Made by a program: the position numbers and the translations under genes. From positions 1 to 64,000 of the forward strand of contig CACZZG010000010.1 of assembly GCA_902785645.1 (NCBI GenBank): DNA of 64,000 nt, read 5' to 3'. This document shows positions 1-64,000 of the stretch, piece by piece. This stretch comes from an uncultured Erysipelotrichaceae bacterium (lineage in GTDB: Bacteria; Bacillota_I; Bacilli_A; RFN20; CAG-826). Below the pieces are notes generated by a model. It was given only the letters and a program-made list of their open reading frames with translations, did not search any database and was not told the DNA's origin. Each line of letters begins with the position of its first letter. The stretch's first letter is position 1.

Positions 1-70
1 GCACCACCAGCCTAAAGGAACTTAACTTGGGTACGTAGCAGGGCTTGCCCCTGCCACATACAACGGTTAC
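1..70 (+). other. 3' end of an unidentified transcript
   Basis: The first 70 bases precede a clear terminator on the plus strand and hold a strong GC-rich hairpin (GCAGGG CTTGC CCCTGC, about 43-59). Two readings are possible: the 3' end of a structured non-coding RNA, or a short 3' UTR after a coding sequence ending in TAG at 36-38, whose last residues would be TTSLKELNLGT. I do not recognise tmRNA, RNase P, SRP or 5S sequence here. The window edge prevents a decision. Confidence 0.3.
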
Positions 71-98
71 GAGATGTCGTGAGGCATCTCTTTCTTTT
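71..98 (+). terminator. Rho-independent terminator
   Basis: An 8-bp stem GAGATGTC/GGCATCTC (one G-T pair) closes a GTGA tetraloop and is followed by TTTCTTTTT. It ends the plus-strand transcript entering the window. Confidence 0.75.
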
Positions 99-124
99 TA
101 TCCAGAATATTAATAGCAAATAAA

Positions 125-152
125 AAAAGGTGACATAGTCACCTTATTTTTT
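125..152. terminator. Bidirectional terminator
   Basis: A perfect 8-bp stem AAGGTGAC/GTCACCTT with an ATA loop is flanked by A-run and T-run on both sides. It lies just past the stop of the minus-strand lipoprotein gene that ends at 165, so it most likely terminates that gene. Confidence 0.8.
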
Positions 153-164
153 GTTAGTGAAGAA

Positions 165-1319
165 TTATGGTTGAACTTCTGTTTCAGTTTTTTCTTTTTT
201 TGGAAGTTCGCGGTATTCTTCTTTTTGTGCGTCAGTAAGAGTCTTGACTGTCACATCATTATTGTATTTCAAGTCAACAATGGCCTTACCTTTAATAGTT
301 AAATCAAATTCAGAGCCTTCGACTTTTAATAAACCATTAACGATTCCGGCTAAATTAACATCGATATCTGCATCAACTGATGCTTCGGATAAGAATCCAG
401 CTTTTTCAAATAAGAGAGCCGCTTTTAATTTGAATGATTTAACTGTTTCTTCTGCGTCTTTGACATCTTTTTCAACATCTTCTTTATCAGAAGTTAATCT
501 AATTAATTTAAGTAAGGTGTCTTTATTGATGTCAGCTTCTAAACCATATCTTCCATCTGTGTATGTTTTGAATGTCATGAATGGAATCTCGTTAAAGATT
601 TTCATGGCTTCATTAAAACCTTCATCAGTATATTCAAATTTAAATTTATCAAAGATTTCTTCTGGTTGAATGGTTGTTGGAACGATGATCTTTCTTCTAG
701 ATGTACCTGTAGCATCATCAATCATCTTATTAAGATCCATTTCTTCAGGTTTTTCTTCGCCAGAAACCGCTTTCGTCATATCGTTAACAAGATCAGAAAC
801 CTTGTTTAAAGCTTTTCTCACGCTTTCACTGGAATAGTCGACATAAAGATTTTCGGATTGATAGAATGCTTTACCAGTGACACCAGAGAACTTACAAGCT
901 GTATCAAATTCTTGTTTCTTATCAGCAGACACTGGGATGGAACCTTTTAATTTAACATCCGCACCTAAACCGGAAACGACAGCGTTGGCCACTAATTTTT
1001 CTTTGCTGTTTCTAAAATTAGCTTCAACTTTGCCATCGATAACAGCGCTTGCATCTAAACTAATAGGACCAAATTCATTTTTAGTGGAACCTTTTAAACC
1101 AAGGCCTAATGATTGGACACTAGCTTTAATAGCAACTGCATCTGGAGTTTCTTTATATGCTTCTGCTGTCTTTTGTACTTTTTCTTTTAATAATGCTTGG
1201 CCGGCTTCAGTACTTAAGTCGACTTTTTTGCCTCCTGGAGGGAGTTGTCCTGCTTTGCTACAACCTGTTAATGCAAGAGCCATAGCACAGGATATAAATA
1301 ACAATTTAATTTTTTTCAT
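165..1319 (-). CDS. Lipoprotein of unknown function
   Basis: A 384-residue protein with a type II signal peptide: Lys-rich start, hydrophobic core and lipobox LTGC with the lipidated Cys at residue 20. The mature part is Lys/Glu/Asp-rich with alternating polar and hydrophobic stretches. Repeated segments of the type KVEANFRNSK, ADVKLKGSI and LTIKGKAIVD look like amphipathic beta strands, as in lipid- or ligand-carrying lipoproteins, but I cannot assign a family. The start is supported by GAGG 10 nt upstream and a good promoter. The gene stands alone between two terminators. It should be anchored to the outer face of the cytoplasmic membrane. Function unknown. Confidence 0.8.
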   Translation of the reverse strand: MKKIKLLFISCAMALALTGCSKAGQLPPGGKKVDLSTEAGQALLKEKVQKTAEAYKETPDAVAIKASVQSLGLGLKGSTKNEFGPISLDASAVIDGKVEANFRNSKEKLVANAVVSGLGADVKLKGSIPVSADKKQEFDTACKFSGVTGKAFYQSENLYVDYSSESVRKALNKVSDLVNDMTKAVSGEEKPEEMDLNKMIDDATGTSRRKIIVPTTIQPEEIFDKFKFEYTDEGFNEAMKIFNEIPFMTFKTYTDGRYGLEADINKDTLLKLIRLTSDKEDVEKDVKDAEETVKSFKLKAALLFEKAGFLSEASVDADIDVNLAGIVNGLLKVEGSEFDLTIKGKAIVDLKYNNDVTVKTLTDAQKEEYRELPKKEKTETEVQP

Positions 1320-1339
1320 AGTTTTAACCTCTATTAGTT

Positions 1340-1368
1340 AATATAGTATTTTTATAAAAATAAAGCAA
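1340..1368 (-). promoter_or_regulatory. Promoter of the lipoprotein gene
   Basis: On the minus strand, TTGCTT (1368-1363) and TATATT (1345-1340) are separated by 17 bp, a good sigma-A-type arrangement. It lies about 20 bp upstream of the lipoprotein start at 1319. Confidence 0.55.
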
Positions 1369-1399
1369 ATTTTCACAATCGCGAATAAACGATAATTAC

Positions 1400-1430
1400 A
1401 AAAAAATAGCGCTTTTGCAGCGCTTTTTGT
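1400..1430 (-). terminator. Terminator of the GH2/MFS pair
   Basis: AGCGCT TTTGC AGCGCT forms a 6-bp stem. On the minus strand it is followed by ATTTTTTT just past the GH2 stop at 1440; a shorter T-run also exists on the plus strand. Confidence 0.75.
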
Positions 1431-1439
1431 GTGGTTTTA

Positions 1440-3107
1440 TTAGTATTTGATTAAATCATTAATCTCTTTGATGTCTTTTGGTTTGATTTTAACAACTTCT
1501 CGATCAAAGGTCACGAAACCATTTAATTCATCTTCTACATCGCTTAATTGCGTGTATATGCATGCGGACAAACCTTTTGGAATATTATTAATAACATCCT
1601 TTTGTATCGATTCTAAATAAGCATTTTTCCAAGACTCTGAATCCTTGTAACTGCGATAGGTTGGTTTGCCTTTTTGCATATGACCTTTAACTGGTAAAAC
1701 ATAACCACCAAATTCGGATAAGACAATCGCTCTATTTTTTGATTTTTTAGGAAGCTTCACTCTTTTGAAATAGACGTGTAATGATTTCACATCACTAATG
1801 CCTTGGTCATGCCAGCCTGAAGCGTGATCAAATAATCTAGTAGTATCTAGCTTCTTAACTTCGTTATATATTTCCTTACTATCAAATTGTCCCCATCCTT
1901 CATTGAAGATAGTCCAAAGGACTATTGATGGAACATTATATAAGTAGTGGATAATATCTTTAAATTCTTGAATAGCGTGTTCTCTAACGGTTTCATCAGT
2001 TCTTGAGAAGTATTGATAATCTGTGTCTTTGTGATGAATTCCAAATATTAACGGGAATGTCACTGTGGACAATTTATATTTTCCTCCTCCATTGATGAAG
2101 TCTTGCCAAACGAGCAAGCCTTGTTTGTCACACTCATAATACCAACGAGGAGCTTCTATCTTGATGTGTTTCCTAATGGTGTTGAAGCCAAGTTTCTTTA
2201 CTAACTTAATATCTTCTACATAGTCTTCATAACTTTCAGGAGTGTAGAGACCTTTTTTGTAATAGCCTTGGTCTAAGATGCCTTTCATAAAATAAGGTTT
2301 ATTATTTAAGGCAATGACTTTATGTCCGTTATAATCCATCAATGAGACTTTTCTCATCGCAAAATATGAATTAACTTCATCATCTTTAGTTTTTAATGAG
2401 AAGAAATATAAATAAGGATCTTCTGGAGACCATTCATGTAAATCTTCGACATCAAAAGAAGTGGTTTCATAAGGGTAAATCTTATGGTCTTTTCCAAATA
2501 TATGGATAAATACTTCTTTTGCGTCACTAGTGACTTGTATATGAACTTTTTTATTATCTAAGTCAGGAGTGATCTTAACTTCTTTAATATAGTCATTAGA
2601 AACGCTTTCTAACCACACAGGCATGTATATACCTGATTGAGGGGTATACCAAATACCACCTCTTTTGATTTTTTGTTTACCACGAGATAATTCACATTCA
2701 TCAGTGTAGTCTTTAACTCTGACAATTAATGTATTCTTACCTTTTAGATATGGCTTAATATCAAATTCAAAAGGAAGATAACCACCGATATGTTGTCCAA
2801 GATGAACACCATTAAGATATACATCTGCGATTTGATCAACCGCAGTGAAATGTAAGAGAACTTTATCTTTGATAAAAGATCGTCCTAATAAGAATGTATA
2901 TTTATAAAATAGCCAATCAGATGGCCTAACCATCTTGTTGACTTTTGATAATTCAGTTTCTGGTGAATAAGGAACGACGATTGTACCATCAAAAGTCTCG
3001 GGGATATTTTCATTATCCCTGATGGCATATTCCCACTCACCATTTAGCGAATAATAACTTTCTCTAACTAGTTGAGGACGAGGATACTCACTCAGCGGCT
3101 TTTGCAT
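1440..3107 (-). CDS. Glycoside hydrolase family 2 (beta-galactosidase/beta-glucuronidase type)
   Basis: An approximately 555-residue GH2 enzyme: N-terminal jelly-roll sugar-binding domain (LNGEWEYAIRDN, then DVYLNGVHLGQHIGGYLPFE), an Ig-like middle domain and a TIM barrel. The catalytic acid/base is the Glu of FNEGWG near residue 401 and the nucleophile the Glu of LSEFGGY near 464. There is no signal peptide, so it acts in the cytoplasm on imported glycosides. An ATG exists at 3131, but the ATG at 3107 has AAAGGAAAAGG ideally placed before it and overlaps the upstream transporter by only 20 nt, so I use 3107. It is cotranscribed with the MFS transporter. Specificity (galactoside or glucuronide) cannot be fixed from sequence; the neighbours galM and galK favour galactosides. 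Confidence 0.88.
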   Translation of the reverse strand: MQKPLSEYPRPQLVRESYYSLNGEWEYAIRDNENIPETFDGTIVVPYSPETELSKVNKMVRPSDWLFYKYTFLLGRSFIKDKVLLHFTAVDQIADVYLNGVHLGQHIGGYLPFEFDIKPYLKGKNTLIVRVKDYTDECELSRGKQKIKRGGIWYTPQSGIYMPVWLESVSNDYIKEVKITPDLDNKKVHIQVTSDAKEVFIHIFGKDHKIYPYETTSFDVEDLHEWSPEDPYLYFFSLKTKDDEVNSYFAMRKVSLMDYNGHKVIALNNKPYFMKGILDQGYYKKGLYTPESYEDYVEDIKLVKKLGFNTIRKHIKIEAPRWYYECDKQGLLVWQDFINGGGKYKLSTVTFPLIFGIHHKDTDYQYFSRTDETVREHAIQEFKDIIHYLYNVPSIVLWTIFNEGWGQFDSKEIYNEVKKLDTTRLFDHASGWHDQGISDVKSLHVYFKRVKLPKKSKNRAIVLSEFGGYVLPVKGHMQKGKPTYRSYKDSESWKNAYLESIQKDVINNIPKGLSACIYTQLSDVEDELNGFVTFDREVVKIKPKDIKEINDLIKY

Positions 3108-4410
3108 GAGCCTTTTCCTTTCTAATAACAATGATTGTAGGTATTACCGCTAAGGCGATAATGATCGCTGCAAATAAGAAAATATATGCATTTGGTTTAA
3201 TGACCATTTGATGGAACTCATTTTCATAAGGCTCACCATTAATATATGAGACACCTTGTCCGATGAATGGACCAGTAACCATTGGGATTAAGACCAAGAA
3301 TATTAATCTAATACCTTGGAATAAACCAACCTCTTTAACAGGTGTATAGTCTCTAACTTTCGCACCAAGAACCGCAGAGCCCACCATAAAGCCAGTCATT
3401 AAAACTATGGCAGCGATGATAACGCCGATTTGTTCTCTGACAAAGAACATCGCTAGTCCACCAACAGCAGCTAAGGCAATCGCAGGAATCATGATTCTGT
3501 TTTTACCAATCTTATCCATGAATAAACCAAAGACGACTGTAATTGCGCTAGCGGTTAATAAAACGATAACTAAAGTGATGGTAAATGCCATTGATGTTTC
3601 GGTATCGACAATGCCTAAAACCTTTTGAATATAGACCATTAAATAAGGCATAAATACTTGAATACCAATGGAAAAAACCGCAAAAGTAGTGAGAATTAAA
3701 TAGAGAATTGCGTTGTTTTTGATAACGCTTGGTCTAAATCCATAGAAAATATTTTTGATATAAGGTTCAGATTTATTTGGTGTACAAACATCTTTTGGAA
3801 GCAAAAATATACAAACAACACCAACCACCAAAGTTAGACCACCAAAGATATAGAAGAACAAACTCCAGTTAGTGGTCACATCAGTTTCTCGACGAATTGC
3901 GCCAGAAAGCCCAACAACAACAATCATAGAGATAAGAGGAAGGATAGAAAGCACACTCTCGACCTTCCCTCTATTACTCGTGTTGGTATTATCAGTGACA
4001 AAAGCATTGAATGAAGAATCGTTTGCGGTGCTGCCAAAGAAGGTCATGACACAGTCCATGACAACTATTAATGTTCCTGCCGCCATTGCATTACCAGCCA
4101 AAATATTTAATTTAGATTTTGGATCTAATAAAGCAAATAATATAATGGAGATTCCCCATAAGATGTATCCAAAGGATACAAACGCTTTTCTTTTTCCTAA
4201 TCTATCGCTTAATGCCCCCATTAATAATGTGGTGATTGTGGCGGCTGCCGCACTTGCTGCGGTCATAATTGGAATGAAGATTGTTTCTCCACCTGTAACT
4301 TCGTAAACATAAAGATTAAAAAAGTTGTTTTCGATAGCCCATGCTAATTGACCGACAAAACCAGCAATAATAAAGGACAACCATTTTCTTATTCCTAATT
4401 TGTTATCCAT
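3088..4410 (-). CDS. MFS sugar transporter
   Basis: A 440-residue protein with about 12 hydrophobic segments, the MFS loop motif between helices 2 and 3 (GALSDRLGKRK, about residues 64-74) and the related motif GLFMDKIGKNR in the second half. It probably imports a glycoside by cation symport, similar to the GPH/SLC45 branch of MFS. Its stop overlaps the start of the GH2 gene, indicating coupled translation of transporter and hydrolase. It diverges from galM across a 77-bp intergenic region. GAGG precedes the ATG. The substrate is inferred only from context. Confidence 0.85.
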   Translation of the reverse strand: MDNKLGIRKWLSFIIAGFVGQLAWAIENNFFNLYVYEVTGGETIFIPIMTAASAAAATITTLLMGALSDRLGKRKAFVSFGYILWGISIILFALLDPKSKLNILAGNAMAAGTLIVVMDCVMTFFGSTANDSSFNAFVTDNTNTSNRGKVESVLSILPLISMIVVVGLSGAIRRETDVTTNWSLFFYIFGGLTLVVGVVCIFLLPKDVCTPNKSEPYIKNIFYGFRPSVIKNNAILYLILTTFAVFSIGIQVFMPYLMVYIQKVLGIVDTETSMAFTITLVIVLLTASAITVVFGLFMDKIGKNRIMIPAIALAAVGGLAMFFVREQIGVIIAAIVLMTGFMVGSAVLGAKVRDYTPVKEVGLFQGIRLIFLVLIPMVTGPFIGQGVSYINGEPYENEFHQMVIKPNAYIFLFAAIIIALAVIPTIIVIRKEKAHAKAAE

Positions 4411-4464
4411 AAGTAAACCTCTTTTTTTATTATAAATAACTTTTCTAATAAACGAGCATTATTT

Positions 4465-4473
4465 TGATATAAT
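4465..4473 (+). promoter_or_regulatory. Extended -10 promoter for galM-galK
   Basis: TGATATAAT matches an extended -10 element (TG-N-TATAAT). It predicts a very short leader containing AGAAGGAAAT before the galM ATG at 4488. No good -35 is visible, as expected for an extended -10 promoter. A minus-strand TATAAT (4434-4429) for the divergent MFS gene shares this intergenic region. Confidence 0.5.
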
Positions 4474-4487
4474 ATAAGAAGGAAATT

Positions 4488-5360
4488 ATGGTTATGAAAA
4501 ACGAATTTATTACTTTAAAAAGCCGAAACCTAGAAGTTACCTTTTCGACTCTTGGAGCAGGTATTCATCGTATTTTATTTGATGGAATCGATATGTTGAT
4601 GACACCAGTAAATGATGAAGATTATCTTAAACCAAGTTGTTATTATGGCAAAACAATTGGAAGAATCTGTGGAAGAATTGCGGTTAAAAACCAATTTGGT
4701 TATCAACTTCAAGGCAATGAAAAAGAAAATTCTCTTCATGGCGGATTTGATGGAATATCCACAAAAATATTTGATTATAAGAAGCAAGGCAATAAAGTCA
4801 TATTTACTTATTTATCAAAAGATGGCGAAGCTGGTTATCCAGGAAACTTAAATCTTGAAGTTGAATATGAATTAAATGATTCAACATTATTAGTTAGATT
4901 CTTCGCAAAAGTGGACAAGCCCTGTGTTGTGGCTTTAACAAATCATGCTTACTTCTCTTTGGGTGAAAAATCCACGAACGATTTAAAACTCAAAATGGAT
5001 ATTGATAAGTTCCTTGATGTCGATGATAAATTAATGCCTATCAAATACATCGAAACACCAAAAGAGCTACAAGGTGTTATCCAATTATCTGATAAATATA
5101 AGATTGATAACTACTTCTTGTTAAAGAACCCGAATATTTCCTTAATTGGTAAGAAGTATCAAATGGATATCGATAGTGATTTCCTTGGAACGGTCATCTT
5201 CTCTGATAACTGGAGAGATAACATTGTTACCACATTATCCGATAAAGGCATCTACCGTGGCGCGGCAATCGAACCACAGGATGACCAAATGGATCGTAAA
5301 GTGTTGCAACCAAATCAAGAATATAGAAAATTTATTAAGTACACATTTAAGAAACTATGA
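4488..5360 (+). CDS. galM: Aldose 1-epimerase (galactose mutarotase)
   Basis: A 290-residue galactose mutarotase-like enzyme that interconverts alpha and beta anomers of sugars released by the neighbouring glycosidases. Visible family residues: the RICGRIA segment near 59-65, His84 in LHGG, catalytic His153 in NHAYFSLG and catalytic Glu262 in AIEPQDD. The length is slightly short for GalM (usually 300-350). The ATG at 4488 follows AGAAGGAAA; the in-frame ATG at 4494 is an alternative. The stop TGA overlaps the galK ATG (ATGA), so the two are translationally coupled. The use of TGA as stop shows a standard code. Confidence 0.92.
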   Translation: MVMKNEFITLKSRNLEVTFSTLGAGIHRILFDGIDMLMTPVNDEDYLKPSCYYGKTIGRICGRIAVKNQFGYQLQGNEKENSLHGGFDGISTKIFDYKKQGNKVIFTYLSKDGEAGYPGNLNLEVEYELNDSTLLVRFFAKVDKPCVVALTNHAYFSLGEKSTNDLKLKMDIDKFLDVDDKLMPIKYIETPKELQGVIQLSDKYKIDNYFLLKNPNISLIGKKYQMDIDSDFLGTVIFSDNWRDNIVTTLSDKGIYRGAAIEPQDDQMDRKVLQPNQEYRKFIKYTFKKL

Positions 5361-6502
5361 AAAACGAAGTAATTAAAAATTATCAAAAACTCTACAGCAA
5401 ACAACCAGAAGCATATTTACAAAGTGGTGGCCGCTTTGAGCTTCTAGGAAATCATACTGACCATAACCATGGCAAGACCTTGGCCGCGACATGTTCTTTA
5501 ATGATTGAAGGCGCATTCTCAAAAGAAGAGAACAATATTGTTAAATTGTGTTCTAAAGGACAATGCCAATTTGAAATTGATATCACTGATACTGAACCAA
5601 GAGAGGAAACTGTCGATAGATCAGCATGCTTTATTCGTGGTATTGCTGATTACTTAAAAAAGCATGGATATAAAGTTGGAGGTTTCTCCATTTATACTGA
5701 ATCTTTAGTTCCTCCAGGAGCGGGTGTATCTTCATCCGCGGCTTTTGAAATATTGTTAGGCAAAGTTTTTAATAAACTTTATAACGATAATAAAATCTCT
5801 ATTTTAGATTTATGTAAAGCTGGTCAATACGCAGAGAATAATTACTTTGGTAAGAAGAGCGGTCTTTTAGATCAAATCGCTTGTGCGTCATTAGGTATTT
5901 CTTATATTGATTTCGGCAATATTGAACAACCAAAGATTGACATCATTCATAACGACTTTGACCAATATCAATTCGTCATTACTGATACCGGAAAGAGCCA
6001 CGCTGGATTAAGCGATCTATATTCTTCTATTTTTGATGACATGTTCTCCGCTGCAAAAAAGATGGGACATAAGTTCCTAAGAGAATGTTCGCTCGAGCAA
6101 TTAGAAGGCAACAGCGAGATTTTTACTGAAGGTGAATATAACCGCGCCAAACATTTCTTTGAAGAGAATATTAGAGTCGAAAAAGGCTTAAATTGCTTAA
6201 AAAATAATGATTTTGCAGGCTTTTTCGAGTGTGTTAACCAAAGTTCATTATCTTCCAAGAACTTGTTAAAGAACGCGATGGTCCGTGGACAATATAGAGG
6301 TTCATTAGCGGAAGCAATTGATATTTCTAACGCTGCAATGGACCATGAAGGTGCTTCAAAAATCAATGGTGGCGGATTCGGTGGTTCAATCATTTCCATC
6401 GTTCCACTCGTTAAACTTGATAAGTATCTTAAAGTCATGAGAAACAAATATGGAGAAGATCACGTCTTCTGTGTTTCCATATTGAACAAAGTTGAGGAAT
6501 AA
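5357..6502 (+). CDS. galK: Galactokinase
   Basis: A 381-residue GHMP kinase that phosphorylates galactose at C1 with ATP, the entry to the Leloir pathway. The galactokinase signature GRFELLGNHTDHNHG lies at 25-39, the phosphate-binding motif PPGAGVSSSAAFE at 119-131, the catalytic-loop Asp in GLLDQ at 172 and the third GHMP motif NGGGFGGS near 340. The length is typical. The start overlaps the galM stop by 4 nt. No galT or galE is present in the window, so the next pathway steps must be encoded elsewhere or bypassed. Confidence 0.93.
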   Translation: MKNEVIKNYQKLYSKQPEAYLQSGGRFELLGNHTDHNHGKTLAATCSLMIEGAFSKEENNIVKLCSKGQCQFEIDITDTEPREETVDRSACFIRGIADYLKKHGYKVGGFSIYTESLVPPGAGVSSSAAFEILLGKVFNKLYNDNKISILDLCKAGQYAENNYFGKKSGLLDQIACASLGISYIDFGNIEQPKIDIIHNDFDQYQFVITDTGKSHAGLSDLYSSIFDDMFSAAKKMGHKFLRECSLEQLEGNSEIFTEGEYNRAKHFFEENIRVEKGLNCLKNNDFAGFFECVNQSSLSSKNLLKNAMVRGQYRGSLAEAIDISNAAMDHEGASKINGGGFGGSIISIVPLVKLDKYLKVMRNKYGEDHVFCVSILNKVEE

Positions 6503-6504
6503 AT

Positions 6505-7098
6505 ATGAAATTCACCAAATCATTAATGATGCCAATTGTTTTATCGATTTTAGGTATCTTTACATCCGTATCAACATTCATCCTTATACAAGTTGCTGGT
6601 AAGGTTAATAGCACGAATACAGGCGCGAGCCCACTTCCTATTATCCTTTTAGTAATGTTTGTATTATTCTTGGGTGCATTGTCCGCCAAGAAAGCATTGT
6701 TCGCTAGAGTCTTATCTATTATCTCTATCAGCGGAATGACATTAGGTATGTTCATTACTGCGATTGTGTGTGCTGCTGATTTCCAAACTTATAAAATCGG
6801 TTGGGACAGCATCTCATTTTTAGCTATCAGTATTTTTGCTTTAGTGGCCGCAGTCTTGTTCCTTATTTATAACTTGATTGGTAGAAACGGCACGCTAAAA
6901 ACATTAGCCTTTTATACCAATGTAATTTTTATCGCCTTCATTGTTATTTTTGCGGTTATCTTGATGGTTTCATCATTCGTTGGTGTTTATAAAAATAGAC
7001 CACTTTATGGTATTGAACTTGCGTTAGTTTTAGTTAATGTTGTTGTCCTCGCAGGACTTCAATTATCCTTGCATAACAACCTCGTAAAAGAGGACTAA
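6505..7098 (+). CDS. Polytopic membrane protein of unknown function
   Basis: A 197-residue, strongly hydrophobic protein with about six predicted membrane segments (roughly 8-28, 43-62, 69-92, 104-124, 135-158, 167-188) and almost no charged residues apart from the ends. I recognise no family. It starts 3 nt after the galK stop and is followed by a hairpin before the next transporter, so it is the last gene of the galM-galK unit. Because of its position it may be an accessory of sugar uptake, but the sequence gives no support for a specific function. Confidence 0.75.
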   Translation: MKFTKSLMMPIVLSILGIFTSVSTFILIQVAGKVNSTNTGASPLPIILLVMFVLFLGALSAKKALFARVLSIISISGMTLGMFITAIVCAADFQTYKIGWDSISFLAISIFALVAAVLFLIYNLIGRNGTLKTLAFYTNVIFIAFIVIFAVILMVSSFVGVYKNRPLYGIELALVLVNVVVLAGLQLSLHNNLVKED

Positions 7099-7117
7099 TA
7101 ATTTATTATTTGTTAAT

Positions 7118-7171
7118 AACCTCCGTTTAATATAGAATGAATAAAGTATCCATTTATACGGAGGTTTTTTA
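7118..7171 (+). promoter_or_regulatory. Hairpin that pairs the RBS of the GPH transporter
   Basis: AACCTCCGT (7118-7126) and ACGGAGGTT (7158-7166) form a perfect 9-bp stem around a 31-nt AT-rich loop, followed by TTTTTT. The 3' arm contains the GGAGG ribosome binding site of the transporter starting at 7172. The element can therefore act as terminator of the galK unit, as RBS-masking hairpin, or both. Any promoter for the transporter would have to lie in the loop or upstream. Confidence 0.55.
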
Positions 7172-8878
7172 ATGAGTGCTAAAAGCGGTGTTGCCAAGGC
7201 TTATACCGGCAACAAAGTACCAAAGTTCACTAGATGGTTTTATCCATTCAGTGGCATTTTTCGTGATGCATGTTATGCATTAGTCGGCTCATTCTTACTT
7301 CAATACGCGATCACATCGGGCGTTTTAAGTAGCGATGCAGCGACATTCTCCAAACAATACGGCGTTATTACAATTGCTATGATGATCGCTCTTGTTTGGG
7401 ATGGTATCAATGACCCAATCATGGGCTTCATTGTTGAGAAAGTACATTTCAAACTAGGTAAGTTTAAACCATGGATTTTGATTGGCGCTATTGGTAATAC
7501 TTTAGCGGTTATCTTATTATTCTTGGTCAGACCTGCAAATAGCTGGGTCTTCGTTGCTTTGATGATTGTCTTCTATGTCTTATGGGACACATTCTTCACC
7601 ATGAACGATATTGGCTATTGGGCAATGCTTCCATCATTAACAAATGATGATAAAGAACGTGCTACATTAACAAGTCGTGTTTCTATCTGTGCTGCTATCG
7701 GTGGTTTCTTAATGACTGCCGCTGCTACATTGTTACCAACAATGTTTGGTGCTAGTAGTGGTAAAGGCGCTGCTGCAGTTTATGCAATTATGGCGGTTGT
7801 GGTAAGTATTCTATTCCTTGCTTCTCAGACAATCGTGTTCTTCTTCTGCCAAGAAAAAGCACGTGACTTAAAACAAGAAGAAGCTTCAGAAAAGTCCACA
7901 TTTGTCGACTTATTTAAGGTTGTTGGCAAGAATCCACAAGTTAGAGTTGTGGTTATCGCCATGTTCTTATATTACTTAGCCAGTGGTGTTTTAACTGGTG
8001 GTATTGGTCTTAACTATTACTACTTATCCACAGGTTATGGCTCTGCAAGTGGTGGCTTAGTTGTTACATTGATCTCTGTTTTCTATGTCGTATCAATGAT
8101 TGCTTCTCAAGCTTTATATCCAGTTTTAGCCAAGAAGATGCCAAAGCAAAAGATTTTATTAATCGCTATTGCTCTCGCATTAGTCGGTGCTGTTGGATTC
8201 TTCTTTACATGTTTCCCATTATTTGGTGGCCAACAAGTCTCCACAATGTTAAGTGGAGCGGCTCCTGGCATTAATGCTGATATGATTAAAGATGGTTTAC
8301 CATGGGCCTTCAGTGGCTTAATGTTCTGCAACTATTTATTCCCATTCATTTTCTTCTTCGGTGCTGGTCTTGTTTACATGGTCATTCTTGTTATGTTCCA
8401 AGACGCTATCGACTATAACGAATATGAATTTGGTGAAAGAAAAGAATCTGTTATCTCTGCTTGGAGACCATTAGATGTTAAATTAGGCTCTGCCTTATTA
8501 CGTGGCTTCCAATACTTAATTTTCTTATCAGCTGGTGTTATGGCTACAGTTAATGGAATCTCCAATGCTGAAGGTGCATTAAATGCTGACATGGCTGCTG
8601 CTGGTAGTGATGAAGCTGCACAAGCAATTGCTAAAACATCATTCGCCACAAAGATTCAAGACTTAATGAGCCAAGTTACCCCAACTTCATTAGTCATTAT
8701 TGGTATTTGGATTATCGTCATTTTAGCGGGATGCTTTGTCGCTACATTCTTATTAATCCGTTTCGGCTATAAGATTGATGAAAAACGCCACAGCGAAATC
8801 ATCGAAGAGCTTGAAAAACGTCATGCTCAAGTTGGTTTTGATCAAAACGAAATCGAATCAGCAGAACAAGCTGAATAA
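7172..8878 (+). CDS. GPH-family sugar:cation symporter
   Basis: A 568-residue transporter with about 12 membrane segments and hallmarks of the glycoside-pentoside-hexuronide family: DGINDPIMGFIVEK, the loop KLGKFKPWIL near residues 95-104, and DAIDYNEYEFGER in the central part. Members move galactosides or glucosides (for example melibiose, lactose, raffinose) with H+ or Na+. It is longer than usual (about 450-500) through extra hydrophobic Ala/Gly-rich segments and a charged C-terminal tail. The position between galK and genes for beta- and alpha-galactosidases suggests an oligogalactoside substrate. The GGAGG RBS lies in a hairpin. A terminator follows. Confidence 0.88.
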   Translation: MSAKSGVAKAYTGNKVPKFTRWFYPFSGIFRDACYALVGSFLLQYAITSGVLSSDAATFSKQYGVITIAMMIALVWDGINDPIMGFIVEKVHFKLGKFKPWILIGAIGNTLAVILLFLVRPANSWVFVALMIVFYVLWDTFFTMNDIGYWAMLPSLTNDDKERATLTSRVSICAAIGGFLMTAAATLLPTMFGASSGKGAAAVYAIMAVVVSILFLASQTIVFFFCQEKARDLKQEEASEKSTFVDLFKVVGKNPQVRVVVIAMFLYYLASGVLTGGIGLNYYYLSTGYGSASGGLVVTLISVFYVVSMIASQALYPVLAKKMPKQKILLIAIALALVGAVGFFFTCFPLFGGQQVSTMLSGAAPGINADMIKDGLPWAFSGLMFCNYLFPFIFFFGAGLVYMVILVMFQDAIDYNEYEFGERKESVISAWRPLDVKLGSALLRGFQYLIFLSAGVMATVNGISNAEGALNADMAAAGSDEAAQAIAKTSFATKIQDLMSQVTPTSLVIIGIWIIVILAGCFVATFLLIRFGYKIDEKRHSEIIEELEKRHAQVGFDQNEIESAEQAE

Positions 8879-8887
8879 TTTTAAATA

Positions 8888-8916
8888 ATTAAGGGCTCTT
8901 TTTAGGGCCCTTTTTT
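8888..8916 (+). terminator. Terminator after the GPH transporter
   Basis: AAGGGCTC and GGGCCCTT (7-bp core with a G-T pair) flank a short T/A loop and are followed by TTTTTT, 10 bp after the transporter stop. Confidence 0.7.
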
Positions 8917-8932
8917 GAAAGGAAAAAATAAC

Positions 8933-10381
8933 ATGGAAATTAAAGATAAATCATCAGTTATTTTTGGCAACCAAATCGATAAGAAAACCATTAAGCAAGG
9001 TTTGAAGTCCAAAAAGAAATTCATGAAGAAATATGGTGATGACACAAACAAAGAATATTGTTTATCCACCGAAGTCATTCCTTCATTAGAATTCATTAAC
9101 ACAAAGAATCTTGTCCTTTCTGATAAACCAATGGAATTTCCTAAAAATGCTTTAGTGGTTGGTAATATCAGAATGGGTTTTGGTCATTATCGTATCTCCA
9201 TTGCTATAGCAAGTTGTGCTAAAGCACTAGGCTATGAACCATATTGGTTTGACTTAGCGAGTTTTGACGCAACCGGAAGCGCGATGATTAGAGAGCAAAA
9301 CGATCTTTATTCATTAGCCTCTAAAATTAGTCAAAAATCACATTTGTTTAATCACTTCATTTGGGAACCTTTGAACTCGGAAGGATTTAGACAAATTACT
9401 TATAATTCAAAAGATCAAAAGAACGCTGAGTTACTCGCTCCTTTGTATCATAACTTACCAAAGGATGTTCCTTTCGTGGCCACACACGTCTGGCCAAGCC
9501 AAGGTGCAATTCACGCTGGTCTAACCCATGTTGTTAACGCTATTCCGGATAACTGGCCAATGGCATTGCATCTTTCTGAAGGCGCAATCCATTGTGTTCA
9601 AACCCCATTTGCTTATTTGGGTTATAAGATGCTTAATGGAATGGGCAAAAAACCACTTCAAGGAATTCCTGAAACAGACTTATACGAAGTCGGGCATTAC
9701 GTCGACCACGAATTAGTCGCAAATATCGAAAATGACGTTAAAAACCGTGTAAAACGCATTAAAAACGGCGAACCAATAAGAATTTTAATGTCTGTCGGTG
9801 GTGCTGGTGCGGGTGCTAAATATTTCTTACAAATCATCCAACACTTATTACCATTAGTGAAAGAAAAGAAAGTTGCTTTATTCTTAAACCTTGGTGATCA
9901 CTTAGATATGTATGAATATTTGAAGAAACACATTAAAGACTTTGATGATGGTTTGCACAAGTTCTTTGATGATTACGCGAAACTTAATGAATTCGTGGAA
10001 ACAATGGATAAAGAAGTTATTGAAGGAACATATATTTTCTATCACAAGAACATCTTTGAAGCTGTTTATTCCACAAACTTATTAATGAGACATGTTGAAA
10101 TGTTAATTACCAAACCATCAGAGTTGGCCTTCTATCCTGTTTTAAAGGTTATGATGAGACATATCGGTGGACACGAAGTCTATGGTGCTGTTCACGCACA
10201 AGAAATTGGCGATTCAACATTTGAATGTCCTGATAAGAAATCAATGAATGAGATGCTTGATAGATTAATTAATGACAAAGACTTATTAATTCATCTCAAT
10301 GAACAAATTATCAAACTTAAGGAGCAAGGAATTTATAACGGTGGTTATGAAGCCGTTAAACTTGCGGTCAAAGGTAGATAA
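8933..10381 (+). CDS. GT-B-fold-like protein, possible glycosyltransferase
   Basis: A 482-residue soluble protein without signal peptide. Near its N-terminus VVGNIRMGFGHYRISIA resembles the Gly/His loop of GT-B glycosyltransferases such as MurG and diacylglycerol glucosyltransferases (G-x-G-H-x-R-x-A). A second Gly-rich strand-loop, RILMSVGGAGAGAK, near residues 281-294 fits the start of the second Rossmann domain. His/Glu-rich motifs (THVWPSQGAIHAG, HLSEGAIHCVQTP) are conserved-looking but not assignable. The in-frame TTG at 8915 precedes the AAAGGA RBS, so ATG 8933 is the start. The gene lies between two sugar genes and ends at a convergent terminator. It could be a glycosyltransferase or a GT-B phosphorylase-like enzyme; function is open. 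Confidence 0.6.
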   Translation: MEIKDKSSVIFGNQIDKKTIKQGLKSKKKFMKKYGDDTNKEYCLSTEVIPSLEFINTKNLVLSDKPMEFPKNALVVGNIRMGFGHYRISIAIASCAKALGYEPYWFDLASFDATGSAMIREQNDLYSLASKISQKSHLFNHFIWEPLNSEGFRQITYNSKDQKNAELLAPLYHNLPKDVPFVATHVWPSQGAIHAGLTHVVNAIPDNWPMALHLSEGAIHCVQTPFAYLGYKMLNGMGKKPLQGIPETDLYEVGHYVDHELVANIENDVKNRVKRIKNGEPIRILMSVGGAGAGAKYFLQIIQHLLPLVKEKKVALFLNLGDHLDMYEYLKKHIKDFDDGLHKFFDDYAKLNEFVETMDKEVIEGTYIFYHKNIFEAVYSTNLLMRHVEMLITKPSELAFYPVLKVMMRHIGGHEVYGAVHAQEIGDSTFECPDKKSMNEMLDRLINDKDLLIHLNEQIIKLKEQGIYNGGYEAVKLAVKGR

Positions 10382-10394
10382 TATATATCAAAGA

Positions 10395-10416
10395 AAAAGA
10401 CCCAAAAGGGTCTTTT
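10395..10416. terminator. Shared convergent terminator
   Basis: A 9-bp stem AAAAGACCC/GGGTCTTTT with an AAAA loop lies between convergent genes. T-runs occur on both strands, and the minus-strand GH2 stop at 10415-10417 touches it. Confidence 0.8.
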
Positions 10417-12733
10417 ATTTTACTTCAATTTCAACTTCCTTAATAATGTCGTCCATCTTAACTTTTACTTTAGCTTTTCCCTTACCTTGTTCGGATAAGA
10501 CATAAAGTGATAATTGGCCACCCACTAAAGATTGATGTGAATCGCCAAGAACTCTAATTGGTCCTTCAGATTCTATTGATACGACTCTATTAGAGTATTG
10601 CATTACAGATTCATTCTCATCGATGTGTTTAAGAGAAATTCTTAATCCATCATAAGTATCTTTATTCTCTAACACAGTTTTGCTTGCATTTACTTGTAAA
10701 TCAAACTTTCTGGATGGACCAACTTTCTTAGTTATAACTAGTTCGTTGTTTTTGTAACCTTTGAAAGTATATGTTTTAGCAATACCACCCCAAGATCCGA
10801 CATAGTGATTATATAATCCCACTAATTCGGCATAGCTGATTTTGTATTTCTTCATCATGAAGGCAAGGTAGAGTTTTTCTTTAACTGATAAAGCATTAAA
10901 ACCTTGTGTAGCAGCATGAGTGAACATCTTAGCGATCTTAGGCCAGCTCTTTTTGTTGAATCTTTCATCTTTAAATGTTTGTCCCACTAAATCATCGACT
11001 AGTACTGGTGGATGTGGTAAATGTTCAAATTGATTATTCTTTGAATAATATCTTGTGACAAACTCATCATTTTTATATAAATCAAAGTAATCACAGTTAG
11101 TAGCGACATAAATGTCGAAATATCTTGCTTCCGGATAGTCTCCAGGTTTCATATTGGAAATAACTTCTAAGATAGGTTTCTCATTTGATTGAGAAGCATA
11201 AATATATGAAGAGTGTTTTGGATTACGATATAAGTCATAAACACCATGTGGGCAAATATGATCACCTGAACCGAAGTCAACGTGTGTGTGATAATCAAAC
11301 GCACACCAGCCTATCGCACCGCATATATTTTCATATTTAAAATTATCATTAATGACTTTTGCGTGTCTTAGAGCAACTTCAACCTTTAATCTTTCATCTG
11401 ATGTAGGTTTAACAGGATCCATGTGACCCATATATTCTGTTACTAAATATGGATGACCCATAGTTTTTACTTTCTTCGGATCAATTAATCCTCTTTCTAA
11501 TGAATCGCAACAGAAGTCGTTATAAGCGTAAATATCTTCCAATAATTCAGAATTTGTGAAGTTTCTGACTCCTAAAGTTTGTCTTGTGTCATCTAATTTA
11601 TGCGCAAGTTCATTAGCTTTTGAATATAAGTCATGATCATCTTGTGATTCATCAATTCTCACACCATGGGCAATTAATGATGGATGATTTCTCTGTGTTA
11701 AAACCATCTTTTCTAGGTTAACAAGGAATTGATTTCTCCATTCCTCTTCTTGACCGATATGTTGCCAACCAGGAATCTCGTTAATCGTTAATAAACCAAT
11801 CTCATCACATCTATTTAGAAAATGTTCACTTTGTGGGTAGTGGGATTGTCTAACAACATTGACACCAATTTGATATTTCAATAAGTCCGCATCATCTTCT
11901 TGGATGGCTTTCGGCATGGCATAGCCAACATATGGATAGCTTTGATGTCTATTAAGACCGATTAATTTGATTTTCTTTCCATTTAAATAGAAGCCATCTT
12001 TTTTAAAGATTGCGGTTCTAAAACCGAAGCGGTTTGTGTATTCTTCTTTACCGTCTTTACTTTCTATTTTTGTCACTAGTGTATAGAGGTTTGGATTATC
12101 AATATCCCAAAGTTTAGGATTATCCACTGTAAAAGCATTTCTTTCGAATACTTTGACAAGTTCATTATTGAAATATAGGAAGTGGGAGATTTTATCAATT
12201 TCACCAACACGATCATATTCTACGAGAACATTGCCTTTATCATTAGCTTTAATAAAGATGTTTTCTAAATATGTCTTTGGATGGATTTCTAAAGAAACCT
12301 CACGATAAATACCAGAGAATGTTAGATAGTCTACTGCATATCCAAATGGTGGAATTAAGTTATCTTCTCTTGAATCTAAAACCAAAATAAGTCTATTGCC
12401 TTTTTGCTTAATATATTCACTAACATCTAAAGATACTTTTACATATCCAGAAATGTGCTCACCAAGATCGTGTCCATTGAGATAGATTCTGGCTTTAAGC
12501 ATGTATCCATCAAAAACTAATTTAACAACTTTATTATTGATGTCTTCATCCACATCAAAAACCTTTTCGTATGTTGAGACGAATTGATAGTCTTTTTCAT
12601 CAAAATAGTTATATGGAACTTCTTTTGCGCAATGTGGAATGTTAATTGATTGACTACTATTAGGGAGCTTATTTAAATACTCATCTTTATAGTCTGGGAT
12701 GAATTTCCAGGAATAATTTAGTGCTTGTTTCAT
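10415..12733 (-). CDS. Glycoside hydrolase family 2 beta-galactosidase
   Basis: A 772-residue cytoplasmic GH2 enzyme: N-terminal sugar-binding domain (ARIYLNGHDLGEHISGY near 80), Ig-like domain, TIM barrel and an additional C-terminal beta-domain region. The GH2 landmark IGLNRHQSYP lies near residue 259 and NVVRQSHYPQ near 295. The acid/base is probably the Glu of GVRIDESQD near 359; the more usual motif is N-E, so the Asp before it is a variant. The nucleophile is the Glu of LVTEYMGHM near 430. It is divergently transcribed from the alpha-galactosidase gene over a 45-bp region with overlapping -10 boxes. Removal of beta-linked galactose fits the cluster, though arabinosides or other substrates are possible. 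Confidence 0.87.
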   Translation of the reverse strand: MKQALNYSWKFIPDYKDEYLNKLPNSSQSINIPHCAKEVPYNYFDEKDYQFVSTYEKVFDVDEDINNKVVKLVFDGYMLKARIYLNGHDLGEHISGYVKVSLDVSEYIKQKGNRLILVLDSREDNLIPPFGYAVDYLTFSGIYREVSLEIHPKTYLENIFIKANDKGNVLVEYDRVGEIDKISHFLYFNNELVKVFERNAFTVDNPKLWDIDNPNLYTLVTKIESKDGKEEYTNRFGFRTAIFKKDGFYLNGKKIKLIGLNRHQSYPYVGYAMPKAIQEDDADLLKYQIGVNVVRQSHYPQSEHFLNRCDEIGLLTINEIPGWQHIGQEEEWRNQFLVNLEKMVLTQRNHPSLIAHGVRIDESQDDHDLYSKANELAHKLDDTRQTLGVRNFTNSELLEDIYAYNDFCCDSLERGLIDPKKVKTMGHPYLVTEYMGHMDPVKPTSDERLKVEVALRHAKVINDNFKYENICGAIGWCAFDYHTHVDFGSGDHICPHGVYDLYRNPKHSSYIYASQSNEKPILEVISNMKPGDYPEARYFDIYVATNCDYFDLYKNDEFVTRYYSKNNQFEHLPHPPVLVDDLVGQTFKDERFNKKSWPKIAKMFTHAATQGFNALSVKEKLYLAFMMKKYKISYAELVGLYNHYVGSWGGIAKTYTFKGYKNNELVITKKVGPSRKFDLQVNASKTVLENKDTYDGLRISLKHIDENESVMQYSNRVVSIESEGPIRVLGDSHQSLVGGQLSLYVLSEQGKGKAKVKVKMDDIIKEVEIEVK

Positions 12734-12751
12734 TTTCTTTTACCGGTATTA

Positions 12752-12761
12752 ATTATATAAT
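12752..12761. promoter_or_regulatory. Symmetric bidirectional -10 element
   Basis: ATTATATAAT is palindromic and contains TATAAT on both strands (plus 12756-12761, minus 12757-12752). It lies between the divergent GH2 (start 12733) and GH36 (start 12779) genes at suitable distance from both. No convincing -35 is seen on either side. Confidence 0.5.
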
Positions 12762-12778
12762 AATTCCGAGGTTTACAT

Positions 12779-15115
12779 ATGATAAAAACGAACGAATCTG
12801 TATTTGCTTTAAATACAAACGAGTTATCCTATGTCTTTCATGCGGACAAGACAGGATTACTAATTCACGATTACTTCGGGAAAAAAGTCGATTTAGTGGA
12901 CTTCGATGTTAAACCATTATCCACAAAACCCAATGTGCAAAAGGGTACGTCAGTGATTTATGATGAGACTCAAAACAAAGAGTTATCGATGGATAATGTC
13001 TTACTAGAATTTTCCTTCCCACATAAAGGCGACTTTAGGAGTACACCAATACTCTTAAAAAATGAAAAGTTCGGTTACGTATTTGATTTTAAATACCATC
13101 ATTTTGAAATCAGAAAGCCAGAACCATTAGAAGGACTTCCAACTCCTCATGCCGCAAATGATGAGTTAATAATCTTTTTACAAGATGAAAAAGCAAACAT
13201 TGAGCTAGAACTTCATTACTTAGTTTTTGAAGAAGCTAATGTCATTTGCCGTAACGTAGTTATTAAGAATAATAGCGAACTCGAGTTATCAGTTTTAAAA
13301 GCATTATCTTATCAACTCGATCTTGTGAATAGAGAATTCGAACTAGTCACATTAAGTGGTGGCTGGGCCAGTGAGATGAATCAACAAGTTCAACCAATTG
13401 TCGAAGGAAAATATTCCGTCGAATCAAGAACTGGTTGTTCATCAGCAAAATTCAATCCATTCTTCATGTTAAAAGAGAAGAGCGCCAACTTAGATAATGG
13501 TGATGTTTATTCATTCAACCTTATCTATAGCGGCAATCACTTAGAAGAAATTGAATTAGGTCATTATAGCTTATTAAGAGTGGAAGCAGGTATTAATCCT
13601 TTCTGCTTTGATTATCGACTCCAAAAAGGAGAAAAATTAGAAACACCTTATGCAGTTTTAACTTATTCCGATAAAGGTGTTAATGGTGCCCGTCAAAACA
13701 TGCACCATTTTACGAATAACCATGTCATTCCATCCCAGTGGAATAACACGATAAGACCAGTGGTTATTAATAACTGGGAGGCAACATATTTTAAATTCAC
13801 AGAATCCAAATTGTTGTCTTTAGCCAAAGATGCTAAAAAATACGGCGCTGAACTATTTGTTCTTGATGATGGATGGTTTGGTGCAAGAAATAACGATTTA
13901 GCCGGTTTAGGCGATTATGACGTTAATAAAAAGAAATTGCCTGGTGGATTAAAGGGTTTGAGCAAAAAACTCCACAAAATGGGCTTAAAATTCGGTTTAT
14001 GGTTTGAACCTGAGAGTGTTAATGAGGATTCAAATTGTTACCGAGCTCATCCAGATTGGGCAATTAAATGCAAAGATAGAAAACCATCATATAGCCGCAA
14101 CCAACTTCTTTTAGATTTAAGTAAACTTGAAGTCCAAGATTACATTATTGAATCTGTCAGTGGAATATTAAATTCTGCGGAGATTGAATTTGTGAAATGG
14201 GATATGAATAGGAACATGTCTGATATCACATTCAATGATTATAATCCTGGTGAGTTCTATCATCGTTATATCCTCGGCTTATATCGCATCATGAGAGAGC
14301 TCGTTAAACGATTCCCAAATGTTTTGTTTGAAGGATGCGCAAGTGGTGGTAACCGCTTCGACTTAGGTATCTTATCTTTCTTCCCGCAAATATGGGCAAG
14401 TGATGATACTGATGGCCATGAAAGATTAACCATTCAAGATGGATATTATTTAGGCTATCCACAAAGCACAGTTTCCGCTCACGTATCTAGTTCTCCATCT
14501 CATCAACTTTTAAGAAAGACACCAATCGATACAAGATTCAATGTCGCGATGTTTGGTGTCCTCGGTTTTGAACTTTTATTCAACGAATTAGATAAGTTAG
14601 AGAAAAAGAGATGCTTGAAACTTATTGAAGTCTATAAACAAAACCGTGAAGTTCTTCAATTTGGTGATTTCTATGAATTAAATAGTTTCTCAAATAACTT
14701 CAAGAAATGGCAAGTTTTATCTGAAGATAAAAAGAAATCGGTTATTGGCCATTTTAATATTTTACAAAAATCTAATGCACCTGAATGTTTCTTGGACACA
14801 AAAGGCCTTTTAGAAGATAAAAAATATAATGTTGAAGTTGTGGAAATAGAACATAACATCCACGAATTTGGTGGACTAGTTAATATGCTAACTCCATTCC
14901 ATATGAATCCAAATGGATGGCTAGTAAATGTTCTTTCTAAGCACATGACAATTCCTGGAGAGAAAGAAAAATATCTTGTCTATGGAAGCGCCTTAAATAA
15001 TAGAGGAGTGATCTTAAATCCAGAATGGTCAGCATCAGGCATAAATGATGGTGTTCGTGTTTTAGAAGATTTTGGTTCTCGTCTATATTTGGTTATTTTA
15101 GATGAAACAAACTAA
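12779..15115 (+). CDS. GH36 alpha-galactosidase
   Basis: A 778-residue cytoplasmic alpha-galactosidase that removes terminal alpha-1,6-galactose from melibiose, raffinose or stachyose. GH36 landmarks are present in order: an N-terminal beta-sandwich, NNWEATYF near 336, LDDGWFGAR near 362, GLWFEPESV near 408, the nucleophile Asp in KWDMNRN near 476 and the acid/base Asp in WASDDTDGHERL near 540. The length is typical of GH36 group I. ATG 12779 follows CCGAGG. Its last 14 nt overlap the GH13 gene, so the two are coupled. Together with GH13 and the transporters it forms a raffinose-family/melibiose degradation route. Confidence 0.93.
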   Translation: MIKTNESVFALNTNELSYVFHADKTGLLIHDYFGKKVDLVDFDVKPLSTKPNVQKGTSVIYDETQNKELSMDNVLLEFSFPHKGDFRSTPILLKNEKFGYVFDFKYHHFEIRKPEPLEGLPTPHAANDELIIFLQDEKANIELELHYLVFEEANVICRNVVIKNNSELELSVLKALSYQLDLVNREFELVTLSGGWASEMNQQVQPIVEGKYSVESRTGCSSAKFNPFFMLKEKSANLDNGDVYSFNLIYSGNHLEEIELGHYSLLRVEAGINPFCFDYRLQKGEKLETPYAVLTYSDKGVNGARQNMHHFTNNHVIPSQWNNTIRPVVINNWEATYFKFTESKLLSLAKDAKKYGAELFVLDDGWFGARNNDLAGLGDYDVNKKKLPGGLKGLSKKLHKMGLKFGLWFEPESVNEDSNCYRAHPDWAIKCKDRKPSYSRNQLLLDLSKLEVQDYIIESVSGILNSAEIEFVKWDMNRNMSDITFNDYNPGEFYHRYILGLYRIMRELVKRFPNVLFEGCASGGNRFDLGILSFFPQIWASDDTDGHERLTIQDGYYLGYPQSTVSAHVSSSPSHQLLRKTPIDTRFNVAMFGVLGFELLFNELDKLEKKRCLKLIEVYKQNREVLQFGDFYELNSFSNNFKKWQVLSEDKKKSVIGHFNILQKSNAPECFLDTKGLLEDKKYNVEVVEIEHNIHEFGGLVNMLTPFHMNPNGWLVNVLSKHMTIPGEKEKYLVYGSALNNRGVILNPEWSASGINDGVRVLEDFGSRLYLVILDETN

Positions 15116-16757
15116 TTGGTATAAAGACGCAATAATATATCAAATCTATCCTCGTTCTTTTTGTGATGGAAATAATGATGGAATGGGTGATATCCCTGGC
15201 ATAATCTCTAAGCTCGACTATTTGAAAGAGCTTGGAATTAATTGTGTCTGGCTTTCACCTGTCTATGATTCTCCTCAAGAAGACAACGGATACGACATTT
15301 CAAACTATCGAGATATCTATAAACCTTTTGGCACACTTGATGATTTCAAAAAGATGTTAAGTGAAATGCACAAAAGGGGAATTAGATTAATTATGGATTT
15401 AGTGGTCAATCATACATCAAGTGAACACCCTTGGTTTAAGAGTGCGATCTCAGATAAAAATTCACCATATAGAGACTACTATATCATCAAAAAAGGCCGC
15501 AAAAACGGCAAAAAACCTCCAAATAACTGGTCTGGTTTCTTTGGAGATGGTGCTTGGCAAAGAATCGGTGATAGCGATGAATATTACCTAAGATTATTTG
15601 CAAAAGGACAGCCAGATTTAAACTGGGAGAACCCTAAAGTTAGAGAAGAAGTTAAAGACATTTTGAGATACTGGTTAGATATGGGTGTTGATGGTTTTAG
15701 ATGTGATGTTATTAATCTCATCAGTAAAGACCAAAGATTTAAATCAGTGGCACCCACAATTGCCTTGGCAGGAAAGAAATATTTTGTTAGCGGTCCTCGT
15801 CTTCACGAGTATCTCCATGAACTTTATAAAGACGTCTATTCTAACTATGACTGTATGACTGTTGGTGAAACAGTATTAACCACACTTCAACAAGGTTGCG
15901 ATTTAGTGGAACCCAATCGAGAAGAATTATCGATGATCTTTAACTTTGACCACACAGACACAGATAACTACTTTGGAGTGAAATGGTTCATTAGAAAATT
16001 TAAACTCACAAGACTAAAGAAAGTTGTTAATAAATGGCAACAAGGACTTCATAATCGTGGATGGAATTCACTATTTATTGAAAACCATGACCAAAGAAGA
16101 TGTGTTGGTAGATTTAACACCGATGATAAAGAGTATCGTGAAGTATCCGCAAAGATGCTTGCGACAACATATTTCATGCTTCAAGGAACCCCTTTCATTT
16201 ATGAAGGGCAAGAACTTGGCATGACTAATGGTGATTTCTCTTGTTTAGATGATTTTAAAGATGTCGAAACTCATAACATCGCCGCACTTGGAGAAAAGAT
16301 TAAAATCTTAAAACCTATATTGAAGAAATCGTTATATCAATGTTCTAGGGATAACGCTAGAACACCAGTTCAATGGGATGATAGTGAGTTTGCGGGATTC
16401 TCAAAAGTTAAACCTTGGATTCAAGTTAATAAAAACAAATCATTTATTAATGCTAAACAACAATTAACAGATGATAATTCCATCTTCCATTACTATCAAA
16501 AACTTATTGAATATCGTAAGGGTAATGAAGTGATTAAGAATGGTGAATATATTGATTTATTGCCACATAACCACAAGGTTTATGCCTATATGAGAAAACT
16601 GGATGATAAAGAAATTGTTGTGGTTTCTAATTTCACAAATAAAGAAGTTGTAAACCCATTACGTAAAAAGCTAAAATCAATTAAATTAGTGATGAGCAAT
16701 TATAATAATAATTCAGAAACACTAAAACCATACGAAACACGCTTATATGAGCGCTAA
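15102..16757 (+). CDS. GH13 alpha-glucosidase (oligo-1,6-glucosidase type)
   Basis: A 551-residue cytoplasmic alpha-amylase-family enzyme of the oligo-1,6-glucosidase/dextran glucosidase/sucrose-cleaving group. Conserved regions: region I DLVVNHTS near 103, region II GVDGFRCDVI with nucleophile Asp near 202, region III VGETVLTT with acid/base Glu near 256 and region IV FIENHDQRR with transition-state Asp near 330. The PPNNWSGFFG loop is typical of the subfamily. It starts inside the GH36 gene (14-nt overlap). It would split the glucose-containing core left after alpha-galactosidase action or other alpha-glucosides. The exact linkage cannot be read from sequence. Confidence 0.9.
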   Translation: MKQTNWYKDAIIYQIYPRSFCDGNNDGMGDIPGIISKLDYLKELGINCVWLSPVYDSPQEDNGYDISNYRDIYKPFGTLDDFKKMLSEMHKRGIRLIMDLVVNHTSSEHPWFKSAISDKNSPYRDYYIIKKGRKNGKKPPNNWSGFFGDGAWQRIGDSDEYYLRLFAKGQPDLNWENPKVREEVKDILRYWLDMGVDGFRCDVINLISKDQRFKSVAPTIALAGKKYFVSGPRLHEYLHELYKDVYSNYDCMTVGETVLTTLQQGCDLVEPNREELSMIFNFDHTDTDNYFGVKWFIRKFKLTRLKKVVNKWQQGLHNRGWNSLFIENHDQRRCVGRFNTDDKEYREVSAKMLATTYFMLQGTPFIYEGQELGMTNGDFSCLDDFKDVETHNIAALGEKIKILKPILKKSLYQCSRDNARTPVQWDDSEFAGFSKVKPWIQVNKNKSFINAKQQLTDDNSIFHYYQKLIEYRKGNEVIKNGEYIDLLPHNHKVYAYMRKLDDKEIVVVSNFTNKEVVNPLRKKLKSIKLVMSNYNNNSETLKPYETRLYER

Positions 16758-16769
16758 TGGAGGGCGGTT

Positions 16770-17981
16770 ATGGATAAAGAAATTAATAGACTAATTAGAA
16801 AAGAAACAAAAAGACAAAACGAGGGCGTCGAACTTATTGCTAGTGAAAACTACGCAAGTAAAGATGTTAGAAAAGTCTGTTCATCAATTCTTACTAATAA
16901 GTATGCTGAAGGCTATCCTGGCAAAAGATACTATGGCGGATGTGAATATGTCGACCAAGTTGAACTAGTTGCGATTCAAAGAGCATGTGAACTATTTGGA
17001 TGCAAATACGCAAATGTTCAACCACATAGTGGATCTCAAGCCAATGCCGCAGCATATAGAGCCTTGTTACCTGAAGGTGGTAAGATTTTATCTTTAGTTT
17101 TAAACGATGGTGGACACTTAACTCATGGTAGTCCAGTTAGTTTCTCATCTCATACTTATGAATTCGTTTTCTATCCATTGGATAAATCAGGTCATTTAGA
17201 TTATGACGGAATCTTAGAACTCGCTAAAAAAGAAAAACCAAATGTTTTGTTAGCTGGTTATAGTGCCTTCCCATATGCGATTGATTTTAAACGTTTAGGT
17301 GAAATCGCTCATGAAGTCGGCGCTTACTTTATGGTTGATATGGCGCATATTGCCGGTTTGGTTGCCGCGAAAGAACATATGTCACCAATTCCATATGCTG
17401 ATGTTGTGACTTCCACAACACACAAGACATTAAGAGGTCCTAGAGGCGGCTTGATTCTCACCAATGATGAAGAACTCATTAAAAGAATTAATAGTGCGGT
17501 CTTCCCATATTATCAAGGTGGACCACTTGAACACATCATTGCCGCTAAAGCAATTTGCTTCAAGGAAGCGCTAAGCGATGATTTCAAAGTCTATGTCAGA
17601 CAACTTATCGCTAACAATAAAGCTTGTAGAGATGAATTCGCTCGTTTAGGTGACAAAGTCAGTGATACCGATAATCACTTATTCTTGCTCAATGTCTTAG
17701 ACTCATTTAATATGACTGGTTTAGACGCTCAAAAGAAACTTGAGCTCATCAATATCACCACAAATAAAAATATGATTCCTGGTGATACATTAAAACCAAA
17801 CAAGACCAGTGGTTTGAGAATTGGTTTTGCCGCAGTTACAACTAGAGGATGCAACATTGAAGATGCCAAACACATCGCTAGATTGATACATAATTTCTTA
17901 TCTGGAAGCATTTCCGAAAAGGAAGCAAAACAAGAAGTTAAAGAAATGGTCAGTCATTGGAAATTAATCGAAAAAATCTAA
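16770..17981 (+). CDS. glyA: Serine hydroxymethyltransferase
   Basis: A 403-residue PLP enzyme that converts serine and tetrahydrofolate to glycine and methylene-THF, the main one-carbon source. Family signatures: ELIASENYAS at 20-29, GKRYYGGCEYVDQ near 51, the PLP region VDMAHIAGL near 189 and the Schiff-base Lys in STTHKTLRGPRGG near 222. The length is typical of bacterial GlyA. GGAGGGCGGTT precedes the ATG, 12 nt after the GH13 stop, so it may be read through from the sugar operon although metabolically unrelated. Confidence 0.95.
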   Translation: MDKEINRLIRKETKRQNEGVELIASENYASKDVRKVCSSILTNKYAEGYPGKRYYGGCEYVDQVELVAIQRACELFGCKYANVQPHSGSQANAAAYRALLPEGGKILSLVLNDGGHLTHGSPVSFSSHTYEFVFYPLDKSGHLDYDGILELAKKEKPNVLLAGYSAFPYAIDFKRLGEIAHEVGAYFMVDMAHIAGLVAAKEHMSPIPYADVVTSTTHKTLRGPRGGLILTNDEELIKRINSAVFPYYQGGPLEHIIAAKAICFKEALSDDFKVYVRQLIANNKACRDEFARLGDKVSDTDNHLFLLNVLDSFNMTGLDAQKKLELINITTNKNMIPGDTLKPNKTSGLRIGFAAVTTRGCNIEDAKHIARLIHNFLSGSISEKEAKQEVKEMVSHWKLIEKI

Positions 17982-18020
17982 AAATATTCCTAATTTGCAT
18001 GAAATTTGGAGGATTTTATT

Positions 18021-19985
18021 ATGAAAAGAAGAAAACAACCAAATAGATTTAAGCTGTTCTATTACTCTCATCCTTATTTCGTAATATTCAATTTATTAAT
18101 TGTTTATAACTTGATTCTCATTGCCGCTGCAGCGCTTGTGATGACCTATTTAATGAATGGTGTTGTCAAAGATGGTGTTCCACTTATGGACATCAATTGG
18201 AGTTCATATTTAAAGAACCTCGAATACTGTGCGGTGTTCACGATGAATACTGGTGGTATCTACGATCAAGCTCCAAACTCTGTAGTCATCATGAAGATTG
18301 TTTTATCAATCATTCAAATGATTACATTTACCGGTGCCTTAATCGGTTTAGCAACATCTATTCTTCAAGCGATGTTTGATAAGAGAATTCACAATATTGG
18401 AAAAATTAAAATTAAACATCACTATGTGATATTAGAATGGTCCGCAGTTGGTGCGAATTTAGTTCGTGAATTATCATTCATGAAAGGCAATAAAACCATT
18501 GTTATTTTATCTAGTAAAAATAGAGATGCTATTCAAGAAGAAATTGATAACTTGTTCTTAGAAACAGGAACAGATAAAAAGCATTTAAAAGTATTTGTCA
18601 AAGAAGGTAATCCATCTTCCCGCAAAGCTTTGAAAGAAATCAATATTGATAAAGCGACATCTATCGCTATCTTGGGTGCTTCTTCATGGATTAGTGCTTC
18701 TAATCAAAACGACTCCACATCATTCAAGATTTTAATGACGGTTATGTCCATCACCAAAAAGGCTAATGTCATTATTGAAACTGATGATCCTGAAGTCACA
18801 AAGAACATTCATGATTTAATGATTGCTTCTCCAGACTTAGAACAAGCCCATATTTCTATTTTCTCCAGAAATACAATTGTGGGACATGTATTAGCTAAGA
18901 CAGCGATTAACGCAAACTACGCTGATTTATTCTATTCATTATTATCATTTAAAGGCGGTTCGTTCTTCACTGTTGATAAACCATATTCTGTTAGTGAAGC
19001 CTTATCTATGTATAAGAGTTCATTGCCTGCCTTTAGATATCAAACTAGAGACAATAAAGAAATGTTATATATCAACGGTATTACTGAAAGTAGTATTCGT
19101 AGATCTTTATTTAAAAAGAAATATAGTGCAACCGCACCATTTAAAAAGAATATCAACAAAGACCCATTCAGTTTATATGTCATCGGTGACAATGAACGCA
19201 GTGACGCCATCGCTTTAGCGGTTGAACAACACAACAAACAAGGTGAATGGAATGTTGACTTAAATGTTTTACCAATCGACTTTGACTTAGATACACTCAT
19301 TGAAAAAGTAAGTATAGGTAAAGGTAAAAAGAAAATTCTAATCTTAAGTGATAACAATGCTGATGAAGATAACATTGATTCAAATGTCTTCTTATCTTTA
19401 ATCAAAATCAAAGCCAGTAAAGAATTATCCAAAGATGTCGAGATATTCGCAGAAATATTTGACCCATTAAATAGATTCTCATTAGAAAGTTTGAATATTA
19501 CTGGAATTATTATCGCTAACCAAATCGTTTCTGTTTATATGACTCAATTAATGTGTCATGAAGAATCTCATAAATTATATGAAGACTTATTAATGCCAGA
19601 TTTAGCGTGCAATATTACCTTTGAAATAAGAACCGGTAAAGAATTATTAGACATGAATGAACAAGTGGAATTCTCTTGTAGAGGCGAATTTATTCATGCT
19701 TTATATGAAGGAAGTAATCACGAATATTTACCAATTGGATTCATTGGTGAAAAAGAAAAGACTTCAATCATTGGTGCAGTTGGTAACGCAGTAGGTGGCA
19801 CAATTAACGCTGCCGGCAAAGTATTAACATCAATTACCAATGCCTTAACTCTTGCGGATACACCAGAAGAATCACTTTGTGATTTTAAAAACATTATCTT
19901 CTTAAACAATAAATTAACTAAGAAAGAAAAAGTCATCATTAAACCAGATACCTTAATGGTGGTGGTTCATCAAAAAGGAGAATAA
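18021..19985 (+). CDS. CASTOR/POLLUX-like ion channel protein with RCK domains
   Basis: A 654-residue protein with two clear N-terminal membrane segments (about 18-43 and 83-108) separated by a short possible pore region (VFTMNTGGIY), followed by a large cytoplasmic part. HHYVILEWSAVGANLVREL near 133 starts a Rossmann RCK/TrkA-N-like domain, and a second one begins at LYVIGDNERSDAIAL near 380. This order matches CASTOR/POLLUX/DMI1-type channel proteins. A role in K+ or divalent-cation flux or osmotic control is probable but not proven. The in-frame TTG at 18006 contains the GGAGG RBS itself, so the ATG at 18021 is the start. It is followed 4 nt later by the flavin-reductase-like gene. Confidence 0.75.
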   Translation: MKRRKQPNRFKLFYYSHPYFVIFNLLIVYNLILIAAAALVMTYLMNGVVKDGVPLMDINWSSYLKNLEYCAVFTMNTGGIYDQAPNSVVIMKIVLSIIQMITFTGALIGLATSILQAMFDKRIHNIGKIKIKHHYVILEWSAVGANLVRELSFMKGNKTIVILSSKNRDAIQEEIDNLFLETGTDKKHLKVFVKEGNPSSRKALKEINIDKATSIAILGASSWISASNQNDSTSFKILMTVMSITKKANVIIETDDPEVTKNIHDLMIASPDLEQAHISIFSRNTIVGHVLAKTAINANYADLFYSLLSFKGGSFFTVDKPYSVSEALSMYKSSLPAFRYQTRDNKEMLYINGITESSIRRSLFKKKYSATAPFKKNINKDPFSLYVIGDNERSDAIALAVEQHNKQGEWNVDLNVLPIDFDLDTLIEKVSIGKGKKKILILSDNNADEDNIDSNVFLSLIKIKASKELSKDVEIFAEIFDPLNRFSLESLNITGIIIANQIVSVYMTQLMCHEESHKLYEDLLMPDLACNITFEIRTGKELLDMNEQVEFSCRGEFIHALYEGSNHEYLPIGFIGEKEKTSIIGAVGNAVGGTINAAGKVLTSITNALTLADTPEESLCDFKNIIFLNNKLTKKEKVIIKPDTLMVVVHQKGE

Positions 19986-19989
19986 TATT

Positions 19990-20916
19990 ATGAAAGAGTT
20001 TAAAGAAATCATTATCAAAGATAATTTTTATCAATCATCTTCCTATTTTCCAATGCCACTAACCCTCATCGGAACTTTAAATGAAGATGGAACATTAACT
20101 AGTTATGGATCGTATTCTTTAATCTTTCCATATTACATCGCAGGTAAAGGATTCTACGCAATGGTGCTTGAATGTCGTAATACCTCCAATACCGCAAAAG
20201 GATTATTAAGACACGGCAAATGCACAATCAATTTCCTTCCTTACACCAAGAAAGGATTTAAACAACACGTTGACTGTGGTTTCCCAGGAGACACTCCAGA
20301 AGAAAAGATGAAAAACTTCAGATTCACTCCAATCGATGGAATGTCTAAAGAGCAAGATCCAAATGGTAATTATCCAAAAGTCTTAAAAGAAGCTCTCCAA
20401 GTATTTGAATGCACTTGGGTCAAAGATTTGGATAATGCTCAAGATGATAAGGTCTTGGATGAGTATGATGGACCATATCATAACTTCAATGGAATTACCT
20501 CCAAGTATGGCGCGCATTTCATCCTTAAAATCGATCATATCTTATTAAAAGATAAATATTACGATTCTTTGATAAACGGGGCTAATAAGCGCAATTTCTG
20601 CCCATTACCTACAAACTGGGGTTATAGAGATAGCAAAGACTTCTGGTGTTCAGATTTCAAAAAGCCTGAAGCAGAAGGAATTCCAAACCGTGAAATTGAT
20701 TTATCTTCATTAAGATACGCTGCAACAAGATTGAATACAGACGTTCAATTTACTGATGATGCTTTAAAGACCATTGTCAAAGTTCCAAGACCATTCTTAA
20801 AACTGGTTTTACAAGGATGTGTTAAATGGGCGGATGAAAATGGTGTTAAAGTTATTACCGAAAAAGAAATGAAAATCATCTCTGATAAACGTGCAGCAGA
20901 GAAGAAAAAGAAATAG
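19990..20916 (+). CDS. Flavin-reductase-like (FMN-binding split barrel) protein
   Basis: A 308-residue soluble protein. The N-terminal 190 residues resemble the FMN-binding split-barrel/flavin reductase-like domain: PMPLTLIGTLNEDGTLT near 20, a small-residue turn (SYGSYSLIFPYY), NTSNTAKGLLRHGKCTINF near 65 and ILKIDHILLKDKYYD near 175. The C-terminal 100 residues, with a helical Lys-rich end, are not assigned. Such proteins bind FMN and reduce flavins or serve as redox partners; the actual substrate is unknown. AAAGGAG precedes the ATG and the gene follows the channel gene closely. Its stop lies in a terminator stem. Confidence 0.7.
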   Translation: MKEFKEIIIKDNFYQSSSYFPMPLTLIGTLNEDGTLTSYGSYSLIFPYYIAGKGFYAMVLECRNTSNTAKGLLRHGKCTINFLPYTKKGFKQHVDCGFPGDTPEEKMKNFRFTPIDGMSKEQDPNGNYPKVLKEALQVFECTWVKDLDNAQDDKVLDEYDGPYHNFNGITSKYGAHFILKIDHILLKDKYYDSLINGANKRNFCPLPTNWGYRDSKDFWCSDFKKPEAEGIPNREIDLSSLRYAATRLNTDVQFTDDALKTIVKVPRPFLKLVLQGCVKWADENGVKVITEKEMKIISDKRAAEKKKK

Positions 20917-20936
20917 GTGGCAAAGCCACCTTTTCA
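20914..20936. terminator. Convergent terminator
   Basis: AGGTGGC AAA GCCACCT is a perfect 7-bp stem followed by TTT on the plus strand; on the minus strand a weaker T-rich stretch follows. It separates the convergent flavin-reductase-like gene and the ribokinase gene. Confidence 0.7.
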
Positions 20937-20937
20937 T

Positions 20938-21816
20938 TTATAGTTCACTTCGTTTAGGAAGAGAAGCGATTGCTCCTTTTCTTGTTACTGTAATCGAACT
21001 TGCTTTTGAGGCAAATTGCATTGCCTCTTTTATTTGTTTGCCTTCCGCTAATGCGGTTAATAGGGCACCACAATAAGAGTCCCCAGCGCCTGTTGTATCA
21101 ACCGCCTTAACTTTGTTAGGCTCTATGTTGAATGATGTTGTTTCATCAACATATAAGCTTCCTTTTTCACCCAATGTCACGATAACTTTTTTAATTCCTT
21201 GTTTCACTAAATGCTGAGCCTTTAATAAATAGTCTCCTTTAATATCTTTAGTGAACAAATCTAATTCATGTTCATTCGGAACGAATAAATCGATATAGCG
21301 ATAGAACTTTTCATCAATCTCATGATATGGAGCGGGATTAAGAACCACAGTTAATCCATTATCTTTTGCTTTCTTCAAAGCATACTCTATCGAGGATATT
21401 TCATTCTCTAATTGAATTAATAAAAAGTCATATTTATAGAAATCAATTTTATCTATATCTTCATGTGTAATATCCATGTTTGCGCCTGGCACAATGATGA
21501 TGCTGTTCTCACCTGTTTTGTTATCAATTGTGATACTCGCAACACCTGTATTTTTGTTAGATTTCTTCAAAAAAGTGCGCAAATCTTGCATTTTTAAGAA
21601 GTTTTCTACTCTTTTTCCATTTTCATCATTACCAATTGCACCATAGAAAGTGACATCCCCACCAAGGAATTTTATAGCGCATGCTTGGTTAGCACCTTTT
21701 CCGCCAATATTAGATAAAAAAGAATCACCATAAACAGTCATTCCTGGATGTGCGGGAGTGGATGTATATGTGACATTATCTATAGCTATACTACCTATGA
21801 CTAAAATCTTTTTCAT
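20938..21816 (-). CDS. rbsK: Ribokinase (PfkB family)
   Basis: A 292-residue PfkB sugar kinase that phosphorylates ribose to ribose 5-phosphate. N-terminal signature GGKGANQACA near 38-47, C-terminal signature DTTGAGDSYCGALL near 241-254 with catalytic Asp246, and anion-hole GAGD. The start overlaps the stop of the nucleoside hydrolase gene by 1 nt (TAATG), giving tight coupling. With the hydrolase it makes a complete route from nucleosides to ribose 5-phosphate. A related PfkB specificity such as pseudouridine or another pentose is possible, but the neighbour supports ribose. Confidence 0.9.
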   Translation of the reverse strand: MKKILVIGSIAIDNVTYTSTPAHPGMTVYGDSFLSNIGGKGANQACAIKFLGGDVTFYGAIGNDENGKRVENFLKMQDLRTFLKKSNKNTGVASITIDNKTGENSIIIVPGANMDITHEDIDKIDFYKYDFLLIQLENEISSIEYALKKAKDNGLTVVLNPAPYHEIDEKFYRYIDLFVPNEHELDLFTKDIKGDYLLKAQHLVKQGIKKVIVTLGEKGSLYVDETTSFNIEPNKVKAVDTTGAGDSYCGALLTALAEGKQIKEAMQFASKASSITVTRKGAIASLPKRSEL

Positions 21817-22739
21817 TAGTATGATTTAATTCCTTCTTCGATAATATCCCAATATCTATTTACATCGATATCCATTGCTACGTATGCGTTATGTGGAGCA
21901 TGTAGATAATCAAAGACATCACAATTAGTTCTCCCATAACTTGGGCCATGAGAAATATCAATAACAACATTCATGTGTTGATACTTAATTAATTTATCAT
22001 CAATGATAGATGCGATAGTGGCGGGATCATGTAATGGACCAGCGATGACACCAAAGGTCTTTCTTTGATTTTCATTAAAGACTTTCATGAGCTTAACAAA
22101 CATATCGCTAGCTTTGTTATTAATCTTGCTCATTCTTTGAACGACTTCATCTGTGACCAATACTTTTCTAGTGACATTAAGTCCAACCATTTTGACTTTT
22201 ACCCCAGAAGAGAATACAACATGAGCCGCTTCTGGATCACACATAATATTAAATTCCGCAGCAGGGGAAGTGTTTCCGTTATCAACAGAACCTCCCATGA
22301 TGATAATTTCATCTAGTCTTTCTAATAGTCTTGGCTCTATCCTAATAGCCATAGCGATATTTGTTAATGGTCCAGTAGCAACGATGGTGGTCTTTTCATT
22401 GTTCATGACTGAATCGATGATTAGTTGAACGCCATGTCTTTTATCAAATTGTTTTTCATACTTAGGAAACTCAAAACCATCTAATCCACTTTCACCATGT
22501 ATGGCTTCGCATATCAATCTATCCCTGACCATTGGGAATTCACATCCAATAGCGACAGGAACGTCTAATCCTAAAAATGTTGCGACATTTAAAGCGTTTC
22601 TTGCGGTTTTAGCGATTGTTTGATTTCCCGCAACAACGGATATACCTAATAAATTTATATTTTTATTTGAACCAGCTAAAAGAATAGCGATGGCATCATC
22701 ATGCCCTGGATCGCAATCTAAAATGATATTTCTTTTCAT
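21816..22739 (-). CDS. Ribonucleoside hydrolase (IU-NH family)
   Basis: A 307-residue nucleoside hydrolase that cleaves the N-glycosidic bond of ribonucleosides to base and ribose. The Ca2+/ribose site is visible: DCDPGHDDAIA at residues 8-18, the IIMGGSVDNGNTSPAAEFN segment near 145-163 and the C-terminal THR/Asp region CDVFDYLHAP near 279. The length is standard. It lies between the DUF308-like gene (1-nt gap) and rbsK (1-nt overlap), so the three are one transcription unit. Purine or pyrimidine preference cannot be told. Confidence 0.92.
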   Translation of the reverse strand: MKRNIILDCDPGHDDAIAILLAGSNKNINLLGISVVAGNQTIAKTARNALNVATFLGLDVPVAIGCEFPMVRDRLICEAIHGESGLDGFEFPKYEKQFDKRHGVQLIIDSVMNNEKTTIVATGPLTNIAMAIRIEPRLLERLDEIIIMGGSVDNGNTSPAAEFNIMCDPEAAHVVFSSGVKVKMVGLNVTRKVLVTDEVVQRMSKINNKASDMFVKLMKVFNENQRKTFGVIAGPLHDPATIASIIDDKLIKYQHMNVVIDISHGPSYGRTNCDVFDYLHAPHNAYVAMDIDVNRYWDIIEEGIKSY

Positions 22740-22740
22740 A

Positions 22741-23271
22741 TTATTTTTCTCTCAATACACCAATGAATTTTATTGTGGTTATAATTGCGTGTAAAAACAA
22801 GGTAGTGGCTAAAAAGATAATGTGGCCTGTAAGACCTTCGGATAGTTTGATACATAGCAAGACACCAAATACGATAGTGCCGACATTGACCGCCATTTCA
22901 AACCAAGCCAATTTCTTTTCTTTAACTTCTAAGACATCGATGTAGACTTCAATGAGACCGAGAACTATTTCCATAATTCCCCAACCAAAGCAAAGCATCT
23001 CAATATCTTTCTTAGAGAATAAGAAAACGAACCCTAAGCCAATCATAATCGTGGAACTGATAAATGATATATCTTTGCTGTATTTATATCCTTTATTTAG
23101 AAAATAAATAACTAAACGAGATCCACCCGCAATAAATAAAATTGTTCCTAATAAAATATTGTCATATACTTCAACATTATGTCTTAATATTAAGACAACG
23201 ATTCCTGTAGCAATAAAAATGGTGATAATTAAACAGTTTAGGATAATTTGTAATAGCCTTGAGGATTTCAT
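22741..23271 (-). CDS. DUF308-like membrane protein
   Basis: A 176-residue protein with six predicted membrane helices grouped in pairs. Short motifs such as ILFIAGGSRLVIYF and CFGWGIMEIVLGLIEVYIDVLE resemble the HdeD/DUF308 repeat family. The family's function is poorly known. It is the promoter-proximal gene of the nucleoside hydrolase-ribokinase unit; a nucleoside or ribose transport role would be attractive but is not shown. No Shine-Dalgarno motif is seen before the ATG. Confidence 0.65.
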   Translation of the reverse strand: MKSSRLLQIILNCLIITIFIATGIVVLILRHNVEVYDNILLGTILFIAGGSRLVIYFLNKGYKYSKDISFISSTIMIGLGFVFLFSKKDIEMLCFGWGIMEIVLGLIEVYIDVLEVKEKKLAWFEMAVNVGTIVFGVLLCIKLSEGLTGHIIFLATTLFLHAIITTIKFIGVLREK

Positions 23272-23354
23272 ATTTTAAGATTAGTCAAATTATTATTTTT
23301 TCTCAATATAAATATTGATTTATTTATAAGAATATTTCCTATAAACTTATATCC

Positions 23355-24506
23355 ATGAAAAACTTCATTAAAAACCATAAACCGTTTTTGATAATGAGTG
23401 CCGTCTTATTATTTGAGATTATCTTTTTGGTTGTTTTGTTATGTATAAAAAAGAATTCCGATTTTGCGGAAGTGTGGACTAGAACCTTTGGAAGAGGGTA
23501 CACAAATGGATTTGGTCAGTTTAATGAGAATTTTCCCTTCTCTTTAACTGAAGTATCATTCATGATTGTGATTGCGTCATGTATTGTCTTTCTTGCTTAT
23601 GGATTCTGTTTATTAGGCAACAAAAAGTATTGGGGATTCATCCATTGCTTAATGATGATCACCTTAATAGTCGTTGGAAGTGTTTCAATGTATAACGCTT
23701 CTGTTGGTATGGCTTATAATCGTCACCCATTAACAATTGGTAAATATGAAGGCGAAATAAAGAAAGAAGATTTTAAAAATATTGCGACTTATTTTGTGGA
23801 AGATTATAACAAAATCGCTGCAAAATACGGGGTAAATGATGAAGGAGAGATCGTTTTTCCTTATAATCGCAGCACAATAATTGAACTATTAAGAGATGAA
23901 TATAAAAGACTAGATGGAGATAAATATTTCTCTAAATACACACCGAAAGCTAAAGCGTTAGGAACATCAGGTTTATTCACATCTGTAGGTATTGTTGGCA
24001 TGTATTATGGTGTTCTTGGTGAAGCAAACTATAACACCTATATGACTAATGCTGAATTCCCATTTAATGTCGCCCATGAAATGGCACACGGAAAAGGTGT
24101 AATGAGAGAAGATGACGCTCAAATCGTTGCTACTTATATTTGCTTAACAAGTGAAAGTGATGTGCTGAGATATAGTTGTTATTACAGCACCATAGAAAGC
24201 ATTCTTAACATCTTACATTTAAGTGATAACAAGGATGATTATAAAGAAGTTAAAGCATTAATAAGCGATGATGTTTGGAAAAATATAAATTTTATTTATA
24301 ATCATTGGAAAGGTAAAATGTTCCTCTATGATCTAGGCAATAAAGTCAATGACTGGTATTTAAAGACATTTGGACAAAAAGAAGGCACCAAATCATATGA
24401 TGATACAGAACCAGATGTTGATGATAAAGGCGATGTCATATCATTATCCCATTACCAAAGTATTTATTTTAATGCATACTATAATCAAGTGAGCCAGGAG
24501 CAATAA
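23355..24506 (+). CDS. DUF3810-type membrane-bound metallopeptidase-like protein
   Basis: A 383-residue protein with three N-terminal membrane helices (about 12-32, 62-84, 91-112) followed by a soluble domain. [20 protein letters not shown] near residues 238-257 contains an HExxH zinc motif followed by an acidic segment, as in DUF3810 proteins (HELAH...RED). A membrane-anchored metalloprotease is the likely role, substrate unknown. There is no RBS; a TATAAA at 23340-23345 lies 9 bp before the ATG, so the mRNA may be leaderless. A rubredoxin gene follows after 2 nt. Confidence 0.75.
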
Positions 24507-24508
24507 TT

Positions 24509-24646
24509 ATGGAAGAAAAGAAATTACATCATTTCCAATGCACAGTTTGCGGTTATGTTTATGAAACAGAAGACGAAGAACTTCCCGAAGACTTTGTCTG
24601 CCCTATTTGTGGTGTTGGAAAAGACATGTTTGTCAAAGTAGACTAA
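24509..24646 (+). CDS. Small rubredoxin
   Basis: A 45-residue protein with the two rubredoxin iron ligand pairs: CTVCGY at 11-16 and [11 protein letters not shown] at 31-41. These bind one Fe by four Cys for single-electron transfer in the cytoplasm. At 45 residues it is shorter than common rubredoxins (52-54); the segment between the pairs, usually with GD...I.PGT, is reduced to an acidic [16 protein letters not shown] is placed 10 nt before the ATG, and a terminator follows directly. It is probably cotranscribed with the DUF3810-like gene. Confidence 0.88.
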
Positions 24647-24654
24647 TTGAAAAT

Positions 24655-24680
24655 GGAGATAGCAATATCTCTTTTTCTTT
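24655..24680 (+). terminator. Terminator after rubredoxin
   Basis: GAGATA GCAA TATCTC: a perfect 6-bp stem with a GNRA tetraloop, followed by TTTTTCTTT. Confidence 0.75.
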
Positions 24681-24737
24681 ACACTTTTTACTGATTGTCA
24701 ATTTATTGAAAATATCAAGTATTTTATTTTTATTCGG

Positions 24738-24746
24738 TGCTATAAT
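24738..24746 (+). promoter_or_regulatory. Extended -10 promoter of the aquaporin gene
   Basis: TGCTATAAT is an exact TG-N-TATAAT extended -10 element, 22 bp upstream of the aquaporin ATG with AAAGGAGAA in between. A TTGAAA lies upstream at 24706-24711 but is too far away (29 bp) to be its -35. Confidence 0.55.
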
Positions 24747-24768
24747 TTCTTCGAAAGGAGAACTTATT

Positions 24769-25494
24769 ATGTTCAAAAAATTAGTTGCTGAATTCTTCGC
24801 TACAATGATTTTAGTTTTGGTTGGTTGTGGTGTTGCAATCGGTGTCGGATGCGGAAATGAAGCAGGTATTGTTGCTACTGCTGCGGCATTTGGTTTATCT
24901 ATCATTATCTTGGCCTATTCTGTTGGTCAAATCTCTGGTGGTCATGCAAACCCAGCCGTCTCATTAGCTATGGCAATCCGTGGTGACATTTCTTGGAAAG
25001 AATTCTTTGGCTATTGCTGTGCACAAATTTTAGGTGCTTTCGCTGGTAGTGGTATTCTTGCTTTAATCTTCTTAAGTGTTAAGAGCACAGGCTCAAATGC
25101 TTATCAACCCGCTTTATTAGCAGCCGCTAACACAACAGAAGTTAACTTCCAAGTCGTTATGTTAGGTTTATTAGCAGAAATAGTCTTAACATTCTTATTC
25201 ATCCTTGTTGTCTTAGGTGTTACATCTAAGAAAGAATTAGGCGGAGTTGCAGGTATCGTTATTGGCTTAGCCTTATTTGGTGTCCACCTCTTAGGTATCC
25301 CATTAACCGGTACATCAGTTAACCCAGCTAGAGCTTTATCAGCCTTAGTGCTCCATATGTTCAATGATGGTGCTGCAAAAAATGATGCATTAACATTAAT
25401 CGCTGTCGTTATTGGACCATTCATTGGTGCTGCACTTGCTGCTCTTGTTTGGAAACTTTTCTCCAAGAAAAAAGAAGCCGCTGAAGCTGAATAA
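24769..25494 (+). CDS. Aquaporin/glycerol facilitator (MIP family)
   Basis: A 241-residue membrane channel with six helices and both pore half-helices: first NPA in SGGHANPAVSL near 63-73 and second in GTSVNPARALSAL near 184-196, the Arg after NPA belonging to the selectivity filter. The GTSVNPAR form and short loops are closer to AqpZ-like water channels than to GlpF, but small solutes cannot be excluded. The open frame extends upstream to 24607, but AAAGGAGAA and the promoter fix the start at ATG 24769. It is a single-gene unit ending in a terminator. Confidence 0.9.
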   Translation: MFKKLVAEFFATMILVLVGCGVAIGVGCGNEAGIVATAAAFGLSIIILAYSVGQISGGHANPAVSLAMAIRGDISWKEFFGYCCAQILGAFAGSGILALIFLSVKSTGSNAYQPALLAAANTTEVNFQVVMLGLLAEIVLTFLFILVVLGVTSKKELGGVAGIVIGLALFGVHLLGIPLTGTSVNPARALSALVLHMFNDGAAKNDALTLIAVVIGPFIGAALAALVWKLFSKKKEAAEAE

Positions 25495-25512
25495 TAATTC
25501 TCGATTATTAAA

Positions 25513-25542
25513 AGAAAAGAACCTTTAAAAGGTTCTTTTTTT
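25513..25542 (+). terminator. Terminator after the aquaporin gene
   Basis: AAAAGAACC and GGTTCTTTT form a 9-bp stem around a short T/A loop, followed by a seven-T run; it may also act for the convergent gene ending at 25559. Confidence 0.75.
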
Positions 25543-25558
25543 GTTTACATTATCAATC

Positions 25559-26206
25559 TTAGTTTTCTCGATTAAAAGCAACAGGAATGTAGATGAATGA
25601 GAATAAGGTATATAAACCACCAATAACCACAATTGTTGGGAAGAAGTTAACTAGGAAATACGCTTCTTGATAATTTGCATATAAGGCGTTATATGTTGCA
25701 ATCGCGGCAATGCCTAAGATTAAGAATAAGATGAATGCAACAGCAACATAAACAATTGGTCTAATTATGTATTCATCTAATGGTAATTTAATACTAATAT
25801 CTTCTTCTAATGGAGAGACATGATATTTATATCCACAGAAGGATGCAATAAATCCAAATGTCGCTGCGAAGAAATAAGTTAAGTAGAAGAGGAATGTTGT
25901 TAAATAGAATAAGAAGTATAAGAAGAATAATAATGGCCAGCTAAAGAAGTAGATGACTACTTGAGTGGCGGTCTTAACTTCGTTACCTTCCTTTTTCATG
26001 ATGTTGTGTAAACATTCAATTGGAGTGCGGAAGATACTTAACAAAATGCTTTGGAAGAATAAAACAGCAATAGAACTTAAGAAGGCGACTATAAATGGGG
26101 AAACAAAGATTCCGCATAAGACACCTAAAACTGGGTGCATGTTTTTAAGTCTTTCAAACTTAAAGAAAGCCATAGCTAATCTTTTAACATGTTCAAAAAA
26201 TTGCAT
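25559..26206 (-). CDS. Polytopic membrane protein of unknown function
   Basis: A 215-residue protein with about five membrane segments, rich in Phe/Tyr/Leu (FLSSIAVLFFQSILL, FSWPLLFFLYFLFYLTTFLFYL, IVYVAVAFILFLILGIAAIA). A conserved-looking acidic loop, SPLEEDISIKLPLDEY, lies before the fourth segment. No family is recognised. The in-frame TTG at 26212 is too close to the AAAGGAG RBS; ATG 26206 is 9 nt from it and is the better start. It is monocistronic between convergent aquaporin and pepT. Confidence 0.7.
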   Translation of the reverse strand: MQFFEHVKRLAMAFFKFERLKNMHPVLGVLCGIFVSPFIVAFLSSIAVLFFQSILLSIFRTPIECLHNIMKKEGNEVKTATQVVIYFFSWPLLFFLYFLFYLTTFLFYLTYFFAATFGFIASFCGYKYHVSPLEEDISIKLPLDEYIIRPIVYVAVAFILFLILGIAAIATYNALYANYQEAYFLVNFFPTIVVIGGLYTLFSFIYIPVAFNREN

Positions 26207-26271
26207 AAACAAATCTCCTTTTTAATTTATATGAACTCATTCTAAAACAAGAATGTAAAAAACTAAAGTTT

Positions 26272-27462
26272 TTATAACTTAACAATATCTAAAACAATTT
26301 GAATCATCTTCTCATATTCTTGAATAACCAAAAATTCAAATCGTCCATGGTGGTTGTAACTGCCTGTTCCTAAATTAGGAGTGACTAGTCCCATTTTTGA
26401 GAATGTGGCACCATCAGTTCCACCTCTGATCTTGGTGGATTTAGGTTCTAATCCATTCTTTCTAATAGCCTCTTGTGCAACCTCAAGTGGTTTAGGATTT
26501 TTCTCAACATATTTCTTCATATTTTCATATTGTTCTTTGAAGGAATATTCAATGGAAATCCCAGGATACTTTTCTAATAATCGTTTAATATTGTTTTTGA
26601 TAATTTCATCGCGTTTTTCGAGCTTTTCTCTGCAAAAATCCCTCAAAATCATCGAAATAGTGACTTTATCGGAACTTCCGGAAACGTCATTAATATGCCA
26701 ATAACCATCGTCATAACCCGCTTCAAAAGGAGTGTCGTTTTTTGGCATATTATTGATGAAGTCATTAAGCACCAAAATAGCATTGATGAGCTTTCCTTTT
26801 CCTTCTCCAGGATGAACACTAACACCTTGAATTGTCATTTCAAATCCTTGAGCGTCAAAGTTTTCAAAATCAACGCAGTCAATTAATGCGCCATCAACTG
26901 TAAAGGCATAGTCCGCATCCATCTTTTCTAATGAGAAATGCTTAGGTCCTTCACCAATCTCTTCATCAACGGTAAAAGCGATAGAAAGATTATGATGTTT
27001 AACTTCTGGATGATTATGTAAGTATTCAAGGACTGACATGATAATGGCGATACCCGCTTTATCATCTGCCCCTAGTAGTGTTGTTCCATCAGTGGTGACT
27101 AAGTCGCAACCGACAAATCTATCTAAAATAGGAAATTGTTTTGTGGACAAAGTATATTGATCATTTAATTTGATATCTTTTCCATCATAGTGATGAATTT
27201 GGGGATTAACGTTTTTGCCAGTGACTTCTAATGCTGTATCGACATGTGCGTTTAAACCGATTTTGTCGCCTTCACCTTTTAGATGTGCATAGACTATTCC
27301 ATATTCATCCATATAAGCATCTTCTAGACCAAGCTCTTTGAGTTCTTTAACCAATAATCTAGATAGATCTTTTTGTTTTTCAGTGGATGGTGTGGTTCCA
27401 GTTGTGTCATCAGATTGAGTATCGATTTTTACGTATCTAAGAAACTTATCAATGTTTGCCAT
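26272..27462 (-). CDS. pepT: Tripeptide aminopeptidase T
   Basis: A 396-residue M20B dizinc peptidase that removes the N-terminal residue of tripeptides in the cytoplasm. Zinc-site motifs are in order: NAHVDTALE near 72-80, GADDKAG near 131-137 (bridging Asp), the catalytic Glu pair in DEEIGEG near 166-172, DGALIDCVDF near 185, and GGTDGATFSKMG near 343. The length is slightly under the usual 405-410. GAGG precedes the ATG. The gene is transcribed away from the kinase-like gene at 27547. Confidence 0.93.
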   Translation of the reverse strand: MANIDKFLRYVKIDTQSDDTTGTTPSTEKQKDLSRLLVKELKELGLEDAYMDEYGIVYAHLKGEGDKIGLNAHVDTALEVTGKNVNPQIHHYDGKDIKLNDQYTLSTKQFPILDRFVGCDLVTTDGTTLLGADDKAGIAIIMSVLEYLHNHPEVKHHNLSIAFTVDEEIGEGPKHFSLEKMDADYAFTVDGALIDCVDFENFDAQGFEMTIQGVSVHPGEGKGKLINAILVLNDFINNMPKNDTPFEAGYDDGYWHINDVSGSSDKVTISMILRDFCREKLEKRDEIIKNNIKRLLEKYPGISIEYSFKEQYENMKKYVEKNPKPLEVAQEAIRKNGLEPKSTKIRGGTDGATFSKMGLVTPNLGTGSYNHHGRFEFLVIQEYEKMIQIVLDIVKL

Positions 27463-27532
27463 AAAATAACCTCGCGATAATTAATTATAATTTCTTTTTA
27501 AGAAAACTCTATGTGTAAATCTTTTAATAATT

Positions 27533-27538
27533 TATAAT
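27533..27538 (+). promoter_or_regulatory. -10 box close to start codon (possible leaderless mRNA)
   Basis: TATAAT ends 8 bp before the ATG at 27547, so transcription would start at or within a base or two of the start codon. No ribosome binding site exists in between. A -35 is not evident. Confidence 0.4.
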
Positions 27539-27546
27539 TATTCCGC

Positions 27547-28131
27547 ATGAAAGAAACAATTAACATTAAAAGAAAAGAATTCGTCGTTATCGAAAAAATG
27601 GGAGAACGATCCTTTAAAGTTGAAAGAAAAGGAAAGATTTTCTTTTTAAAGAAATATGATAGAAGAGATGAATTAGAAGAGTTTATTAAGAACTCTCGTA
27701 GATTGAAGATTACCGCTTTAGAGACACCAAAGGTTTATATGTTTGATAAAGACCAATTAATCAGTGTCGTGGACTTTATTGAAGGCGATAATATTCTCGA
27801 TTTATTGCTCAAAGATGGTACCTTAGATGAATTAATTTATAAATCCATTTTGGCGGATGAATGGTATATGAGAAGAGAAAAGCTCAAAATTGATTTCGTT
27901 CCAAACAATTTCAAATTTAATGGAAAGAAACTTGTTTATTTACCATTTAAGACTCTTCCATTTGAACAAGGCTATAACTTCGCCATGAAAGAATTTAGAC
28001 TTTGGTTCTACACAAAAGAATTCTCCAAATACGTTAAATCACTTGGATATTCATTCGATGATTCAAAAATTGGTAATGAATACGCCACAAACAAACAAAT
28101 GGCCTTAATGGCAGTAAAGTATTACATGTAG
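27547..28131 (+). CDS. Protein-kinase-like protein of unknown function
   Basis: A 194-residue cytoplasmic protein. The N-terminal part resembles a small kinase N-lobe: FKVERKGKIFFLKKYD near 20-35 could supply the ATP-binding Lys. DFVPNNFKFNGKKLVYLPF near 119-137 resembles a kinase catalytic loop plus following strand (D..P.N), but no HRD or DFG motif is intact, so it is either a divergent small-molecule kinase or an inactive homologue. It has no visible RBS. It is followed 2 nt later by prs, so it probably shares an operon with prs-tgt-queA-queH. Function unknown. Confidence 0.6.
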   Translation: MKETINIKRKEFVVIEKMGERSFKVERKGKIFFLKKYDRRDELEEFIKNSRRLKITALETPKVYMFDKDQLISVVDFIEGDNILDLLLKDGTLDELIYKSILADEWYMRREKLKIDFVPNNFKFNGKKLVYLPFKTLPFEQGYNFAMKEFRLWFYTKEFSKYVKSLGYSFDDSKIGNEYATNKQMALMAVKYYM

Positions 28132-28133
28132 AT

Positions 28134-30170
<2,037 letters not shown>

Positions 30171-30171
<1 letters not shown>

Positions 30172-31208
30172 TGGATATAAATCTTTTTGATTTTTATTTA
30201 CCTGAAGAATTAATCGCCCAGACTCCAGCATCTAAAAGAGATGAGTCTCGTTTATTAGCGGTTAATCTTTCCGCACATAGTTATGAAGATAGACATTTCT
30301 ATGACATTTTAGAATACCTTAAACCAGGCGATGTTTTAGTTAGAAATAACACCAAGGTAATTCCCGCAAGACTATTGGGCATTAAGGAGAAAACCGGAGC
30401 CCATTGTGAACTATTGCTTTTAAAGCAAATAGAAGGTGATAACTGGGAATGCTTAACAAGACCGGCAAAGAGTTTAAAAGTCGGCGCACGTGTTAATTTT
30501 GGTGATGGAAAACTTATTGCTGAATGCATCGAAGAAAGAGAAGAAGGTTTAAGAGTATTTAAATTCATTTATAACGGCATCTTCTTAGAAATATTGGATC
30601 AATTAGGCAAGATGCCTCTTCCTCCATATATTAGAGAACAATTATGCGAAAACGATCGATATCAAACTGTTTACGCAAAATACGAAGGAAGCGCAGCCGC
30701 TCCAACAGCGGGTTTTCACTTTACTGAAGAACTGTTTGAAAAGATAAAAACTAAAGGCATCGAAGTCATTGATATCACTTTACATATTGGTCTTGGAACT
30801 TTTAGGCCAGTCAAAGTAACTGACACTAAAGACCACGTCATGCATAGTGAGATTTATGAAATTAGTGAAGAAGCTGCACAAAGATTAAACGAAGCCAAGA
30901 AAGAAAATAAACGAATAATTGCTATTGGAACAACCTCTGTCAGAACCTTAGAAGCAAACTATAAGAAATACCATACATTTAAAGCAACAAAAGAATCAAC
31001 AAACATATTCATTCAACCCGGTTATGAATTTGAAGCAGTTAATGCTATCATTACCAATTTCCACTTGCCTAAATCAACTTTAATTATGCTTGTTTCTGCA
31101 TTTGCGGGAAGGGAATTTACTTTAGAACTTTATCAGCATGCAGTTAAAGAGAAATATCGTTTCTTCTCATTTGGGGATTCAATGTTCTTATATGGAAAAA
31201 AAGATTAA
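30171..31208 (+). CDS. queA: S-adenosylmethionine:tRNA ribosyltransferase-isomerase
   Basis: A 345-residue enzyme that transfers and isomerises the ribose of SAM onto preQ1-tRNA, giving epoxyqueuosine. Family motifs: [14 protein letters not shown] at 5-18, [17 protein letters not shown] near 66-82, [15 protein letters not shown] near 170-184 and [10 protein letters not shown] near 204. It is 1 nt overlapped with tgt and overlapped by queH, so tgt-queA-queH is a compact queuosine unit. There is no SD distinct from coding sequence. Confidence 0.95.
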
Positions 31209-31824
31209 TTATCAGCGCATTTTATTGCAAAAACTAAACGAAATTAAAGAAAAAGGCCTAAAACCTAAGCTTTGTTTACATGCATGTTGTGGTCCTTGTT
31301 TTACAATTCCTTATGAAATTATTAAGGATTATTTTGATATCACAGTTATCTATAACAATTCAAATATCTATCCTAAAGAAGAGCATGATCGTAGATTAGA
31401 AGAATTTAAAAGATATATTAAGGAAATTGGAGCGAAATTGGAATTCGTTGAATTTCCTTATGATAACATAACCTACAACAAATCATTAGAAAGTAGAGCA
31501 GATGACAAGGAAGGACATGAGAGGTGCCGCATCTGTTTTAGGAAAAGATTAAGACAAGGTTTCGAATACGCAAAAGAACATGGTTTTGATTATTTTGGAA
31601 CAGTCATGACTATATCCAGATACAAGAACGCTCAGGATATTAACAAGATTGGTCACGAACTCGAGAAGGATTTTGAACCAGTGCAGTGGTTGGATGCTGA
31701 CTTTAAGAAGAACAATGGTTATGAAGATTCATTGAAGATCATCCAAGAACACGAAATGTACTTCCAAGAATATTGTGGATGTATTTATTCGTATAATGCT
31801 TACCAAGCTAAGAACAAAGAATAA
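31192..31824 (+). CDS. queH: Epoxyqueuosine reductase QueH
   Basis: A 210-residue Fe-S enzyme (formerly DUF208) that reduces epoxyqueuosine in tRNA to queuosine, replacing the cobalamin-dependent QueG. The Cys ligands are visible: LHACCGPC near 23-30, the CRIC pair in [11 protein letters not shown] near 108 and EYCGCIYS near the C-terminus. [20 protein letters not shown] is typical of the family. The frame is open back to 31138, but ATG 31192 gives the standard N-terminus and overlaps queA by 17 nt. A terminator follows. Confidence 0.9.
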
Positions 31825-31845
31825 GTCAGAAAAACAGTTATTGAT

Positions 31846-31871
31846 TCCCGTCCTTGAGATGGGATTTTTTA
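31846..31871 (+). terminator. Terminator after queH
   Basis: TCCCGTC CTTGA GATGGGA: a 7-bp stem (one G-T pair) followed by TTTTTT, 21 bp after the queH stop. Confidence 0.75.
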
Positions 31872-32091
31872 TATCCAATAAGTCCAAAAATCGGGATTTC
31901 GATATATTAACTCCGTAAAAAATGAACAAAAATATGGAGTAAAAATTAATACCCAAAAATGCAAAAATGAACACGAAAAAATCGGTTTTTCGATAAAAAA
32001 AGAGTCTGAAAACAGCTAAAATTTGGTCATTTTTTTGGTCTAATTTCCATGTGTGTTTTTTCTTATATCTTAAAAAATTTATTAAATTTAT
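31872..32091. other. AT-rich intergenic region, nothing recognised
   Basis: This 220-bp stretch between the queH terminator and the S10 promoter is very AT-rich. I see only weak inverted repeats (ACTCCGTA...TATGGAGT about 31909-31939; ATCGGTTTTTCGAT near 31980) and no coding potential. It may contain upstream A/T-tract promoter elements for the ribosomal operon. Confidence 0.4.
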
Positions 32092-32120
32092 TTGACACGC
32101 ATATATATAAGGGGTATGAT
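32092..32120 (+). promoter_or_regulatory. Strong promoter of the S10-spc-alpha operon
   Basis: TTGACA (32092-32097) is a perfect -35, 17 bp from TATGAT (32115-32120). AT-rich tracts lie upstream. The start would be near 32127, giving a leader of about 127 nt before rpsJ. Confidence 0.85.
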
Positions 32121-32126
32121 TTTCAC

Positions 32127-32253
32127 GTTGACTGCCCGCGTTGAAGTGCGAGGTTGCTGACACACCCACAGGCGTTGTCATGAAGGTGTGATCAGGTAAT
32201 TCGTTCCGAGTGGGTCCAGGTCAAAGCCTGAAAGTGATAAAGGAGGAAATTTC
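32127..32253 (+). promoter_or_regulatory. Structured S10-operon leader RNA (ribosomal protein leader)
   Basis: The untranslated leader is GC-rich compared with its surroundings and can fold in two exclusive ways. ACCCAC (32164-32169) pairs with GTGGGT (32210-32215), while the overlapping TGACACACC (32158-32166) can pair with GGTGTGATCA (32185-32194, one bulge). A small hairpin CAGG...CCTG and the RBS AGGAGG follow. S10 operons in other bacteria are autoregulated by L4 through their leader; autoregulation here is inference. Confidence 0.5.
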
Positions 32254-32565
32254 ATGGCAAAAGCTACCAAGATTAGGGTTCGCTTAAAAGCATACGATCA
32301 CGTCAATCTCGATGCGAGTGCGGCAAGAATCGTTGAAGCAGCGAAAAAGACTGGTGCAACAGTGGTTGGACCAATTCCGCTCCCTACGGAAAAACAAGTA
32401 TTCACGATTTTAAGAGCGGTTCACAAATACAAAGATTCCCGTGAACAATTTGAAATCAGAACACACAAACGTATCATCGATATCAGTAATCCAAGAAAAG
32501 AAACAATCGACGCTCTCAAGAACCTCGATTTACCATCCGGAGTCGATATCGAGATCAAATTATAA
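32254..32565 (+). CDS. rpsJ: 30S ribosomal protein S10
   Basis: A 103-residue S10, first gene of the large ribosomal operon. [18 protein letters not shown] at 6-23 and the conserved [12 protein letters not shown] near 70 identify it. It sits in the head of the 30S subunit and also acts in NusB-dependent antitermination. AAGGAGGAAATTTC precedes the ATG. Intact and of normal length. Confidence 0.97.
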
Positions 32566-32579
32566 GGAGGTAAGAGTCA

Positions 32580-33107
32580 ATGAAAGCAATCGTTGGACGC
32601 AAAATGGGCATGACTGAAGTCTTCGCTGAAGATGGAACAATGTACCCAGTTACAGTCGTCGAAGTCTTACCAAACGTCGTTACACAAGTCAAAACCTTAG
32701 AAAAGGATGGCTATGTAGCAGTTCAAGTCGGCTATGAAGAAAAACGCGAAAGCCGCGCTAACAAATGTGAAAAAGGTATTGCCGCTAAAGCAAACACCGT
32801 CCCACATTACGTCAGCAAGGAATTACGTGGTGATGAAATGGCCAAATACCAATTAGGTGACAAGATTACCGCAGACTTATTCAAAGCAGGCGATATCGTC
32901 GACGTCATCGGAACAAGCAAGGGACATGGTTACACCGGCACAATCAAACGCTGGAATATGACAATCGGTCCAAAGGGACACGGTTCAGGTTACCACAGAG
33001 GTCAAGGTTCCTTCGCTAATAACGGTCGTTACAACCATGGTGTTATGCCAGGCAAACACATGTCCACATGTCCGGTCACATGGGTAATGAATCCGCAACA
33101 TTATTAA
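32580..33107 (+). CDS. rplC: 50S ribosomal protein L3, N-terminal part (frameshifted rplC)
   Basis: This frame holds the first about 160 residues of L3: start [15 protein letters not shown], the TSKGHGYTG loop and the [11 protein letters not shown] segment that reaches the peptidyl-transferase region. After PGKHMS the frame is lost and it ends in an unrelated tail (residues after about 162) at a stop at 33105-33107. The cause is an 8-bp tandem duplication, ACATGTCC at 33058-33065 and 33066-33073; removing one copy restores one continuous L3 frame to 33307. L3 is essential, so a sequencing/assembly error, a variant subpopulation or a second copy elsewhere must be considered. RBS AAGGAGG is good. 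Confidence 0.9.
33058..33073 (+). repeat. 8-bp tandem duplication breaking rplC
   Basis: ACATGTCC occurs twice head to tail inside the L3 gene. With one copy the codons read [12 protein letters not shown], the expected L3 sequence; with two the frame shifts by two. Confidence 0.85.
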
Positions 33108-33307
33108 ACTTAACAGTTGTTAGCGTGAACGCTGAAAAGAACTACATCTTAATCAAGGGTGGTTTACCAGGCGCACGTAAGAGCATCGTCGTCATCCGTG
33201 ACGCGGTCAAAGTTGTTAAGAACGCAAAAGCGGTCAAAACATTAATCGATCGCACTCCAGCTCCAGCAGCGGAAGAAACACCAGCTCCTGAAGCAACAGC
33301 TGAATAG
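33068..33307 (+). CDS. rplC: 50S ribosomal protein L3, C-terminal part
   Basis: The second L3 fragment in a different frame from the first. [30 protein letters not shown] and the Gly-rich VPG-like turn [16 protein letters not shown] match the C-terminal barrel of L3. The ATG at 33068 is simply an internal Met codon (no RBS precedes it). The protein ends in a tail of Ala/Pro/Glu ([16 protein letters not shown]) not found in common L3 proteins but similar to tails on other ribosomal proteins of this operon. It should be annotated together with 32580-33107 as one gene. Confidence 0.88.
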
Positions 33308-33325
33308 TGAAAGGAGAACGTAAGT

Positions 33326-33964
33326 ATGGCAGAAAAGAAAACAATGTCCGTCAAAGTCTTAAATAAGGCTGGCGAAGAAGTTTCCAAAGTTAGCTTAAAA
33401 ACTGAAGTCTTCGGTATTGAACCTAACACCCAAGTTATGTTCGACGCTATTCAAGTAGAACAAAGCAATGCTCGCCAAGCGACAGCTAAAACAAAAGTTC
33501 GTCACGAAGTGAGTGGTGGCGGTAAAAAACCATTCCGTCAAAAAGGTACCGGCCGTGCTCGTGCAGGTACAACAAGATCACCAATCTGGGTTGGTGGTGG
33601 AACGGTCTTCGGACCAGATGGAAATCAAAATTACAAGATTTCCCAAAACAAGAAAGCCCACAACTTAGCATTAAGAAGTGCGCTTAGCTTAAAAGCTAAA
33701 GAAGGATTAGTCATCGTTGATGATCTAAAACTCGAAGCAAAGACCAAGGAATTCCTTAAAGCTATGGATGCCCTTAAGGTCGGTGGCAAAGTTCTCGTTG
33801 TTCTCGACGAATTCGAAGAAAAGCTCCTCTTCGCCGCCAGAAACGTCAACTGGGTCAAATTAGTTTCCACAGATAACGTTAGTGTTCTCGACTTATTAAA
33901 TGTTGATACAGTCGTCTTCACCAAAGATTCAGTGGAAAATTTACAAAAGGAGGTTTTGAAGTAA
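33326..33964 (+). CDS. rplD: 50S ribosomal protein L4
   Basis: A 212-residue L4. The conserved loop that lines the peptide exit tunnel is seen as GGGKKPFRQKGTGRARAG near 67-84, followed by RSPIWVGGGTVFGP. Residues 1-40 and the C-terminal alpha/beta part are complete. L4 is commonly also the repressor of its own operon through the S10 leader. AAAGGAGAACGTAAGT precedes the ATG. Confidence 0.96.
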   Translation: MAEKKTMSVKVLNKAGEEVSKVSLKTEVFGIEPNTQVMFDAIQVEQSNARQATAKTKVRHEVSGGGKKPFRQKGTGRARAGTTRSPIWVGGGTVFGPDGNQNYKISQNKKAHNLALRSALSLKAKEGLVIVDDLKLEAKTKEFLKAMDALKVGGKVLVVLDEFEEKLLFAARNVNWVKLVSTDNVSVLDLLNVDTVVFTKDSVENLQKEVLK

Positions 33965-33965
33965 T

Positions 33966-34310
33966 ATGGCAGCCAAAAAGAAAACAGAAGCTAAAGCTTC
34001 AAACCGCTTTGCAAAACCAACCGCGAAAGACTTCCAAGTCATTCTTGAACCAAGAATCACCGAGAAATCAATGGATTTGATGCAAAATCAAAACAAGATC
34101 ACGGTTAAAGTTCTCGACAGCGCGAATAAGACTGAAATCAAATTAGCAGTCGAAAGAATCTTCCAAGTTAAAGTTGAAGATGTCCGCGTCAGCAATGTCA
34201 GAGCTAAACAAACAACCAGAGGTACCCGTTATCAAGGTAAGCTCTCCGGTTATAAGAAAGCAATCGTTACTATCGCAGAAGGCGAAGCGATTGACTTATT
34301 CAAGGAATAA
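33966..34310 (+). CDS. rplW: 50S ribosomal protein L23
   Basis: A 114-residue L23 at the tunnel exit, docking site for trigger factor and SRP. ILEPRITEKSMDLMQNQNKITVKV near 26-49 and the turn VRVSNVRAKQTTRGTRYQGKLSGYKKAIVT define the family. It carries about 20 extra N-terminal residues rich in Ala/Lys (MAAKKKTEAKASNRFAKPT). It starts 1 nt after the rplD stop; the AGGAGG lies within the rplD end. Confidence 0.95.
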   Translation: MAAKKKTEAKASNRFAKPTAKDFQVILEPRITEKSMDLMQNQNKITVKVLDSANKTEIKLAVERIFQVKVEDVRVSNVRAKQTTRGTRYQGKLSGYKKAIVTIAEGEAIDLFKE

Positions 34311-34348
34311 TCTAAGTTCGATTATTACCAATTATAGGAGGAAAAGTA

Positions 34349-35182
34349 ATGTCTATTAGAACTTACAAACCTACGTCAGCAAGTCGTAGGAACATGACAA
34401 ATTCGACATTCGAAGAAATCACAACGAAAACTCCTGAGAAATCATTATTAGTCAGTTTATCCAAGTCTGGCGGCCGTAACAATCAAGGTAAAATCACCTG
34501 CCGTCACATTGGTGGAGGTCATAAACGTAAATATCGTATTATCGACTTCAAACGTAATAAAGACAATATCCCAGCGGTTGTGAAAACTATCGAATACGAT
34601 CCAAACCGCAATGCGAATATTTGCTTAGTCAGCTATGCTGATGGTGAAAAGCGTTATATCCTCGCACCAAAGGATATTAAAGTCGGCTACAAAGTCGTCT
34701 CTGGTGAAGCAGCAGACATCATGCCAGGTAATGCAATGTGCTTAAAGAGCATTCCAGAAGGTACATTCATTCACAACATTGAATTAGTTCCTGGTAATGG
34801 TGGCCAATTATGTAGAGCCGCAGGCGCAGCCGCTCAAGTGCTCGGTTCTGAAGGAAAATACGTGCTCGTTAGATTAGCATCTGGTGAAGTTCGTAAAATC
34901 TTAAAAGAATGCCGTGCAACAATCGGTTTCGTTGGAAACGAAGACTGGAACTTAGTTAACAATGGTAAAGCTGGTAAAACTAGATGGTTAGGTACCAGAC
35001 CAACAGTTAGAGGTTCCGTCATGAACCCAAATGATCACCCTCATGGTGGTGGTGAAGGTAAATGTCCTGTTGGACGTGATGCACCACGTACTCCTTGGGG
35101 TAAACGTGCTCTCGGTGTGAAGACACGTAAAGTTAAAAAAGCATCCACCAAATTAATCGTCCGCCGTAGAAACGGTAAATAA
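34349..35182 (+). CDS. rplB: 50S ribosomal protein L2
   Basis: A 277-residue L2, needed for subunit joining and peptidyl transfer. The family signature is seen in [22 protein letters not shown] near 42-63 and the C-terminal [19 protein letters not shown] near 222-240 with the conserved His. Full length, no tail. RBS TAGGAGG. Confidence 0.97.
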
Positions 35183-35204
35183 TGCAGAAGGAGGAAAATG
35201 AATT

Positions 35205-35498
35205 ATGGCAAGAAGTTTGAAAAAAGGCGCCTTCGTTGATGAACCATTAATGAAGAAAGTCGAAGCTTTAAATGCTGCTAATAAAAAAGAGATCATTAAG
35301 ACATGGTCCCGTCGTAGCACAATATTTCCATCATTTGTCGGACACACCTTTGCAGTTTATAACGGTAAAGAACACATCTCTGTCTATGTTACAGAAGATA
35401 TGGTCGGACATAAACTCGGAGAGTTTGCGCCAACACGTAAATTCACCGGACACACAGGCCACACCGCAGAAGATAAAGCAGCTGCGGCAGCCAAATAG
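35205..35498 (+). CDS. rpsS: 30S ribosomal protein S19
   Basis: A 97-residue S19 in the head of the 30S subunit. [19 protein letters not shown] at 4-22 and the signature [20 protein letters not shown] near 68-87 are clear. RBS GGAGG with an AT spacer; rplV follows 10 nt later. Confidence 0.97.
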
Positions 35499-35508
35499 GA
35501 GGTAAGTT

Positions 35509-36024
35509 ATGGCAGAAGAAAAGAAAACAACTGCAAAGAAAGCCCCTGCGAAAAAAGTCGCTCCAAAAGCCGCTAAAGTAGAAGCTCCAGTTGAAGAAGT
35601 CAAAGCTCCTGTTGAAGAAGCTCCTAAAAAAGAAAAGAAAGCCACCAAAAAGGCTGAGAAGAAAGTCGAAGCTCCAAAGAAGCCTGCTGTTACAGAAGCA
35701 CGCGCTGTCGCTAAGAACGTTAGATTAACTCCTCGTAAAGCTAGATTAGTTATCGATTTAGTCCGTGGTAAAGATGTCAAAGTTGCTCTTGGCTTATTAG
35801 CCAACACCAACAAAGCAGCCTCTGAACCAGTCACTAAACTCATCAAATCCGCTGCTGCTAACGCTGTTAACAACTTCGGTATGGATGAAGATAAATTATA
35901 TATCGATCAAATCTGGGCTAATGATGGCTTAAGAATGAAAAGATACTTGCCAAGAGCAAAAGGTTCTGCTTCTGGTTTAGTGAAAAGAAATAGCCACTTA
36001 TATGTGGTCATCAAAATGAGATAG
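35509..36024 (+). CDS. rplV: 50S ribosomal protein L22 with long Ala/Lys/Glu N-terminal extension
   Basis: The L22 fold occupies residues about 63-171: EARAVAKNVRLTPRKARLVIDLVRGK and the C-terminal hook region GLRMKRYLPRAKGSASGLVKRNSH whose tip lines the exit tunnel. Preceding it are about 60 residues of low complexity made of Ala, Lys, Glu, Pro and Val (AKKAPAKKVAPKAAKVEAPV and similar), probably disordered and solvent-exposed. Common L22 has about 110 residues, so this one is about 60 longer. RBS TAGGAGG before ATG 35509 supports that the extension is translated. Confidence 0.93.
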   Translation: MAEEKKTTAKKAPAKKVAPKAAKVEAPVEEVKAPVEEAPKKEKKATKKAEKKVEAPKKPAVTEARAVAKNVRLTPRKARLVIDLVRGKDVKVALGLLANTNKAASEPVTKLIKSAAANAVNNFGMDEDKLYIDQIWANDGLRMKRYLPRAKGSASGLVKRNSHLYVVIKMR

Positions 36025-36037
36025 GAGGAAAACATCA

Positions 36038-36718
36038 ATGGGTCAAAAAGTTAATCCAGTAGGTATGCGTGTTGGTGTCAACCGTGATTGGACATCACGT
36101 TGGTACGCAAACGATAACGAATACCATGTGTTCCTTAACGAAGATATTAAGATTCGTAAATATCTCGAAAAGAACCTTAAAGAAGCATTATTATCCCACG
36201 TCGAGATTGAAAGAAGTAAATCCGACAAAGGTACAAATGTCGTCGTCTCTGTCTTTGTGGCACGTCCAGGCGTTGTCATTGGTCAAGATGGCAAAAATAT
36301 CAACAAATTAAAAGAAGATTTATCCAAGTTACTCAATGGTGCTAACTTAAGAGTCGACGTTGTCGAAGTCAAAAATCCTGACTTAGACGCTAACATCGTC
36401 GCTCAATCAATTGCAAAGCAATTAGAAGAAAGAGCATCATTCAGAACCGCACAAAAGAAAGCCATTCAAAGAGTTCGTAAAGCCGGTGCCAAAGGTATCC
36501 GTACAGTCGTCTCTGGCCGTTTAGGCGGTGCTGATATCGCACGTAGCGAAGGTTATAAAGAAGGTATTATTCCTCTTCATACATTACGTAGTGATATTGA
36601 CTTCGCGATTTGTCACGCTGCTACACAATATGGCCGTTTAGGTGTCAAAGTGTGGATCTGCCGTGGTGAAATTCGCCCTGAACTTCAAAAGAAATCTTCT
36701 GGAGAGAAAGGAGAATAG
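36038..36718 (+). CDS. rpsC: 30S ribosomal protein S3
   Basis: A 226-residue S3 at the mRNA entry. MGQKVNPVGMRVG starts the protein, the KH-domain GxxG-type segment VARPGVVIGQDGKNINKLK lies near 73-91 and the C-terminal S3 domain GRLGGADIARSEGYKEGIIPLHTLRSDIDF is near 165-194. Complete. RBS TAGGAGGAAAAC. Confidence 0.97.
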   Translation: MGQKVNPVGMRVGVNRDWTSRWYANDNEYHVFLNEDIKIRKYLEKNLKEALLSHVEIERSKSDKGTNVVVSVFVARPGVVIGQDGKNINKLKEDLSKLLNGANLRVDVVEVKNPDLDANIVAQSIAKQLEERASFRTAQKKAIQRVRKAGAKGIRTVVSGRLGGADIARSEGYKEGIIPLHTLRSDIDFAICHAATQYGRLGVKVWICRGEIRPELQKKSSGEKGE

Positions 36719-36721
36719 TCC

Positions 36722-37135
36722 ATGTTACAACCAAATCGTGTGAAATATCGTCGTCCTCATATTATTAAATATGAAGGCAAAGCCACATCTGGTACAACAG
36801 TCGCATTCGGCGAATTCGGTCTTCAAGCCTTAGAAGGTGCTTGGATCACAACCCGTCAAATTGAAGCGGCCCGTGTGGTTATCTCCCGTTACACCAAAAG
36901 AGGTGGTAAGGTCGTCATTCGTATCTTCCCACACTTAGCTAAAACACAAAAAGCCGCCGGTACCCGTATGGGTTCTGGTAAAGGTTCACCAGAAGATTGG
37001 GTGGCAGTCGTCAGAAAAGGAACAATTATGTTCGAAATGGGTGGCGTACCTGAAGAATCCGCTAGAGAAGCTCTTCGCTTAGCGGCTTACAAACTCCCAA
37101 TCAAATGTAAAGTTGTCAAGAAAGGAGAAGAGTAA
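36722..37135 (+). CDS. rplP: 50S ribosomal protein L16
   Basis: A 137-residue L16 near the A site. [13 protein letters not shown] at the start, [28 protein letters not shown] near 43-70 and the signature [20 protein letters not shown] near 82-101. Complete. The RBS GAAAGGAG lies in the end of rpsC, 3 nt upstream of the start. Confidence 0.97.
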
Positions 37136-37137
37136 TT

Positions 37138-37335
37138 ATGAAAATTAATGAAGTTCGTGAATTAACCACACCTGAGTTAAAAGATAAGCTCTATTCCTTA
37201 CAAGAACAATTATTCGAACTCCGCAGAAAGAAAGCTGTCGGTGCTCTCGAAAAGCCAGAAGATGTCATCGGCGTGAGAAAAGACATCGCGCGTATTAATT
37301 TAGTATTAAGAGAACGCGAACTCGCCAATAAATAA
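37138..37335 (+). CDS. rpmC: 50S ribosomal protein L29
   Basis: A 65-residue L29, an alpha-helical protein at the tunnel exit next to L23. [28 protein letters not shown] and [12 protein letters not shown] are diagnostic. The start follows AAAGGAGAAGAG at the end of rplP, with 2 nt between genes. Confidence 0.96.
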
Positions 37336-37349
37336 GGAGGACAAACGTC

Positions 37350-37805
37350 ATGGAAAGAAAAGTTACAGCCCGTCGTACCGTCCAAGGTGTCGTCGTCAGT
37401 GATAAGAATGACAAAACAATTGTCGTCCTTGTTGAAACACACAAAAGACACGCCAAATACGGAAAACGTGTTAAATACGGTAAAAAATATTATGCTCACG
37501 ATGAGAATAATGAAGCGAAGAATGGCGATACAGTAACCATCATGGAAACACGTCGCTTAAGCGCTACAAAGAGATTCAGACTCGTTAGCATCGATAAGAA
37601 AGCCGTCTTATCAGTTAAAGAAGCTGAAGCTGAATTAAAAGAAGAAATTCTTGAAGCTGAATTAAAAGAAGAAGCCCCAAAGGCTGAAGAAAAAGTCGAA
37701 GAACCTAAAGCGGAAGAAGTCAAAGCAGAAGAAAAACCTGCCAAGAAACCTGCTGCTAGAAAGGCGAAGAAAAAAGAAGAAGAACCAAAGGAGGAAAGTA
37801 AGTAA
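37350..37805 (+). CDS. rpsQ: 30S ribosomal protein S17 with long acidic/basic C-terminal extension
   Basis: The S17 OB-fold occupies residues 1-85: [19 protein letters not shown], the family signature [21 protein letters not shown] and [20 protein letters not shown]. Residues about 88-151 are a Glu/Lys/Ala/Pro-rich tail ([20 protein letters not shown] and similar), roughly 65 residues longer than usual S17. The tail resembles those on L22, L5 and L3 of the same operon. The stop overlaps the rplN start (TAATG). Confidence 0.93.
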
Positions 37806-38182
37806 TGATCCAGAAAGAAACTAACCTTGTTGTCGCTGATAACAGTGGTGCACGTTCTGTTCGTGCTTTCACCCTCTATGGTGGTTCAACCAGAAAATCA
37901 TCCTCCATTGGAGATATCATCAAATGCTCTGTCAAAGATGCTATTCCAAATGGTAAGGTCAAAAAAGGCGATGTCGTCAGATGTGTTATCGTCAGAACCA
38001 AAAAGGCTATCAATAGACCAGATGGTTCCACAATCGCATTCGATGACAACGCAGTCGTCATCATCAATGATGATAATGCCCCAATCGGCACACGTGTCTT
38101 TGGCCCTGTCGCCAGAGAATTACGTGATTGTGGACAAGAAGGATTCATGAAAATTGTCTCCCTTGCTCCAGAAGTGTTATAA
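37805..38182 (+). CDS. rplN: 50S ribosomal protein L14
   Basis: A 125-residue L14 at the subunit interface. [50 protein letters not shown] and [14 protein letters not shown] are typical. It starts within the rpsQ stop; GGAGG lies at the rpsQ end. Complete. Confidence 0.97.
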
Positions 38183-38198
38183 GGAGGAATAAAAGACT

Positions 38199-38504
38199 AT
38201 GAATTTAGTTAAAGGTGATACAGTCATCGTTATCGCTGGTCGCGATAAAGGCAAAACTGGTGTAATCCAAAAAGTTATTCCTGAAAGTAACAGAGTTGTC
38301 GTTGAAAACGTCAACCTCCGTAAAAAACACAAAAAACCAACCCAAGCCAACCCAGATGGCGGTATTGTGGAAATCTATGCTCCAATCGATGCTAGTAACG
38401 TTATGTTATTAGATCCAAAGACCAAGAAACCAACAAGAATCGGTCACAAAGTTGTCAAAGGTAAAAAAGTCCGCTACGCCAAGAAGAGCGGCACAACGCT
38501 ATAA
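38199..38504 (+). CDS. rplX: 50S ribosomal protein L24
   Basis: A 101-residue L24 with an N-terminal KOW motif ([22 protein letters not shown] at 5-26) and the basic segment [20 protein letters not shown] near 47. It starts assembly of the 50S subunit. RBS AAGGAGG. Complete. Confidence 0.97.
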
Positions 38505-38517
38505 GGAGGAAATAACC

Positions 38518-39213
38518 ATGGCAGAAGAAACCAAGAAAACTACTGTGAAGAAAACCTCCACAGCTAAAGCTGCTGCACCAAAGGCAGAAATAGTCGAAGC
38601 TCCTAAAGCTGAAGCTCCAAAAGCGGAAAAGAAAGTCGCCAAAAAAGGCGCTGGAAACAAAGTTTCCGCCATTCAACCTCGTTTAAAAACAAAATATGAA
38701 AACGAAGTGAGAAAAGCATTAATGGAAAAATATAACTATTCTTCCACAATGCAAATTCCAGGCTTAGCTAAGATTGTCGTCAACATCGGTTGTGGTGATG
38801 CCACACAAGATGGCAAACGCTTAGAAGAAGCTGTTAGTGAATTAACACAAATCACTGGTCAAAAACCAATTATTACAAAAGCGAAAAAATCCATCGCTTC
38901 CTTCAAATTAAGAGAAGGTCAAGAAATCGGTTGTAAAGTTACATTACGTGGCGTTCGTATGTGGGATTTCTATGATAAGTTAGTCTCCATCGCCTTACCA
39001 CGTGTTCGTGACTTCCGTGGTGTCAGCAAAAACGCCTTCGATGGTCGTGGAAACTACACCTTAGGTATCAAGGAACAATTAATCTTCCCTGAAATCGATT
39101 ATGATAAGGTCCAAAAAGTCCGTGGTATGGATATTGTTATCGTTACCACCGCAAGAACAGACGAAGAAGCATTCACATTATTAGATTTAATGGGTATGCC
39201 ATTCCATAGATAA
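38518..39213 (+). CDS. rplE: 50S ribosomal protein L5 with Ala/Lys-rich N-terminal extension
   Basis: The L5 fold (5S rRNA binding) starts near residue 50: [20 protein letters not shown], then [40 protein letters not shown] and [18 protein letters not shown]. In front are about 48 residues of low complexity ([20 protein letters not shown] and similar). AAGGAGG at 38504-38510 fixes ATG 38518; the open frame to 38452 runs into rplX and is not used. Total 231 residues against about 180 usually. Confidence 0.94.
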
Positions 39214-39227
39214 GAAAGGAGACCACA

Positions 39228-39413
39228 ATGGCTAAAACTAGTTTAAAGGTCCGTCAAAGCAGACCTCAAAAATACAAAGTTAGAGAATACACAAGATGTG
39301 AACGTTGTGGACGTCCTCACTCTGTCTATTCAAAATTCCATTTATGCCGTATTTGCTTACGTGAGCTTGCTTACAAAGGCGAAATCCCAGGCATGAAGAA
39401 ATCATCTTGGTAA
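39228..39413 (+). CDS. rpsN: 30S ribosomal protein S14, zinc type
   Basis: A 61-residue S14 of the short zinc-binding form: ligands in CERCGRPH near 24-31 and CRICLREL near 40-47. [21 protein letters not shown] and PGMKKSSW are standard. It is a head protein of the 30S subunit. RBS GAAAGGAGACC. Confidence 0.97.
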
Positions 39414-39432
39414 TAAGGAGGAAAAAGTAATT

Positions 39433-39825
39433 ATGATGTCAGATCCAATTGCGGATATGTTAACTCGTATCAGAAACGCAAATGCATTAAAACATGAAAC
39501 AGTGAAAGTTCCTTCCAGCAAGATGAAAGTCGAAATCGCAAAGATTTTGAAAGAAGAAGGCTTCATTGTTGACTACAAAGTCAAAGGCGAAGTTAAAAAA
39601 GAAATGACCATTACCTTAAAATACGCTGCTGATGGTACAAGAGTTATCTCCGGTTTAAAGAGAATCTCCAAACCAGGCTTACGCGTTAACGTTGGTTGTG
39701 AAAAACTTCCAAGAGTCTTAAAGGGCTTAGGTATTGCTGTCATCTCAACTTCACAAGGTGTTATGACCGACGCAAAAGCCAGAACCTTAGGTATCGGCGG
39801 CGAAGTCATCGCCTACATTTGGTAG
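39433..39825 (+). CDS. rpsH: 30S ribosomal protein S8
   Basis: A 130-residue S8, central-domain primary binder and, in many bacteria, regulator of the spc operon. [19 protein letters not shown] at 4-22 and the signature [26 protein letters not shown] at the end. The true first codon may be either Met of MMSDP; AAGGAGG lies 11 nt upstream of the first. Confidence 0.97.
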
Positions 39826-39836
39826 GAGGATAGTTT

Positions 39837-40379
39837 ATGTCAAGAATTGGTAATAAACATATCGACCTTCCTGCCGGTGTTACCGTGACACAAGAAGGTA
39901 ACAAAGCTAAAGTCACAGGTCCTAAAGGCACATTATTCGTTCCCTTAAATAATGGAATCGATATGAAAGTCGAAGGAACAGTTGTTACATTCACCCGTCA
40001 CAACGAACAAAAACAAACCAAACAAAACCATGGTACAGTCCGCGCGAACGTTCATAACGCTGTCGTCGGTGTTTCCGAAGGTTACAAAAAATCCTTAGAG
40101 ATGAGAGGTATTGGTTACAAAGCTCAACTCCAAGGTAATAACTTAGTTTTATGGGCTGGCTACAGCCACACAGTGACCATCGTTCCAAACGAAGGCGTCA
40201 CCATCAAAATCGTTGATCCAACCAACATTGATGTTGAAGGCATCGACAAACAAGCTGTTGGTCAAACCGCGGCCAGAATTCGCGAAGTTAGACCTCCAGA
40301 ACCATATCTAGGTAAAGGCATTCGCTATAAAGGTGAGTACGTTGCTACAAAAGAAGGCAAACGTGCCGCTGGTAAATAA
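39837..40379 (+). CDS. rplF: 50S ribosomal protein L6
   Basis: A 180-residue L6 with its two repeated domains. MSRIGNKHIDLPAGVTV, NVVGVSEGYKKSLEMRGIGYKAQ-type segment near 80-100 and the C-terminal signature PPEPYLGKGIRYKGEY near 153-168. Complete. RBS TAGGAGG. Confidence 0.97.
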   Translation: MSRIGNKHIDLPAGVTVTQEGNKAKVTGPKGTLFVPLNNGIDMKVEGTVVTFTRHNEQKQTKQNHGTVRANVHNAVVGVSEGYKKSLEMRGIGYKAQLQGNNLVLWAGYSHTVTIVPNEGVTIKIVDPTNIDVEGIDKQAVGQTAARIREVRPPEPYLGKGIRYKGEYVATKEGKRAAGK

Positions 40380-40403
40380 TTAGAAAGGTAGGATTAGTTG
40401 TTT

Positions 40404-40520
40404 ATGATTTCAAAACAAGATAAAAACGTATCTCGTGTTCGTAGACATGCTCGTGTTAGAGCCAAGATTTCTGGTACTACGAAGCTCAAATTATCGACGA
40501 TGTTAAAGGTGTTACCTTAG
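40404..40520 (+). pseudogene. rplR: 50S ribosomal protein L18, N-terminal fragment (rplR disrupted)
   Basis: The frame starts as a normal L18 ([25 protein letters not shown], residues 1-25), then loses homology and stops at 40518-40520. The L18 sequence resumes in another frame at 40478 with [19 protein letters not shown]. Compared with L18 of other Bacilli, about 15 residues between SGT and the Y-AQ-IDD segment (normally with RPRL.VFRSN) are missing, which fits a deletion of 46 nt (3n+1). L18 binds 5S rRNA and is normally needed, so this could be an assembly error or a real variant. Confidence 0.85.
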
Positions 40521-40534
40521 TTTCAAGTTCATCC

Positions 40535-41296
40535 ATGACCTTAAAACTCGAAAATGGTAGCAACGTTGAAGCCGCCGCTAAAGTGGGTAAAGATATTGCT
40601 GAAAAAGCATTAGCCAAAAAGATTAAGAAAGTCGTCTTCGATCGTAGTGGTTATATCTACCATGGTCGTGTGAAGGCTTTAGCAGAAGCCGCTCGTGAAG
40701 CTGGCTTAGACTTCGAAGCTCCAGCAGAAGAAGCTCCAAAAGAAGGTAAAGAAGTTCGTCGTCCAAGAGGCGATCGCGGTGATAGACGCCCAAGAGGTGA
40801 CAAACGCGAACGTCGTGAAAGACGCGATGAACCAAAAGAATTTGAAGAACGTGTTGTCTTCATTAACCGTGTTAGCAAAACCGTTAAAGGTGGACGTAGA
40901 ATGAAATTCTCCGCTCTTGTCGTCGTCGGTGACGGCAAAGGCCGCTATGGCTTCGGTGTCGGTAAAGCCGCTGAAGTCCCAGATGCAATTAAAAAAGCTT
41001 CTGAATCCGCCAAAAAGAACTTATTTAACATCCATTTAGTGAAGGGTGGAACCATCTCTCACGAAATCGTTGGTAAATATGGTGCCTGTAATGTTTATTT
41101 AAAACCTGCTCCTGAAGGTACTGGTATTATCGCCGGTGGTCCTGTCCGTGCAGTCTTAGAATTAGCAGGTGTTCGTAACGTTTGCTCCAAAGTCTATGGT
41201 AGTAGAGCTCCAATCAACATCATTAGAGCGACAAACCAAGGCTTAAACAACCTCAAGAGCTACAAAGAGACCAGAACTCTTCGTGGCAAAGAATAA
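40535..41296 (+). CDS. rpsE: L18 C-terminal half fused in frame to 30S ribosomal protein S5
   Basis: Residues 1-60 are the C-terminal half of L18 (ending [20 protein letters not shown] then REAGLDF). Residues about 61-102 are an Ala/Glu then Arg/Asp-rich linker, and residues about 103-253 are a complete S5 ([40 protein letters not shown]). There is no stop, RBS or Met codon between the two; the first Met inside S5 lies in the RNA-binding core, so S5 has no start of its own here. Either L18 and S5 are really fused, or a second small deletion removed the L18 stop and S5 start. The L18 frame is open upstream to 40478. S5 acts in decoding accuracy. Confidence 0.88.
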
Positions 41297-41344
41297 AAAA
41301 ATATCTATAAAGGATATAAAATAAAGAATTAAGGAGGTGCACTT

Positions 41345-41785
41345 ATGAAATTACATGAACTTCAAGCAACCGAAGGTGCTCGTCAAGAACATTACCGCAA
41401 AGGTCGTGGCTTAGGATCTGGAAACGGCAAAACCGCCGGTAAAGGTCATAAAGGCCAAAACGCTCGTAGTGGTGGTGGCGTCGCACTAGGTTTTGAAGGT
41501 GGTCAATTACCACTCTTCAGAAGATTACCAAAACGTGGTTTTAAAAACGTCAATCATGTCAATTATGCCACCATTAATGTCAAGGATCTCAACAGATTCG
41601 AAGATGGCACTGTGGTCTCCCCAGCATTACTAAAAGAAGTTGGTTTATTAACCAAAGAATATAATGGTTTAAAAGTCTTAGGCGGAGGAACTTTGGAAAA
41701 GAAGTTAACCGTCCAAGCTCAAGCCTTCAGCAAATCCGCTGAAAAAGCCATTAGTGATGCCGGTGGCAAAATTGAGGTGATCTAA
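41345..41785 (+). CDS. rplO: 50S ribosomal protein L15
   Basis: A 146-residue L15. [14 protein letters not shown], the Gly-rich [22 protein letters not shown] near 21-42 and [20 protein letters not shown] are diagnostic. RBS AAGGAGGTGC. In most bacteria rpmD (L30) lies directly before it; here only 48 bp of AT-rich non-coding DNA separates S5 and L15. Confidence 0.97.
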
Positions 41786-41787
41786 TT

Positions 41788-43146
41788 ATGAAAAAATTAG
41801 GTGGTATTCTTAAAAATAAAGAAATCATGAATCGTATCATGTTTACGATTCTCATCCTCTTCATCTTCCGTATCGGTGCACAAATCACCGTCCCGGGAGT
41901 TACATTAGGTGAAGACTTACAGAATTATTTAGATAGTTCTTATGCCTTATCACTTATGAACTTATTAGGTGGTGGAACTCTTCAAAGTTTCTCCATCTTC
42001 GCCTTAGGCGTGAGCCCATATATTACTGCGCAGATTATCGTGGAATTATTAGCCACAGATGTCTTACCAGCCTTAACTGAGCTCAAACGTCAAGGTCAAT
42101 CCGGACGTAAGAAGATGGAAATGGCAACTCGTTACTTAACATTAATGTTAGGTGCCGTTCAAGCCTATGGTATTATCCAAACCATGAAATCATCTGATGC
42201 AATTACATTTGTAACTGCTTCACATGAATGGCTCACATATATCTACATCATCGTTGTTATGATGGCGGGATCTATGATTGTCATGTGGCTTGGTGACCAA
42301 ATATCCGTGAAGGGTATCGGAAATGGTATCTCAATGATTATCTTTGCAGGTATCGTTTGCTCCTTACCATCACAAATTGGAAACGCCTTCACATTATGGG
42401 TCGGCAATTCCGCATTACAAGGACAAGGCGACTCCGCACGTATTGCAGGTATCTTCAAATTCTTGCTCTACATTCTCGCTTATGTTCTCATTATCGCCTT
42501 TGTTACATTCATCGAACTCTCTAAGAGAAAGATTCCAGTGCAACATTCAGGTAAAGGTGGGGGACAAACTCAATCCATGTCCCGCGCTAGCTTCTTGCCA
42601 ATTAAAGTTAACTCCGCCGGTGTCATTCCTGTCATCTTCGCGAGCTCAATCTTAATGGCACCAAGCGTTATCGTCGCATTCGTTGATGCTGAACACGCCA
42701 GTGATAAATGGTTGGGTATATTCCAAACCTCAACTATGTATGACATGGGTGGTTGGTCAATGCCTTGGGGCTTAATTATCTATTTAGTCTTAACCATTGC
42801 CTTCACATTCTTCTATGCGAATGTACAAATTAATCCACAACAACTCGCCGAGAACTTCCAAAAGAACGGTAGTTACATCCCTGGTATTCATACCGGTAAT
42901 GAAACTGAACGTTATGTGAGAAAAGTTCTCAACCGTGTCACATTTATCGGTGCGATGGCCTTAGCCTTAATCGCCGCCTTACCAGTTGTCTTAACCTTGA
43001 CTATCTTCAAAGATAATCCATCGTTAGCTCTCGGTGGCACCGGCTTAATCATCGTTGTTGGTGTGGCGCTTGAAATCAATAGCCAAATCGATGGCTTACT
43101 CGCTGGTAAATCCTTCGAAGAAGTCGTCGCAAGTGGAGGACGTTAA
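41788..43146 (+). CDS. secY: Preprotein translocase subunit SecY
   Basis: A 452-residue protein with ten membrane helices, the core of the Sec translocon. Signatures: LSLMNLLGGGTLQSFSIFALGVSPYI-type plug region near 52-75, the cytosolic loop RKIPVQHSGKGGGQTQS near 249-265 and INPQQLAENFQKNGSYIPGI near 349-368. The RBS GAGGTGAT lies at the rplO end. Complete. Confidence 0.97.
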   Translation: MKKLGGILKNKEIMNRIMFTILILFIFRIGAQITVPGVTLGEDLQNYLDSSYALSLMNLLGGGTLQSFSIFALGVSPYITAQIIVELLATDVLPALTELKRQGQSGRKKMEMATRYLTLMLGAVQAYGIIQTMKSSDAITFVTASHEWLTYIYIIVVMMAGSMIVMWLGDQISVKGIGNGISMIIFAGIVCSLPSQIGNAFTLWVGNSALQGQGDSARIAGIFKFLLYILAYVLIIAFVTFIELSKRKIPVQHSGKGGGQTQSMSRASFLPIKVNSAGVIPVIFASSILMAPSVIVAFVDAEHASDKWLGIFQTSTMYDMGGWSMPWGLIIYLVLTIAFTFFYANVQINPQQLAENFQKNGSYIPGIHTGNETERYVRKVLNRVTFIGAMALALIAALPVVLTLTIFKDNPSLALGGTGLIIVVGVALEINSQIDGLLAGKSFEEVVASGGR

Positions 43147-43148
43147 TT

Positions 43149-43799
43149 ATGTTAAAAAACATCATCCTTATGGGCCCTCCTGGTGCAGGAAAAGGCACAT
43201 TAGCTAAACAACTCAAGCAAGCTTTTAATCTCACGCATATCTCTACAGGTGATATGTTCCGTGAAAACATTAAAGGTGGAACCAAACTCGGTCTTCTCGC
43301 TAAATCTTATATTGATAAAGGTCACCTCGTCCCAGATGAAGTTACCATCGATATGTTAAAAGATCGCTTAGCACAAGATGACTGCAAAAACGGTTTCTTA
43401 CTCGATGGTTTCCCAAGAACTCTTCCTCAAGCAGAAGCTTTAGAAAGATTATCTAAGGAAATCGATCGTCCAATCGAAGTGGTGGTCAACTTAGATTGTG
43501 ATAACCAAGAACTTATTAGACGTATCTCTGGTCGTCGCGTTTGTAAAAACTGTGGCGCTCCATATCACATTGAAACCATGAAACCAAAAGTGGAAGGTGT
43601 CTGTGATTTGTGTGGCGGTCCACTCTATCAACGCGCTGACGATAATGAAGAAGCATTAAAAGTTCGTTTAGACCATTATGTTCATGACACCAAACCTCTA
43701 TTAGACTTCTATGCCGAAAGAGGATTATTAAAGAACTTCAATTCTTTGATAGGTAGTCTAGAACTCTTCAATCAAGTTTCTGAATTTTTGAACAAATAA
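43149..43799 (+). CDS. adk: Adenylate kinase (zinc-binding long form)
   Basis: A 216-residue kinase that equilibrates AMP, ADP and ATP. P-loop GPPGAGKGT at 8-16, AMP-site FLLDGFPRTLPQA near 80-92 and a lid domain with four Cys (CKNCG near 130 and CDLCGG near 150), the structural zinc site of Gram-positive Adk. Located 2 nt after secY as in Bacilli. Complete. Confidence 0.96.
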   Translation: MLKNIILMGPPGAGKGTLAKQLKQAFNLTHISTGDMFRENIKGGTKLGLLAKSYIDKGHLVPDEVTIDMLKDRLAQDDCKNGFLLDGFPRTLPQAEALERLSKEIDRPIEVVVNLDCDNQELIRRISGRRVCKNCGAPYHIETMKPKVEGVCDLCGGPLYQRADDNEEALKVRLDHYVHDTKPLLDFYAERGLLKNFNSLIGSLELFNQVSEFLNK

Positions 43800-43800
43800 T

Positions 43801-44562
43801 ATGATTATTACAAAATCTAGTAGAGAAATTGCCTTAATGAAGGAAGCCGGTCGTGTGGTCGGTCTAGTGTTTAAAACATTAGAAGCACAAATTAAGCCCG
43901 GTATGAGCACGTTAGACATTGATTCGATTGTTGAGAAGACGATGTTAGAAAACGGCTGTATACCCGCGGAAAAAGGCTATTATGGCTATCCTGCGAGTGC
44001 ATGTGTCAGTGTTAATGACACTTTGATACATGGAATTCCTTCAAATAAGATTATTATCCGTGAGGGTGATATTGTCTCTGTGGATATTGTAGCAACATAT
44101 AAGGGCTATTCCGCTGATGCGTGTCGTACATTTAAAGTCGGCACGCTCACGGAAAGGGCACACCGTATTGTTGATATTACCAAACAAGCCTTCTTTGAAG
44201 CTTTAAAAGCAGTGAAAGTGGGTAACCACATTGGTGATATCAGCGAGACGATTCAAAAATTTGTCGAAAGTCATGGTTATAATGTCGTACGCGAATATAC
44301 CGGACATGGAATCGGCGCTCATATGCATGAGGATCCAAGCATTCCTAACTACGGTAAAGCGGGGACTGGACCATTAATTACTCCAAATATTGCTCTATGT
44401 ATTGAACCTATGGTTCTTGAAGGTCGTAAAGATGTTAGAACCCTTGGTGATGGCTGGACGGTAAAGAGTAAAGACGGTAAATTAACCGCACATTATGAAA
44501 ACACAGTAATTGTCACTAATGACGGATACGAAATTATTACCATGTATGAAGGAGAAGAATAA
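43801..44562 (+). CDS. map: Methionine aminopeptidase, type I
   Basis: A 253-residue enzyme that removes the initiator Met. Metal ligands are recognisable: His in TLIHGIPS near 79, Asp in VSVDIVATYKGYSADACRTF near 96 and 107, His in YTGHGIGAHMHEDP near 170, Glu in CIEPMV near 202 and Glu in HYENTVIV near 235. It starts 1 nt after the adk stop without a strong RBS. Complete. Confidence 0.96.
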   Translation: MIITKSSREIALMKEAGRVVGLVFKTLEAQIKPGMSTLDIDSIVEKTMLENGCIPAEKGYYGYPASACVSVNDTLIHGIPSNKIIIREGDIVSVDIVATYKGYSADACRTFKVGTLTERAHRIVDITKQAFFEALKAVKVGNHIGDISETIQKFVESHGYNVVREYTGHGIGAHMHEDPSIPNYGKAGTGPLITPNIALCIEPMVLEGRKDVRTLGDGWTVKSKDGKLTAHYENTVIVTNDGYEIITMYEGEE

Positions 44563-44781
44563 ATGTCCAAACAAGATATGATTGAAGTTCAGGCGGTCGT
44601 TAAGGAGTGCCTGCCAAACGCAAACTTTAAGGTAGAACTCGAAAACGGCGTCGTAATTCAGGCCACCGTTTCTGGAAAAATCCGTATGAATTACATACGC
44701 ATTCTCCCAGGTGATAGAGTTACGGTAGAAATCTCGCCTTATGATTTAACACGGGGCCGCATAACATTTAGGTTTAAATAA
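44563..44781 (+). CDS. infA: Translation initiation factor IF-1
   Basis: A 72-residue OB-fold protein binding the 30S A site. [34 protein letters not shown] and PYDLTRGRI are typical. It starts immediately after the map stop with GAAGGAGAAG as RBS. Confidence 0.97.
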
Positions 44782-44804
44782 ACCGCAATTAGGAGGAAAA
44801 ACTT

Positions 44805-44918
44805 ATGAAAGTCAGACCCTCAGTCAAACCAATCTGCCCAAAGTGTAGAGTGATTAAGAGAAATGGCAAAGTGATGGTCATTTGCTCAAATCCAAAACAC
44901 AAGCAGAGACAAGGTTAA
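44805..44918 (+). CDS. rpmJ: 50S ribosomal protein L36, zinc type
   Basis: A 37-residue protein: [20 protein letters not shown] followed by GKVMVIC and NPKHKQRQG. The zinc ligands are Cys11, Cys14, Cys27 and His32. RBS TAGGAGGAAAAAC; placed between infA and rpsM as usual in Bacilli. Confidence 0.97.
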
Positions 44919-44935
44919 TAGGAGGAAATTGAAAT

Positions 44936-45313
44936 ATGGCACGTATTGTTGGTGTTGATATTCCAAACGACAAACCAGTCAAAATCGCCCTTACTTACAT
45001 CTATGGTATCGGCAGATTCACCGCTTCCCAAATTTGTGAAGCCGCAAAAGTAGATGGCATGATCAGAGTTAAAGATTTAACAGATGATCAATTCGGTGCA
45101 ATTCGTAATGAAATTGCCAAATATAAAACAGAAGGTGACCTTCGTAGAGAAGTTGCTTTAAACATCAAACGTTTAACAGAAATCAACTGCTACAGAGGTT
45201 TACGTCATAGAAAAGGCTTACCAGTTAGAGGCCAAAGAACCAAAACTAACGCTCGTACTCGTAAAGGTCCACGTAAGACCATTGCGAATAAGAAGATGGC
45301 CCCACAAGGTTAA
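44936..45313 (+). CDS. rpsM: 30S ribosomal protein S13
   Basis: A 125-residue S13 in the 30S head. [25 protein letters not shown] at 2-26, [25 protein letters not shown] near 89-113. Complete. RBS TAGGAGG. Confidence 0.97.
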
Positions 45314-45331
45314 TGAAAGGAGAATAGAGTT

Positions 45332-45721
45332 ATGGCCAAGAAAACAACAACTCGTAAAAAGAAAGTCAAACGCTCATTTACGAAGGGTGTTGCCCACATT
45401 CATTCCACTTTCAATAACACAATTGTTACAATCTGTGATGAACAAGGTAACGCCTTAAGCTGGAGCAGCGCTGGTGCTATGGGATTCAAAGGCGCCAAGA
45501 AAGCCACTCCATTTGCCGCCCAAATGGCAGCAGAAGCTGCAGGTAAAGCAGCATACGATCAAGGCATCCGCCAAGTCGATGTCGATGTTAAAGGCCCAGG
45601 CCCAGGCAGAGAAGGTGCAATTCGTTCCTTAGCCGTCGTTGGCTTACAAGTCTTATCAATCGTTGACAGCACACCAATCCCACATAACGGTTGCCGTCCA
45701 CCAAAACGCCCAAGAGGCTAA
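45332..45721 (+). CDS. rpsK: 30S ribosomal protein S11
   Basis: A 129-residue S11 of the platform. [22 protein letters not shown] near 19-40 and the signature [17 protein letters not shown] near 83-99, ending [11 protein letters not shown]. Complete. RBS GAAAGGAGAATAG. Confidence 0.97.
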
Positions 45722-45735
45722 TCGGAGGTTTAAAC

Positions 45736-46701
45736 ATGAAAATTGCCAATCCATTTGAAAGATTCGGTATCACACAAGCCGACTATGACGGAACAGAAAA
45801 CTATGGCCGTTTCGTGATTGAACCACTCGAAAGAGGTTATGGTAACACCTTAGGTAACGCATTACGTAGAGTTTTACTCTCCAGCTTACCAGGTGCTTCC
45901 TTATACGCCGTTGAAGTTGAGGGTGCACGTCATGAATTCACCGCTTTAGAAGGCGTTGAAGAAGATGTCACATCCATCATCTTAAATTTAAAAGGTCTCG
46001 TCTTAAGAATTCCTGAAGAAGACGATTCTAATAAGAGACTCGAAATTGATGTCAAAGGCCCAGCAGTGGTGACCGCAAAAGACATTCAACTTCCTGCCGG
46101 TGTCGAAGTCGTCAATCCTGACTTAGAAATCGCTCACGTTTGTGAAGGTGGTAGCTTACACATGGTCTTACACGCCAGAAATGGTCGTGGCTATGTCACT
46201 GGTGAACAAAATAAAATTATCCATTCTGGTTTAGCCTTAGGCACAATCAGCACCGATAGTAACTATTCCCCAGTTAGAAAAGCTAACTACACTGTTGAAA
46301 ACACACGTGTTGGACACGATTCACGTTTCGACAAATTAACAATTGAAGTTTGGACAGATGGTTCAATCCTTCCACAAGAAGCATTAGCATTATCTGCTGA
46401 ATTATTAATTGCCCACTTAAATAAATTCTTAGACGTTGCTGACATCACACGTGATATCAACATCGAAAAAGACGAAGTTAAAGTGGAAGAAAACAAATAT
46501 GAGAACTTCACCATTGAAGAACTCGATCTCTCCGTCCGTTCTTATAACTGCTTAAAGAGAGCAGGCATTCAAACCATTCTCGAATTAACAGATAAGACAG
46601 AAGAAGACATGATGAAAGTTAAGAACTTAGGCAAAAAATCTCTTAAAGAGATTAAAGAAAAACTCACCGCCTATAACTTATCCTTCAAAGATTTTGAATA
46701 A
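45736..46701 (+). CDS. rpoA: RNA polymerase alpha subunit
   Basis: A 321-residue alpha subunit. The N-terminal dimerisation domain contains FVIEPLERGYGNTLGNALRRVLLSSLPG near 28-55; the C-terminal DNA/activator-binding domain begins after about residue 240 with FTIEELDLSVRSYNCLKRAGI and the NLGKKSLKEIKEKL helix. The frame is open to 45691 inside rpsK, but CGGAGG before ATG 45736 sets the start. Confidence 0.96.
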   Translation: MKIANPFERFGITQADYDGTENYGRFVIEPLERGYGNTLGNALRRVLLSSLPGASLYAVEVEGARHEFTALEGVEEDVTSIILNLKGLVLRIPEEDDSNKRLEIDVKGPAVVTAKDIQLPAGVEVVNPDLEIAHVCEGGSLHMVLHARNGRGYVTGEQNKIIHSGLALGTISTDSNYSPVRKANYTVENTRVGHDSRFDKLTIEVWTDGSILPQEALALSAELLIAHLNKFLDVADITRDINIEKDEVKVEENKYENFTIEELDLSVRSYNCLKRAGIQTILELTDKTEEDMMKVKNLGKKSLKEIKEKLTAYNLSFKDFE

Positions 46702-46715
46702 GGAGGTAACAATTT

Positions 46716-47117
46716 ATGCCAGCACAAGGTAGAAAAAATGTTCATGGTAAGACCGGTGTAAGATTTAAAGCCGCGTACACCAAAAGCAAATATGAGAATA
46801 TGCTTCGTAATGTCGTTACTGACTTAATTCTCAAAGGCACCGTTAAAGTGACAGAAGCCACTGGTCGCGATGTCGTTAAAGAAGCAGAACGCTTAGTGAC
46901 ATTAACTAAGAAAGAAGATGTCATGAACGCCAAACGTCAAGCCGCAAGATTTGTTAGAAATATTTCTAATGAAAAAGGCGTCTCTGCATTAGACGTATTA
47001 TTCAATGAACTCGGTCCAAGATTCAAAGATCGTAATGGTGGTTACACCAGAAGATTAAAACTTGGTAACAGACGTGGTGATGATGCACCAATCGTTGTGG
47101 TCACCTGGGTTGAATAA
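46716..47117 (+). CDS. rplQ: 50S ribosomal protein L17
   Basis: A 133-residue L17 at the tunnel exit, last gene of the operon. The N-terminus starts GRKNVHGKTGVRFKA instead of the common RKLGR form; LRNVVTDLILKGTVKVTEATGRDV and the C-terminal GPRFKDRNGGYTRRLKLGNRRGDDAP are conserved. RBS AAGGAGG. Followed by a strong terminator. Confidence 0.96.
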   Translation: MPAQGRKNVHGKTGVRFKAAYTKSKYENMLRNVVTDLILKGTVKVTEATGRDVVKEAERLVTLTKKEDVMNAKRQAARFVRNISNEKGVSALDVLFNELGPRFKDRNGGYTRRLKLGNRRGDDAPIVVVTWVE

Positions 47118-47137
47118 TTAATTATCAAAACAAAATT

Positions 47138-47164
47138 CCCATTAGTTCATCTAGTGGGTTTTTT
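47138..47164 (+). terminator. Terminator of the S10-spc-alpha operon
   Basis: CCCATTAG TTCAT CTAGTGGG: an 8-bp stem with one G-T pair, followed by TTTTTT, 20 bp after the rplQ stop. Confidence 0.85.
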
Positions 47165-47176
47165 ATTAGGTATGTT

Positions 47177-47228
47177 TTGCACAACTTTAGACTTAAAAAC
47201 TTGAAAAGGTTGTGCAATATAGTATAAT
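47177..47228 (+). promoter_or_regulatory. Promoter with inverted-repeat operator
   Basis: TTGAAA (47201-47206) and TATAAT (47223-47228) are 16 bp apart. A perfect 9-bp inverted repeat, TTGCACAAC (47177-47185) and GTTGTGCAA (47209-47217), surrounds the -35 and lies in the spacer. Such a layout suggests repressor binding, possibly by the downstream antitoxin-like protein. Confidence 0.55.
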
Positions 47229-47245
47229 GATATCAGAGGCAAATT

Positions 47246-47557
47246 ATGTCTGTTTTGCAAGGTGTTTTATTTGAAGAAATCGAAAGGTTAGAAAGAGTTA
47301 TCTCAAATTACAAAGAAAAGCTCTCTTCTTTGCCGCGCGGTTCTATCTTTGTCCGAAAAATGGGCAAATCCTCGTTCGTTTATCGAAAAAGAAAAGAAAA
47401 TGGTGTAGTGATTTCTGAATACTTGGGTAATTTTGATGATCAAGAAGTCAAAAAACAAATTGAATTAAGTGAAGAATATAAAAGAGTAAAACAAAACATA
47501 AGGTCCGCGAGGATGGAATTAGAAAAACTGAAGAGGGCATATAAAGTATATGATTGA
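47246..47557 (+). CDS. Antitoxin-like small protein
   Basis: A 103-residue cytoplasmic protein with helical, charged ends (EEIERLERVISNYKEKL and RMELEKLKRAYKVYD, coiled-coil-like) around a central beta segment (GSIFVRKMGKSSFVYRKRKE). It is preceded by an operator-like promoter and its stop overlaps the next ORF by 8 nt, which begins like a nucleotidyltransferase-type toxin. Similar pairs of a small upstream protein and a downstream GSW-type nucleotidyltransferase occur in Firmicutes as toxin-antitoxin-like modules; I infer the antitoxin role from this arrangement. The start follows CAGAGGCAAATT. Confidence 0.5.
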   Translation: MSVLQGVLFEEIERLERVISNYKEKLSSLPRGSIFVRKMGKSSFVYRKRKENGVVISEYLGNFDDQEVKKQIELSEEYKRVKQNIRSARMELEKLKRAYKVYD

Positions 47558-47732
47558 TAATGAAAGGCAATTAAGGGAAGTAATAAAAGTTCTTAATGAA
47601 GAAGATGTTTTAACTAAAACAATATTGATAGGTTCCTGGTGCCTTTTATTTTGCAAACAGCGGAAGAAAATAACATTTTTCTTGATTAAATCAAATTTTT
47701 GTCCATCTAATTTGCTTTATTTTAATAAATAA
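47550..47732 (+). pseudogene. Truncated nucleotidyltransferase-like toxin gene
   Basis: The first 33 residues (MIDNERQLREVIKVLNEEDV then LTKTILIGSWCLLF) look like the start of an AbiEii-type/MNT-like nucleotidyltransferase, where GSW/GSWC marks the strand before the nucleotide-binding loop. After CLLFCK the sequence becomes Lys/Phe/Asn-rich with no homology and stops at residue 60; the downstream catalytic Asp-x-Asp is absent in all three frames. Complete members have about 200-300 residues, so this is a remnant. Confidence 0.5.
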
Positions 47733-47768
47733 ACTAAAATATATTCTCTTTATAAGGAGGAAATTATT

Positions 47769-49889
47769 ATGAAGAAACTCTTAAGAATTATCCCCTTAAT
47801 GGTCATGCCATTACTTTTGTCATCCTGTAATATTTTTTCATTCAATTCATTATCAAAAGACGAAAGTAGCGAATCACAATCAAGCGATAATACTAGTCAA
47901 TCTAGTTCTGATAATAACGTCTCTTCAGAAGATAGTAGTGAAACTAGCAGTTCATCTTCATCTGAAGAAACACCTGTTGGTCCAGTTTTACCAACATCCA
48001 TTACAATTTCAGGTCCTACCGAAGTTAGTATTGGTGAAACAATTCAATTATCAGCGTCAGTTTTACCAGAAAACGCCACAAACAAGACTGTGACTTGGTC
48101 ACATACTTCTGTTACTGGCGCAAACTACGCGACAATCAATTCTACAACTGGTGAAGTGACTGGTAAAAAAGCTGGAAATGTCACAGTTACTGCGAAATCT
48201 GTAGCAGATAATACTGTCAAAGCGACATATACAATTGCCGTTAAAGATATTCTTCCAACTAGCATTTCTGTTTCTGGTGCTGATCAAGTGATGGTGGGTT
48301 CCACAATTAAACTTACCGCCACAATACTACCAGAAAATGCCACAAAGAAGAGTGTTTCTTGGACATCAAGCAATTCCACAATTGCCTCTGTCAGTTCAGG
48401 TACAGTTACTGGTAAAAAGACTGGCACAGTCACAATTACCGCTAAATGTACATCTGCTCCTACTGTTACAACTACAAAAACAATTACAGTTGTGGCTCCA
48501 ACTCCAACAAATGTTACATTAAATAAAACTTCTGTCGATCTTGGTTATTCTAGAACCACACAACTTACCGCGACAATTACTCCATCTAACGCTGATCAAT
48601 CAGTGACATGGACCACAAATAATTCTAATGTTGCTACAGTCTCCAGTAGTGGTTTAGTAACCGCTAAGAGTGTGACTGGTGATGCAGTTATCACTGCGAC
48701 AAGCGTTAATGGTTTAACCGCTACATGTTCAGTCCATGTTCAAGAAGAAGTCTTAGATAAACACACAATCTTTATGTACATCTGTGGTGCGGACTTAGAA
48801 AGCGAAAATGGTCTTGCCAGTGGCGACATCGATGAAATTTTAAGTGTTGATAATCAACCTGATGACGTCAATATCGTCTTAACTACAGGTGGTTCTAAGA
48901 AATGGACAAATTCCACAATCCAAAATCAAGTTGGCTACTTAGCTAGATGGCATATTGAAAATAAACAACTAGTTTATGATACAAGAGTTGCTAAAGCTAG
49001 CATGGGTCAAGCATCCACACTTCAAAGTTTCTTAACTTGGGGCATGGAAAACTATCCAGCCGAAAAATATGGTCTCATTATGTGGAATCATGGTGGTGCA
49101 ATGAATGGTTGTTGTTATGATGAAAACTTTGATGATGATTCATTAGTTAATCATGAAATTGCTTCTGCGATGACTGGTGCATTCAACGCTGTTGGATTTA
49201 CGGGTAAATTTGAATGGATTGCCTATGATGCATGTTTGATGGCGGTTCAAGATGTCGCTGAAGTTAATAGTCATTATTTCAATTACATGGTCTGTTCCCA
49301 AGAAGTGGAAAGCGGCTATGGTTATGACTACGATGCTTGGCTACCAACTTTATATAACAACCCATCAGTTGATGGTAATACATTAGGTCAAAAGATCGCT
49401 AAGACATTTATGACCGAACAAAGATGGATGTACAGCGAAGCAGGTTGGGGAACATGTGACCAAACACAATCAGTCTTAGATTTATCTAAGATGGCAGCCT
49501 ATAAGACCGCATGGGAAAACTTGGCCTCATATTTAAAAACTCAAATTACATCTAGTAGTGCTTGGAACACATTCTATAACAAGGTTTATACTGCGACTAA
49601 GTTTGGTAAAAATAGTGGTGTCTATCCATATGCTATATTCGATGTCAGCAGTTTCTTAACCAAGGTTATATCATATAAATCTGGTGCTTCAAGTTATTGC
49701 AATGCGATTACAGAAGCATTAGATGATGTCATTATCTATTCTGATGATGGTGACGCCGTGACATCATGTGGCTTAAATGCTTTCTGTCCAGGATCTAACA
49801 GTGCATATTATTCTGGAATTTATTATCAAGAAGACACCAATTTCTCAACTTGGTATTCTCTCTGTCAATATTCCGGATATTGTCAATAA
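47769..49889 (+). CDS. Clostripain-family (C11) cysteine protease lipoprotein with Ig-like repeats
   Basis: A 706-residue surface protein: lipoprotein signal ending LSSC (Cys20), a Ser/Glu-rich linker to about residue 72, three bacterial Ig-like (Big2) repeats (about 77-160, 162-240, 243-325, each with a P-T-S/N-V start, L-PENAT- or PSNAD-type turn and VTGKKAGNVTVTAKS-like end) and a C-terminal C11 peptidase domain from about 330. The domain start HTIFMYICGADLES, catalytic His in MWNHGG near 440 and catalytic Cys in YDACLMA near 487 are intact. Clostripain relatives cleave after Arg or Lys. It is likely anchored outside the cell for protein degradation or host-surface interaction. RBS AAGGAGGAAATT. 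Confidence 0.88.
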   Translation: MKKLLRIIPLMVMPLLLSSCNIFSFNSLSKDESSESQSSDNTSQSSSDNNVSSEDSSETSSSSSSEETPVGPVLPTSITISGPTEVSIGETIQLSASVLPENATNKTVTWSHTSVTGANYATINSTTGEVTGKKAGNVTVTAKSVADNTVKATYTIAVKDILPTSISVSGADQVMVGSTIKLTATILPENATKKSVSWTSSNSTIASVSSGTVTGKKTGTVTITAKCTSAPTVTTTKTITVVAPTPTNVTLNKTSVDLGYSRTTQLTATITPSNADQSVTWTTNNSNVATVSSSGLVTAKSVTGDAVITATSVNGLTATCSVHVQEEVLDKHTIFMYICGADLESENGLASGDIDEILSVDNQPDDVNIVLTTGGSKKWTNSTIQNQVGYLARWHIENKQLVYDTRVAKASMGQASTLQSFLTWGMENYPAEKYGLIMWNHGGAMNGCCYDENFDDDSLVNHEIASAMTGAFNAVGFTGKFEWIAYDACLMAVQDVAEVNSHYFNYMVCSQEVESGYGYDYDAWLPTLYNNPSVDGNTLGQKIAKTFMTEQRWMYSEAGWGTCDQTQSVLDLSKMAAYKTAWENLASYLKTQITSSSAWNTFYNKVYTATKFGKNSGVYPYAIFDVSSFLTKVISYKSGASSYCNAITEALDDVIIYSDDGDAVTSCGLNAFCPGSNSAYYSGIYYQEDTNFSTWYSLCQYSGYCQ

Positions 49890-49897
49890 AAACAAAC

Positions 49898-49925
49898 AAG
49901 GGCTTCTACTTGAAGCTCTTTTTTG
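49898..49925 (+). terminator. Terminator after the clostripain-like gene
   Basis: AAGGGCTTC TACTT GAAGCTCTT, a 9-bp stem with one G-T pair, followed by TTTT. Confidence 0.75.
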
Positions 49926-49992
49926 TAAAAAAATGTATAGCATTAACCAAATATAGTAGTAAAATAAAAATCGCAAAAGGAGCATATAAAAA

Positions 49993-50454
49993 ATGAAAGT
50001 TTTAAACAAAGTTGTTATCGGTGCTGCTGCGTTAGTCTTATTGACAGCCTGTGGTCCAAGCAAAACAACATACGCAAAATTCCACGAACAAGCTGCAAAA
50101 GCTGCTGAAAAAGCTAAAGAAGCTACCTTCTCTAAGGTCGTTTTAAGCGGCTCTGCAAAAGATGATGAAGGAAAAACACAAAAATTTGATAACATCACAA
50201 TCAAATTTGAAAAAGGTACATTCGCAGCCACAAATATCACACACTTAGATGAAGTTGCTGCCGCTTTACTTCTTAACGGCGTCCAAGCAGTCGCTGTCCC
50301 AGAAGAAAAGGACACAACATACTATGCTGGTAACGGCTTCAAAGTTGAATACAAAGCAGAAGATGGCAAAAAGACCGCGACATGGAACACCCAAGGCTTA
50401 TTAACAAGCACAGTTGATGGTGATGCCAAATTAACAGTCAAATACAGCAAATAA
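49993..50454 (+). CDS. Small lipoprotein of unknown function
   Basis: A 153-residue protein with a lipoprotein signal (VLLTACGPS, Cys20). A helical Ala/Lys/Glu stretch (AKFHEQAAKAAEKAKEATF) follows, then beta-rich segments (KVVLSGSAKDDEG, ITIKFEKGTFAA, KLTVKYSK). The style is like the lipoprotein at 165-1319 but much shorter. No family recognised. RBS AAAAGGAGC. Single gene between two terminators. Confidence 0.75.
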   Translation: MKVLNKVVIGAAALVLLTACGPSKTTYAKFHEQAAKAAEKAKEATFSKVVLSGSAKDDEGKTQKFDNITIKFEKGTFAATNITHLDEVAAALLLNGVQAVAVPEEKDTTYYAGNGFKVEYKAEDGKKTATWNTQGLLTSTVDGDAKLTVKYSK

Positions 50455-50471
50455 TTAAGTTAATTAATTAG

Positions 50472-50499
50472 AAGAGTCGTTGATAACGGCTCTTTTTTG
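50472..50499 (+). terminator. Terminator after the small lipoprotein
   Basis: AGAGTCGTT GAT AACGGCTCT (9-bp stem, one G-T pair) followed by TTTTT. Confidence 0.75.
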
Positions 50500-50553
50500 T
50501 TGGTGTATTATTTTAATATTTATATTATAATAATCGTTGTACGAGGTATTTTT

Positions 50554-51150
50554 ATGAAAAAACTTTTATTATTATTCGCATCAATGTTCGTACTAGCCGG
50601 TTGTGGTCAAAGTGGATCATGGTCAATGTCTTCGCAAGAAAAACAATCATCTGAAACAACATCCTCTAGTTCTAGTGAAGAAGTCAGTTCCGAGCCAATA
50701 CCAGAACAAAAACCTGATAATTGGAAGATGGTGGCTGAAGCAGATTTTATCGTCGCCATTAATAATGCCTCAGCAAAAGAAGATCCTAAATATCCAACAT
50801 GTGTTGTTAATGCCTCTTCTACAGCGATGTCTTATGAAGCTACTTATAAAAGACAAAATGACGGCACATATACTACGACAAGTACTGATGAAAATATCGA
50901 TATAGCAACTACCGCAGTGAATACACGTTTAGCAAACTTCCCATACAATAACTTAGGTGATGGTGGAAAGTACTGTAAACCTTATTTATATGTTAGTGAT
51001 ATGGGTAAAACCAAAGTCTTTGTGAAAGATTCTGAAATAATCATGGACATTACATTTAATGAATATGGCTACATCATTAACTTTACAATAGCTAACGAAA
51101 ATCGCGATGGTCCTGTGGCGATATTTCAAAATACTTGGTTTGATGAATAA
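50554..51150 (+). CDS. Small lipoprotein of unknown function
   Basis: A 198-residue protein with lipobox VLAGC (Cys17) and a Ser/Gln/Glu-rich linker of about 35 residues (SSSEEVSSEPIPEQK), then a soluble domain with repeated aromatic/Thr beta strands (MSYEATYKRQNDGTYTTTST). The frame is open to 50497, but ATG 50554, preceded by CGAGGT, gives the normal signal peptide. I recognise no family. The Ser-rich spacer is like that of the nearby clostripain-type lipoprotein. Confidence 0.75.
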   Translation: MKKLLLLFASMFVLAGCGQSGSWSMSSQEKQSSETTSSSSSEEVSSEPIPEQKPDNWKMVAEADFIVAINNASAKEDPKYPTCVVNASSTAMSYEATYKRQNDGTYTTTSTDENIDIATTAVNTRLANFPYNNLGDGGKYCKPYLYVSDMGKTKVFVKDSEIIMDITFNEYGYIINFTIANENRDGPVAIFQNTWFDE

Positions 51151-51157
51151 ATGAATT

Positions 51158-51186
51158 GAATCGTTGAAAAACGGTTCTTTTTTATT
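51158..51186 (+). terminator. Terminator after the lipoprotein gene
   Basis: GAATCGTT GAAA AACGGTTC: an 8-bp stem with a GAAA tetraloop and a long T-run. Confidence 0.8.
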
Positions 51187-51255
51187 TATTTAATAGATTT
51201 AAATACGATAAAATGAAAAAGTAATCATTCTTATACTTATATGGAGGGATCAATA

Positions 51256-52488
51256 ATGTCCAAAAAGTACCAAGAAGAATATGAGGTGGCTTTTTCACCA
51301 CGTTTAGTGATGGAAGAAGCAAGTAGATGTTTGCTTTGCTTAGACGCCCCATGTTCCGCAAGTTGTCCAGCAGGAACAGACCCTGCTAAATTTATCCGTT
51401 CCTTGCGTTTTAAAAACGTTAAAGGTGCCGCAGAAACCGTTCGTATTAATAATATTTTAGGTGCAATATGCGCAAGAGTGTGTCCAACTGAAAGATATTG
51501 CCAAGCTGGTTGTAGTAGAAGTGGTATTGATAAACCAATCGATATTGGTCGTATTCAACGTTATATCACTGACTTTGAAGATGCTTTAAAGATGGATATC
51601 TTGGAAGTCAAAGAAGATAACGGCAAAAAGATTGCGGTTATCGGAAGTGGTCCTGCCGGTTTAACTGTTGCTGCAGAACTCGCTAAAGAAGGCTTTAAAG
51701 TGACCATCTATGAAAAAGAAGCCAAAGCTGGTGGATATCTTAGATATGGTATTCCTGAATATCGTTTGCCAAATGCGATTGTCGATAGAGAAATCGATCG
51801 TATCGTCAAACTTGGTGTTGATATCGTTTTGAACACTAAAGTTGGTGAAGATATTAAAGTCGAAGACTTAAGAAAAGATAATGACGCAGTCATCTTTGCA
51901 GTTGGTTATAGCCAAGGCAAAATGCTCGATATGTTTAAAGATAACCGCAAAGTCATCAAAGCGGTTGATTGGTTAAAGAAAACTAAAATAAGAAAAGGTA
52001 ATGTTAAAGTTCCAGAAAATGTTTTAGTTATCGGTGGCGGTGACGTCGCAATGGATGTTGTTACATCCTTAAAGTTATTAGGATGTCCACATGTTACCGA
52101 TGTTGTCTATGAACAATTCTCAGAATTTAGAGCGAGCAAGAAAGAGTTAATGAACGCTCAAGAACAAGGTGTGACCATCATTGATGGTTATGTTCCAGTG
52201 GCCACAGGTAGAGGTGGAATTGTTAAATTCAAACATAGAATTTTACCTGCAGAACTCAAAATTAAAGCGGACCTCATTATCCTCGCTGTCGGACAGGTCG
52301 CTGATGTCGATGGCTTAGGCCTTACATTAGAAAAAGGCGAAGTGAACGTGAGAGGCGTGAGAATTCCAGATACAAATATGTTCTTCGCTGGCGATATCGC
52401 TCATGGTGAAAAGACTGTTGTTTGGGGTGTTCGCTCCGGTAAAGAAGTCGCCTTTGAAGTTAAAAGATTTTTAGGAGGTAAAAAATAA
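51256..52488 (+). CDS. preT: NAD(P)-dependent dihydropyrimidine dehydrogenase subunit PreT
   Basis: A 410-residue FAD/Fe-S flavoprotein, related to the small glutamate synthase subunit, that passes electrons from NAD(P)H to PreA. The N-terminal domain has eight Cys for two 4Fe-4S clusters ([14 protein letters not shown] near 22-35; [15 protein letters not shown] near 72-86). Then come the FAD loop [14 protein letters not shown] near 127 and the NAD(P) loop [12 protein letters not shown] near 257. The ATG at 51241 overlaps the GGAGG RBS itself; the ATG at 51256, 8 nt from it, is the start. The stop overlaps preA (TAATG). Confidence 0.88.
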
Positions 52489-53759
52489 TGGTTAGAAAAG
52501 ATTTATCCATTACCTTCATGGGAGTAAAATTCCCAAACCCATTCTGTTTATCATCTTCTCCAGTTGGTAACTGTTATGACATGTGTGCGAAAGCATATAG
52601 AGAAGGTTGGGGTGGTGTTGTCTTTAAGACAATTGGCCCAAAACATTATTTAATCGATGAAGTTTCTCCACGTTTTGATGCTTTAACAAAAGAAGCAGAA
52701 CCATTCGTTGGTTTCAAAAACATGGAACAAATCGCCGAACATCCATTAGAAGAAAACCTCGCTGATTTAAGAAGATTAAAGAAAGAATTCCCAAATCAAG
52801 TTCTTATTGCCTCAATTATGGGTAGTAATGAAGAAGACTGGGAAGAATTAGCTAGACTCGTCACCGAAGCTGGCGCGGATATGATTGAACTTAACTTTTC
52901 ATGTCCTCAAATGACCAGCCACGCGATGGGTAGTGACGTCGGTAGTAATCCAGAATTATGCCGTAAATACTGCCAAGCTGTTAGACGCGGTACAAAATTA
53001 CCATTTATGGCGAAGATGACACCAAATATCACTGATATGTGTGATCCTGCGGTTGCCTCTATCGAAGGTGGGGCAAATGGTATCTCCGCGATTAATACAA
53101 TTAAATCCATTATCAATGTTGATTTAGATAAGAAAGTTGGTTTGCCAATCGTTGATGGCAAATCATCAATCTCTGGTTATTCTGGAAAAGCTGTTAAACC
53201 AGTCGCCTTAAGATTTATTCAACAAATGAGAATGAATCCTAAACTCAAAGATGTTGAATTATCCGGTATTGGTGGTATCGAAACATGGGAAGACGCTGCA
53301 GAATTCATCTTATTAGGTTGTAAGAATTTACAAGTCACAACCGGTATCATGCAATATGGCTATCGCATTGTTGAAGATATGAAAAACGGTCTTGAACATT
53401 ACATGGATGAACAAGGCGTTGATCGTTTAGAAGACTTAGTGGGATTAGCCAATAAGAATATTATTCCTGCAGAAGAACTTGATAGAGACTATATTGTCTA
53501 TCCAGAAATCAACAAAGATAAATGTGTTGGTTGTGGTAGATGTGTCATCTCTTGTTATGACGGTGCTCACCAAGCCATGGAATGGGATAAAGATTCCCGT
53601 CGTCCAAACTGTAATCACGATAAATGTGTTGGTTGTTTACTTTGCGGCCTAGTCTGTCCAGTCGGTGCGATTAAACCAGGTGAAAGAGTCTTAAAAGCTG
53701 GTCGTAAAGAGAAGAATCTTAAAAAGATGGTTCTTCAAGACACCATGGAAAAACTCTAA
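52488..53759 (+). CDS. preA: Dihydropyrimidine dehydrogenase catalytic subunit PreA
   Basis: A 423-residue FMN enzyme of the dihydroorotate dehydrogenase class that reduces uracil or thymine to the dihydro form (or the reverse). [12 protein letters not shown] at 17-28, [11 protein letters not shown] near 130, the barrel segment [20 protein letters not shown] near 261-280 and a C-terminal 2x4Fe-4S ferredoxin domain ([11 protein letters not shown] and [12 protein letters not shown], about 345-392). Coupled to preT. No dihydropyrimidinase or beta-ureidopropionase is nearby, so the fate of the product is open. Confidence 0.9.
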
Positions 53760-53775
53760 TTAATAAATTAAAGTT

Positions 53776-53802
53776 AAACCCTCGTGTAAACGGGGGTTTT
53801 TA
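53776..53802 (+). terminator. Terminator of preTA
   Basis: AACCCTCG TGTAAA CGGGGGTT, an 8-bp stem with one G-T pair, followed by TTTT. Confidence 0.75.
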
Positions 53803-53820
53803 GATGTAGAATAAAAAAAG

Positions 53821-56214
53821 ATGGATAAGAAATTTTTAATCGAACATTTAACTCTATTTGATAAAGCGTCTCTACTTGTGGGATACGCGAATATGAAGAC
53901 TAGACCAATTGAGTCTTTTGAGATTCCTCCTTTAGTGATGTCTGATGGCCCTAATGGAGTGAGAAAAGAAAATGATGGCAAAGATGCTTTGGGTAATTCC
54001 ATTCATACTTTACCAACAACATGTTTTCCTTCTGGAAGTACGTTCGCAAACTCATGGGATAATGATTTATTACATAAAGTGGGTAAACAAATCGCTTTAG
54101 AGTGTCGTTATTATGGAATTAATGCCTTATTAGGACCCGCAATTAATATTAAAAGAAATCCATTATGTGGAAGAAATTTTGAATATTATTCTGAAGATCC
54201 ATTATTATCTGGATATCTTGCAGGTTCATTTATTAAAGGTGTGCAAGAAGAAAAAGTCATTTCATGTATTAAACACTACGCATGTAATAATTTAGAGAAG
54301 TGGAGATATGTTGGTGATTCCATAGTTGATTTAAGAGCCTTAAATGATATTTATCTTAAATCATTTGAAATAGCGATTAGAGAAGGTCATCCAGGAATGG
54401 TCATGACTTCTTATAATCAAATTAATGGAACATTTGCTTCAGAAAACTTCTATCTATTAAAAGATAGATTAAGAAATAAATTCAAATTTGATGGATTAAC
54501 CGTCACCGACTGGGGTGGAATGGTCAGACGTGATGTTTCTTTAACCGTTGGTCAAGATTTAGAAATGCCTGGAATGATTAAAGAAAACATTGAAAGAATC
54601 GTTGATGCTGTGAATAACAAATTCATCAATATGACCGATGTAGATACCGCAGTCGAACATTTATTAACTGCGATCGAAAATACGAGAGCGGAACAACTGA
54701 CAGATGAATCAATATTTGATCAATCCATTTTAGTCGCAGAAGAAGCAGCGATAAGAGGTACGGTCTTATTAAAGAATGAAAATGATATTCTTCCACTAAA
54801 TAAAGAGAAGAAATATTTAGTCATCGGTGATTTATTTGAAAATATGCGTTTCCAAGGTAGTGGTTCCGCATTAATCAACGCGAAAAGAGTAATCAATAAT
54901 AAATTAGCTTTTGATGAATATGGTGTGAATTATGAATCCGTCCGTGGATATAACCAACACAATCCATCCATTAATCTAATTTTAGAAAACGAAGCAATCA
55001 ATAAAGCTAAAGACGCAGATGAAATTATCTTCTTCGGTGGTTTGACTGATTTATCCGAATCCGAAGGATATGATCGTGATGATATGAAACTTGAAGCTAA
55101 TCAAGAACATCTCCTCACCCGTTTAGCGGAATTAAATAAAAAGATTATCTTCATCCTCTATGGTGGTTCACCAATTGAAATCCCATGTTATGACAATATC
55201 GAAGCGATTTTATTTATGAACCTTCCGGGTCAAGAGGGTGGGCACGCTTTAACAAAGTTATTATTTGGGGAAGTCTCTCCTTCTGGTCATTTAACAGAAA
55301 CTTGGCCAATCAAATATGAAGACACTCCATACGCTTTAGATTTTAATTCTTCACTTAATGAGCTATATAAAGAATCAATTTATGTGGGATATCGTTATTT
55401 CTCCAGTGCGAAGAAACAAGTCAGATTCCCGTTTGGCTATGGTTTAACATATGGTAAATATCATTATCAAAACTTAAAAGCGAAAGTGGATGATGAACTT
55501 ATCAACATTTCCTTTGAAGTGGTGAATGATTCCGATATTGAAATCGATGTGGTTCCTCAAATATATGTCAGTAAAGTTGATTCCAATATTCCTCGTCCAA
55601 TTAAAGAGTTAAAAACATACGCGAGAAGGAACTTAAAAGGAAAAGATAGACAAATAGTCAATCTCAGCATAAAAGTCGCTGATTTAGCCGTTTATGATAT
55701 AAAAAGTGGCAATGACGTCGTAGAAGATGGTGAGTATCTCATCTATTTATGCGATCACGTCAATAAAGATTATGAAAATGTCTCAGTTAATATCAAAGGT
55801 GAGAAGTTAGAAAGACTTAATAGCATTTACTTTGATATTGATAATATTGAACACATCACAAATGAACAATTTGAAGAAGTGATAGGTCGTAAGATTAAAG
55901 AACATGTTCCCGCGAAACGGCCATATACTTTAGAAACACCGATATTTGAATTTAATACTTTCTTCGGCAAAATCGTGAGAAAAGTGATGATTCATCAAGG
56001 TGATAAGATTATCCGTCAGGCGAAAAAGATAAAAAACGAACAAGAAAGAGCCAGGCAAATTAAATCCGGAATGTTCGTGAAGAAGATGATTACCGTGAAC
56101 TGTTTAAGAAGTTTATGCTTTGCAGCATCAGGAACACTTCCTTTAAGAAAAGCGGAAGGTATATTACATCTAGTTAATGGGCATATCTTTAGAGCCTTAA
56201 AAAAACTTTTATAG
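53821..56214 (+). CDS. Glycoside hydrolase family 3 beta-glucosidase
   Basis: A 797-residue cytoplasmic GH3 enzyme: (beta/alpha)8-like domain with GPAINIKRNPLCGRNFEYYSED near 103-124, CIKHYACNN near 155, nucleophile Asp in LTVTDWGGM near 229, an alpha/beta sandwich domain with the usual GSGSALIN and FFGGLTDLSESEGYDRDD segments, and an FN3-like domain near 560-640. About 100 further residues, helical and basic, follow at the C-terminus and are not typical. It should release glucose (or xylose) from beta-glycosides. There is no RBS; TAGAAT at 53807-53812 lies 8 bp before the ATG, so a leaderless mRNA is possible. Confidence 0.9.
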   Translation: MDKKFLIEHLTLFDKASLLVGYANMKTRPIESFEIPPLVMSDGPNGVRKENDGKDALGNSIHTLPTTCFPSGSTFANSWDNDLLHKVGKQIALECRYYGINALLGPAINIKRNPLCGRNFEYYSEDPLLSGYLAGSFIKGVQEEKVISCIKHYACNNLEKWRYVGDSIVDLRALNDIYLKSFEIAIREGHPGMVMTSYNQINGTFASENFYLLKDRLRNKFKFDGLTVTDWGGMVRRDVSLTVGQDLEMPGMIKENIERIVDAVNNKFINMTDVDTAVEHLLTAIENTRAEQLTDESIFDQSILVAEEAAIRGTVLLKNENDILPLNKEKKYLVIGDLFENMRFQGSGSALINAKRVINNKLAFDEYGVNYESVRGYNQHNPSINLILENEAINKAKDADEIIFFGGLTDLSESEGYDRDDMKLEANQEHLLTRLAELNKKIIFILYGGSPIEIPCYDNIEAILFMNLPGQEGGHALTKLLFGEVSPSGHLTETWPIKYEDTPYALDFNSSLNELYKESIYVGYRYFSSAKKQVRFPFGYGLTYGKYHYQNLKAKVDDELINISFEVVNDSDIEIDVVPQIYVSKVDSNIPRPIKELKTYARRNLKGKDRQIVNLSIKVADLAVYDIKSGNDVVEDGEYLIYLCDHVNKDYENVSVNIKGEKLERLNSIYFDIDNIEHITNEQFEEVIGRKIKEHVPAKRPYTLETPIFEFNTFFGKIVRKVMIHQGDKIIRQAKKIKNEQERARQIKSGMFVKKMITVNCLRSLCFAASGTLPLRKAEGILHLVNGHIFRALKKLL

Positions 56215-56215
56215 G

Positions 56216-56252
56216 ATAAAAAAGAGCTGAGCTATTGTTGCTCAGCTTTTTG
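56216..56252. terminator. Bidirectional terminator
   Basis: AGCTGAGC TATTGTT GCTCAGCT is a perfect 8-bp stem with A-run before and T-run after, between the convergent GH3 and ABC ATPase genes; it overlaps the last ATPase codons. Confidence 0.8.
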
Positions 56253-57245
56253 ATCGGCTTCGTCAAATTTCTTCAAGAGATCTTCAACGGTCAATTTTTG
56301 TTTTTCTTCGCCTTTAACATCATAGATGATATGACCCATATGGAACATGATTAGTCTGTTACCATAAGTAATCGCATCTTTCATATTATGAGTGATCATC
56401 AAAGTGGTCATTTCATTTTCTTTAACAATCTTATCCGTTAATTCAAGAACCTTCTTCGCAGTTTTAGGATCTAACGCCGCGGTGTGCTCATCGAGTAGTA
56501 AGATTTGTTTTGTTAAGTCAAACTTTCTGACTTTCTTATCGAATCTTTCATAAGCCTCTAATTTGGCTTGTTTTCTCTCTTTTCGATTAAGTTTTGCGTC
56601 TTTTTTGATGTCTTTAACTTCGTTTTTATATTCTCTTAACGCAGGGATATAGACTTCATCAAACTCTCTTTCCGCGACTTTGTGGTCTTTTTCCGAGAAT
56701 CTAATGTAATCCCTTTTAACCACTTTATGGGTGGGCTTATTACGTAATGTCGCCATCAAGAGGGTGAGAGCTTGTCTTTGTCCTCCGGACATGACGCCCA
56801 CCTTTTGATTTAATCGATCTTCTAGACCTAGACCAAATCTTTGGAGTTCTTTAATGAATTCTTTTTTGTTTTCTTTTTTAAAGCCCCACGCAAATGGTGA
56901 ATGCCTTCTTCCTCTACGATAAGCAATCTCAAGGTTTTCTAATACTGACATATCGCCAGAAGTACCCATCATTGGATCTTGGAAGACATGACCAAACCAA
57001 GAAGCGCGTTGATGTTCGTCCATCTTGGTAATATCAACATTATTTAATAAGACTTGGCCTTCATCTGGTTTAACCACACCCGTGATGATATTCATTGTGG
57101 TGCTCTTACCTGAGCCATTACCACCGATAATGGTGACGAATTCACCAGATTCAATTTGTAAATTGATATGGTCTAAAGCCACTCTTAAATCTTCTTTCAC
57201 GCCGGTGAGGTTGAATGACTTAGTTACATTTTTAAGTTCTAGCAT
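56232..57245 (-). CDS. ABC transporter ATP-binding protein (TrpXYZ-like importer) with internal insertion
   Basis: A 337-residue ATPase. Walker A GGNGSGKSTT at 41-50, Q-loop VFQDPMMGTSGDMS near 87-100, signature MSGGQRQ at 152-158, Walker B ILLLDEHTAALDP at 248-260 (His replaces the common Pro, usual in this family) and switch His in ITHNM near 289. Residues about 170-246, between signature helix and Walker B, form an insertion of about 75 residues, highly charged and predicted helical (KDIKKDAKLNRKERKQAKLE); relatives have only a few residues there. It overlaps the permease gene by 7 nt. It powers uptake together with 57239-59208. Confidence 0.9.
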   Translation of the reverse strand: MLELKNVTKSFNLTGVKEDLRVALDHINLQIESGEFVTIIGGNGSGKSTTMNIITGVVKPDEGQVLLNNVDITKMDEHQRASWFGHVFQDPMMGTSGDMSVLENLEIAYRRGRRHSPFAWGFKKENKKEFIKELQRFGLGLEDRLNQKVGVMSGGQRQALTLLMATLRNKPTHKVVKRDYIRFSEKDHKVAEREFDEVYIPALREYKNEVKDIKKDAKLNRKERKQAKLEAYERFDKKVRKFDLTKQILLLDEHTAALDPKTAKKVLELTDKIVKENEMTTLMITHNMKDAITYGNRLIMFHMGHIIYDVKGEEKQKLTVEDLLKKFDEADQKAEQQ

Positions 57246-58192
57246 GTCTGTTTCTTCCTCCCGATTTTCTTAATTAAATGAGTAATTCCTTTTCTAATTA
57301 AAGGAATACATAAAGCAATAGTGATTAATACTGCATATAACAAACTCTTAAGTTGAGTTGGTAAACCTAATTTAATCGCAATAGTGATAATGGTGAAATA
57401 CAAAATCGCACCAAGCGCTACAGAGATTAACCAGTTCTTAAACGAACGTTTACCAAATATCGCTTCGCCGATAAGAATGGAAGCTAAACCGATAACTAAA
57501 TAGCCTGTCGCACTGACCGTCGATACACTTAATGCGTCTTGCACGTATAATGCACCCGCAAGTGCGATAAGACCGTTTGATATGGCAATACATGTAATCG
57601 TGGCAATTGTCGTGTTAATGCCTTGGCTTCTTGCCATCTTTTCATTCATGCCTGTCGCTCTAATGGCCATACCATATTCCGTACCGAAGAAGTAATAAAT
57701 ACCGACGATAACAATAAGGACGATAACCACCATAACAATAGTTTCCACTAAACGGTTCCATTGATTCCATGGATAGAATATCGAATAAATGGTTTGAACA
57801 GGGCTATCTGGTGATAGCTTAGAAGCTAATGGGATTTGGGTGCCAAAGAAATCTTGAGGATTAGTAATACCCATAATCATTAAAGCGATTGATGCGGAAG
57901 CAGTAAGAGTGATAATACCACTTAATAACTTAGGTATTTTTAATATTCTATTTAAAACGCCAGTGATAATACCGCATATAACACCGACGAGCATGCCGAG
58001 GATTGTCGCTAAGAATGGATTGATACCGCGATAGATACACGCTGCAGTTAAAGCCGCACCTAAAAGGAAACTTCCTTCAGCGGTCATATCCGCGAAATCG
58101 AGAAGTCTAAATGTGAGGAAAACCCCAATTGCTAATAAGCAGCAGGGTAATCCACTTGTTAAAATGTTAAATATAACATTTAATACTTCCAT
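57239..58192 (-). CDS. ABC transporter permease (TrpXYZ-like importer)
   Basis: A 317-residue membrane protein with about nine helices of the branched-chain-amino-acid/ribose permease class. GVFLTFRLLDFADMTAEGSFLLGAAL near 22-47 and the cytoplasmic coupling region GTEYGMAIRATGMNEKMARSQGIN near 168-190 are characteristic of permeases paired with ABC_sub_bind lipoproteins. It starts 5 nt after the binding-protein stop. Confidence 0.92.
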   Translation of the reverse strand: MEVLNVIFNILTSGLPCCLLAIGVFLTFRLLDFADMTAEGSFLLGAALTAACIYRGINPFLATILGMLVGVICGIITGVLNRILKIPKLLSGIITLTASASIALMIMGITNPQDFFGTQIPLASKLSPDSPVQTIYSIFYPWNQWNRLVETIVMVVIVLIVIVGIYYFFGTEYGMAIRATGMNEKMARSQGINTTIATITCIAISNGLIALAGALYVQDALSVSTVSATGYLVIGLASILIGEAIFGKRSFKNWLISVALGAILYFTIITIAIKLGLPTQLKSLLYAVLITIALCIPLIRKGITHLIKKIGRKKQTC

Positions 58193-58197
58193 AATAA

Positions 58198-59208
58198 TTA
58201 AGCGTTAATGTCAGTCCAATTATGAGCGTTTTTCATTTCTACAGGCATTTCTAAACCCGCTGTAGAGAGATTGGTGCTACTAAAGACATAAGAGCAGTTA
58301 CTTGCAGGAACTGCAGCGACTTTATAATCTGTTGGAGCTTTTTCATTTTTGATTAAAGAAGCGGCCATTTCACCAGTATTTTTACCGAGATTGTAGTAAT
58401 TGATAGATAAAGTGATATGTCCACCTTCTTTGAGCATACCTTCTTCACCACAGACAACTAAAACATTTCCAGCAGTAGCAGCTTGTTTAACAGCGTTCAT
58501 ATTTGCAGCGATATTATTATCGGTTGGTAAATAGATAGCGTCCACTCCATCAGCCACTAATGCTTCAGCGGTGGTTTTGATATCGGAAGAGTTAGAACAT
58601 GTCTTGATATCAGCAGTCATACCTGCAGCTTTAATAGCCGCTTCAGCTTGGTCAGCTTGAACTTTGGAGTTTTCTTCTGTTTGTGTATACATGATACCTA
58701 CTTTAGTAGAAGTAGATTTAAATTCTTTCACTAAAGCAATTTGAGCTTCTACTGGGTTAGCATCGGTTGTACCACAGACGAATCCAGATGGATTATCAAC
58801 GGACTTCACTAAACCAGCATCCACTGGATCGGTGACGGCAGTGAATAATAATGGTTTCTTTAAACCGGCATTCACTTGTGCGCCTAATAATGCTTTTGAG
58901 GCACCGGTTCCAATACCTAAATTGATATCACAGCTATCGACGAGATTCTTCGCTAAAGTATTGAGGTCAGCGTCATTACCACCAGCATTGGAATATTTAA
59001 TATTAATCTTATTTGGTAATCCAGCATCTTTAAGAGCATCTTCAAAGCCTTGTCTAGCCGCGCCTAAGGCGACGTGTTCAACAGGTTGAAGAATACCGAC
59101 ATTGATAGTGTCCTTTTTTGGATCAACAGGAGTGTACTCAGGCTGCTTTCCGCATGCACCGAGTAAGGCGATAGAGAGAATTGAGAGGAAGAGTAGTTTC
59201 TTTTTCAT
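58198..59208 (-). CDS. ABC transporter substrate-binding lipoprotein (ABC_sub_bind family, TrpX-like)
   Basis: A 336-residue lipoprotein: signal ending ALLGAC (Cys19), then a periplasmic-binding-protein type I fold. INVGILQPVEHVALGAARQGFEDAL near 35-59, NTLAKNLVDSCDINLGIGTGAS near 86 and LFTAVTDPVDAGLV near 121 are typical of the ABC_sub_bind family, which transports tryptophan/tyrosine or unknown solutes in Firmicutes. First gene of the operon; RBS GAAGGAC. The attenuator upstream, with Phe and Tyr codons, suggests aromatic amino acids as ligand. Confidence 0.92.
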   Translation of the reverse strand: MKKKLLFLSILSIALLGACGKQPEYTPVDPKKDTINVGILQPVEHVALGAARQGFEDALKDAGLPNKINIKYSNAGGNDADLNTLAKNLVDSCDINLGIGTGASKALLGAQVNAGLKKPLLFTAVTDPVDAGLVKSVDNPSGFVCGTTDANPVEAQIALVKEFKSTSTKVGIMYTQTEENSKVQADQAEAAIKAAGMTADIKTCSNSSDIKTTAEALVADGVDAIYLPTDNNIAANMNAVKQAATAGNVLVVCGEEGMLKEGGHITLSINYYNLGKNTGEMAASLIKNEKAPTDYKVAAVPASNCSYVFSSTNLSTAGLEMPVEMKNAHNWTDINA

Positions 59209-59226
59209 AAAATGTCCTTCTTTCTT

Positions 59227-59283
59227 AATAAAAGTTTGGCGTTGTTAGCACCAAACTGTTCTTCTCATCTTCATTCGGTGCTA
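59227..59283 (-). promoter_or_regulatory. Antiterminator/terminator pair (attenuator) of the ABC importer operon
   Basis: On the minus strand GTTTGGTG (59256-59249) and CGCCAAAC (59241-59234) form an 8-bp stem (one G-T pair) followed by TTTTATT: an intrinsic terminator 25 bp before the SBP gene. TAGCACC (59283-59277) can instead pair perfectly with GGTGCTA (59252-59246), which overlaps the terminator's 5' arm. The two folds exclude each other, the hallmark of an attenuator. No T-box (TGGNACC) sequence is present. Confidence 0.65.
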
Positions 59284-59328
59284 TCTATTTATCAATCAAC
59301 AACACCTAATAGCTAAAAAGCCAAGATA

Positions 59329-59388
59329 CTATTGATTGTCCCTTGGGAAATAAAAGCTATAAAAGTAATAAAATGCGTTTCTTAACAT
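59329..59388 (-). CDS. Phe/Tyr-rich leader peptide
   Basis: The ORF MLRNAFYYFYSFYFPRDNQ ends at TAG (59331-59329). Eight of 19 codons are Phe (4) or Tyr (4), clustered at codons 6-14. Its final Asn-Gln codons form the 5' arm CAATCAA (59338-59332), which can pair with TTGATTG (59299-59293), upstream of the antiterminator. This is the layout of ribosome-mediated attenuation: stalling at scarce Phe/Tyr would let the first hairpin and the antiterminator form. Weak point: only a poor RBS (AAGAAAAAAG) precedes the ATG. Confidence 0.5.
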   Translation of the reverse strand: MLRNAFYYFYSFYFPRDNQ

Positions 59389-59461
59389 AGTCACTTTTTT
59401 CTTGGTAATAAATCTAACGCATTTAATCCTTAATATCAATAATTAAATAAAAATCGGTCAA
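59371..59461 (-). promoter_or_regulatory. Putative promoter and 5' helix of the attenuated leader
   Basis: On the minus strand TTGACC (59461-59456) and GATATT (59437-59432) are 18 bp apart and would start transcription near 59425. A perfect 9-bp inverted repeat, AAATGCGTT (59424-59416) and AACGCATTT (59379-59371), lies right at the 5' end of that RNA and encloses the leader-peptide start codon. Confidence 0.4.
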
Positions 59462-59517
59462 AAATACCGAATTGGACCATAAAATTCTAACTTTTTTCAA
59501 GAAATTTCAAAAAAAGT

Positions 59518-59545
59518 GAAAAAAATAGAGGATTTCTCCCCTATT
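59518..59545 (-). terminator. Minus-strand terminator
   Basis: On the minus strand ATAGGGGA GAAA TCCTCTAT forms an 8-bp stem (one G-T) with a GAAA tetraloop, followed by seven Ts. It ends transcription coming from the DedA-like gene, leaving an unusually long 3' UTR of about 185 nt, or ends an RNA antisense to the small ORF at 59658. Confidence 0.7.
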
Positions 59546-59657
59546 AGTTAGTGTAAGGACTTTTTTATCCTTGCCGTTTGTTATACGTAAGCGTCTCCTA
59601 ATGACCAATCGGTTCTTGTAGAGCATTTCCCTCGGAACTCGATAGGAGGCGATGCTT
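59546..59657 (+). promoter_or_regulatory. Structured leader sequestering the RBS of a small ORF
   Basis: CGTCTCCTA (59592-59600) pairs with TAGGAGGCG (59643-59651) in a 9-bp stem with one G-T, extended after a bulge by TAAG/CTTA. The AGGAGG RBS (59644-59649) is fully inside. Smaller pairings (GTTC/GAAC, GAG/CTC) fill the loop. The stretch is far more GC-rich than its surroundings. No clear promoter was found. Confidence 0.4.
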
Positions 59658-59762
59658 ATGGAAATAGTTATTATTTTCTTAACGCTATTTCTATTTTGCC
59701 TAGTAGAAATAATTATAAACAAATGCTGGTTATTTGGTAGTGTTTTGTTTCTTTTTCTTTAA
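59658..59762 (+). CDS. Small hydrophobic peptide (possible type I toxin-like)
   Basis: A 34-residue ORF, MEIVIIFLTLFLFCLVEIII followed by NKCWLFGSVLFLFL, essentially one or two membrane helices with a single Glu pair and Asn-Lys-Cys-Trp. An ideal AGGAGG lies 8 nt before the ATG but is locked in a stem. Its 3' end overlaps the end of the convergent DedA-like gene. Size, hydrophobicity and RBS masking recall type I toxin mRNAs of Firmicutes, but I match it to no named family. It could be chance coding. Confidence 0.4.
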   Translation: MEIVIIFLTLFLFCLVEIIINKCWLFGSVLFLFL

Positions 59763-60485
59763 GAAGTTAGAGAGCCATTTATCGATTCTTTTTGCAAAGT
59801 ATAGTAATAGGCCCACATACGCGATGATTGTGACACCTACGCGTAAGTAATCTAATGGATCTCTGCTAGTAAATGATGAAACGCTTTCAGGAATGATTTG
59901 TACACCAAAGATGACAGTAGCGCATCCAATACCTCTACATAAAGCGATCTCTAATAAATGGATCCAGAAGTTCATTTTAGTGGCGCCGCTGACCATACAG
60001 ATAGCATCGTCAGGGAAGATGGGCAACAAATACATGACAGGGACATAGACCATGCCTTTTTCTTGGATTAATTCTTTAGCTTCTTCGTATTCATCTTTTC
60101 CTAAGATTTTAACAATAGCTTTATTGCCACCAAATCTTCCGATTAAATCCATTACGACAGATGTCAAAATGACACTAGTTAAACATATTAAGAAAATGAG
60201 AAATGGTGGTAAATAATCAAATGTCGCTAAAGATAGTAAGTCAAATATCATGCTACAAGCAGGCATGAAAGATAGGAATATAGTCATCACAACACGTAGT
60301 GAAATATACACTAAAATAGCCCATGGACCTGATTGTTTAATGTAGCCTTTTAAGACATTAACATCAGTTAAACCAAAGTGACGTAATAAGAAATATAAAC
60401 CGACTGAGATACTCGCTAAAACGAGTAAGACTAATACGATTTTTAATACCTTTTTAAATTTATCTTTGTTGATTTTTAGTTTCAT
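59730..60485 (-). CDS. DedA/TVP38-like (VTT domain) membrane protein
   Basis: A protein of about 251 residues with about six hydrophobic segments. The VTT/SNARE-associated core is recognisable: PACSMIFDLLSLATFDYLP, then LIGRFGGNKAIVKILG and the conserved LLPIFPDDAICMVSGATKM loop with re-entrant Pro/Asp. Members scramble or flip lipids such as undecaprenyl phosphate in bacteria. The frame is open to 60566, but those 27 residues lack family similarity and cross an AT-rich promoter-like region; ATG 60485 gives a basic N-terminus (MKLKINKDKFKKVLK) then helix 1. No clear RBS is seen for either start. Confidence 0.8.
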   Translation of the reverse strand: MKLKINKDKFKKVLKIVLVLLVLASISVGLYFLLRHFGLTDVNVLKGYIKQSGPWAILVYISLRVVMTIFLSFMPACSMIFDLLSLATFDYLPPFLIFLICLTSVILTSVVMDLIGRFGGNKAIVKILGKDEYEEAKELIQEKGMVYVPVMYLLPIFPDDAICMVSGATKMNFWIHLLEIALCRGIGCATVIFGVQIIPESVSSFTSRDPLDYLRVGVTIIAYVGLLLYFAKRIDKWLSNFLKKKKQNTTK

Positions 60486-60661
60486 GCTTACAACATATTT
60501 TATTCTTTTGACCAAAATAATAAAAACATTATTTGCATTAATTACCGGCAAAATAAACAACATCAAATTTTATAAAAATTGCCGAAAAGTGCAATAAAGT
60601 AGTATTTGTAGCAAAAAGATATATAATAATATACACAAAATAGTAGTGAGGTAATTGTTAT

Positions 60662-62149
60662 ATGAAATATCTAAGCATTTCAGAAACGGCAATAAAAATG
60701 GGATTATCGGAAAGAAGTATCCGTAATTATTGTGCCCAAGGACGTATCCCAGGAGCAATTTTAAAAGGAAAAAGCTGGTTAATTCCTTTTGATGCTAATA
60801 AACCATCAAGAATTAACGGCAAAGAAAATGAATGTGATGAAGAAGCTCTATCTTTGGGTTATGAATTAATCGATTTTATCAATAATTCTCCAGTACCTTT
60901 TTATGCGATTGAAAATGTTAAACAAAGATTATTAGATGGATCTTATGAACAGAAGTTCGAAAACAAAGATTTTAATTTGAAACCAGGTTCTAAGGTTTTC
61001 TTTATTAGAAACGGTTCTACTTTAATCGCTTTGAATGTCGGCAAAAACGTCAGTAGTGGTAATTGTCATTTCCACATCATTGTAAGTCATGACGATTCTC
61101 CATGTTTTAAAATCAAACCAGAATGCGATAGCAAAACTGATATTTATAACAAGATCAATGTTGAGACCTATGGTGGACTCATTAATTCTACATGGTTAGA
61201 TAGACCTTTAGGCATCGCTGGTAGAGTAATTGTTAATACTGAACAAGGGTTAGAAACTAGATTAATTAATCTTAACGACAATGTCGTGATGATTCCTAAT
61301 TTATGCATCCATTTCAATCGTGAAATTAACGAAGGATATAAATACGATAAGGCAATCGATTTGCAAGCTTTCATCGGACAAGAATTAGAAGGAAATCCAC
61401 TTAGAGAATTATTAAGTTCACACTTAAATGTGAAAACGGAAGATATTTCTAACTTTGATTTATATTTATATAATCGTGAATCTGGATATCTTTGGGGCAA
61501 TAAAAAAGAATACGTCTCCTCTTCTAGATTAGATGATTTGGAATGTGTTTATTGTTCTATGAAAGCATTCTTGCAAGAAGAAAATGACAACTGCATTAAT
61601 GTTTTATACATCGCAGATAACGAAGAAGTTGGTTCTTGTTCAAGACAAGGCGCGGATAGTGATTTCTTAGAAACAGTATTAGGAAAATGTGTTGATAAAT
61701 TAGGCGGAGATTATAAAGTTGCTCTAGCAAATTCATTTCTAATAAGCGCGGATAACGCACATGCAGTCCACCCAAATAAGCCAGGTATTTCTGATGCGGA
61801 TAATCGTCCATACATGAACAAAGGTATCGCTATTAAATTCAAAGGCGAAATGTTCTATACCACAGATGGCATTTCAGGAGCGATATTCCAAAGATTATGT
61901 GATAGTTCACATACTCCTTATCAATTCTTCACAAATAGAAGCGATATTAGAGGTGGTCATACATTAGGTGCATTACTACTTAGCCATGTTTCGATTATGG
62001 CGGTGGATATTGGTTTACCACAACTTGCGATGCACTCATCTTTTGAAACCGCAGGAACACTCGATATTAAATATGGTGTGAACGCATTTAAAGAATTCTA
62101 TTCCAGTAATATTGAAATAGAAGGCGATAACTATAAGATTTATAAATAA
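60662..62149 (+). CDS. M18 aminopeptidase fused to an N-terminal HTH domain
   Basis: A 495-residue protein. Residues 1-55 (LSISETAIKMGLSERSIRNYC then GRIPGAILKGKSWLIP) are a MerR/excisionase-like winged HTH. Residues about 60-495 are an M18 aspartyl aminopeptidase-type enzyme with all metal ligands: His in VSHDDSP near 142, Asp in WLDRPLGIAGRV near 179, Glu pair in DNEEVGSCSRQGADS near 320, Asp in ISADNAHAVHPN near 362 and His in LAMHSSFETAG near 457. RBS GAGG lies before the HTH Met and no start exists at the domain border, so the fusion is real in this sequence. A TATAAT lies at 60622-60627. Confidence 0.88.
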   Translation: MKYLSISETAIKMGLSERSIRNYCAQGRIPGAILKGKSWLIPFDANKPSRINGKENECDEEALSLGYELIDFINNSPVPFYAIENVKQRLLDGSYEQKFENKDFNLKPGSKVFFIRNGSTLIALNVGKNVSSGNCHFHIIVSHDDSPCFKIKPECDSKTDIYNKINVETYGGLINSTWLDRPLGIAGRVIVNTEQGLETRLINLNDNVVMIPNLCIHFNREINEGYKYDKAIDLQAFIGQELEGNPLRELLSSHLNVKTEDISNFDLYLYNRESGYLWGNKKEYVSSSRLDDLECVYCSMKAFLQEENDNCINVLYIADNEEVGSCSRQGADSDFLETVLGKCVDKLGGDYKVALANSFLISADNAHAVHPNKPGISDADNRPYMNKGIAIKFKGEMFYTTDGISGAIFQRLCDSSHTPYQFFTNRSDIRGGHTLGALLLSHVSIMAVDIGLPQLAMHSSFETAGTLDIKYGVNAFKEFYSSNIEIEGDNYKIYK

Positions 62150-62152
62150 ATA

Positions 62153-63463
62153 TTATTGTTCGACTTTTTCAGGTTCTTGGACCTGTTCCGTTTCTTCTTG
62201 TTGTCTCTCTTTGCTCTTACGATTGACCACTAAGCTTCTAATCGCGTGGACTAAGAAGATTAAAGCAACAATAATAACGACAATCTTTAAGACAACCACT
62301 GTGGAAATAACGATTAAGTACTTAAGTACGATGTTCGCATTATAAGAACCAATCGCCACAGTTTCTAATAAGTTAAAGAAAGCAGCAATCAAAGAGATAT
62401 AACCCAATCCTAAGCGATAGGTATCTCCAGTATTTCTGCTTTTATTTATGCCGCGACCAGCAGCGATAAATCTAAAGATACATAGTGGAATAGTGACAAA
62501 TAAGAAAAGGTAAATATCTGAACTGACTTCAATCTTATTCAACATCAAGACAATTGCACCAAAACAGATGATGTCACTAAATAGTGTGTAGAATAAGGCA
62601 TTAAATAATAAGATCCATGAGGAACGGCGATTCTCTTTGATCTTGTTGCCTTTAGAGGATTTTTGAATGCCTTTATGCCAAAGGTAATCAATTAATTTGA
62701 TTAACATTGTTCCTAAATAGAACAAGATAAGGAACAAATAAATGTTGCTTTTCTTAATGTTATTAAAGGCAATAACTGAAGTGTAAATAGTGGCCACAAA
62801 GCCTAAGAATAGTGTCACTTCATTGTCATAAATCCATGTGGCGACATGTTTAAGCTTATCTTTCGTGGTTAATGGTTGTCTGGTCTTCGCTCTGACATCA
62901 GTGAACACTGCAAGTATTGCGGAAACAATTGTGAACACCGCATTAATTGATAATTGCACGATAAAAATCCATAGGGCAACTTCTCTTTTAGGGAATAGTT
63001 GATAGAAAACAACATAAACAATGATCAAGACAAGATATGAGAAAGTGATAAAGTCACTGTTTCTATATCCATGTATTAAAGGGCTATAGTGTTTTCTTGT
63101 GCTTACAGCCTCAATTATCCAAAGGATAAATTTGATAAACGCACCTGTACCATAAGCGATGTATGCGTTAAGCGGATGGATGTATTGAGGGGATCTCCAT
63201 AAGGCCATGAATAACAAGTAGTCCATCATGAAGATGACACCGATGATTTGCATGACGCCCAAGACCCTCATACCTTTATATTCATCTTTGATGAGCGAGG
63301 CAATAAAGGTCATTAGTGTTTCAAAAACAAAATAAGCGGCAATACCGATAAACCAGTTGTTTTTACCAAGCAAAACAAAAACAGAATACCCCGCCATAGC
63401 AAAAGAAGTGAGGCAGGAAATAATCGTTAATGCAATTTTTAAACCCTTATTGGATTTTTCCAT
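62153..63463 (-). CDS. Polytopic membrane protein of unknown function
   Basis: A 436-residue protein with about eleven predicted membrane helices, ending in a Gln/Glu-rich charged tail (KSKERQQEETEQVQEPEKVE). Motifs such as SPLIHGYRNSDFITFSYLVL and FIAAGRGINKSRNTGDTYRLG are probably cytoplasmic loops; I assign no family. The frame includes an in-frame TTG at 63469, but the ATG at 63463 is preferred. It lacks a visible RBS; a TAAAAT lies 15 bp before the ATG. It converges with the M18 gene 3 nt apart and diverges from cysE. Confidence 0.7.
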   Translation of the reverse strand: MEKSNKGLKIALTIISCLTSFAMAGYSVFVLLGKNNWFIGIAAYFVFETLMTFIASLIKDEYKGMRVLGVMQIIGVIFMMDYLLFMALWRSPQYIHPLNAYIAYGTGAFIKFILWIIEAVSTRKHYSPLIHGYRNSDFITFSYLVLIIVYVVFYQLFPKREVALWIFIVQLSINAVFTIVSAILAVFTDVRAKTRQPLTTKDKLKHVATWIYDNEVTLFLGFVATIYTSVIAFNNIKKSNIYLFLILFYLGTMLIKLIDYLWHKGIQKSSKGNKIKENRRSSWILLFNALFYTLFSDIICFGAIVLMLNKIEVSSDIYLFLFVTIPLCIFRFIAAGRGINKSRNTGDTYRLGLGYISLIAAFFNLLETVAIGSYNANIVLKYLIVISTVVVLKIVVIIVALIFLVHAIRSLVVNRKSKERQQEETEQVQEPEKVEQ

Positions 63464-63484
63464 AATCAAAAATATTTTAACTGA

Positions 63485-63529
63485 AATATAGAAGTCTTTT
63501 CTATATTATTGCAAATAAATTCCAATAAT
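63485..63529. promoter_or_regulatory. Two inverted repeats between divergent genes
   Basis: AATATAGAA (63485-63493) and TTCTATATT (63499-63507) form a perfect 9-bp inverted repeat. ATTATTG (63505-63511) and CAATAAT (63523-63529) form a second, 7 bp. They lie in the 101-bp region between the membrane protein and cysE and could be operator sites or promoter-associated hairpins. Confidence 0.35.
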
Positions 63530-63564
63530 GAGAAAATAACCACATCCATAAGGGGGATAAAATC

Positions 63565-64000
63565 ATGATTTGTAGCAAAGAAGTAATGACTTTCTATCAT
63601 GAAAGTGAGAACTTTGTTCTCGGTTGTTCAAAAGATCTCGATGTCGTTAGACAATTATTCTTATCCTCTATCTGTAATGATCAAGCTAAAGCAGATGCAT
63701 TTATTAATGCTTTGCCTAATATCAAAAAAGATTTAGAAAAAGATTTATCTTTCTTTATGGATAGTGACCCCGCAGTGGATAGCAAAGAAGAAGTTATCTT
63801 AGCTTACCCAGGGTTTAAAGCCATTAGATATTATCGTATTGCTCATGAATTATATTTGTTAGGTGAAAAACTTAACGCTAGAATCATCGCGGAAGAAGCG
63901 CATGAACAAACAGGCGTTGATATTCATCCGGGTGCGACAATTGCTTGCCCATTATTTATTGACCATGGTACCGGTATTGTTATTGGTGAAACCGCGATCA
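63565..64000 (+). CDS. cysE: Serine O-acetyltransferase (partial, runs off the window)
   Basis: The first 145 residues are visible. The N-terminal helical region (KADAFINALPNIKKDLEKDL) is followed by PGFKAIRYYRIAHELYLLG near 90-108 and the left-handed beta-helix start GVDIHPGATIACPLFIDHGTGIVIGETAI near 117-145, with the catalytic His of DHGTG. The enzyme acetylates serine with acetyl-CoA in cysteine synthesis. The start ATG is preceded by AAGGGGG. The C-terminal active-site repeats lie beyond position 64000. Confidence 0.9.
   Translation, partial: MICSKEVMTFYHESENFVLGCSKDLDVVRQLFLSSICNDQAKADAFINALPNIKKDLEKDLSFFMDSDPAVDSKEEVILAYPGFKAIRYYRIAHELYLLGEKLNARIIAEEAHEQTGVDIHPGATIACPLFIDHGTGIVIGETAI

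Follow-up and report, generated by a model that had tools for sequence, protein, structure and literature searches.

A putative phenylalanine/tyrosine leader-peptide attenuator of an ABC importer, conserved across several families of Bacilli

Introduction

Leader-peptide attenuation is usually seen as a device of Proteobacteria and Actinobacteria, with the Bacillota relying on T-boxes. In the his operon of Salmonella and E. coli, it reportedly works through a relay of mutually exclusive helices (the description is credited to Johnston et al. in 1980), which the relay proposed here resembles. The his attenuator has been outlined (PMC3896937), and two leader-peptide attenuators are described from the Bacillota itself: the His leader of hisS*/hisZ (PMC2965389) and the Leu-rich ilv attenuator of S. 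aureus (PMC5794164). In Acholeplasma, the uORFC-13-1 motif upstream of aroF is a candidate Phe uORF with at least one Phe codon, known from 24 representatives in one genus and environmental sequences (PMC8632094). Transporters of the TrpX family can carry T-box leaders, such as that of S. suis trpX (PMC9382623).

Here, we describe a leader upstream of a three-gene ABC importer in an uncultured Erysipelotrichaceae bacterium of gut type. We propose, with a probability of about 0.86, that it is a ribosome-mediated transcription attenuator which sets the expression of an importer of tyrosine and/or phenylalanine according to the charging of tRNA-Phe and tRNA-Tyr. The ORF and its conserved codons, four mutually exclusive helices with covariation, the terminator, and the substrate-type residues can all be read in the DNA.

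Results

The window (the whole 64,000-nucleotide stretch that was analyzed) contains the leader on its minus strand, which also carries the importer genes, the promoter hexamers, and every leader segment discussed below. The leader spans about 180 bases between a DedA/VTT-type gene (59730-60566), followed at its 3' side by a terminator-like site (59545-59524), and the importer. The importer consists of a lipoprotein substrate-binding protein (PF04392, 58198..59208), a permease (PF02653, 57239..58192), and an ATP-binding protein (PF00005, 56232..57245), and the operon ends in a terminator-like site (56225..56247). A consensus scan placed a putative -35 hexamer TTGATA at 59434..59439 and a putative -10 hexamer TAGATT at 59411..59416, with 17 nt between them; the site ends 22 nt short of the leader ATG. 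Relatives again have promoter-like sites at this position, with a score of at least 9 in 67% vs 21% of shuffled sequences. Neither the window nor its nearest relatives have a strong Shine-Dalgarno sequence for the leader ORF. Beyond the DedA/VTT-type gene, on the plus strand, lies an M18 aminopeptidase gene (60662-62149) whose product has a helix-turn-helix-like stretch at its N terminus (PF12728, 26.9 bits vs a cut-off of 27).

The leader ORF (59329..59388) encodes MLRNAFYYFYSFYFPRDNQ in 19 codons followed by TAG. As the preliminary description had reported, four Phe codons (6, 9, 12, and 14) and four Tyr codons (7, 8, 10, and 13) fall within nine positions, which together with one Ser make up codons 6 to 14 (59347..59373). 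After removal of duplicates, short ORFs with at least six Phe/Tyr codons per ten were counted upstream of the importer gene in 76 distinct regions from the order. Raising the threshold to seven or more in ten codons still gave such an ORF in 74% of 96 non-redundant regions ahead of this gene within the order; the reverse strand gave 0%, and for 1920 dinucleotide-shuffled sequences the share was 0.2%. Pooled over the leaders of the order, the ten codons in which Phe/Tyr is densest comprised Tyr 405 times, Phe 187 times, Ser 59 times, and Leu and Trp once each. We rejected a chance ORF in U-rich DNA on the basis of the shuffles, the reverse strand, and the near absence of Leu codons.

Codon usage within the leader differs between its core and its tail. 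In the nearest leader class (FYYFYSYYYPRGNQ), the third base of the Phe/Tyr codons is T or C and Phe and Tyr exchange for one another, whereas the tail codons CCA, AAT, and CAA are almost fixed, silent positions included. Thus, the core appears to be held for its amino acids and the tail for its RNA, and this codon conservation points to translation of the leader. Farther genera retain the Phe/Tyr run alone (e.g. AYFYYYYFR, SYFYFGYFYFR, and GFYYYYYYYR). At the level of the class, and in our own numbering of families, a Phe/Tyr leader was found in f12 (5 of 5 regions), f23 (17 of 19), f16, and part of f25, with weaker cases in f15, f18, and f24; many of the compared assemblies are metagenomic. 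Four loci of family f25 (L213, L214, L217, and L218) have the runs QQWSYYYYFS, SFFFFFR, QQWSCYYYFS, and SFFFNFR, which are possibly mainly-Tyr and Phe-only forms of the switch. A search of the window's own genome for further Phe/Tyr runs (TWY x5) returned 77 matches vs 183 in the reversed control, so it cannot pick out other leaders.

These patterns bear on a very unlikely alternative, in which the hairpins work without translation, as an RNA that binds a tRNA, metabolite, or protein, and the Phe/Tyr ORF arises only incidentally from the U-richness of the RNA. The region is indeed U-rich, and the window RNA folded without a ribosome can go both ways, with a terminator probability of 0.08 or 0.69 by choice of the 5' end. 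Against this stand the near absence of the equally U-rich Leu codons TTA and TTG (1 Leu vs 592 Phe/Tyr) and the persistence of the Phe/Tyr ORF where the hairpin sequence differs strongly. Rfam searches also argue against it: the T-box family (RF00230) had no match in the window leader, while the tyrS and valS leaders of the same genome did match, and neither the proteobacterial Phe leader nor any other Rfam family had a credible match in the window. A T-box or other known RNA family was accordingly rejected as the identity of the leader.

Downstream of the Phe/Tyr run, the attenuator that we propose comprises five segments and one additional hairpin, P1. The arms of P1 are CCAAG, in the Pro-Arg codons (59342..59346), and CTTGG (59321..59325); they form standard pairs in 20 of 22 relatives and enclose segment 1 in their loop. 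We think that P1 may serve as a pause or timing hairpin. Segment 1 (59327..59339) consists of the last codons and the stop, and its partner is segment 2 (GGTGTTGTTGATTG, 59293..59306): the last leader codons (ACAATCAATAGTA) pair with TTGTTGATTG and its flanks over 13 pairs at -10.5 kcal/mol, in a conserved helix. Segment 3 (GATAGCACCGAA, 59274..59285) can join segment 2 in a masking hairpin or segment 4 (TTTGGTGCTA, 59246..59255) in the antiterminator, where TAGCACCGAA pairs with TTTGGTGCTA (10 pairs, -13.9). Segment 4 provides the 5' arm and loop of the intrinsic terminator (4:5; AGTTTGGTGCTAACAACGCCAAACT plus TTTATT, with a T tract; 59227..59257), which was identified by a terminator call and by covariation and is separated by 18 bases from the start codon (ATG) of the binding protein.

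The pairings of the last codons with TTGATTG and of TAGCACC with GGTGCTA, and the terminator with its T-run before the binding-protein gene, had all been described previously and were recovered in place. The preliminary description had also named a GCTAT/ATAGC pairing as the mask. That pairing exists, at -6.4, and we rejected it as the mask because it is weaker than the conserved 2:3 helix at the same place, formed by GGTGTTGTT (59306-59298) and GATAGCACC (59285-59277) with nine pairs at -10.5.

Across 22 aligned relatives, helix 1:2 (the ORF end with GTTGATT) was paired in 96% of cells, with compensatory changes at 3 pairs, and helix 2:3 (GGTGTTnTTGATT with AATCAnnAGCACC) in 95%. Helix 3:4 was paired in 94%, with 21 two-sided changes that include AU/GC swaps (AGCACC/GGTGCT, GGCACC/GGTGCC, and GACACC/GGTGTC), and the terminator helix 4:5 in 94%, with 27 two-sided changes. 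Sliding one strand by 1 to 3 columns reduced pairing of the four helices to 16-65%. Shuffle counts for the helices are not to be taken as probabilities, since the aligned relatives are not independent. The alignment (A2) was built without L021 and L026, whose segment 3 was placed wrongly by MAFFT. Based on these comparisons, the four predicted helices (1:2, 2:3, 3:4, and 4:5, the terminator) are mutually exclusive, conserved, and covarying.

Other approaches covered a wider set of sequences. Terminators were predicted for 73 of the 76 distinct regions, mostly 58-82 bases past the leader stop and with diverse stem sequences. In an alignment-free analysis of 73 regions, helix 3:4 was significant at 5% in 84% and helix 2:3 in 82%. 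Automatic detection found helix 1:2 significant in just 43%, which is an underestimate because long bulged 3:4 duplexes took up segment 2 in many regions; the alignment test was used in its place for this helix. A covariance model of the element (R1) matched 45 of 274 genomes of the order, once in each, at sites fitting the upstream side of the importer gene. Locus L075 (G202:C6) keeps the leader and terminator and has lost most of segments 2-3, with 36 bases from stop to terminator vs about 80; this natural deletion should break the switch. The preliminary description had suggested comparing the leader among relatives and had reasoned that hairpins kept without the Phe/Tyr codons would speak against its proposal. 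The opposite was seen: Phe/Tyr codons, terminator, and exclusive pairings are all kept despite strong sequence divergence.

From this architecture, we infer stalling, termination in the cell, and a response to Phe and Tyr as follows. The leader would be transcribed from a promoter about 25-50 bases 5' of its ATG and translated at once. With Phe or Tyr scarce, the ribosome would stall on the Phe/Tyr run and leave segment 1 (codons D-N-Q-stop) free to pair with segment 2; segment 3 would then take segment 4, no terminator would form, and the importer would be ON. With both Phe and Tyr plentiful, the ribosome at the stop would cover segment 1, so that 2:3 pairs, segment 4 is left for segment 5, and the terminator would form (OFF). 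Between the last Phe/Tyr codon and N-Q-stop lie the P-R-D codons, and with this spacing a ribosome stalled at the former would leave the greater part of segment 1 uncovered. Starvation would thus give 1:2 plus 3:4, and plenty 2:3 plus 4:5.

We simulated this behavior by folding the RNA downstream of the ribosome, with the A site set at each leader codon and 12 bases from the A site taken as covered. In this equilibrium ensemble folding, which includes neither kinetics nor pseudoknots, the mean terminator probability over regions was 0.78 with the ribosome at the stop vs 0.51 at the Phe/Tyr codons. With shuffled spacers, the means were 0.81 and 0.83, respectively, and the change in segment-4 release differed from that of the shuffles (P = 3e-7). 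The change exceeded 0.2 in just 47% of regions at equilibrium. For the window leader, the terminator probability was 0.93 with the ribosome on the stop codon and ranged over 0-0.51 with it on the Phe/Tyr codons; the folding switch in the window is not clean, as a stall at Ser-11 gave 0.93 and stalls at codons 8-10 gave about 0.5.

The tail of the peptide raises a second alternative, which we consider highly improbable: a nascent-peptide arrest leader (TnaC-like), in which the ribosome would stall not for want of charged tRNA but through a block of the exit tunnel by the finished peptide together with free tyrosine or phenylalanine. The C-terminal PRxNQ is conserved in the nearest relatives, as such a leader might have it. 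These residues are encoded by nearly fixed codons within helices P1 and 1:2, though, and beyond the Phe/Tyr run the peptide is not conserved, with other genera ending in YFR, YYYYR, FI, or FNLGD. Arrest at the stop codon would also give OFF in the folding model, the same as completed translation. Arrest peptides of the TnaC/Erm type have fixed residues at a set distance from the stall site, and across genera we found only Phe/Tyr richness to be kept. We rejected an arrest peptide on account of these divergent tails.

The solved structure nearest to the binding protein is C. difficile CD0873 (6HNI). CD0873 has been shown to bind tyrosine, whose hydroxyl is in contact with Glu-263; Phe- and Trp-binding relatives carry Ala in place of this Glu, and the Trp binder carries Gln in place of Tyr-279 (PMC6816091). 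At these two positions, the window protein has Glu and Tyr, which would place it with the CD0873-like tyrosine type. The binding protein was present in 98 of 279 genomes of the order, and among the named relatives that carry its gene are many assemblies from rumen and omasum labeled Erysipelotrichaceae or "Bacilli". Homologues in the order with Glu or Asp had a leader in 68 cases and no clear leader in 14, some of the latter with truncated upstream DNA; those with Ala or Val had a leader in 1 case and none in 7. Several genomes have tandem copies of the binding-protein gene (L024/L031, L171/L225, L183/L197, L168/L227, and L188/L228). In genus g7, six loci with a tyrosine-type binding protein (L027, L095, L096, L102, L109, and L124) have neither a leader nor, where scanned, a T-box upstream.

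Orthologues in other families are preceded by T-boxes, whose specifiers we located by the position established for them in the Rfam alignment. Immediately ahead of 13 Glu/Tyr-type orthologues from families f20 and f25 sits a T-box, whose specifier is UUC (Phe) in nine and UAC (Tyr) in four. Two paralogues of the Ala type, L112 and L121, have a T-box with specifier UGG (Trp), suggesting that they are tryptophan importers. Judged by these specifiers, the single-codon T-boxes took Phe or Tyr, and the leader uses both. The source genome has a T-box with a UAC specifier directly before tyrS (L242:57-288 and 331-1548; own genome C4:44956-45187) and another before valS. With a tyrosine T-box on tyrS and a codon leader on the importer, two ways of sensing the same tRNA would coexist in this genome.

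Could the attenuator be as described and the importer serve mainly another substrate, such as tryptophan in the manner of streptococcal TrpX? The sole NCBIfam match of the binding protein is indeed the TrpX equivalog (NF041285), at 228.6 bits, well short of its cut-off of 390. We regard this reading as extremely unlikely, given the Glu/Tyr residues in place of Ala/Gln, the single Trp codon in the pooled Phe/Tyr-densest stretches of the leaders, and the orthologous T-boxes, which read Phe or Tyr and turn to Trp only where the residue is Ala. The aromatic amino acid importer of the preliminary description thus gains support from specificity residues and orthologue T-box specifiers, and can be narrowed: the substrate is likely tyrosine and/or phenylalanine, and tryptophan is unlikely.

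We found neither prephenate dehydratase nor chorismate synthase in the window's genome and five congeners, and both in 14 of 14 control genomes; the resulting aromatic auxotrophy of the genus also speaks for the proposed attenuator. The source assembly (1.17 Mb) is 88% complete, yet the absence is genus-wide; therefore, aromatic uptake is probably essential in this genus.

Discussion

The window leader combines an ORF with a Phe/Tyr run, predicted to be translated, with an intrinsic terminator and a mutually exclusive antiterminator, all features of ribosome-mediated attenuators; in the equilibrium simulation, the ribosome position shifts the fold as expected on average and, with exceptions, in the window. 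Some relatives with a tyrosine-type binding protein and no leader count against the proposal, as do the lack of a strong Shine-Dalgarno sequence, the imperfect folding switch, the two-way folding of the untranslated RNA, and the modest share of regions with an automatically detected helix 1:2. Leader-peptide control is rarely described in this bacterial group, and here it is conserved across many genera. On the broader history, we lean only slightly toward the view that, at the Phe/Tyr importer locus across Bacilli, a T-box with its one codon gave way to a leader that is coupled to translation and acts as an OR gate for two amino acids.

If the proposed mechanism is true, its wide conservation would imply that ribosome and RNA polymerase keep in step at the leader in these lineages, perhaps with P1 as a pause hairpin. 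This would contrast with the runaway transcription described for Bacillus subtilis (PMC13323073), and the leader offers a natural test of transcription-translation coupling in these lineages. The findings would extend an attenuator over several Bacilli families, responding to two amino acids at once, with T-boxes instead on the orthologous importer of other families. They would also indicate the likely substrate of a sizeable importer group in animal-associated bacteria, and an alignment is ready for a new RNA family.

Mechanisms of this kind are already known. Within the open-licence literature, neither a Phe/Tyr leader on an importer nor a leader based on tyrosine codons came to light, Rfam has no family for the element, and in that sense this version appears to be new. 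It shares with the proteobacterial his, pheA, and trp leaders a short ORF with runs of regulatory codons, alternative helices, and an intrinsic terminator before the first gene. It differs from them in having two amino acids per run, in controlling an importer and not biosynthesis, in occurring in Bacilli, and in having no Rfam match. The hisS*/hisZ His leader (PMC2965389) and the S. aureus ilv attenuator (PMC5794164) likewise pair a codon-run leader with a terminator in a T-box-using phylum, but they concern other amino acids and other genes, whereas the Phe/Tyr leader covers several Bacilli families. The uORFC-13-1 motif (PMC8632094) is similar in that a terminator follows its candidate Phe uORF and in that it belongs to the aromatic pathway of a low-GC lineage; unlike the Phe/Tyr leader, it sits on a biosynthetic gene and has no tyrosine run described. 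Finally, the S. suis trpX T-box (PMC9382623) places the same transporter family under the control of aminoacyl-tRNA shortage. T-boxes bind tRNA directly through one specifier codon, whereas in the Phe/Tyr leader translation would read eight codons for two amino acids.
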